From contig JALOOS010000005.1 of assembly GCA_025454275.1 (NCBI GenBank), positions 1 to 33,192 on the forward strand: a stretch of DNA of 33,192 nt. Direction: 5' to 3'. Shown one piece after another: positions 1 through 33,192 of this stretch. This DNA is from Desulfobacterales bacterium (GTDB lineage: Bacteria; Desulfobacterota; Desulfobacteria; Desulfobacterales; SpSt-501). The notes below the pieces were generated by a model that was given only the letters and a program-made list of their open reading frames with translations, did not search any database and was not told the origin of the DNA. Within the stretch, counting starts at the first letter, position 1; every line of letters begins with the position of its first letter. A program made the position numbers and the translations under genes.

Positions 1-2240
1 TTGGCGTAGATGACCTTGCTGTCGCCGGGCGCGTAGAAATCCTCGAGCACCGATGCCGTGCGAAATCCCGTGCGCTCATAGAAGGCGCGGGTGCTGGCAT
101 ACTGCGGCCGGCCCGAAGTATCCGCGTAGAGCGTTGCCCCTCCCGCCTGACGGATCAACCGCTCCACCTCCATGAGGATCATTCGCCCGAGGCCCTTGCC
201 CTGGTTGTCGGGGGCCACCACGATCCAATAGAGGTCGAAGGCCGAGACCGTCATGGGCACCGGCCCATAGCAGGCATAGCCAGTCGTCTGGCCGTTCCGC
301 TCCATGAAGACGAAATGGTACCCGCTGGCCGCTCCCTTGGCGATACGCTCCAGCACAAGCTCTTCGGCGACGATCACCTCGGCGCGGCTGAAGAAGCCGG
401 TGGCCTCCGCCAGGCGACGCACGCGCTGGGGGTCCTGGGGCTCCACGTGGTGCCGGAGCCGGTAGGTCGCAACGGCCGGCGGCGCCGCCCGGCGGCGCGG
501 CGCGGCGGCGCAATGCGCGGCGGAGAGGCCCTCGAAAAAGGCGCGGGCGTTCATTCCCAGCGTGCGCGTCCGGTAGCCTCCCTCCTGCACGACCAGAACG
601 GGGATGCCGAGCTCCCCGATCATCCGCCCGTTGTGGCGGAAATCGGTGCGGGTCAGCGTCCAGGTGCCGGTAGGGTCTCCTTTGGCGGCATCCAGTCCGA
701 GCGCCACGACCAGGAAATCGGGGTCGAAATTCGCGATGCGCCGCAGGGCCGTCGCCAGCGCCTTGCGATAGCGTTCGCCGTCGATCGCCTCCGGCAGGGG
801 CAGGTTCAGGTTGAAACCGGCGCCCTCGCCGCTGCCGATCTCGTCGCGGAAGCCTGAGAAATAGGGGTAGGCGAAACTCGGGTCCCCGTGGATCGAGACC
901 GTCAGGACGTCCGGGCGGTCGTAGAAAATCTCCTGTTGGCCGTTGCCGTGGTGGTAGTCGATGTCGAGAATGGCCACCCGACCCTGCCGGCGCAGGAATT
1001 GGGCGGCGATGGCCGTGTTGTTGAAATAACAAAACCCGCCGAAGGCGCGCCGCTCGGCGTGGTGACCCGGCGGCCGCACGAGGGCGTAGGCCATCCGCCG
1101 CCCGTGGATGAGCTCCTGGGCGGCGGTGAGGGTGCAGTTCACGGCGCCGCGCGCGGCGGCATAGGCGTGGCGGGTAATCGGGGTGAAGGTGTCGATGCAG
1201 AAGTAGCCGGCCAGCACCGAACGGTCTTTCGGGGGGCGGGCCTTGTTGCGGATCGGAAAGACGTAGGGATAGATGGGGTCGTCCTCCTGGATCTCGGCGC
1301 AGGTCCGGCGGAGGAAGTTCACGAAATCGGCATCGTGCACGCTGAGCAGGAGTTTTTCCGGGAAAACCGCGGCCGGAAGGATGTCGAACAGAGGGCCGGC
1401 GGCTATTTCCGACAGAATGCTGCGCACCCGCGCCGGGGCTTCGACGTAGCCGCGCTCGTGTACGTGGTGAATCGCATGCTGGTCGTGAAATACAAGGACG
1501 ATCTTTTCGCAGGGGGTGCCGGCGAGGGCCGGGGCCACCGAGGCAGGCGTGAGGTAGCGGAACTCGCGGAGCCGGACCGGGTCCTCCGTAATGGAGGCGA
1601 CCACCTTCTCCACATATTCCGGGGGAACGGCGCCGGCGTACTTGCGCTCCAGGATCGTGCGGGCCACCGCGCGCATGAAGTCACGCCCCGGCCGTTCGGT
1701 CCGGTCCAGCCCGTCGAACATCAGGTAGGGCATGCAGGTCTGGCCGGCCTTGTACGGGGTCTCGTAGGCCGTGCCGATGATCGGGCGCGCCCCGTAGCGC
1801 TCGTAGAACCTCAGCCGCGCCCGGTTGTCGGGGAGAAGCGCCTCCTGAGGGCAGAGGGCCGAATCATCCGGCAGGCATTCGAAAAAGAGGGCCTGGGCGC
1901 CGGAGGCCGCGGCCTCCTGGCGCACCCGTTCGTAGAGCGCACCGCCCACTCCGCCGCTGGCCCGGCCGACCCGGGTGGCGATCCAGTCGAGGTAGCAGAA
2001 GCGGATGCGGGGCTCGTGCAGGAGAACGGCAAATCCCAATACGCGCCGGCGGCCGTCCTCCGCCACCGAAAGGGTGGTGCGGAACCGTTTCAGAAAAGGG
2101 TCGTGGAGATGGCGGCCGAGCTGGTCGATTTCGGCCGCGGGGACGGCCGCGAAGCGGCTGCGCATGATCGCCTTCACCTGCTCCAGCGCGGCCCGGTTGA
2201 CCGGCAGCACCTCGTCGTAAACGCGGCGGATGCGGAACAT
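1..2240 (-). CDS. GNAT acetyltransferase - histone-deacetylase/AcuC-like amidohydrolase - GNAT acetyltransferase fusion (C-terminus cut by window edge)
   Basis: Open minus frame from ATG at 2240 to nt 1, checked in phase at about 1740, 1500, 1080, 540 and 60. N-term GNAT-like (MFRIRRVYDEVLPVNRAALEQVKAIM...ASGGVGGALYERVRQEA). HDAC core (RPPGHHAERRAFGGFCYFNN, AILDIDYHHGNG, GLDAAKGDPTG, QEGGY). C-term GNAT (YWIVVAPDNQGKGLGRMILMEVERLI). Not in the supplied ORF list because it has no stop inside the window. Confidence 0.9.
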   Translation of the reverse strand, partial: MFRIRRVYDEVLPVNRAALEQVKAIMRSRFAAVPAAEIDQLGRHLHDPFLKRFRTTLSVAEDGRRRVLGFAVLLHEPRIRFCYLDWIATRVGRASGGVGGALYERVRQEAAASGAQALFFECLPDDSALCPQEALLPDNRARLRFYERYGARPIIGTAYETPYKAGQTCMPYLMFDGLDRTERPGRDFMRAVARTILERKYAGAVPPEYVEKVVASITEDPVRLREFRYLTPASVAPALAGTPCEKIVLVFHDQHAIHHVHERGYVEAPARVRSILSEIAAGPLFDILPAAVFPEKLLLSVHDADFVNFLRRTCAEIQEDDPIYPYVFPIRNKARPPKDRSVLAGYFCIDTFTPITRHAYAAARGAVNCTLTAAQELIHGRRMAYALVRPPGHHAERRAFGGFCYFNNTAIAAQFLRRQGRVAILDIDYHHGNGQQEIFYDRPDVLTVSIHGDPSFAYPYFSGFRDEIGSGEGAGFNLNLPLPEAIDGERYRKALATALRRIANFDPDFLVVALGLDAAKGDPTGTWTLTRTDFRHNGRMIGELGIPVLVVQEGGYRTRTLGMNARAFFEGLSAAHCAAAPRRRAAPPAVATYRLRHHVEPQDPQRVRRLAEATGFFSRAEVIVAEELVLERIAKGAASGYHFVFMERNGQTTGYACYGPVPMTVSAFDLYWIVVAPDNQGKGLGRMILMEVERLIRQAGGATLYADTSGRPQYASTRAFYERTGFRTASVLEDFYAPGDSKVIYA

Positions 2241-2243
2241 GAC

Positions 2244-3254
2244 TCACCCCCCCTTGCGCCCGGCCGCAGCGATAATGCGCGCCACGGCCGTCTGGAAGGG
2301 AATGCCGGCTGTTTCCAGTGCGGCCGCAAAACCGGCATCAGGCGAAAGGCAGGGGTTGGCGTTGATCTCGAGGATCCAGGGCTCTTCCCCGCCATCGACC
2401 CGGAAATCGACCCGGGCGTAGCCGTTCAATCCGAAGAGCTTCCAGCAGCTCAGGGCCAGGGCTCCCAGCCGCTCCAGCAGGGCGGCATCCTGCCGCGGAA
2501 ACTCGAACCGGCGAGGGGTGTGGCTGAATTCGAAGGAGTCCGGATCCCACTTGGCGCGGTAGCCGACGATGCGCGGCCGGTTTTCGGGATAGCCTTCGAA
2601 GAGAATTTCCGCCGGGGGCAGGAGTTGCGGGCCTTGGGGCGCGGCCAGCAGCGACAGGTTGAACTCCCGGCCGGCGATGAAGCACTCGGCGAAACAGGCG
2701 CCGCCGAGGCGCGGGGCCCTTTCCGGGAGCGCCGCCGCGGCTTCGGTCGCGTTCTGCATGAGCGTGAGATCCGTTTCGTCGAGACCGATCGAGGCATGCT
2801 CCCACACCGATTTGACGATCCATTGCGCACCCGGCGGCGTCTCCGGGGGGGCGGCCAGGTCCGGGGCGTCTGCCGGGAAAGGGCCGATCCAGGCCGGTGT
2901 CGGCAGGCGGGCCGCGGAGAGAAGCTGCTTGGCGAGGATCTTGTGGGAGGTGAGGGCGACGGCCTCCGCCGGAGCCCCGGTGTAGGGCAGGCCGAGGGCA
3001 TCCAGGAGGCCGGGAACCAGGTGGATCAGGCGCCCCGTGCGGTCCAGGGATTCCACCAGGTTGAACACGCAATCGGGCGCAAGCTCAGCCAGGCGCCTCT
3101 TCGCCAGGGCCAAATCCAGGCTGCAGGGCAGGGGGACAGCCGTATGGCCGAGCGCGTGCAGGGCGGCCGCTACCGCGTCGACCTGAACCTCGACATCGCG
3201 TGCATCGGGTGCCTCATGGTCATCGACGGCATTGTGGGCGATGACTACGCGCAT
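2244..3254 (-). CDS. D-alanine-D-alanine ligase-like ATP-grasp protein
   Basis: MRVVIAHNAVDD...DCVFNLVESLDRTGRLIHLVPGLLDALGLPYTG...ARVDFRVDGGEEPWILEINANPCLSPDAGFAAA; ATP-grasp C-terminal EINxNP motif; 10-nt overlap with the upstream gene. Confidence 0.85.
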   Translation of the reverse strand: MRVVIAHNAVDDHEAPDARDVEVQVDAVAAALHALGHTAVPLPCSLDLALAKRRLAELAPDCVFNLVESLDRTGRLIHLVPGLLDALGLPYTGAPAEAVALTSHKILAKQLLSAARLPTPAWIGPFPADAPDLAAPPETPPGAQWIVKSVWEHASIGLDETDLTLMQNATEAAAALPERAPRLGGACFAECFIAGREFNLSLLAAPQGPQLLPPAEILFEGYPENRPRIVGYRAKWDPDSFEFSHTPRRFEFPRQDAALLERLGALALSCWKLFGLNGYARVDFRVDGGEEPWILEINANPCLSPDAGFAAALETAGIPFQTAVARIIAAAGRKGG

Positions 3255-4258
3255 GGCCGCGCGCGCGCAGCGGGCACGGGGATCCGCATCCCGGCGGAGG
3301 CAAGGATCCGGGCGATCAGCTGGTCGAAGGAGATGCCGGCCAGGCCGCAGATGATCGGCAGATCGGAGTGTTCGGGATGCAGCCCGGCGAGCGGGTTCAC
3401 TTCCATGAACTGCGGCCGGCCGCGCCGGTCGCAGCGCAGGTCGAGCCGGCCGGCGTCCCGGCAGCCGAGGACCCGCCAGGCGTTCAGGGCGATCGCTTCG
3501 ACCTCGGCTACCAGCGGGTCCTCTTCCGGGCGCAGGAGCCGGTAGCGCACCAGCTCCTCGGAGTTCTCCTTGTTGTGATAGGAATAGACCTGCTGCTCGG
3601 CGGCCGCTAGAAGCAGCACTTCCATCGTCCCCAGGACCTCCGCTCGCGGCCCGGTGCCGATCACGGCGGTCGTGAACTCCCGGCCGGGCAGAAACCGCTC
3701 CACGAGCACCGGCTGCCCGTAGGCGGCGAGCAGGGCGCCGCAGGCCGGCGGCAGGGCACGCCGGGAGCGGACGATGGAGCTGGCGGAGACGCCCTTGCCG
3801 GTGCCCTCCGCCACGGGCTTGATGAAGTAGGGCGGCCCGAAGCGGATCTCCGCCGCCGCCTCCGGCGAGGCCGCGACGCCGAAATCGCAGGTGGGGATCC
3901 GGGCGTCGCGGATCACGTGCTTGGTCATGCCCTTGTGCAGGGTGAGGCTCATGACCAGCGGGTCTGAAAAGGTATACGGGATTCGGTAGGCGTCGAGAAG
4001 CGCGGGAACCTGGGCTTCGCGGCCGATCCCGGTCAACCCTTCGGCAATGTTGAACACGAGGTCCCAGCGGCCGCCCGCCGCCAGGCGCTCCACCAGCTGT
4101 TGGACGTTTCCGATCCGGTCGGTCTCGTGGCCCAACCGGCGGAGCGCCGCCTCGATGGCCGCAATCGTCTCCTCGCGGTCGAACTCGGCCGTTTCGTCTT
4201 CCGAGTACCCCCGCGCCAGGTACTCGCTCCTCAGATCGTATGTCAGGCCGATCCGCAT
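3245..4258 (-). CDS. D-alanine-D-alanine ligase-like ATP-grasp protein
   Basis: MRIGLTYDLRSEYLARGYSEDETAEFD...WDLVFNIAEGLTGIGREAQVPALLDAYRIPYTFSDP...RLDLRCDRRGRPQFMEVNPLAGLHPEHSDLPI. Confidence 0.88.
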   Translation of the reverse strand: MRIGLTYDLRSEYLARGYSEDETAEFDREETIAAIEAALRRLGHETDRIGNVQQLVERLAAGGRWDLVFNIAEGLTGIGREAQVPALLDAYRIPYTFSDPLVMSLTLHKGMTKHVIRDARIPTCDFGVAASPEAAAEIRFGPPYFIKPVAEGTGKGVSASSIVRSRRALPPACGALLAAYGQPVLVERFLPGREFTTAVIGTGPRAEVLGTMEVLLLAAAEQQVYSYHNKENSEELVRYRLLRPEEDPLVAEVEAIALNAWRVLGCRDAGRLDLRCDRRGRPQFMEVNPLAGLHPEHSDLPIICGLAGISFDQLIARILASAGMRIPVPAARARPCA

Positions 4259-4274
4259 GCGGGCGCGTTCCGTG

Positions 4275-5600
4275 TCAGGAACCGATCACGTCCGGGTAGC
4301 GGTACTGACGGTCGCAGTAGTTGCGCAGCAGCAGCATGTCCCCCTCGCGTCCCTCCACGTAGTTCGGCATCAGCGGGATTTTACCGCCGCCGCCGGGGGC
4401 GTCGATCACATAGGTGGGCACGGCGTAGCCGCTGGTGTGGCCCCGCAGGCCGCGGATGATGTCGAGGCCGGATTCGACCGCCGTGCGGAAATGGCTCGAC
4501 CCGGTGATCGGGTCGCACTGGTAGATGTAGTACGGCCGCACCCGCATGCGCAGCAGCTGGTGACAGAGCGCGGTCATGGTGGCGACGTTGTCATTGATCC
4601 CCTTGAGCAGCACGGTCTGGGAGCCCAAGGGGATGCCCGCGTTTGCCAGCCGCTCGCAGGCGCGGGTCGCCTCCGGCGTACACTCGGAGGGGTGGGTGAA
4701 ATGCAGGCTCATCCACAGGGGATGGTAGCGCCGCAGCACGCGGACAAGATTCGGGGTGATGCGCTGGGGCAGCACGGCCGGGACCTTGGTGCCGATCCTG
4801 AGAATTTCCACATGCGGGATCGCCCGCAACTGGGAGAGCAGCCACCCGATGCGCTCATCGTTCAAGGTCAGGGGGTCGCCGCCGGAGATCAGGACGTCCC
4901 GCACCGCAGGTGTTGAGCGGATATACTCGATGGCGCGCTCCAACCGCGAACGGCTGGGGTAGATGGCGCCGTGGCCCACCACGCGGGAGCGCGTACAGTA
5001 GCGGCAATAGGTCGAGCAGAAATCCAGCACCAGCAGCAGGACCCGGTCCGGGTAGCGGTGTACCAGGCCGGGGACCGGGCTCATGGAGTCTTCGCCCAGG
5101 GGGTCGTCGGCCTCCTCCGGCGTGGTGATGAACTCGGCTGCCGTGGGCACCACCGTCCGGCGCAGCGCCTCCTGCGGGTCGTCCCGGGAGACCAGGCTCA
5201 TGAAGTAGGGCGTAATGCCGACCGGCAGCCGGGACTGGATTTTCTCGACCGCCGCGCGCTCCGGTTCGGAGAGGTTCAACATGCGCTCCAACTGATCCAT
5301 GTGACGGATCCGGTGGCGGATCTGCCACTGCCAGTCATTCCACTCTTTGTCGGTTACAGCGGGGAAAAAGGTGCGGCGAAACGCGGCCGTCTTGGGGTTC
5401 GAGGCGGGGCGTGACCGGGAGGCCGGAAAGACCGAAACCTTCCCTCTTAAACGCGGCGTGATGTCGGGTAATGGGACAACGTTTTGAAGACAGGCTGCAG
5501 AACCGGGAGGTTCGTCCTCGTTTTCACCTGCCAGCTCCCCGCCTGACCCCGGCACGGAGGCGCTGACAGGTTGCTGAAAACTCGCCGCATCTGGTTTCAT
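4275..5600 (-). CDS. kamA: Lysine 2,3-aminomutase family radical SAM protein
   Basis: CSTYCRYC radical-SAM motif; WNDWQWQIRHRI N-terminus; C-terminal GLRGHTSGYAVPTYVIDAPGGGGKIPLMPNYV. Start moved from the track's 5741 to ATG 5600, which has SD AAAGGAG (minus strand AGAAAGGAGATCAAATCAACCCATG). Confidence 0.88.
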   Translation of the reverse strand: MKPDAASFQQPVSASVPGSGGELAGENEDEPPGSAACLQNVVPLPDITPRLRGKVSVFPASRSRPASNPKTAAFRRTFFPAVTDKEWNDWQWQIRHRIRHMDQLERMLNLSEPERAAVEKIQSRLPVGITPYFMSLVSRDDPQEALRRTVVPTAAEFITTPEEADDPLGEDSMSPVPGLVHRYPDRVLLLVLDFCSTYCRYCTRSRVVGHGAIYPSRSRLERAIEYIRSTPAVRDVLISGGDPLTLNDERIGWLLSQLRAIPHVEILRIGTKVPAVLPQRITPNLVRVLRRYHPLWMSLHFTHPSECTPEATRACERLANAGIPLGSQTVLLKGINDNVATMTALCHQLLRMRVRPYYIYQCDPITGSSHFRTAVESGLDIIRGLRGHTSGYAVPTYVIDAPGGGGKIPLMPNYVEGREGDMLLLRNYCDRQYRYPDVIGS

Positions 5601-5789
5601 GGGTTGATTTGATCTCCTTTCTGTTTCGCAATGGTTCCCATTGCCGATTTGCTTGAATTCACATACATAAAGGAGTATGCTGGTTCCATCGGTGATGCTT
5701 TTTACGACGGAGGTGGTTCTGCCGGCCCCGCTGTGCGGCATTACCTGAGAATCAGCCCTTTACCCCCTCGATATGGTATTTTGGCGGCG

Positions 5790-5818
5790 AACCTAATACA
5801 AAATAAAGTGCATGTCAA
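5790..5818 (-). promoter_or_regulatory. Candidate sigma70 promoter for kamA operon (TTGACA-N17-TAGGTT)
   Basis: Minus strand TTGACA (5818-5813), 17-nt spacer, TAGGTT (5795-5790) in an AT-rich intergenic region; implies a leader of about 180 nt. Confidence 0.45.
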
Positions 5819-6064
5819 CAAAATATTCGCCCGGCCGGGTTTCGCTCTGCAGGCGATTGAAAGTGATTATACAATAAAATTCCGATGATTACAACATATT
5901 CCGGAGCTCCTTGCAGGGAGCCCCCGCACGCGTTTCATCATAATAACCATATGATATGATTAAAAGTGTTTTACGGCCCACGGCGTGCACATTATCGGCC
6001 GGTTTCTGTGAAACTTGAGTTTCAATCATCAGCTCCAACCTTTTGCGGAGAAAGGAGGTCGGTG

Positions 6065-6382
6065 ATGCCTCGACCACCGAAACGAACGAAAAAGAGAGCC
6101 CCTTCACGGCGCCGGATCGAATTCGTCCTGGACAGCCCTCAGGCGAAACAGGTGATACTGATGGGGGATTTCAACCAGTGGGATCCCAAGGTCCACCCGA
6201 TGAAAAAAGACTCCGGCGGCCTTTGGCGCCGGCGGGTGATGATCCATCCCGGGCGCTATGAGTATCGTTTCTGGGTGGATGGGGAGTGGGTCAACGATCC
6301 TCAGAATCCCGAGCGCTGTCCCAACTGCTTCGGCAGCGAAAACAACCTCATCACCGTGACGGATCGAACCGCGCCCGCCTGA
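6065..6382 (+). CDS. Stand-alone CBM48/isoamylase-N (AMPK-beta-like glycogen-binding) domain protein
   Basis: IEFVLDSPQAKQVILMGDFNQWDPKVHPMKKDSGGLWRRRVMIHPGRYEYRFWVDGEWVNDPQ. ATG 6065 preceded by AGAAAGGAGG; start moved from 5966. Confidence 0.82.
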   Translation: MPRPPKRTKKRAPSRRRIEFVLDSPQAKQVILMGDFNQWDPKVHPMKKDSGGLWRRRVMIHPGRYEYRFWVDGEWVNDPQNPERCPNCFGSENNLITVTDRTAPA

Positions 6383-6451
6383 GGCGTTGCGCCCGGGAAC
6401 GGAAGCGGCTCGCGCAGACGAGTCACCGCGCGGAGCAGGTCTGCAGCGGAG

Positions 6452-7108
6452 ATGCGCATGTTCAACTTCCTCTTCAAAAAGGAAAAGCAGCTCGAGTCCC
6501 TGATTTACCAGTATCTCGACCATTTCGGCCAAACCCGGGAGCACTTCCTCAAGGCCATGGACACCTGCCTGAACGAAGGCATCTGCGGCGAGTTCGTCTT
6601 CCTGACCGATCAGACCCACAAGTTCGAATCCAAGGCGGATGAGATCCGCGACGAGATCAACTACATGATGTACAGCCGCGCGCTGATCCCTGAATCGCGC
6701 GAGGACATCATGAGCCTGATCGAGCAGGTGGAGGTCATCCCGCGCATTTTCGAGCTGATTCTGCACATCATTCGCACCCAGAAGCTGAAGATCCCCGAGT
6801 TCGTGGTGCTCGAGGTGAAGGACCTGCTCCGCATTTCCGCGGAGAGCTGCGAACTGGTGAGCAAACAGATCGACCTGCTGCTCAGGAACCGCCAGGGCAT
6901 CCGGGTGCTGCTGGCCACCATCGACGGCAACGAAAGCCACTGCGATCACATCGAGCGCAGCCTGATGACGAAGATCTTCGACTCCGATCTAGAGATCGTG
7001 CACAAGCTCCAACTCAAGGAGTTGATCGTGGCGATGGGCGAGATTTCCGACCAGGCCGACCGGGTCTCGCGGCGGGTGAATATTCTCACCCTCAAGAGGC
7101 GGGTCTGA
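6452..7108 (+). CDS. DUF47/PhoU-like family protein (TIGR00153-type), Pit accessory
   Basis: MRMFNFLFKKEKQLESLIYQYLDHF...HKFESKADEIRDEINYMMYSRALIPESREDIMSLIEQVEVIPR; overlaps the Pit start at TGATG. ATG 6458 is an alternative start. Confidence 0.85.
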   Translation: MRMFNFLFKKEKQLESLIYQYLDHFGQTREHFLKAMDTCLNEGICGEFVFLTDQTHKFESKADEIRDEINYMMYSRALIPESREDIMSLIEQVEVIPRIFELILHIIRTQKLKIPEFVVLEVKDLLRISAESCELVSKQIDLLLRNRQGIRVLLATIDGNESHCDHIERSLMTKIFDSDLEIVHKLQLKELIVAMGEISDQADRVSRRVNILTLKRRV

Positions 7109-8049
7109 TGCTGCCGCTGTTGGGGGGGGTGTTCCTGGGCTGGTCCCTGGGGGCCAACGACGCGGCCAACTGCTTCGGCTCGGCGGTGGCCTCCCGCATG
7201 GTCAAGTTCCGGACGGCGGCTGCGCTGTGCGCGCTCTTCGTGGTGGTCGGTGCGGTGTTGCAGGGCCGCGCGGGCATCGAGACGCTCAAGGAGCTGACGG
7301 GGGTCAACCTGGAGCAAGCCGTGGTGATTACGGTGGCCGCCGCCCTGACCGTAAGCATCATGACCATAACCGGCCTGCCGGCCTCGACCTCCCAGGCCGC
7401 GGTGGGGGCGATTTTGGGGATCGGCTTCTTCAACCAGGACCTGAACCTCGCGGGGCTGGGCAAGGTGGTGGCCTGCTGGTTCGGCACCCCGGTCGGGGCC
7501 GTGCTGGCCGCCCTGGCGCTCCACCAGCTGCTCGGTGCGGTCTACAACCGGCTGCCGATCACCCTTTTTCAGAGCGACATGCTGCTCCGGGCCGGGCTCA
7601 TCACCGCTGGCGCCTACGCCTCCTACGCCCTGGGGGCGAACAACGTGGCCAATGCCACCGCGGTCTTCGTCGGGGCGGAAATGCTCTCGGTCTCCGCGGC
7701 CGCGCTGATCGGCGGGCTGAGCATCGCTTTCGGCGTGCTCACTTACAGCCGCGGGGTCATGGAGACCGTGGGGCGCAAACTGGTCCGGCTGGACCCCTTC
7801 TCAGCGCTGGTGGTGGTTCTGGCCGGAGGGGTGACGGTGCACTTCTATACGCTCATGGGGGTGCCGGTCTCCACCTCCCAGGCGGTGATCGGCGCGGTGC
7901 TCGGCATCGGTATCATCAAGGGGGTGCAGACCATCCGGCGCGCGACGCTCTACGGGATCCTGGCGGGCTGGTTTCTGACGCCGCCGGTCGCCTGCTTCAT
8001 CGCCATGTGCATTTACTTCGCGATGCACCTGCAGTACGTCCCGCGCTGA
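7108..8049 (+). CDS. pit: Inorganic phosphate transporter, PiT family
   Basis: LGWSLGANDAANCFGSAVASRMV, TGLPASTSQAAVGAILG, ALGANNVANATAVFVG, GVPVSTSQAVIGAVLG repeats. Confidence 0.9.
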   Translation: MLPLLGGVFLGWSLGANDAANCFGSAVASRMVKFRTAAALCALFVVVGAVLQGRAGIETLKELTGVNLEQAVVITVAAALTVSIMTITGLPASTSQAAVGAILGIGFFNQDLNLAGLGKVVACWFGTPVGAVLAALALHQLLGAVYNRLPITLFQSDMLLRAGLITAGAYASYALGANNVANATAVFVGAEMLSVSAAALIGGLSIAFGVLTYSRGVMETVGRKLVRLDPFSALVVVLAGGVTVHFYTLMGVPVSTSQAVIGAVLGIGIIKGVQTIRRATLYGILAGWFLTPPVACFIAMCIYFAMHLQYVPR

Positions 8050-8053
8050 CGAC

Positions 8054-10411
8054 TCACTTCTCGAGTGCGATCTTCAGGACATCCGTCATCTTGTCGACGA
8101 AGTGAAAGCGGATCTCCTTCTGCACCTTTTTGGGGATGTCCTCGATGTCCTTCTGGTTCTCCTTGGGCAGGATCACGGTTTTGATGCCCGCCCGGTGGGC
8201 GGCCAGCACTTTTTCCTTGATGCCGCCGACCGGGAGCACCCGGCCGCGCAAGGTGATTTCGCCGGTCATCGCGAGATCCCGGACCACGCGCTGCTTGGTG
8301 AGAAAAGAGACGAGCGCCGTCAGCATCGTGACCCCGGCCGATGGCCCGTCCTTGGGGATGGCCCCGGCGGGGATGTGGATGTGAATGTCGAGGTTTTCGA
8401 AGGTCTCCTCGGAAATTCCCAGCCGCGAGGCCTTGGTGCGGATGAAGCTGAGCGCCGCCTGGGCGGACTCCTTCATCACATCGCCGAGCTGGCCGGTCAG
8501 AATCAGGCGGTCCTTGCCTTTCATGCCGGTGGCTTCCACGAAGAGGATGTCGCCGCCGAACTGAGTCCAGGCGAGCCCGGTCGCCACCCCGGGCGTCGAG
8601 GTGCGGGCCTTGGCCTCGGCGGTGAACTTCACCGGGCCCAGGTATTTGGCGATGGCCTGGGTCTTGATCGTCTCAGAGGTGACGCTCCCCTCGGCGACCC
8701 TGCTCGCCACCCCGCGGCAGATGGTGCCGATCTCCCGTTCCAGGTTGCGCAGACCCGCCTCGCGCGTGTAGCCGGAGATGATGTGCCGCAGGGCGCCGCG
8801 GCTGAAGCGGACCTGTCCGGCTTTCAGCCCGTTCGCCTCCCGCTGGCGGGGGATGAGGTGGCGCTCGGCGATGTGAACCTTCTCGTCCTCGGTGTAGCCC
8901 AGAAGCTGCAGCACCTCCATGCGGTCCCGCAGGGCCGGAGGGACGGTGTCGAGGATGTTGGCCGTGGCGATGAACATCACCTTCGACAGGTCGAAGGGGA
9001 CATCGAGGTAGTGGTCCTGGAAGGAGTGGTTCTGCTCGGGGTCGAGCACCTCCAGCAGGGCCGAGGAGGGGTCGCCGCGGAAGTCGGCGCCCAGCTTGTC
9101 GATTTCATCCAGCATGAAGACCGGGTTGTTGGACTCCGCGCGCCGGATGCCCTGGATGATCCGTCCCGGCAGGGCCCCGACATAGGTGCGCCGGTGGCCG
9201 CGGATTTCGGCCTCGTCGCGCACCCCGCCGAGCGACATGCGGTGGAACTTGCGTCCCAGCGCCCGTGCGATCGACTGGCCGAGGGAGGTCTTGCCGGTGC
9301 CGGGCGGGCCGGCGAAGCAGAGGATCGGCCCCTTGGAGTCCGGCTTGAGCTTGCGCACGGCCAGGTACTCGATGATGCGCCGCTTGGGTTTCTCCAGGCC
9401 GTAGTGGTCGTCGTCGAGCACCTTGCGGGCTTTTCTGATGTCGAGGTTGTCCTCGGTCCCCTGGTGCCAGGGCAGAGCGGTCAGCCAGTCGAGAAAGGTG
9501 GTGGCGACCGTGTACTCCGCCGAGGAGGGATGCATGCGCGCCAGGCGCTCCAGTTCGCGGTCGGCCTCCTTGGCCGCCTCCGGCGGCAGGTTCTTCTCCT
9601 TGACCTTGGCCCGGTACTCTTCGATCTCCACCGAGCCCTCGTCTTTTTCCCCCAGCTCGCTCCGGATCGCCTTGAGCTGCTCGCGCAGGTAGTACTCGCG
9701 CTGCTTTTTGTCCATGTCCTCCTTGACCTGGTCGTGGATCTTCTTGCCGAGCTCAAGGATTTCGAGCTGCTTGTTGAGGATGCGGCTGACGAGCTTCAGG
9801 CGTTCGCCGACCGGCAGGGTTTCGAGCACCTTCTGTTTTTCCTCCATGGAGGCGTTGAGGGAGGAGGCGATCATGTCGGCCAGGGTTCCCGGCTCCTTGA
9901 TCGACTGCGCCATGTACACCACCTCGGCCGGCAGCGTCGGGGAGTGCTGCACCACCCGGGCGAAGAGGTTGACGACGGTGGTCATCAGCGCCTCGATCTC
10001 GGTGTCCCGGGCGGGGTCCTCCTCCAGGTGCTCGACGGCGGCCTGCTGGAAGGGCTTGCCCTCGGCCGGCTGAATCTGCTTGATGCGGAAGCGGCCCAGC
10101 CCCTGCACCAGCAGCTGGGTGCGGTTCTCCGGGGTCTTGGCCATCTTCAGGATCATCGCGCTCGTGCCGATGGCAGCGTAGTGGTCGGCGGGCGGCATGG
10201 CCTCGGGGTTTTCCGCGGAGCGGGCCGGCACCATGCCCAGCATGCGGTCCTTGGACATGGCCTCGTCGATCAGCTGGACCGAGTCCGGGTGCACGACCAT
10301 GAGCGGGAAGACCATTTTCGGGAAGAGCACGTTGTCGGTGATGGGCAGGACGGGCAGGACCCCGGGCATCTTGGCCGCGCCCGGTTGCTCCGGCGCTTTT
10401 TCGTCAGTCAT
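8054..10411 (-). CDS. lon: ATP-dependent Lon protease
   Basis: LON N-domain ([21 protein letters not shown]), Walker [16 protein letters not shown], protease domain [14 protein letters not shown] with PKDGPSAG serine and [12 protein letters not shown] lysine. Confidence 0.96.
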
Positions 10412-10486
10412 CGTCGTCTCCCTCTTTTGCGGCCGTGACGGCAGCCACCGCGGTCGCCGTGCAGGCGTCAGCGGGCGATTTCACGG

Positions 10487-10933
10487 TTATTCGTCGGCGA
10501 TGGGCACCTTCACTGCCTGATCGGTGGGCCGTTTCACCAGGCGGATTTCCAGGAACCCGTTCTTGGAGGCCGCCGATACCTTGTCCGGGTCGATCGGGCT
10601 CGGCAGGAACAGGATGCGCTCGAAACGGCCGTACTGGATCTCGGCCAGCCGGTAGGTGTTTTCCGGGCCGCAGGCCGGCGCCTGGCGTTGCCCCTGGATG
10701 CGCACCGCCTTGCTGCTGATCTCCACCTCGATGTCCTGCCCGGAGACGCCGCCGACCTCCGCCATGATCACGATCTGCTCCGGCGTTTCGTACATGTCCA
10801 TCGGCGGCCGCCAGGTCCGTTCGGACAGCATGAAGGAGGGGCCCATCGAGCCGAGCATGTCCTCCAGGGTCTTTTCAAAACGGGAGGAGAGCTCATCGAA
10901 GTTGTCTCCGAATCGAATCTTGAAGAATTCCAT
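10487..10933 (-). CDS. Hsp20/alpha-crystallin family small heat-shock protein
   Basis: RPPMDMYETPEQIVIMAEVGGVSGQDIEVEISSKAVRIQGQR...FERILFLPSPIDPDKVSAASKNGFLEIRLVK; SD AAGGAA. Confidence 0.9.
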   Translation of the reverse strand: MEFFKIRFGDNFDELSSRFEKTLEDMLGSMGPSFMLSERTWRPPMDMYETPEQIVIMAEVGGVSGQDIEVEISSKAVRIQGQRQAPACGPENTYRLAEIQYGRFERILFLPSPIDPDKVSAASKNGFLEIRLVKRPTDQAVKVPIADE

Positions 10934-11013
10934 GGCGAGTTCCTTGATCGTTGAGGGTCCTCGGGAAGGATGCGCCGACTGATCCGGTGGAAGTGGTTTT
11001 ACAATCCCGTCTG

Positions 11014-11051
11014 ACGGCCGCGGGTCCCACCGCGGCGGGACCCGCGGCCGT
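11014..11051. terminator. Strong GC hairpin downstream of epmA (perfect 15-bp arms, 8-nt loop); terminator-like or structural, no T-tract
   Basis: ACGGCCGCGGGTCCC-ACCGCGGC-GGGACCCGCGGCCGT. Confidence 0.45.
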
Positions 11052-11157
11052 GATCCGAGGTTATCGAAACGCTTCTAGCACATGTCGGAGGGCAAGTAAA
11101 CCCATGCCGAACGCAGGGGGCGGCCGGGTGGGGAGGAGGTTAGACACCCTCCGGTGC

Positions 11158-12066
11158 TCAGAGCGCCTCCGGCACAAAGGCCACGACCGCGTCGATCGCG
11201 GCCGCATCGCAGAAGAGCATCGCCAGCCGATCGAGGCCGAGTGCGTTTCCGGCGCAGGCGGGCAGGTCGGCCAGTGCCGCAAGGAATCGCTCCGGCAGCG
11301 GGGTCACGGTTTTTCCGGCGGCGCGCTGGCGCTCCTGCTCGGCTTCGAATCGGCGCCGCTGCTCGCGCGGCTCGTTCAGCTCGCTGAAGCCGTTGCAAAG
11401 CTCCAGGCCGCCGATGTAAAGCTCGAAGCGTTCGGCCACCCTTGGATCGCCGGGCTTCAGGCGGGCGAGAGAAGCGTGTTCGGCGGGGTAGTCGACCAGG
11501 AAGGTCGGCCGCTGTCGGCCGAGATGAGGTTCGATCGCAAGCCCCATCCATTCGTCGAAGCGGCCCTGCGCCAGGGCCTCCGCGACCGGAACGGGAGCGA
11601 AGCGGGAGAAGGCTTCGGCCACGCTCAGCCGCTCCCAGGGCAGGGAGAGATCGATCGCAAGCCCCTGGTAGGTGAGCGTTCGGTCCGAGCCCAGCTCGCC
11701 CGCAATGGAGCGCACCAGCGCCTCGCAGTCGCGCATCAGGTCGTTGTAGGAGGCGCCGGCGGCATACCACTCGATCAGGGTCATCTCCGGCAGGTGCCGC
11801 CGCCCCCGCTCCGCCTTGCGGAAACATTTGCTGATCTGGAAGATGCGTTCGCAGCCGGCGGCGAGCAGCCGTTTCATGCAGATTTCGGGCGAGGGCTGCA
11901 GCACCCACCCCTCGGCGGTGATGAACTCGATGTGGGCCTCGGGCAGCGCCGCCGGCAGGCGCAGCGGGGTCTCCACCTCGAGGTAGCCGCCGGAACGGAA
12001 GAAACGGCGGACAGCGTCCACGATTGCGGCGCGTCGCTCCAGATTGCGTTGGTTGGGGTGCGGCAT
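11158..12066 (-). CDS. epmA: EF-P lysine (beta-lysyl) transferase EpmA/GenX, class II LysRS-like
   Basis: NQRNLERRAAIVDAVRRFFRSGGYLEVETPLRLPAALPEAHIEFI...LQPSPEICMKRLLAAGCERIFQISKCFRKAERGRRHLPEMTLIEWY...AGNALGLDRLAMLFC; lacks an anticodon-binding domain. Confidence 0.9.
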   Translation of the reverse strand: MPHPNQRNLERRAAIVDAVRRFFRSGGYLEVETPLRLPAALPEAHIEFITAEGWVLQPSPEICMKRLLAAGCERIFQISKCFRKAERGRRHLPEMTLIEWYAAGASYNDLMRDCEALVRSIAGELGSDRTLTYQGLAIDLSLPWERLSVAEAFSRFAPVPVAEALAQGRFDEWMGLAIEPHLGRQRPTFLVDYPAEHASLARLKPGDPRVAERFELYIGGLELCNGFSELNEPREQRRRFEAEQERQRAAGKTVTPLPERFLAALADLPACAGNALGLDRLAMLFCDAAAIDAVVAFVPEAL

Positions 12067-12263
12067 AATTTAAAATCGGGCAGGCCGGCGCACCCGCCGC
12101 CGGGTCGTTGCAGCCTCGCGCATTTGCTGATATGACCTCTCTACATCATGATATTTCCCGGCGTCAAACGCGCGCCGGCCGAGGCCGCCGGGAGCGGTCA
12201 CGACCCGATCCGCCGGGGCCGCTCAGACGGCCGATCGGATGACGCCGACGAAAGGACATTCAG

Positions 12264-12362
12264 ATGGCCAAATCGCAGGATGTGAAGAAGGACGCCAAGA
12301 AGCAGCCCAAGAAAACGCTCAAGGAGAAGCGCCAGGAGAAGAAGCTGAAGAAAAAGCAGTAG
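12264..12362 (+). CDS. Lysine-rich 32-aa microprotein
   Basis: ATG...TAG encodes MAKSQDVKKDAKKQPKKTLKEKRQEKKLKKKQ (14 Lys of 32); AAAGGA SD-like sequence upstream; not in the supplied ORF track (too short). Confidence 0.65.
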   Translation: MAKSQDVKKDAKKQPKKTLKEKRQEKKLKKKQ

Positions 12363-12364
12363 CC

Positions 12365-12398
12365 ATGTTTCCTGCGCCGCCGGCGGCGCAGGAAACAT
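12365..12398. repeat. 34-nt perfect palindrome between the microprotein and the RRM gene, possible bidirectional terminator
   Basis: ATGTTTCCTGCGCCGCC|GGCGGCGCAGGAAACAT; starts 2 nt after the microprotein stop; no T-tract either side. Confidence 0.6.
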
Positions 12399-12472
12399 TC
12401 ATGTGCACAAAAAGTTCTCGCCGGGCGGGATGGCCTGCGGTCGCATTCCTCTTCCGGGTGAGTCCCTCGGGG

Positions 12473-12808
12473 CTAGTAGCGCCGGCCGCCGCCGGCGCCG
12501 CGCGCGAACCCGGAACCGGGACGGCCGCCGCGGCCGCCGCCGAAGCCGCCCTCCCGCTCTTTGCGCTCCCGGGCCTCGCTGACGGTGATCCGCTTGCCGC
12601 GCAACTCCCCTCCGTTGAACTGCGCGATCGCCTTCTGGGCCTCCTCCTCGCTTTCCATCTCCACGAACCCGAACCCTTTGCTCTGGTTGGAAAACCGGTC
12701 CTTTATGATGGCGACGGAGGCCACTTTGCCCACGGATGAAAAATTGTGGGTCAGGTCCGTTTCCGTGACATCGCTCGCCAGATTGCCGATGTAAAGCCGC
12801 TTGTTCAT
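12473..12808 (-). CDS. RRM-domain RNA-binding protein with Gly/Arg-rich tail
   Basis: MNKRLYIGNLASDVTETDLTHNFSSVGKVASVAIIKDRFSNQSKGFGFVEMESEEEAQKAIAQFNGGELRGKRITVSEAR + GGFGGGRGGRPGSGFARGAGGGRRY; RNP1/RNP2 present. Start moved from 13030 to ATG 12808 with AAAGGA SD. Confidence 0.92.
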   Translation of the reverse strand: MNKRLYIGNLASDVTETDLTHNFSSVGKVASVAIIKDRFSNQSKGFGFVEMESEEEAQKAIAQFNGGELRGKRITVSEARERKEREGGFGGGRGGRPGSGFARGAGGGRRY

Positions 12809-12868
12809 GATCCAGATCCTTTCATTTTCGTAAAGGGTGGGGTGCCGGGCGGCCGCTGATGCGGACAG

Positions 12869-12902
12869 AAAAAAACCACCACACTTTGTATAGTGTGGTG
12901 GT
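12869..12902 (-). terminator. Intrinsic terminator/attenuator in the RRM gene leader
   Basis: Minus strand ACCACCACACT-ATACAA-AGTGTGGTGGT followed by a T7 run; lies 60 nt upstream of the RRM start codon in the same orientation. Confidence 0.7.
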
Positions 12903-12980
12903 CTCATCCGACACTTCAAAATGTTGGTCCACCCCTGTCGGCCGCGGCGGCCATCGATATCGTTCCGCTGGGGCAGTGAT

Positions 12981-13009
12981 AAACTAACCCAAAACAGGTG
13001 GCCGGTCAA
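12981..13009 (-). promoter_or_regulatory. Candidate sigma70 promoter of the RRM gene (TTGACC-N17-TAGTTT)
   Basis: Minus strand TTGACC (13009-13004), N17, TAGTTT (12986-12981). Confidence 0.45.
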
Positions 13010-13041
13010 GGGCATATTTCGCTTCCGCAAACACCGATTGC

Positions 13042-13070
13042 TTGAAACCCGTCCGAAATTTAGATAAATT
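13042..13070 (+). promoter_or_regulatory. Candidate sigma70 promoter of the exporter operon (TTGAAA-N17-TAAATT)
   Basis: Plus strand TTGAAA 13042-13047, N17, TAAATT 13065-13070, just upstream of GTG 13100. Confidence 0.4.
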
Positions 13071-13099
13071 CAACAGATAGGGCCGTAAAAAGGAGGGCC

Positions 13100-14266
13100 G
13101 TGAAAAAGCGCTTGATTCTTGTGGCATTCGTGCTGCTGGTGGCCGCTGTCGGCGCTCTGGTTCTATGGGGCCAACGCGCCCGCCGCGCCGCCGAGCGCTA
13201 TTACTCCGGTACGATCGAGGCGACTCAGGCCCGCCTCTCCTTCCAGGTCAGCGGCCGGGTGCAGGCGGTTCCGGCGGACGAGGGCCGGTGGGTGCAGCCG
13301 GGCGAGGTCATGGCCATCCTTGAACGGGAGGAGTTCGACGCGCAGCTTGAGCAGGCGCGGGCGGCGTTGCGCCGGGCCGAGGAGGCGGTCAAACAGGCCG
13401 AGGTCGCCCTCCAGGTCGGCCGCCGGGTGCTGCCGGCGGAGGTCGAGCGGGCCGAGGCGGCCGTCAAGGCCCTGGAGGCGCAGCGCCTGCAGGCGGAGAA
13501 GGGATTCCGCATCCAGGAGGTCGAGCGCGCGCGGCTGGCGGTCGAAGCCGCCCGGGCGACGCTCGACAATGCCCGCCGGGAAAAGGAGCGCAACGAGGCG
13601 CTCTTCCGGAAGGGGGTCGTGGCCGAACGCACCCGGGACAATGCCGATCTGGCCTTCCAGACCGCGCTCCGGGAACACGGCCGGGCACTGGAGGCCTACC
13701 GGCTGGCCCAGGAAGGCTCACGACCCGAGGAGATCGATACGGCCCGCTCACGGCTCGAGGAGGGGCAGGCCGCCCTGCGGCTGGCCCGGAGCAACCTCCA
13801 GCGGCTGCAAGCCTTCGAGCAGGAAGTGGAGTCCGCCCGCGCCCAGGCGGCCGCCGCGCGCGCCGCGCTCCATCTGGCGGAGATTCAGCGCAACCGCACC
13901 GAGCTCAGGGCGCCCTTTGCCGGCATCGTTCTCAGCCGCAGCCTCGAGCCGGGCGAGGTGGTTTCGCCCGGCCGCGAGGTGCTCTCCATCGCCGATCTGA
14001 GCACGGTGGATCTCAAGATTTTCGTGAGTGAGACCGAGATCGGCCGGGTTGTGCCGGGCCAGGCGGTGGAGGTGCGGATCGATACCTTTCCCGACCGGGT
14101 CTACCCTGGGCATGTGGCCTACATATCTCCCCAGGCCGAGTTCACCCCGCGAATCATCCAGACCCCGCAGGAGCGGGTCAAACTGGTCTACCTGGTGAAG
14201 ATCACGGTCGCCAACCCGAACCTGGAGCTTAAGCCCGGGATGCCCGCCGATGCCTGGTTGCGTTGA
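13100..14266 (+). CDS. HlyD-family membrane fusion/periplasmic adaptor protein (YbhG-like)
   Basis: N-terminal TM, YSGTIEATQARLSFQVSGRVQAVPADEGRWVQPGEVMA, long coiled coil, RAPFAGIVLSRSLEPGEVVSPG; GTG start with AAAGGAGG SD. Confidence 0.9.
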   Translation: MKKRLILVAFVLLVAAVGALVLWGQRARRAAERYYSGTIEATQARLSFQVSGRVQAVPADEGRWVQPGEVMAILEREEFDAQLEQARAALRRAEEAVKQAEVALQVGRRVLPAEVERAEAAVKALEAQRLQAEKGFRIQEVERARLAVEAARATLDNARREKERNEALFRKGVVAERTRDNADLAFQTALREHGRALEAYRLAQEGSRPEEIDTARSRLEEGQAALRLARSNLQRLQAFEQEVESARAQAAAARAALHLAEIQRNRTELRAPFAGIVLSRSLEPGEVVSPGREVLSIADLSTVDLKIFVSETEIGRVVPGQAVEVRIDTFPDRVYPGHVAYISPQAEFTPRIIQTPQERVKLVYLVKITVANPNLELKPGMPADAWLR

Positions 14267-15041
14267 GCCGCCCCGGGACGCCTCCCGCGCGTCCGGAGAC
14301 ATCGCCGTGGAGGGGGTCAGCCGGCGCTTCGGCGCTCTCACGGCCGTCAGCGCGGTCTCCTTCCATGTTCCGCAGGGGGAGCTGGTCGGCCTCGTGGGCT
14401 CCGACGGCGCCGGCAAGACCACGCTCCTGCGGATGATCGCCGCCCTGCTGCCGCCGAGTGCCGGGTCGATCCGGGTGGGCGGCCTCGATACGGTGGCCGC
14501 CCGCACCGGCGTTAAACGGCGGATCGGCTACATGCCCCAGCGCTTCGGCCTCTACGCCGACCTCACGGTGGCCGAAAACCTCGACTTCGTCATGGACGTC
14601 GGCGGTATCTCCGGCGCCGAACGCCGCCGCCGCCGCGAGCGCTATCTTGCCTTTTCGAACCTTTCGCCCTTTGTCGACCGCCGCGCCGGGGATCTCTCCG
14701 GGGGGATGAAACAGAAGCTGGGCCTGGCCTGCGTGCTCGTGCACGAGCCCGCGGTGCTGATTCTGGATGAGCCCACCAGCGGGGTGGACCCGGTCTCGCG
14801 TCAGGAGTTCTGGGAGATTCTCTCCGGCATGAACGCCGCGGGCATGACGATCCTCTTCTCCACGGCCTACCTCGACGAGGGGGAGCGCTGCCGGCGGCTG
14901 CTCGTGATGCACAACGCCCGCATCCTGGCCGACGCGGCGCCCGGGGCGATCCGGGCCGGCTTCAGCTCGCTCGAGGAGGCCATGATCGCGCGGCTGCAGT
15001 CGGCGGACGCGGCCCTGAGCGAGGAGCGCCTTGGGACCTGA
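14250..15041 (+). CDS. ABC transporter ATP-binding protein (YbhF N-half-like)
   Basis: Walker A GSDGAGKTT, LSGGMKQKLGLA, Walker B VLILDEPTSGVDP. Confidence 0.92.
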   Translation: MPGCVEPPRDASRASGDIAVEGVSRRFGALTAVSAVSFHVPQGELVGLVGSDGAGKTTLLRMIAALLPPSAGSIRVGGLDTVAARTGVKRRIGYMPQRFGLYADLTVAENLDFVMDVGGISGAERRRRRERYLAFSNLSPFVDRRAGDLSGGMKQKLGLACVLVHEPAVLILDEPTSGVDPVSRQEFWEILSGMNAAGMTILFSTAYLDEGERCRRLLVMHNARILADAAPGAIRAGFSSLEEAMIARLQSADAALSEERLGT

Positions 15042-15777
15042 TGCCGTCCATGTGACCGATCTCGTCAAGCGCTTCGGCCGGTTCACGGCGGTCGACCGCA
15101 TCAGTTTCTCCGTGCGCCCGGGGGAGATCTTCGGGTTCCTGGGGCCGAACGGCGCCGGCAAATCCACCACCATCCGCATGCTCTGCGGGATCATTGCACC
15201 CACGAGCGGCGCGGGCCGGGTCGCAGGGTGCGATTTGATGGCGGAGCCGGAGCAGGTCAAGCAGCGGATCGGGTACATGTCCCAGAAATTCTCCCTCTAC
15301 CCCGACCTGACCCCGTTCGAGAACATCCGTTTCTATCTCGGGATCTACGCCGTGCCGGAGCCCCAGTGGGCCGAGCGCAGTGCCTGGTGCCTGCAGTTGA
15401 CCCGACTCGAGGCGGTCCGCAGCCGCCTCACCCGGGAGCTTCCCCCCGGCTGGCGCCAGCGCCTGGCGCTCGGCTGCGCGCTGCTCCACCGTCCGCAGCT
15501 GCTCTTTCTGGATGAACCGACCTCGGGGGTCGACCCGGTCACCCGGCGCCGTTTCTGGGACTTCATCCGCGGGCTTGCGGCCGAAGGGGTGACGGTCTTC
15601 GTGACCACCCATTACATGGACGAGGCCCGCCACTGCGACCGCGTGGTGATGATCAATGCCGGCCGGATCGTGGACGGCGGTCCGCCGGCGGAGATCGTCC
15701 GCCGCGCCTGCCCCGATCGGCCGGCGGCCGACCTGAACGACGCCTTCGTGGCCCTGGTGCGGCGGGGTGTCCCATGA
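15031..15777 (+). CDS. ABC transporter ATP-binding protein (YbhF C-half-like)
   Basis: Walker A GPNGAGKSTT, LPPGWRQRLALGCALLHRPQLLFLDEPTSGVDPVTRR. Confidence 0.92.
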   Translation: MGPDAVHVTDLVKRFGRFTAVDRISFSVRPGEIFGFLGPNGAGKSTTIRMLCGIIAPTSGAGRVAGCDLMAEPEQVKQRIGYMSQKFSLYPDLTPFENIRFYLGIYAVPEPQWAERSAWCLQLTRLEAVRSRLTRELPPGWRQRLALGCALLHRPQLLFLDEPTSGVDPVTRRRFWDFIRGLAAEGVTVFVTTHYMDEARHCDRVVMINAGRIVDGGPPAEIVRRACPDRPAADLNDAFVALVRRGVP

Positions 15778-16907
15778 CGGCGCGCACCATAGCGGCCATC
15801 GCCCGCAAGGAGAGCCTGCACCTGATGCGCGACCCCCGCAGCCTGGTGCTGGCCTTTGCCATCCCGGCGCTCCTGATCCTGCTCTTCGGGGCGGCCCTGA
15901 GCCTGGACGTCGAGCACATCGCCACGGCGGTGGTCGACCACGACCGCACCCCCGAGAGCCGGGATTTCATCCGCCGGCTGGATGCCTCCGTCAGCTTCGA
16001 CGTGACGCGCCATGCGGCGAGCGCGGCCGAGCTGACCGACCTCCTCGACCGCAACCGGGTGGTGATGGGGGTCGTGATACCGCCCGGCTGGGCGGCCGCG
16101 CTGCGGGCCGACCGCCCCGCACCGCTGCAGGTGATCATCGACGGCAGCGACCCCAACACCGCCGGCAACACCCGGGCCTTCATCACGGCTTTCATCGCCG
16201 GGCTCAACGAAGGGCAGTTGATCGATTTCCTCAACCGCGGGGGGCTGGAGCCCATCCAGCCGCCGGTGGAGGGCCGCATCCGGGTGTGGTTCAACGAAGA
16301 CCTGCAGAGCCGCAATTTCATCGTGCCCGGGATCATCGCGGTCATCATCATGATCGTGGCGGCGCTGCTCACCTCGCTCGTGATCGCGCGCGAGGTCGAA
16401 ACCGGCACCATGGAGACCCTGCGCACCCTGCCGGTGGGGGCCGCGGAGCTTTTCCTCGGCAAGGCGGGACCCTACTTTCTGATCGCGTTGGCCGATGTCT
16501 TCCTCGCCATCCTGATGGGGCAGCTGCTCTTCGGGGTGGTGATGCGCTCCAGTTTCTGGTTGATGGTGCTCGCCTCGACGGTCTACATCGGGGTGGCCCT
16601 CTGCCTGGGGCTGCTGATCTCGACCGCGATCCCATCCCAGCTCGTGGCGAACCAGGTGGCTGTCCTGACGACCTATCTGCCCTCGCTCCTGCTCTCGGAT
16701 TTCGTCTTCCCCCGGGCGAACATGCCGGTGCCGCTGCAGCTGCTCTCCCAGCTGATGCCGGCCACCTACTACATCGACATCCTGAACGGGCTTTACCTGC
16801 GCAACCTCTCGCTGCCCGATCTCTGGCCGAGCTTTCTCGTGCTCGCCCTGATGCTGGCCGTGCTGGCGGCGGCGGGCATTCTCGCCCTCGCCCGGGAGGG
16901 CCTCTGA
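15774..16907 (+). CDS. ABC-2 type permease (YbhS/YbhR-like)
   Basis: TIAAIARKESLHLMRDPRSLVLAFAIPALLILLFG ... VPGIIAVIIMIVAALLTSLVIAREVETGTMETL. Confidence 0.9.
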   Translation: MTARTIAAIARKESLHLMRDPRSLVLAFAIPALLILLFGAALSLDVEHIATAVVDHDRTPESRDFIRRLDASVSFDVTRHAASAAELTDLLDRNRVVMGVVIPPGWAAALRADRPAPLQVIIDGSDPNTAGNTRAFITAFIAGLNEGQLIDFLNRGGLEPIQPPVEGRIRVWFNEDLQSRNFIVPGIIAVIIMIVAALLTSLVIAREVETGTMETLRTLPVGAAELFLGKAGPYFLIALADVFLAILMGQLLFGVVMRSSFWLMVLASTVYIGVALCLGLLISTAIPSQLVANQVAVLTTYLPSLLLSDFVFPRANMPVPLQLLSQLMPATYYIDILNGLYLRNLSLPDLWPSFLVLALMLAVLAAAGILALAREGL

Positions 16908-16908
16908 C

Positions 16909-17995
16909 ATGAGCTGGCGGCGCGTGCGGGAGCTGATCCGCAAGGAGTTCATCCAGCTGTTCCGGGACCGCCGGAACCGGCCCCTGCTCGTCATTGCGCC
17001 GCTCATCCAGCTCGTGCTCTTCGGCTACGTCGTCACCACCGATGTGCGCGACATCCGGATGGCGCTGATCGATCTCTCCCGCACCCCGGAGAGCCGCCGC
17101 CTGGCCGACGCCTTCGACGCCAACCCGACCTTTCGCATCACCCACGTGCTCGAGAGCCCCGCGGCGCTGGACCGGCTGTTGGTCGAGCGCCGGGTGGACC
17201 TCGGGGTGCGGATCCCGCCCGATTTTGCGGCCGACATCCGCCGGGGGGATGAGCAACATGGCGGCTGTGCGCATCGCCTACGCCGCCAGCGTGATCGAGC
17301 GCTTCAACACCGAGCTCCTGCGCGAGCGCCATCGCGGGCGGATCGATTTCGGCGAGATCGACAGCCGCCTGCGCACCTGGTACAACCCCAACCTGGACAG
17401 CCGCTATTTCTACGTGCCGGGCATCGTCGCCTTCCTCGTGATGCTGCTCTCGCTGCTCTTCACCTCCATGGCCATCGTGCGCGAGACGGAAGCCGGGACC
17501 ATGGAGCAGCTGATCGTGACCCCGCTCCGCCCCGCCGAGCTCATCCTGGGCAAGACCATCCCGTTCATTCTCATCGCCCAGGCCCAGATGGTGCTGGTGA
17601 TCCTTTTCGCGCGGGGGTGGTTCGGCATCCCGATGGCGGGCAACGGGGCGCTGCTCCTGGCAGCGAGCTCGGTGTTCCTGCTGAGCACGCTCGGGATCGG
17701 GCTCCTTATTTCCACGGTCTCCCGGACCCAGCAGCAGGCCATGATGACCACCTTTTTCTTCATCCTGCCCTTTTTCATGCTGAGCGGCTTCGTCTTCCCC
17801 ATCGCCCATATGCCGGCGCCGATCCAGTGGCTGAACCACGCGAACCCCTTGAGCCATTTTCTGATCATCGTGCGGGGGGTGTTTTTGAAAGGCACGGGGT
17901 TTTCCGTGCTCTGGCCGCAGTTCCTGGAGATGGCCGTCATCGGTTGCCTGGTCTTCACCGCTGCGATCCGTCGGTTCCGCAAACGCCTGGAATAG
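16909..17995 (+). pseudogene. ABC-2 type permease (YbhR-like), frame-disrupted near nt 17240-17255
   Basis: N-term in frame of 16909 (MSWRRVRELIRKEFIQLFRDRRNRPLLVIAPLIQLVLFG...LGVRIPPDFAADIRRG); C-term in frame of 17225 (SNMAAVRIAYAASVIERFNTELL...VPGIVAFLVMLLSLLFTSMAIVRETEAGTMEQL). The conserved QVIIDGSD-type strand seen in the neighbouring permease is absent at the junction. Confidence 0.75.
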
Positions 17996-18070
17996 GCGGC
18001 CGCCCCTGGCGGGGATGGCCACGGACACGGCGCTGTGATATAAGCATCGGCTCAGCCGCGAGGCCTTATC

Positions 18071-19288
18071 ATGTCTACCATCGAACTTGAAAAACTGCGG
18101 ATCGAGAAACCCGCCCTGCGCCCGGGCGGCCGCCGCAAAAGGCGCCTCGCCGGGGCGGTGGTCCTGGTGCTGCTCCTGGCGGCGGCCGCGGCGGCCTACC
18201 GCCAGGGGTGGCTTGCGCCCGCGGTTGCGATCCAGACGGTCCTCGTCCAAAACATCCATCCCTCCCAGGCCCTCGCCCTGTTGAACGCGAGCGGCTATGT
18301 GGTGGCGGACCGCAAATCGGCGGTCGCCTCCAAGGTCACGGGGCGGCTCGTTTTCCTGGGGGTCGAGGAGGGCAGCCGTGTCACGCAGGGACAGGTCATC
18401 GCACGGCTGGAGAGCAAGGATGCCGCGGCGGCGCGCGACCGGGCCGGGCACAACGTCGCGGCGGCCCGTCACCAGCTCGCCCAGGCCCGGGCCGAGAAGG
18501 TCAACGCCGGCCTCGACTACGAGCGCAAGAAGGCACTCGTTGAAAAAGGCACGATCTCCCGCTCGCTCTTCGATGCGGCCGAGGCCCGCTTCCGGACCGC
18601 CGCCGCGGCCGAGGAGGGGCTCTCCGCCGCCCTGCTCGCGGCCAAGGCGGCCCTGGCGGAGGCCGAGGTGCTGCTCGACTACACCAACATCCGCGCTCCC
18701 TTCGATGCGGTGGTGCTGACCAAAAACGCCGACATCGGGGATATCGTCACCCCGCTCGCCGCCACGGCCGATGCCAAGGCGGCCGTCGTGACGATCGCCG
18801 ACATGGAATCGCTCCTGGTCGAGGTGGATGTGTCCGAGTCGAACATCGGCCGGGTGGCGGCCGGGCAGCCCTGCGAGATCCGGCTGGATGCCTTTCCGGA
18901 CAGGCGTTTTCCCGGGCGGGTGCACATGGTGCTCCCGACCGCCGACCGCAGCAAGGCCTCGATCACGGTCAAGGTGGCCTTCGAGGAGCGCGCCGCCGGG
19001 GTCCTGCCCGAGATGAGCGCCAAGGTGGCCTTTCTATCGCGCGCGGTCGGCCCCGACGAGCGGGAGCCGGTGGCGGCCGTGCCGGACTCGGCCGTGGCCC
19101 GGAGCGGCGGCGGCCCGCGACTCTTCCTGCTCGACGGCGAGAGGGTCCGTGCGGTGCCGGTCACGCTCGGCCGCCGCCTGGGCGAGATGGTGGAGCTGCG
19201 CGCGGGGCCAGCGATCGGCAGCCGCATCGCCGCGGCGCCGATCGCATCCTTGTCGGACGGGGCCCGCGTGTCGGTGACGAACCAGTGA
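18071..19288 (+). CDS. RND/HlyD-type periplasmic adaptor (MacA-like)
   Basis: LNASGYVVADRKSAVASKVTGRLVFLGVEEGSRVTQGQVIARL...TNIRAPFDAVVLTKNADIGDIV. Confidence 0.9.
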   Translation: MSTIELEKLRIEKPALRPGGRRKRRLAGAVVLVLLLAAAAAAYRQGWLAPAVAIQTVLVQNIHPSQALALLNASGYVVADRKSAVASKVTGRLVFLGVEEGSRVTQGQVIARLESKDAAAARDRAGHNVAAARHQLAQARAEKVNAGLDYERKKALVEKGTISRSLFDAAEARFRTAAAAEEGLSAALLAAKAALAEAEVLLDYTNIRAPFDAVVLTKNADIGDIVTPLAATADAKAAVVTIADMESLLVEVDVSESNIGRVAAGQPCEIRLDAFPDRRFPGRVHMVLPTADRSKASITVKVAFEERAAGVLPEMSAKVAFLSRAVGPDEREPVAAVPDSAVARSGGGPRLFLLDGERVRAVPVTLGRRLGEMVELRAGPAIGSRIAAAPIASLSDGARVSVTNQ

Positions 19289-19292
19289 TGAG

Positions 19293-20009
19293 ATGAGCAC
19301 CGATCGCCCGGCCGTCGTCGAGATCCGCCGCCTGTCGAAATCCTACCGCCGCGGCACCCAGATCATCCCGGTCCTGGAGGGGATCTCCCTCACCATCGCC
19401 GCGGGGGAGTTCCTGGCCTTGATGGGTCCCTCGGGCTCGGGCAAGAGCACACTCCTCAACCTGATCGCCGGGCTGGATCGGGCCGATGCCGGCACGGTCA
19501 CGATCGGCGGCATCGAGATCTCCTCCCTCTCGGAGACTGCGCTGGCCGCCTGGCGGGCCGCGCATGTCGGCTTCGTCTTCCAGTTCTACAATCTCATCCC
19601 GGTGCTGACGGCCTTCGAAAACGTCGAACTGCCGCTTGTCCTCACCGATCTCTCCCGGCGCCGGCGCCGGGAGCAGGTCGACACGGTCCTCCGCCTGGTC
19701 AACCTCCAGGACCGCAGCGACCATTATCCCGGGCAGCTCTCCGGCGGCCAGCAGCAGCGGGTCGCCATCGCGCGGGCGATCGTGACCGACCCGACCCTTA
19801 TCGTGGCCGATGAGCCCACCGGAGACCTCGACCGGGTTTCGGCCGAGGAGGTGCTCGTGCTGCTCGAGCGCCTGAGCCGGGAGATGGGCAAAACCGTCAT
19901 CATGGTGACCCATGACCCGCGCGCGGCGGGGCGGGCGGGGACCGTCAAACACCTCGACAAGGGGGTGCTGGCCCATGCTGGGGAAGCTCCTGTTCCGGAA
20001 TGCCTTTAG
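19293..20009 (+). CDS. ABC transporter ATP-binding protein (MacB/LolD type)
   Basis: [55 protein letters not shown]. Confidence 0.94.
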
Positions 20010-21129
20010 GCACACCCTGCGCACCCTGCTCACCCTCTTCGGGGTGGCCGTGGCCGTTCTCGCCTTCGGGCTGCTGCGCACGGTGGTGGACGCGTGGTAC
20101 GCAGGGGTCTCCGCGGCCGCGGCCAACCGGCTCGTCACCCGCAACGCCATTTCGCTGACCTTCTTTCTGCCGATCGCCTACGGCGAGAAGATCCGGGCCG
20201 TCGACGGGGTAGAGGCCCTCTCCCACATGACCTGGTTCGGCGGCGTTTACATCGACCGCAAGAATTTCTTCGCCAATTTCGCCGTGGACGCGAAAACCTA
20301 CCTGGGGCTCTACCCGGAGTTCATCGTCCCCGAAGCGCAGGCGGACGCCTTCGGGCGCGACCGCAAGGGCTGCGTCGTCGGCCGGGGGCTCGCCCGGCGG
20401 TTCGGCTGGCAGGTGGGGGACGCGATCACCCTGCAGGGCACGATCTTCCCGGGGGAGTGGCCCTTGACCGTGCAGGCGATCTATTCCGGGCGCGACCGGA
20501 GCATCGACGAGAACCAGCTCTTCTTCCACTGGGACTATCTCAACGAGCGTCTCAAGATGGTAAGCCCGCGCCGGGCCAACTATGCCGGGATCTACGTCAT
20601 CCGGATTGCGGAGGCGGGCGCGGCCGCGGAGGTCTCGGCGGCGGTCGACGCGCTTTTCGCCAACTCGCTGGCCGAGACACTCACCGAAACCGAACGGGCC
20701 TTCCAGTTGGGGTTTGTCACCATGAGCGAGGCGATCCTGATGGCGATTCGCATGGTCTCCTTCATCATCATCGGCATCATCATGGCGGTGGCGGCCAACA
20801 CCATGATCATGTCGGTCAGGGAGCGGATGCACGAATTCGCGGTCTTGAAGACCCTCGGTTTCGGCGGGCTGCGCCTGGGCGGGCTGATCGCGGGGGAGTC
20901 TTTCGTGATCTGCGCGGCGGGCGGCGCGCTGGGGATCGCCGCCACCTTTCCGGCCCTGCGGATCATGTCCCACTACGTGAGCAACGTGTTCCCCGTGCTC
21001 GACATCACCGCCGCCACGCTGGCCTACGATCTCCTGGTGGTTCTCGCCGTGGCCCTGGTGGCGGCCCTTTTTCCCATCCGGCGCGTGGTCACGGTGCCGA
21101 TCGTGGCGGCGCTCGGGAGGGTGGGGTGA
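19975..21129 (+). CDS. FtsX/MacB-type ABC permease
   Basis: [32 protein letters not shown] ... [17 protein letters not shown]-type region ([18 protein letters not shown]); start at internal M of the 19912 ORF; overlaps the ATPase gene by 35 nt. Confidence 0.9.
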
Positions 21130-21131
21130 AC

Positions 21132-22265
21132 ATGCTGGCTCGGCGGCTGACGACGCTGCTGACGGCCGGGGGCATGGCGCTCGTCGTTTTTGCCTTTGCG
21201 GCGATCGTGATGCTGGCGGAGGGGCTTGAAACCACGCTGGTCGATTCGGGCTCCTTCGCGAACGCGATCGTCATCCGCAAGTCCTCCACCTCCGAGGTCC
21301 AGAGCGGGGTCTCGCGTGGCGAAGCCGCCATCATCGAGACCCAGCCGGAGGTGGCCCTCGATGCCGCCGGGCGGCCGCTCGTGGCCAAGGAGGTGGTGGT
21401 GCTGATCAACCTGCGCAAGCGGGGATCGGAGAGCACCTCCAACGTCACGATCCGCGGCACCTCCCCGGCCTCCGCTGCGCTGCGGCCGGAGGTGCGGCTG
21501 CTGGAGGGGCGCGCCCCGCGTCCCGGGTCGGATGAGATCATGGTGGGCACGGGAATCGCGCGGCGCTTCCGGAACGCCGGGGTGAACGAAACGATCTCCT
21601 TCGCCCGGAGCGACTGGCGGGTCGTGGGCGTCTTCGATGCCGGCAACACGAGCTTCTCCTCGGAGATCTGGGGCGACGCGGACCGGTTCATGCAGGCCTT
21701 CCGCCGCCAGGCGTACTCCTCGGTGATACTGCGGATGCGGGACCCCGAGGGGCTGGCGGCGCTCGCGGAGCGCATCGCCTCCGACCCGCGCCTGGCCTGC
21801 GAGGTCAAGCGCGAGGTCGTCTACTACCGGGAGCAATCCGAGCTGACGGCCAAATTCCTGAGGATTCTCGGGACGGCGCTCACCCTGATCTTTTCGGTCG
21901 GGGCCGTCGTCGGGGCCATGATCACCATGTACGCCGCCGTGGCCAACCGCACGGCCGAGATCGGAACGCTCCGGGCAATGGGCTTCCAGCGACGGGCGAT
22001 CCTGACGGCCTTTCTGCTCGAGTCCCTGCTTCTGGGCGGCACCGGGGGGGGTGCAGGAGTTGCGCTCGCATCCCTGCTGCAGACGGTGACGGTCTCGACC
22101 ACCAATTTCCAGACCTTCGCCGAGCTCGCCTTCCGGTTCCGCCTGAGCCCGGCGATCGTGGGGGAGGGGATGCTCTTTGCGCTCCTCATGGGTCTTGCGG
22201 GTGGGCTGCTGCCGGCCGTGCGGGCGGCGCGCATGAACATCGTCGCGGCCTTGCGGGAAGCTTGA
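21132..22265 (+). CDS. FtsX/MacB-type ABC permease
   Basis: MLARRLTTLLTAGGMALVVFAFAAIVMLAEGLETTL...NRTAEIGTLRAMGFQRRAILTAFLLESLLLG...GLLPAVRAARMNIVAALREA. Start at ATG 21132 rather than the track's 20094. Confidence 0.9.
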   Translation: MLARRLTTLLTAGGMALVVFAFAAIVMLAEGLETTLVDSGSFANAIVIRKSSTSEVQSGVSRGEAAIIETQPEVALDAAGRPLVAKEVVVLINLRKRGSESTSNVTIRGTSPASAALRPEVRLLEGRAPRPGSDEIMVGTGIARRFRNAGVNETISFARSDWRVVGVFDAGNTSFSSEIWGDADRFMQAFRRQAYSSVILRMRDPEGLAALAERIASDPRLACEVKREVVYYREQSELTAKFLRILGTALTLIFSVGAVVGAMITMYAAVANRTAEIGTLRAMGFQRRAILTAFLLESLLLGGTGGGAGVALASLLQTVTVSTTNFQTFAELAFRFRLSPAIVGEGMLFALLMGLAGGLLPAVRAARMNIVAALREA

Positions 22266-22353
22266 GTTTTGAAAAAAGGTCGTTTACAAACCAACCACGG
22301 GGCCATATGCGCCGGCCGGGCGCAGTTCCGGATTTGGAAAAGGAGGATGCGAT

Positions 22354-22791
22354 ATGATCGGGAAGACGATCGACGAACTGAAGGTGGGGGACAGTGCCGA
22401 GTTCTCCAAGACGGTGAGCGAGGCGGACATCTATCTCTTCGCCGGGATCACCGGGGATTTCAACCCGGCCCATGTCGACGAGGAGTACGCCCGTAAGACC
22501 TACTTCGCCACCCGCATCGCGCACGGCATGCTCTCGGCGGGCTTCATTTCGACGGTGCTGGGCACCCGGCTGCCGGGCCCGGGCACGATCTACATGCGCC
22601 AGGAGCTGACCTTCCTGGGGGCGGTCAAAATCGGGGATACCATCACGGCGAAGGCCGAGGTGATCGAGATCGACACGGCCAAGGGCCGGGTGAAGCTCCG
22701 GACCACCTGCGACAACCAGGAAGGCCAGCGGGTCCTGACCGGCGAGGCCCTCGTCAGCCCACCCCGGCCGCCGAAAAAAGCCGGCGGATAA
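22354..22791 (+). CDS. MaoC-like (R)-specific enoyl-CoA hydratase
   Basis: DIYLFAGITGDFNPAHVDEEYARKTYFATRIAHGMLSAGFISTVLGTRLPGPGTIYMRQELTF; SD AAAAGGAGG. Confidence 0.92.
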   Translation: MIGKTIDELKVGDSAEFSKTVSEADIYLFAGITGDFNPAHVDEEYARKTYFATRIAHGMLSAGFISTVLGTRLPGPGTIYMRQELTFLGAVKIGDTITAKAEVIEIDTAKGRVKLRTTCDNQEGQRVLTGEALVSPPRPPKKAGG

Positions 22792-22869
22792 TCGCCCCGG
22801 AACCCCGCCGATCGAATTTCAGGCTGCTTCGGGATCAATCGGAGCGGCCGTTTCGGCTCGGCCGCATCG

Positions 22870-23737
22870 CTACTTCATGAGCAGGAGACTTGCGGCCATC
22901 ATCAGCATCCCTCCCACGAGGCCGAGCAGGCTGTCGTGGTCCTTGCCATAAGACCATGATGCCGGCGACCCCGGCAAAGAGGATTCCCATCAGTTCGGCC
23001 GGGATCACCCCGCCCTCGCCCGCCACGACCCAGCGCAGCATCAGATAGGCGATAACCGCCCCCACGGGCTCCGACAATCCGCTTAGGAGGGAATACAGAA
23101 ACGCCTTTTTCCGGTTGCCGGTTGCATAAAAAATCGGCACGGAAACGCTGATCCCCTCGGGGATGTTGTGCAACGCCACGGCGATGGCGATGGCGAGGCC
23201 CAGGCTCGGGTCATGCAGGGCCGCCAGAAACGTCGCCAGCCCTTCCGGAAAGTTGTGGATGGCGATCGCCAGGGCCGTGAACAACCCCATGCGCATGAGT
23301 TTTTTCCGTTTCATGCCGTCGCCGGCGAGTCCGGGGCCCGCGTCCGGATCGCACGTGCAAACGGAGGCCGTGCGGGCGTTGCCCGAAGAGGGGATGGTGT
23401 GCAGCGGTGCCGTTTCGGTCTCCGTGCGCGTCTCGTGCGGATTCTCCCCTGCGGGGATCAGCGCATCGATCATGCCGATCAGAAACATTCCGCCGAAAAA
23501 GGCGGCGGTATTGGCCCACTGCCCCCAATACTCGCCGTAGGCCGCCGTCAGGGATTCAAGCCCTTTGAAAAAAATCTCGACAAAGGCAACATACAGCATC
23601 ACCCCGGCGGAGAACCCGGTGGCGACGGAGAGAAACCGGAAGTTCGTTCGTTTGGCGGTGAAGGCGATGATGCTGCCGATGCCGGTCGCCATGCCGGCGA
23701 ATACGGTGAGTCCAATCGCAATGGCCACGTCGTTCAT
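22870..23737 (-). pseudogene. ZIP-family metal transporter (ZupT-like) with disrupted C-terminus
   Basis: [56 protein letters not shown]...[22 protein letters not shown]...[17 protein letters not shown]...[10 protein letters not shown], then a frame change; the native-looking tail [26 protein letters not shown] ends at 22870 in another frame. The N-terminal frame itself runs to a stop at 22835. Confidence 0.75.
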
Positions 23738-23853
23738 CGGTTTCCGGCCCTCCGGGTGCCACGGATGAAAGCGGCCTGATTGCCGGCCGCCGATTTCTTC
23801 GACGGCGCAGGAAAGCACCATATTCCAGCCGACAGCGGGCAATTGACAGCCAT
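23734..23853 (-). CDS. Upstream ORF/leader peptide overlapping the ZIP transporter start
   Basis: Consensus SD AAGGAGG, ATG 23853, encodes [39 protein letters not shown], stop overlaps the transporter ATG (ATGA). Confidence 0.5.
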
Positions 23854-23987
23854 GGTAAACTCCTCCTTTTCGGTGGCGTACCCGTGTCACGCCGTCAAAA
23901 ACGAAGACGTATAGAGAATTGAGTTCCGCCAGCGGCGGTGGGCCGGTTATTCCTGCGGCGGCCGCCCGCAGCCTCATCGCATCCGTT

Positions 23988-26936
23988 CTATGCCGTCCCT
24001 TGTCCTCCGGCGCCGGGGTCCAGCATCCTTCTCAGGGTCCTGGCGAGATCGCCCAAGGCGAGGGGTTTGAAGGCGAATTCCCGGATCCCGGCGGCGCGGG
24101 CCTTCTGTTCGTTGGCCTGGTCGCTGAAACCGGTGCAGAGGAGAATGGGCAGACCCGGTTTGATCCCGAGCAGCGTTCTGGCAAGGTTCACCCCGTTCAT
24201 CTGCGGCATGGTCATGTCGGTGATGACGGCATCGTACCGGCCGGGGCCGGCGCTGAAGGCCTCGATCGCCTCGATCGGGCTGGTGCGCGTTTCAACGGTG
24301 TAGCCCATCCGTCTCAGCATCTGGGCGGTCATGTCGACGAGCGCCTTCTCGTCGTCCACCACCAGGAGGGTCTCGGAGCCCCCCGGAAGGGTCGCGGGGG
24401 AAGCGGGCGCCTCCGGCGGGGCGCCCTCGGCGACGAGGGGCAGAAATATTTGAAAACGGCTGCCTTTCCCAGCCTCACTCTCCAGCATGATAAACCCGTC
24501 GTGCGATTTGACGATGCCATGGACGACCGACAGTCCGAGCCCGGTCCCCTTGCCCTGCTCCTTGGTCGTGAAATAGGGATCGAAGATGCGATGCTGGATC
24601 TCCGGCGCGATGCCGGCCCCCGTGTCGCTGACGGTCAGCCGGAGGAACTCGCCGGGCTCGACGCCCGGTTCGAAGCCCGCCTGCTCGGCGCTGATCGTCG
24701 CCTTGTCGATGCGGATCTCGAGCAGGCCGTTTTCCTGGTGCTCCATGGCGTGCGCGGCGTTGGTGCACAGGTTCATCAGAACCTGCTGCATCTGGGTGGG
24801 GTTGCCGAGAATGGCGGATCCCGCATCCACGCCGATGTGGCGTTCGACCCGGATGCTGCTGGGAAGGGTGGACTTCAGAAAATCGTAAGTTTCCTGGACC
24901 ACCGATTTCAGGTTGATGAGCATCCGCTGTTGTTCGTCCCGCCGGCTGAAGGTCAGGATCTGCTTCACCAGCTGCCGGGCGCGTGTGGCCGCGATCTGGA
25001 TCTGTTGGACGGAGAAACGGTCGTTCTCCGGGGCCCCGTCCGACAGCATCAGCATGTCGGCGTTGCCGATGATGACGCTCAGGATGTTGTTGAAATCGTG
25101 TGCGATCCCCCCGGCCAGAACCCCGATCGCCTCCATTTTCTGGGCCTGCTGCAGCTGGGATTCCAATTTTTCGCGGTCCCGCTCGGCCTTGAGGCGGCTG
25201 CTGATGTCGGTGACGAAGGCATAGGAAAAGCCGCGGCCGTCTTTTTCGATGAAGTTTGCGGTTATCTCCACCGGGAAGCGGGACCCGTCCTTTCGCCGAT
25301 GGTGGGATCGGACGACCCGAACCCCCTCCTGGGCGAGGATTCGGCGGTGGTCGGCCCATTTTTCGGGTGTGAAGTCAGGGTCGATCTCGAAAACGGTTCG
25401 CCCGACAAGCTCCTGCCGGCCGTACCCGAGGCTGCGGCAGGCTTCCGTGTTGACATCCAGGATCCGGGCCCCATCGCCCACGCGGAAGATGGCCACCGCC
25501 GCGTGGTCCAGGCAGAATCGCGCCAGCCGCAGCTCCTCTTCGGCCTTCCTGCGCTCGGTGACATCCTTCAGCGTCCCCTGGTAATACTGGATGCGCCCCT
25601 GGTCGTCGCGGATCGCGATCCCCTGGTTTTCGACCCAGATGATGCGGCCGTCCCGCCGCCGCATCTGAAATTCCAAGGGTGTCAGCCCGCTGCTGCCATC
25701 GACCTGCTGCATGAAGAGGCTGCGGTCCTCCGGATTCACGTACAGCTGCCCTGCCGGGAGGGAGAGAACCTCCTGCTTGGTCGCGTAGCCGAACATGTTC
25801 ACCAGGGGCGAATTGACATCCAGGACGCGTCCGCCGGGCTCGGAGCGGTAGATCCCGATCGGAACGTTTTCAAACAGGCCGCGGTAGTGGTCTTCACTTT
25901 CCGAAAGCGCCTGCTGGGCCTCCCAGAGCTTTTCGAACGAGGATTGGATCTTCTTGAACTGATCGATGATCTGTTCGCGCATCCGGCCGAAAGCCGCGGC
26001 GAGTTCACCGATTTCATCCGGACGCTGCGCCAGAGGCGCCAATTCGGCGGACGGCTGCATGGTTTTTCCGAATCCGGCCGCCTCCCGGGCCAGCTGCTGA
26101 ATGGGGCGCACAAAGCGGGCCGAGGCGCGCCGGCCCAGCCAGAAAACGGCGGTCAACGTGGCCAGCAGGATCACCCCCATGCCCCCGCCGATCCGCCACA
26201 CAAGCCCCGCGCTGTAGGCCCGGTAGCTATCGGCGATCCGCCGGGCGCGCTCCCGCGTGAACCGGACCGGGGATAGGAACTCGTCCAGGTAGGTCGTGGC
26301 GGCCACCATCAGGGTGCGCCCCTCGAGCGGCGTCCGGACGGGCAGCATCACCATGAATTTCTGGGTCAGGCGCCGGTCCTCCTCGCGCCACTGGTAGTAA
26401 CCCGACGACTCCCTTCCGGAGAGGGACGGCTCGAACACCGACCACCAGGAGGGCAGCGCCGCTGCCAGCGACGGCATGCTGAGGCCGATCAGCTCCGGGT
26501 TGGGATGCAGCCGCATCGTGCCGGTGCCGGCTTCATAAAGGCAGGTGTAGCCGGTCAATCCGACCTGTTGGACGGCGATAGGCCGGATCGCCGGGCTCGC
26601 CTGCAGCGCTGCGATCGTCAGGCCGGGATGGGCCGTGATATAGGCGTCCATTTGGCGGGCGGCTTCCTGGGCCCGGATGCGGATGTGGTTCTCGCCGTCT
26701 TGCACCATCTGGGCCTCGATGTCGTCCTTGAGCGTGTGCATGGAATCGTCGATCAAATCGCCGATGTGATCCTGCGCAAAATAGGCCCCGATGAGGATGA
26801 ACACGAAAAAAGAGATGAAGGGCACCAGGGACAATACGAGGTAATCGCGGTTGAGCTTGTCGACGATTGAGTGTCGGGCGGCGTCTGTTTTCAACGCAAA
26901 AGACCCTCCAGCGGCTGTCGGTGCCTTCACGGGCAT
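23988..26936 (-). CDS. Hybrid sensor histidine kinase (TM-extracytoplasmic sensor-TM-HAMP-like-PAS-PAS-HisKA-HATPase_c-REC)
   Basis: [21 protein letters not shown] (H-box), [10 protein letters not shown] (N-box), [28 protein letters not shown]-terminal receiver [11 protein letters not shown]...[13 protein letters not shown]. Confidence 0.93.
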
Positions 26937-27167
26937 TCCGAGTCGGATCAGGTCCGGAGTATTCCGGCAGGCGGCGGGCCGGCAGGCATGAACTCGATCC
27001 TCAGCGGGTTCAAGTTGTTTTCAGGTCTGGATCGGGGATGGATTTCCCGCAGGCAAGTGCGGCCGCACGCCGGCTCCGTAGGGCATTATCCCATTTATGG
27101 GAGAAAGCATCAAGAAACAGGGACCGACGTTGCCACTGATCGACCCGGGTGTCGGGGAGCCGAAAGA

Positions 27168-27923
27168 TCAGGGCGGGCCGTAGAGCGTGCCCAGGAAATG
27201 GTTCATCTGGCGGTACCACCAGGGCCAGTCGTGGTTGACCTCCGGGCCCCAGAAATCGACCCAGGCGGGGGTTGCCTTTTCGCGGAAGATGCGATCCAGT
27301 GCGCGGGTGTCCTCGATCGCCTCCTCCTCCCAGGCCCCCTGGCCGACGCAGACGATGATCCGGCTCCGTCGATACCAGTCGAGAAACCACGGGTCGTTCA
27401 GACCCGGCAGATAGGAGAGGGGTGAATTGAAATAGACCGCGGGGAGATCCTCCGGCCCCAGGCCGAACTCGGGACGGTCGAGCCGGTAGAGGCCGGAGAG
27501 GGCGATGGTCCCCTCGCAGGCGTCGGGGTGCTTGAGGAAGAAATTCACCGCATGGTAGGCGCCCATGCTGCAGCCGGTCGCCATGGGCCGCTCCCCCGGC
27601 GTGGCGCAGTGCCCGCGGATGAAGGGCACGACCTCCTGAACGATGTATGCATCGTAGGCTTCGTGGCGGGCGTTGCGCTCGGCCGGCGGGATGCCGGTGT
27701 GGTACCAGGACTCGGCATCCACGCTGTCGACGGCATAGAGCTTGATCCGGCCGGCGTTGATGAAGGGGGCGATTTCGGCCACCATGCCCAGCCCCTCGAA
27801 GTCGAAGTACCGACCCCGGGAGCAGGGAAAGACGATGAAGGGCTTGCCCCAATGGCCGTAGACCTTGAGCTCCATCCCGCGGTTGAGATGCGGACTCCAC
27901 CAGTGGTGATGTTCGGTGTGCAT
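27168..27923 (-). CDS. Esterase-like alpha/beta hydrolase (COG4947-like)
   Basis: MHTEHHHWWSPHLNRGMELKVYGHWGKPFIVFPCSRGRYFDFEGLGMV...ATGCSMGAYHAVNFFLKHPD (GxSxG nucleophile elbow)...WGPEVNHDWPWWYRQMNHFL (catalytic His region). Confidence 0.85.
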   Translation of the reverse strand: MHTEHHHWWSPHLNRGMELKVYGHWGKPFIVFPCSRGRYFDFEGLGMVAEIAPFINAGRIKLYAVDSVDAESWYHTGIPPAERNARHEAYDAYIVQEVVPFIRGHCATPGERPMATGCSMGAYHAVNFFLKHPDACEGTIALSGLYRLDRPEFGLGPEDLPAVYFNSPLSYLPGLNDPWFLDWYRRSRIIVCVGQGAWEEEAIEDTRALDRIFREKATPAWVDFWGPEVNHDWPWWYRQMNHFLGTLYGPP

Positions 27924-27939
27924 GGCCCCTCGTTTCCGG

Positions 27940-29115
27940 TCAGCCGGAGCCGCCGGGTGCATGGATGAACCGGACCGCCTCGATCACCTCTGCGAGGTCC
28001 GGTGCGCGGAAGATGTAGCCGATGTCGCCGAGCGCACTGCGAAAGACCCCCGGAACGCTCTCCACCTGCAGGATCAGGTGGCCGAAGCGCGAGAGGACCT
28101 CCTGGTGAGCGTGCGCGTAGCGGGCGGTCTGCTTGCGGCTCGCGTAGCAGCAGTGGTAGCGCCGTTCGTAGTCGAGATCGGCGCGGCCGTGGACCAGGAG
28201 CTCGGCCCAGGCGCGGTAAATGTCGATGTCGGCCGTGTAGTTGAACATGTCGGTCGTGTAGCCGCCCGGGGGCCGCATGTTGACCTCGAGCGCCACGTAC
28301 TCGCCGGCTGCGGTGCGGAAGAACTCCATGTGAAAGAAGCGCTCGCGCACCTCGAAGTGGGCCAGGCAGCTCCGCCCGATCCGTTCGAGCTCTTCAGGGA
28401 TCTCCCTGAGGGAGTAGTAATAAATGTGGCGCTCCTCGTTTACGGTCTCCATGATGCCCTGGCTGAAGACATGGGCGGTCATGAAGAGCGGGTTTCCGGC
28501 CGCATCCGCCAACCCGTCGAAGGAGTGGATGGTGCCGGTGATGAACTCCTCCAGGATGTACGCCACCGGGGGGGGATTGCCGAAGAAGGCCTCGAGGTCG
28601 GCCGCGGAGTCGAGGCGGAAGGTGTCCAGCGCCCCCACTCCGATATCGGGCTTGGCGATCAGGGGGTAGCCGGTTTCGGCGGCGAGGGCGCGCCCCTCCT
28701 CGAGGGATCGGGCCACCCGGCCCCGGGCGACCCGCACCCCGGCCTGCCGGAAGCGCTCCTTCATCTTCGATTTGCGGCGAATCACGTCGATGCCCGCCCG
28801 GCGCACGCCGGGTATGTTGAAGTCGTCCCGGATCCGGGCCTCGGTGCCGAGCCAGTACTCATTCAGGGAGTCGAAGCGGTCGATTTTCCCGTAGCGGTGG
28901 GTGAAGTAACCGCAGGCCCGGATGAGGGCATCGTCATCGTGCATGTCGTCGACGCGGTAGTACTCGGTCAGCGCCGCGCGCAGCTCCCCGGGCAGGCTCT
29001 CGCAGGGCGCATCGCCGATGCCGAGCGCATTGGCCCCCGCCTGCCGGATCCGGGCCCAGAAGCGCCGGTAGTGCGGCGGAAAGTGGGGCGAGAGCAGCAC
29101 GATGTTGCGGTTCAT
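27940..29115 (-). CDS. ATP-grasp carboxylate-amine ligase-like protein (paralogue of next gene)
   Basis: GYPLIAKPDIGVGALDTFRL...YILEEFITGTIHSFDGLAD...FFHMEFFRTAAGEYVALEVNMRPPGGYTTDMFNYT. Confidence 0.88.
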   Translation of the reverse strand: MNRNIVLLSPHFPPHYRRFWARIRQAGANALGIGDAPCESLPGELRAALTEYYRVDDMHDDDALIRACGYFTHRYGKIDRFDSLNEYWLGTEARIRDDFNIPGVRRAGIDVIRRKSKMKERFRQAGVRVARGRVARSLEEGRALAAETGYPLIAKPDIGVGALDTFRLDSAADLEAFFGNPPPVAYILEEFITGTIHSFDGLADAAGNPLFMTAHVFSQGIMETVNEERHIYYYSLREIPEELERIGRSCLAHFEVRERFFHMEFFRTAAGEYVALEVNMRPPGGYTTDMFNYTADIDIYRAWAELLVHGRADLDYERRYHCCYASRKQTARYAHAHQEVLSRFGHLILQVESVPGVFRSALGDIGYIFRAPDLAEVIEAVRFIHAPGGSG

Positions 29116-30284
29116 GTCGCCGGGCCTGTCTGCCGCAGGGCGGCGGCGATGGCGGGGATCTCGGATTCGTTGGGGGTGCGGAAGAGGTAGCGCACCCGGC
29201 CCATGATGTCCTGGTAGACCGCCGGGTTTTCGGCCGTCTCCACGAGCAGCGGCCCGTAGCGGGCGAGGATCTCCTCGTGGGAGAGGGTGTAAGCCTTATC
29301 GGTGCGGCCGATGTAGGCGACGGCGTATTTCTTCTCGCGCGGCAGCTCGACGGGCTTCCCCGTCACCATGCAGGCCCAGGCGCGGTAGAGGTCCCCGTCC
29401 ACGCTGAAGTTCATCATGTCCAGGATGGCTCCGCCGGGCGGGCGGCTGTTGATCTCCATGGGGAGATAGACGCCCCCGCGCTCGAAGAACTCGAAGTGGA
29501 AGAACTTGCGGCGGATGCCGAACGCGGCGACCAGGGCGGCGCCGATCGCGGGCAGCGCCTCCGGAATGCGGCGGCTGACATAGAAGTAAGGGTCCGTGCC
29601 GCGGGTGTATTCGATCAGCCCCTCGCCGTAGACCAGCGTGTTGCCGAAAAGGATCCGCCCCTGCCGGTCGGTGAGCCCGTCGTAAGTGACGATCGGGGCG
29701 TCGATGAACTCCTCCAGGAGATAGCCGGCGGGGAGCTCCGGGAACACCGTGCGCAGCGCCTCCGGGCTCTCGACCCGGTGGGTGCCGCCGGCGCCCACCC
29801 CCTCGTCCGGCTTGAGGATCACCGGGTAGCCGACCTCCGCGGCGAGGCGCAGGGCGTCGTCCAGCTCGGCCACCGGCCCGCCGCGGGCCGCGGGCAGGCC
29901 GAGGCTGCGGAAAACCTGCTTCATGAGCGATTTTTTCTTGATCGTCTCGGTTTCCTGGAGCGAGAGCCCGGGCACGCCGAAACGCTCGTTGAGGATCGCC
30001 TCCAGCCGCAGCCAGGTTTCGTTGTGCGATTCCACGAGGTCGAAGGTGCCCTCGTGTCCCAGGGCGTGCTTCGCCTCCAGCAGCTCTTCGACGGCGCGCA
30101 CCGCGCGCCGCCAGTTTTTGAGTTCGGTGCGCACATACCAGCGGATCGCGGCCCGCAGATCGGGGGCCATGGAGAAGAACTCGGTCTCCCCGATGGCCCA
30201 CACCCGTGCTCCCAGGGCGTCCGCCTGACGGATGAAGTGGGTGTAGTTGGGCGGGAACTCGGGTGAAATGTAGAGAATGTCCAT
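29112..30284 (-). CDS. ATP-grasp carboxylate-amine ligase-like protein
   Basis: GYPVILKPDEGVGAGGTHRV...YLLEEFIDAPIVTYDGLTD...FFHFEFFERGGVYLPMEINSRPPGGAILDMMNFS; start at internal ATG 30284; 4-nt ATGA overlap with the downstream gene. Confidence 0.88.
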   Translation of the reverse strand: MDILYISPEFPPNYTHFIRQADALGARVWAIGETEFFSMAPDLRAAIRWYVRTELKNWRRAVRAVEELLEAKHALGHEGTFDLVESHNETWLRLEAILNERFGVPGLSLQETETIKKKSLMKQVFRSLGLPAARGGPVAELDDALRLAAEVGYPVILKPDEGVGAGGTHRVESPEALRTVFPELPAGYLLEEFIDAPIVTYDGLTDRQGRILFGNTLVYGEGLIEYTRGTDPYFYVSRRIPEALPAIGAALVAAFGIRRKFFHFEFFERGGVYLPMEINSRPPGGAILDMMNFSVDGDLYRAWACMVTGKPVELPREKKYAVAYIGRTDKAYTLSHEEILARYGPLLVETAENPAVYQDIMGRVRYLFRTPNESEIPAIAAALRQTGPAT

Positions 30285-30374
30285 GGCCTCGTCTCCGGCC
30301 GGGTCGCACGCATCGGCCTCACCGGGCGATTCTAAGACAGGCGCAGGAGGGGTCAAGCCCGGCGGCGGCGATTC

Positions 30375-32249
30375 TCAGGCGAGTTCGTCGAAACGGCAGG
30401 TGAGGGAGACCCCTTCCCCGTCGAAGGCGCTCTTCACCTTGTAGGGCAGGGTCTTGAAGAGCCGGATCATGGCCTGGTTGCCCGGGGTGGTGTAGGCGAT
30501 CAGGCCGAAGACCCCGTTTTCACGCGCCGCATCGGCCAGTTTGCGCAGGATGCGGCGCGCGATGCCCTTGCCCTGGTAGTTTTTGTTGACCGAGAAGGCC
30601 ACCTCGGCCATGTTCGTCCTGGGCAGGAGCATGCACTCGCCGACCGCCACCACGCGGCCGAAGCCGAATTCACCCACCAGGGCGAGCAGGGTCAGGTCCT
30701 TGACGTAGTCGATCTGGGAGCGGGACTCGACCTCCGTGCGCGGGAAGCTGGTCTTCTCGTGCATGAACCGCGAAAAGATATCGTCCTTGTCCAGGCTGTA
30801 GAAGTGCTCCTGGATCCGGCGCTCATCGACCGGCTTGGCGGGCCGGATGGTGACTTCCTCCCCCTCGACCGCCATGGTCTCTTCGAGCTTCACCGGGTAG
30901 ATGCCGCGCACCGCCTCGCCCAGGGTGCGCTCCGTGCCGATCAGGCCGAGCTCCTTGGCGTCGGCGAAGAGGCGCTCGCGGAAATCGGGGTGGGCGATGC
31001 TGATCATGCCCATCACCCGCTCCTGCAGGCTTTTCCCGAAGAGGTTGAAGATCCCGTATTCGGTGGCCACGTAGTGGACATCCGCGCGCGGCACGGCCAC
31101 GTTGGTGTTGTTGAGGAGCGGTACGATGGTGCTGGTTCGTCCGTCGTCCGCGGTCGAGAAGAGCATGATGATCGATTTGCCGCCGGGCGAGCGCTTGGCG
31201 CCCCGCACGAAGTCGACGATGCCGGAGGTCCCCGCGAAGAAGGTCAGGGCCGAGGCCTCCACCTCCACCTGGCCGGTCAGGTCCATGGTGCGGGCGACAT
31301 TCATGGAGACCATGCGGTGATGGCGCGAAATGATGAACGGGTCGTTGACGTAGTCGGAGGGGTGGAAGTCGACCGCCGGGTTGTTGTCCAGGAAGTCATA
31401 CAGGTTGCGGGAGCCGATCGCGGCCGAGGCGACGATCTTGCCCTCGTTGAAACCTTTCAAACGGTTCGTGATCACGCCCTGGGAGTAAAGGTGCATGATG
31501 TCGTCGGTGATGAACTGGGAGTGCACCCCCAGATCGTTTTTTTCGCTCAAGGCCTGGATGGTCGCCTGGGAGGCGGCGTCCAGGCCGATCTGCAGGGTCG
31601 AACCGTCTTCGATCAGCCTCGCGATCAGCGTGCCGATGCGCGCGGCGGTTTCCGAGGCCGAGCCCGGGGGGACGGTCATGAGATCCTCGTCGTGCTCGAC
31701 GATCAGATCCACGTCGTTGACGTGGATGAAACTCTGGCCGAGCACCCGCGGCATGTTCGAGTTCACCTGGGCGATGAGCAGGTCTGCGGAGAGGGCCGCG
31801 GCCCGGGTCACGTCGACCGAGATGCCGAGGCTCATCCAGCCGAAATCGTCGGGCGGCGAGGTCTGAACGAGCGCCACGTGGATCGGCAGCTTCTGGGAGG
31901 TGAAGAGGTCCGGGACCTCGGACATGTTCATCGGGGTGATGAAGCGCTTGTGACGGGCGATCGACTCGGCGTTGCTGGCGCCGAGATAGATGGTGCGGAT
32001 GTTCAGGGCGAAATCCTGGGTCTGGTCGGCGAGCGAGGAGAGGGCGGCGGTCTCCCGGCTCATCAGCCGCACCACCTCGAGCCCGCTCAGCTTCCCGGCG
32101 GACTCGAAAAGCGCCTGGACCAGGGCCTGGGGCTGGCCGCAGGCCGAACCGATGAAAACGCGCTGGCCGGGCCGGATCAGCCGCATGGCCTCGTCGGCGC
32201 GGCGGCGCTTTTCGAGATAGGCATCCGCCCAGTAGGTGGATTTCGGCAC
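30375..32249 (-). CDS. Acetyl-CoA hydrolase/4-hydroxybutyrate-type CoA-transferase fused to C-terminal GNAT domain
   Basis: GTG start 32249 with SD GGAGAAG; VPKSTYWADAYLEKRRRADEAMRLIRPGQRVFIGSACGQPQALV...STADDGRTSTIVPLLNNTNVAVPRADVHYVATEYGIFNLFGKSLQER; GNAT VTIRPAKPVDERRIQEHFYSL...EVAFSVNKNYQGKGIARRILRKL. Confidence 0.9.
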   Translation of the reverse strand: MPKSTYWADAYLEKRRRADEAMRLIRPGQRVFIGSACGQPQALVQALFESAGKLSGLEVVRLMSRETAALSSLADQTQDFALNIRTIYLGASNAESIARHKRFITPMNMSEVPDLFTSQKLPIHVALVQTSPPDDFGWMSLGISVDVTRAAALSADLLIAQVNSNMPRVLGQSFIHVNDVDLIVEHDEDLMTVPPGSASETAARIGTLIARLIEDGSTLQIGLDAASQATIQALSEKNDLGVHSQFITDDIMHLYSQGVITNRLKGFNEGKIVASAAIGSRNLYDFLDNNPAVDFHPSDYVNDPFIISRHHRMVSMNVARTMDLTGQVEVEASALTFFAGTSGIVDFVRGAKRSPGGKSIIMLFSTADDGRTSTIVPLLNNTNVAVPRADVHYVATEYGIFNLFGKSLQERVMGMISIAHPDFRERLFADAKELGLIGTERTLGEAVRGIYPVKLEETMAVEGEEVTIRPAKPVDERRIQEHFYSLDKDDIFSRFMHEKTSFPRTEVESRSQIDYVKDLTLLALVGEFGFGRVVAVGECMLLPRTNMAEVAFSVNKNYQGKGIARRILRKLADAARENGVFGLIAYTTPGNQAMIRLFKTLPYKVKSAFDGEGVSLTCRFDELA

Positions 32250-32269
32250 GGCTCTTCTCCCGGTACGGT

Positions 32270-33192
32270 TTAAAATGGGGTAGGGGGGGTGCCGGTGTGC
32301 TGGATATCGGCCAGCAGGCGGCGGCACTGCTCGAAGGAGAGCCGGCGGACGAAGCCGATGGTCTCGATTTCGTTGCGGGTATGCGGATAGTCGCCCGGGG
32401 CGGGCACCATCTCCTCTTTGGCGAGCAGTTTGTTGTAAACCAGGGCGGCGGCGGCCAGATGGTCGTCGTGGAGGCTGCCCGGCCGCGCGGGGCAAAAAAG
32501 GTAGCGCAAAGTGAGGAGGTCGCCGGGGCCGAAGAGGTGAGCTCGCCCCGCATGGGTTCGATACACCGGTTCCAGGACGAAGCAGCGTGTCAGCCGGCTT
32601 CGCCCCGCAAGCCGCCGGCGCAGCTCCCTCCAGAGGGCCTGGTGGATCTCACCGGCTTCAATCAGCGTGCTCGTGTGCCCCGGAACGACCGCGGCAATGG
32701 CCGTTGCCCGGAGATCGTCCCGCAGCCGGAAGCGGTCGGCATCGGCCCGAGCGAAGCGTTTGACCGCCTCCAGGGTCTCGCCGAAGCTGCCTTCTGCGGC
32801 CGCTTCATAGAATTCCAGCAAACGGCCGGTGGCCACCCGCTCGGCGGCATAGACCGGGGCGAGGTCCGGATCGGCCGCCACGGCGGCGGGGGGCTCCCCG
32901 TCGGCCAGGCGCTCGTGGATCGCGACCAGCGCCTCCAGGAAGGGCTCCACCTGGAAGATGCGATGGCCCCGGCGGTGGAGGTCCCGGAGGAGACCGCACA
33001 GGCCGCGGCTGTATTCGGGATACTCCAGGTCGAGGGGCAGCAGGTAGTCTTCCACCGCAAGCTCCCCTTCAAGCATCGATGCCAGCCGCGGGTCCGGCGG
33101 CTCCTCCAGGACGATGGCCTCATGGCCGGAGGCGATCTCCGCCCAGAGGGGCAGGGTCTCGGGCCGGTGGGTCGAAAAGGCGACGGTGACGT
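32270..33192 (-). CDS. Uncharacterised protein (N-terminus cut by window edge)
   Basis: Open minus frame continues past the track's Met at 33076 to the edge (VTVAFSTHRPETLPLWAEIASGHEAIVLEEPPDPRLASMLEGELAVEDYLLPLDLEYPEYSRGLCGLLRDLHRRGHRIFQVEPFLEAL...); stop TAA at 32272-32270. Confidence 0.75.
   Translation of the reverse strand, partial: VTVAFSTHRPETLPLWAEIASGHEAIVLEEPPDPRLASMLEGELAVEDYLLPLDLEYPEYSRGLCGLLRDLHRRGHRIFQVEPFLEALVAIHERLADGEPPAAVAADPDLAPVYAAERVATGRLLEFYEAAAEGSFGETLEAVKRFARADADRFRLRDDLRATAIAAVVPGHTSTLIEAGEIHQALWRELRRRLAGRSRLTRCFVLEPVYRTHAGRAHLFGPGDLLTLRYLFCPARPGSLHDDHLAAAALVYNKLLAKEEMVPAPGDYPHTRNEIETIGFVRRLSFEQCRRLLADIQHTGTPPTPF

Follow-up and report, generated by a model that had tools for sequence, protein, structure and literature searches.

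A conserved unit of two paralogous ATP-grasp ligases and a serine hydrolase in Desulfobacterales, with a ligase-hydrolase pair found across bacterial phyla

Introduction

The chemistry of the two enzyme classes treated here, L-amino-acid ligases and PF00756 hydrolases, is already known. The L-amino-acid ligases RizA, BL00235, and BacD are not known to have an obligate esterase partner. In RizA, the pocket for the C-terminal substrate, namely the amine acceptor, comprises T81, K83, S84, S156, and A158 (PMC9321006). Two ATP-grasp ligases act in the biosynthesis of phosphonoalamides: one produces a dipeptide and the second extends it to a tripeptide (PMC11867202). Graspetide loci often contain a pair of ATP-grasps, and alpha/beta hydrolases or Tiki/TraB proteins are sometimes encoded there as well (PMC8939145).

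Here, we analysed a window of 33,192 nucleotides, which is the entire contig C150 of a 2.4-Mb metagenome-assembled genome (MAG; 80% complete) of a Desulfobacterales bacterium. Among named relatives, the nearest is a MAG of the Desulfobacterales, with 82% identity in ag2. Five neighbouring genes were investigated and are referred to as unk, coat (CoA-transferase-GNAT), ag1 and ag2 (ATP-grasp ligases), and est (hydrolase). The phosphonoalamide cluster, with PnaB and PnaC, is specialised and contains phosphonate genes, whereas ag2-est is a gene pair that crosses phyla; PEP mutase (TIGR02320) had no match in the window's genome, which is approximately 80% complete. No description of an ag2-est module was found in the searchable literature, a scope outside which the 2009 amidoligase survey (Iyer et al.) lay, and as far as that literature shows, both the pan-phylum pairing of ag2 with est and the second ligase paralogue are undescribed. 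We propose, with a probability of roughly 0.55, that ag1-ag2-est is a small-molecule ligation unit in which the two ligases would form amides successively and the hydrolase would act on the same metabolite.

Results

Gene layout and predicted promoters

The five genes lie on one strand (Table 1). Their order and spacings agreed with the coordinates given in a preliminary description of this DNA, and its domain calls were borne out by Pfam. The spacing is 20 nt between unk and coat, 90 nt between coat and ag1, and 16 nt between ag2 and est, and ag1 and ag2 share an ATGA overlap at 29115-29112. The start codon of coat is GTG, after GGGAGAAG. A mechanical ORF caller yielded longer starts; conservation favours the starts used here.

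Table 1 Positions of the five genes and of two predicted promoter sites in the window.
Feature	Description	Position	Strand	Evidence and remarks
unk	Conserved protein, independent neighbour	32270..33192, runs past contig end	-	No match among the Pfam and NCBIfam models searched
coat	CoA-transferase fused to GNAT, 624 aa	30375..32249	-	PF13336, PF02550, PF00583
ag1	ATP-grasp ligase paralogue 1, L-amino-acid-ligase-like, 390 aa	29112..30284	-	PF13535, PF02786
ag2	ATP-grasp ligase paralogue 2, the central gene of the widespread module, 391 aa	27940..29115	-	PF13535
est	Cytosolic serine hydrolase, 251 aa	27168..27923	-	PF00756
Sigma70-like promoter (predicted)	TTGACC-16-TAGAAT	30329..30356	-	Consensus scan, 10/12; in the coat-ag1 gap
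Second promoter-like site (predicted)		27085..27113	-	9/12 with TG; downstream of est, before a histidine kinase gene

The preliminary description regarded the five genes as one operon. The data do not support this: a sigma70-like site was predicted within the coat-ag1 gap, and only ag1, ag2, and est stay together outside the genus; a five-gene operon was rejected on the neighbourhood surveys. The consensus scan covered 6.3 kb, in which approximately 0.6 sites of 10/12 quality would be expected by chance, and a consensus match alone does not demonstrate promoter function. The second promoter-like site suggests that the unit may terminate at est, and both predicted sites are consistent with a three-gene unit in this genome. 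In three congeners the coat-ag1 gap is just 8-9 nt; therefore, read-through from coat is likely in those.

Conservation of ag1-ag2-est

ag1-ag2-est is a real, widely conserved unit. The three genes were found in this order at at least 16 loci or genomes of the order besides the window, members of the genus counted. The neighbourhood survey that the preliminary description had proposed as a check showed conserved co-localisation for ag1, ag2, and est and none for coat and unk. In a sample of 292 genomes from the order, 49 carried ATP-grasps of the family and 45 carried est: both occurred in 44 genomes, an ATP-grasp alone in five, est alone in one, and neither in 242 (Fisher p ~2e-45, uncorrected for relatedness). 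In total, 18 families are represented among the pairs; of the 44 est matches, the one in G161 is only a 53-residue fragment. In 39 genomes est adjoins a ligase, the median gap being approximately 36 nt. Since est alone was seen in one of the 292 genomes, it practically never occurs without a ligase.

At the level of the phylum, ag2 was rare (17 of 395 genomes). Sixteen ag2-type loci were fetched, and a close est was located directly downstream in ten, a distant PF00756-type hydrolase adjoined in five, and neither was present in one; the PF00756 assignment was confirmed directly in two of the five distant hydrolases, and the others cluster with them by BLAST. A wider scan using one genome per species yielded at least 576 ag2 relatives, from which 80 named loci were kept. 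est was immediately downstream of ag2 in 62 of these 80 loci, elsewhere nearby in three, and absent in 13, and two loci left no room for it. The hosts include Desulfobacterota, Chloroflexota, Deinococcota (Calidithermus), Bacteroidota, Nitrospirota, and Muiribacteriota, and isolates such as Desulfosarcina widdelii (L147) and Calidithermus roseus (L182) carry the ag2-est pair. Without a close est, ag2 was found, for example, in Heliorestis and in a Wallbacteria MAG. Annotated plasmid records contributed two further relatives: a clostridial one in Peptoclostridium acidaminophilum, with an ATP-grasp followed by an alpha/beta hydrolase, and a rhizobial one in Pararhizobium, with an ATP-grasp followed by a hypothetical protein of approximately 251 aa.

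The unit also occurs in part. ag1 and est were found without ag2 at two loci (L093 and L096), and ag1 was found with neither ag2 nor est nearby at two others (L097 and L103); therefore, the two ligation steps are not obligatorily coupled. Given these ag1-est loci and the ag2-est loci without ag1 in most bacteria, est is seen to partner one ligase or the other, as would be expected of a hydrolase recognising a common product type.

The two ATP-grasp ligases

ag1 and ag2 are paralogues with 38% identity and formed two clades with 100% local support in a quick tree. ag2 scored 32.0 bits against PF13535 (cut-off 27) and ag1 scored 27.0 bits, equal to the cut-off; PF02786 was above its cut-off in ag1. 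The AlphaFold2 model of ag2, which was built with 31 relatives, had a pLDDT of 92.2. Its top six PDB matches were RizA, BL00235 (3vot), and BacD/YwfE (3vmm and 3wnz), the best being RizA (4wd3, E 6e-24), and a profile-sequence search also returned RizA as the best match (E 1.5e-20). With an identity to these characterised ligases of only about 15-21%, the amide is a predicted product. Scores against the model for the alanine-anticapsin ligase BacD (NF053745) were 22.2 and 14.9 bits, below the cut-off of 850. A curated family was sought for both the ligases and the esterase, and none of the window proteins reached an NCBIfam cut-off.

No variation was seen in ag2 at K155, E189, H262, E264, E277, and R281, and ag1, aligned from 24 genomes, has the corresponding residues. 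The two paralogues have 54 near-invariant positions in common, including the ATP/metal motifs K155, H262-x-E264, and E277-x-N279-x-R281-PPGG. Aligned with RizA, ag2 has matching H-x-E, E, and R residues in the metal and catalytic loops, whereas its N279 aligns with Ala. Fixed differences between ag1 and ag2 were found at six positions, two of which, T287/I287 and F291/M291, are just behind the catalytic loop. Shared catalytic positions combined with six fixed differences are as expected for enzymes that catalyse the same reaction on different substrates. In the alignment with RizA, the acceptor-pocket residues T81, K83, S84, S156, and A158 correspond to N85, Y87, W88, V160, and A162 of ag2. 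Since W88 and V160 are common to ag1 and ag2 and positions 287 and 291 differ, the sequences suggest that the two ligases may use a similar acceptor and a different donor acid.

True domain fusions of ag2 were also sought; the three candidates were discarded, as their N-terminal extensions resemble read-through of an open frame and not convincing domains.

The hydrolase

est scored 36.7 bits against PF00756 (cut-off 22), and its G-x-S119-M-G motif and H231 were invariant. D205 was also invariant and is a candidate for the acid of a Ser-Asp-His triad. No recognisable signal peptide was present in est. By Pfam score and Ser/His motifs, est resembles the PF00756 esterases, i.e., S-formylglutathione hydrolase/esterase D, feruloyl esterase, and short-chain PHA depolymerase; we take COG4947 to be the COG for such esterases. 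It differs from them in reaching no curated subfamily cut-off, in lacking a recognisable secretion signal, and in occurring with ATP-grasps in all but one of the est-bearing genomes of the order sample. Matches to the PHA depolymerase and S-formylglutathione hydrolase models were weak (13.2 bits against TIGR02821, S-formylglutathione hydrolase, which missed the cut-off of 281.7), and the relatives of est likewise gave only weak subfamily matches.

Instead of catalysing a biosynthetic step, est may be a detoxifying or clean-up enzyme that would shield the cell from side products of a promiscuous ligase or recycle them. That est is almost never without a ligase and some ligases are without est accords with such a role, as does a Sporomusaceae locus (L163, 5040-9161) in which two tandem ATP-grasps of the family are flanked by two different PF00756-type hydrolases on opposite strands. 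However, a biosynthetic step predicts an equally tight and wide pairing, and we regard the clean-up role as unlikely.

The neighbouring genes coat and unk

Of 194 genomes of the order, 172 carry coat, usually in multiple copies (e.g., L244-L250), and it was attached to ag1 only in the genus of the window. All six other congeners examined have the arrangement coat-ag1-ag2(-est) as far as their contigs extend. Outside the genus, for example in families f111, f114, f132, f133, and f157, coat was absent beside ag1-ag2-est. The window copy of coat matched no curated subfamily, its score against butyryl-CoA:acetate CoA-transferase (TIGR03948) being 245.7 bits, below the cut-off of 674.8. In genome G398, coat is split across two frames (L081, 6226-7999), probably by a frameshift or an assembly error. 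As coat is near-universal in the order and multi-copy, we regard it as a widespread gene that lies at this place by chance in a single genus, and it is probably a genus-level neighbour outside the pathway.

The protein called unknown in the preliminary description is encoded on the strand given there, and its gene is truncated by the contig end. The last 99 bases of the window (33094-33192) are identical to a stretch of contig C239 (L231, 4464-4562), which continues unk; the joined protein is 311 aa, with its start supplied by C239. Upstream of unk on C239 are metK, a DsbD-like gene, and a D-Ala-D-Ala carboxypeptidase gene, named by sequence resemblance only. Of 243 genomes of the order, 43 carry a member of the unk family (relatives L202-L230), and the neighbourhood survey linked it to ag1-ag2-est only here and in G398. 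The model of unk was confident (pLDDT 93.9); a comparison of its fold with the PDB gave nothing below E 0.1, and a weak likeness to HopBA1 (probability 0.82, E 0.37) was observed. The fold is possibly EreA/Tiki-like. unk is an independent neighbour and not a member of the pathway.

These distributions bear on the acyl-CoA and acyl-transfer part of the preliminary description. A five-gene acyl-peptide pathway, in which coat would supply and transfer an acyl group, the ligases would extend it, and the esterase would remove it, accords with the common strand, with the short gaps throughout, and with the position of coat directly before ag1 in six of six congeners, three of which have a gap of just 8-9 nt there. 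Nevertheless, the frequency of coat is far from that of the ligases (49 of 292 genomes), the two are joined in a single genus, unk is linked in just one other genome, and a promoter-like site lies within the 90-nt gap. We therefore consider this pathway very unlikely, and the acyl-transfer part lacks support.

Variant loci

In the broad set, the recurrent neighbours of ag2-est were few and lineage-specific, and hence no substrate follows from them. Three genomes belonging to one genus have an M1 aminopeptidase gene immediately upstream of ag2-est (L022, 5129-9786; L023, 5063-9739; L024, 5381-10120). The TspO-like, ATP-grasp, and hydrolase genes of Peptoclostridium acidaminophilum lie between two DAHP synthase genes (L251, 5776-11043). 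Some ag2 relatives have no nearby hydrolase and adjoin a methyltransferase gene instead, which speaks against the proposed unit; a SAM methyltransferase was encoded directly before such esterase-less relatives at L031 (7286-9645), L117 (7189-9457), L119, L174, and L254 (5872-9173). In Massilia, a class III aminotransferase and a methyltransferase are encoded upstream of the ag2 relative. The methyltransferase-linked relatives possibly represent a second pathway with the same ligase family. Hints from distant relatives thus diverge among polyamine genes, a methyltransferase, and an aminotransferase with a methyltransferase.

Agmatine deiminase and N-carbamoylputrescine amidase are encoded directly upstream of a distant ag2-esterase pair on the same strand at L037 (6900-10810) and L036 (7236-11327), and nearby at L034 and L035. 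In a pathway of polyamine conjugation, putrescine or a related amine would be linked to an amino acid by the ligases, and the hydrolase would recycle the conjugate. The polyamine genes were confined to two families whose ag2 is distant (44-48% identity), they did not recur beside close relatives, and agmatine deiminase was not found in the window's genome (80% complete), all of which makes polyamine conjugation quite improbable as the function of this unit.

In a graspetide-like locus, the ATP-grasps would form cross-links between side chains of a precursor peptide made by the ribosome, and the hydrolase would be a maturation enzyme. This reading shares with described graspetide loci the two ATP-grasps and the alpha/beta hydrolase, but we give it hardly any credence, as spacings of 90, -4, and 16 nt are too tight for a precursor gene inside the unit, the best fold match is an L-amino-acid ligase, the ATP-grasps are of a different subfamily, and no graspetide-ligase model of Pfam or NCBIfam was matched.

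Discussion

Of the readings considered, we favour the small-molecule ligation unit, which is directly supported by the conservation, order, and co-occurrence of ag1, ag2, and est and by the fold class and intact catalytic motifs. The preliminary description had proposed two amide-bond-forming ligases with a dedicated serine hydrolase, and gene order, near-perfect co-occurrence, and the L-amino-acid-ligase fold upheld this. Its suggestion of an amino-acid-conjugate pathway that includes a dedicated hydrolase is, for the same reasons, a fair reading once the acyl-CoA part is set aside.

In the proposed unit, each ATP-grasp would use ATP to activate the carboxylate of an amino-acid-like substrate as an acyl phosphate and would then join it to an amine. 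Two diverged paralogues would most simply catalyse two successive steps, and the resulting conjugate would be tripeptide-like or doubly capped; in most other bacteria, which have one ligase, there would be one step. By analogy with phosphonoalamide biosynthesis, two successive ligations are plausible. est may remove an ester or acyl group from the same metabolite or may turn over the conjugate. We infer the successive steps, the shared metabolite, and the role of the hydrolase.

A broader model can be put forward tentatively, as a possibility to which we assign somewhat less than even odds: the pan-phylum ATP-grasp and its near-obligate hydrolase would make and trim one conserved metabolite, and the second paralogue would elaborate it in the order to which the window's genome belongs. 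The side-by-side pair across phyla and its near-perfect co-occurrence in one order signal a single conserved reaction sequence, whose product has apparently been named by nobody. Since the pair is small, soluble, and easily expressed, the substrate question is directly testable. In addition, L-amino-acid ligases are useful biocatalysts, and the branch of ag1 and ag2 is distant from the characterised ones. If the broader model is true, ag2 and est would produce a metabolite of general occurrence in many bacteria, most of them anaerobes.
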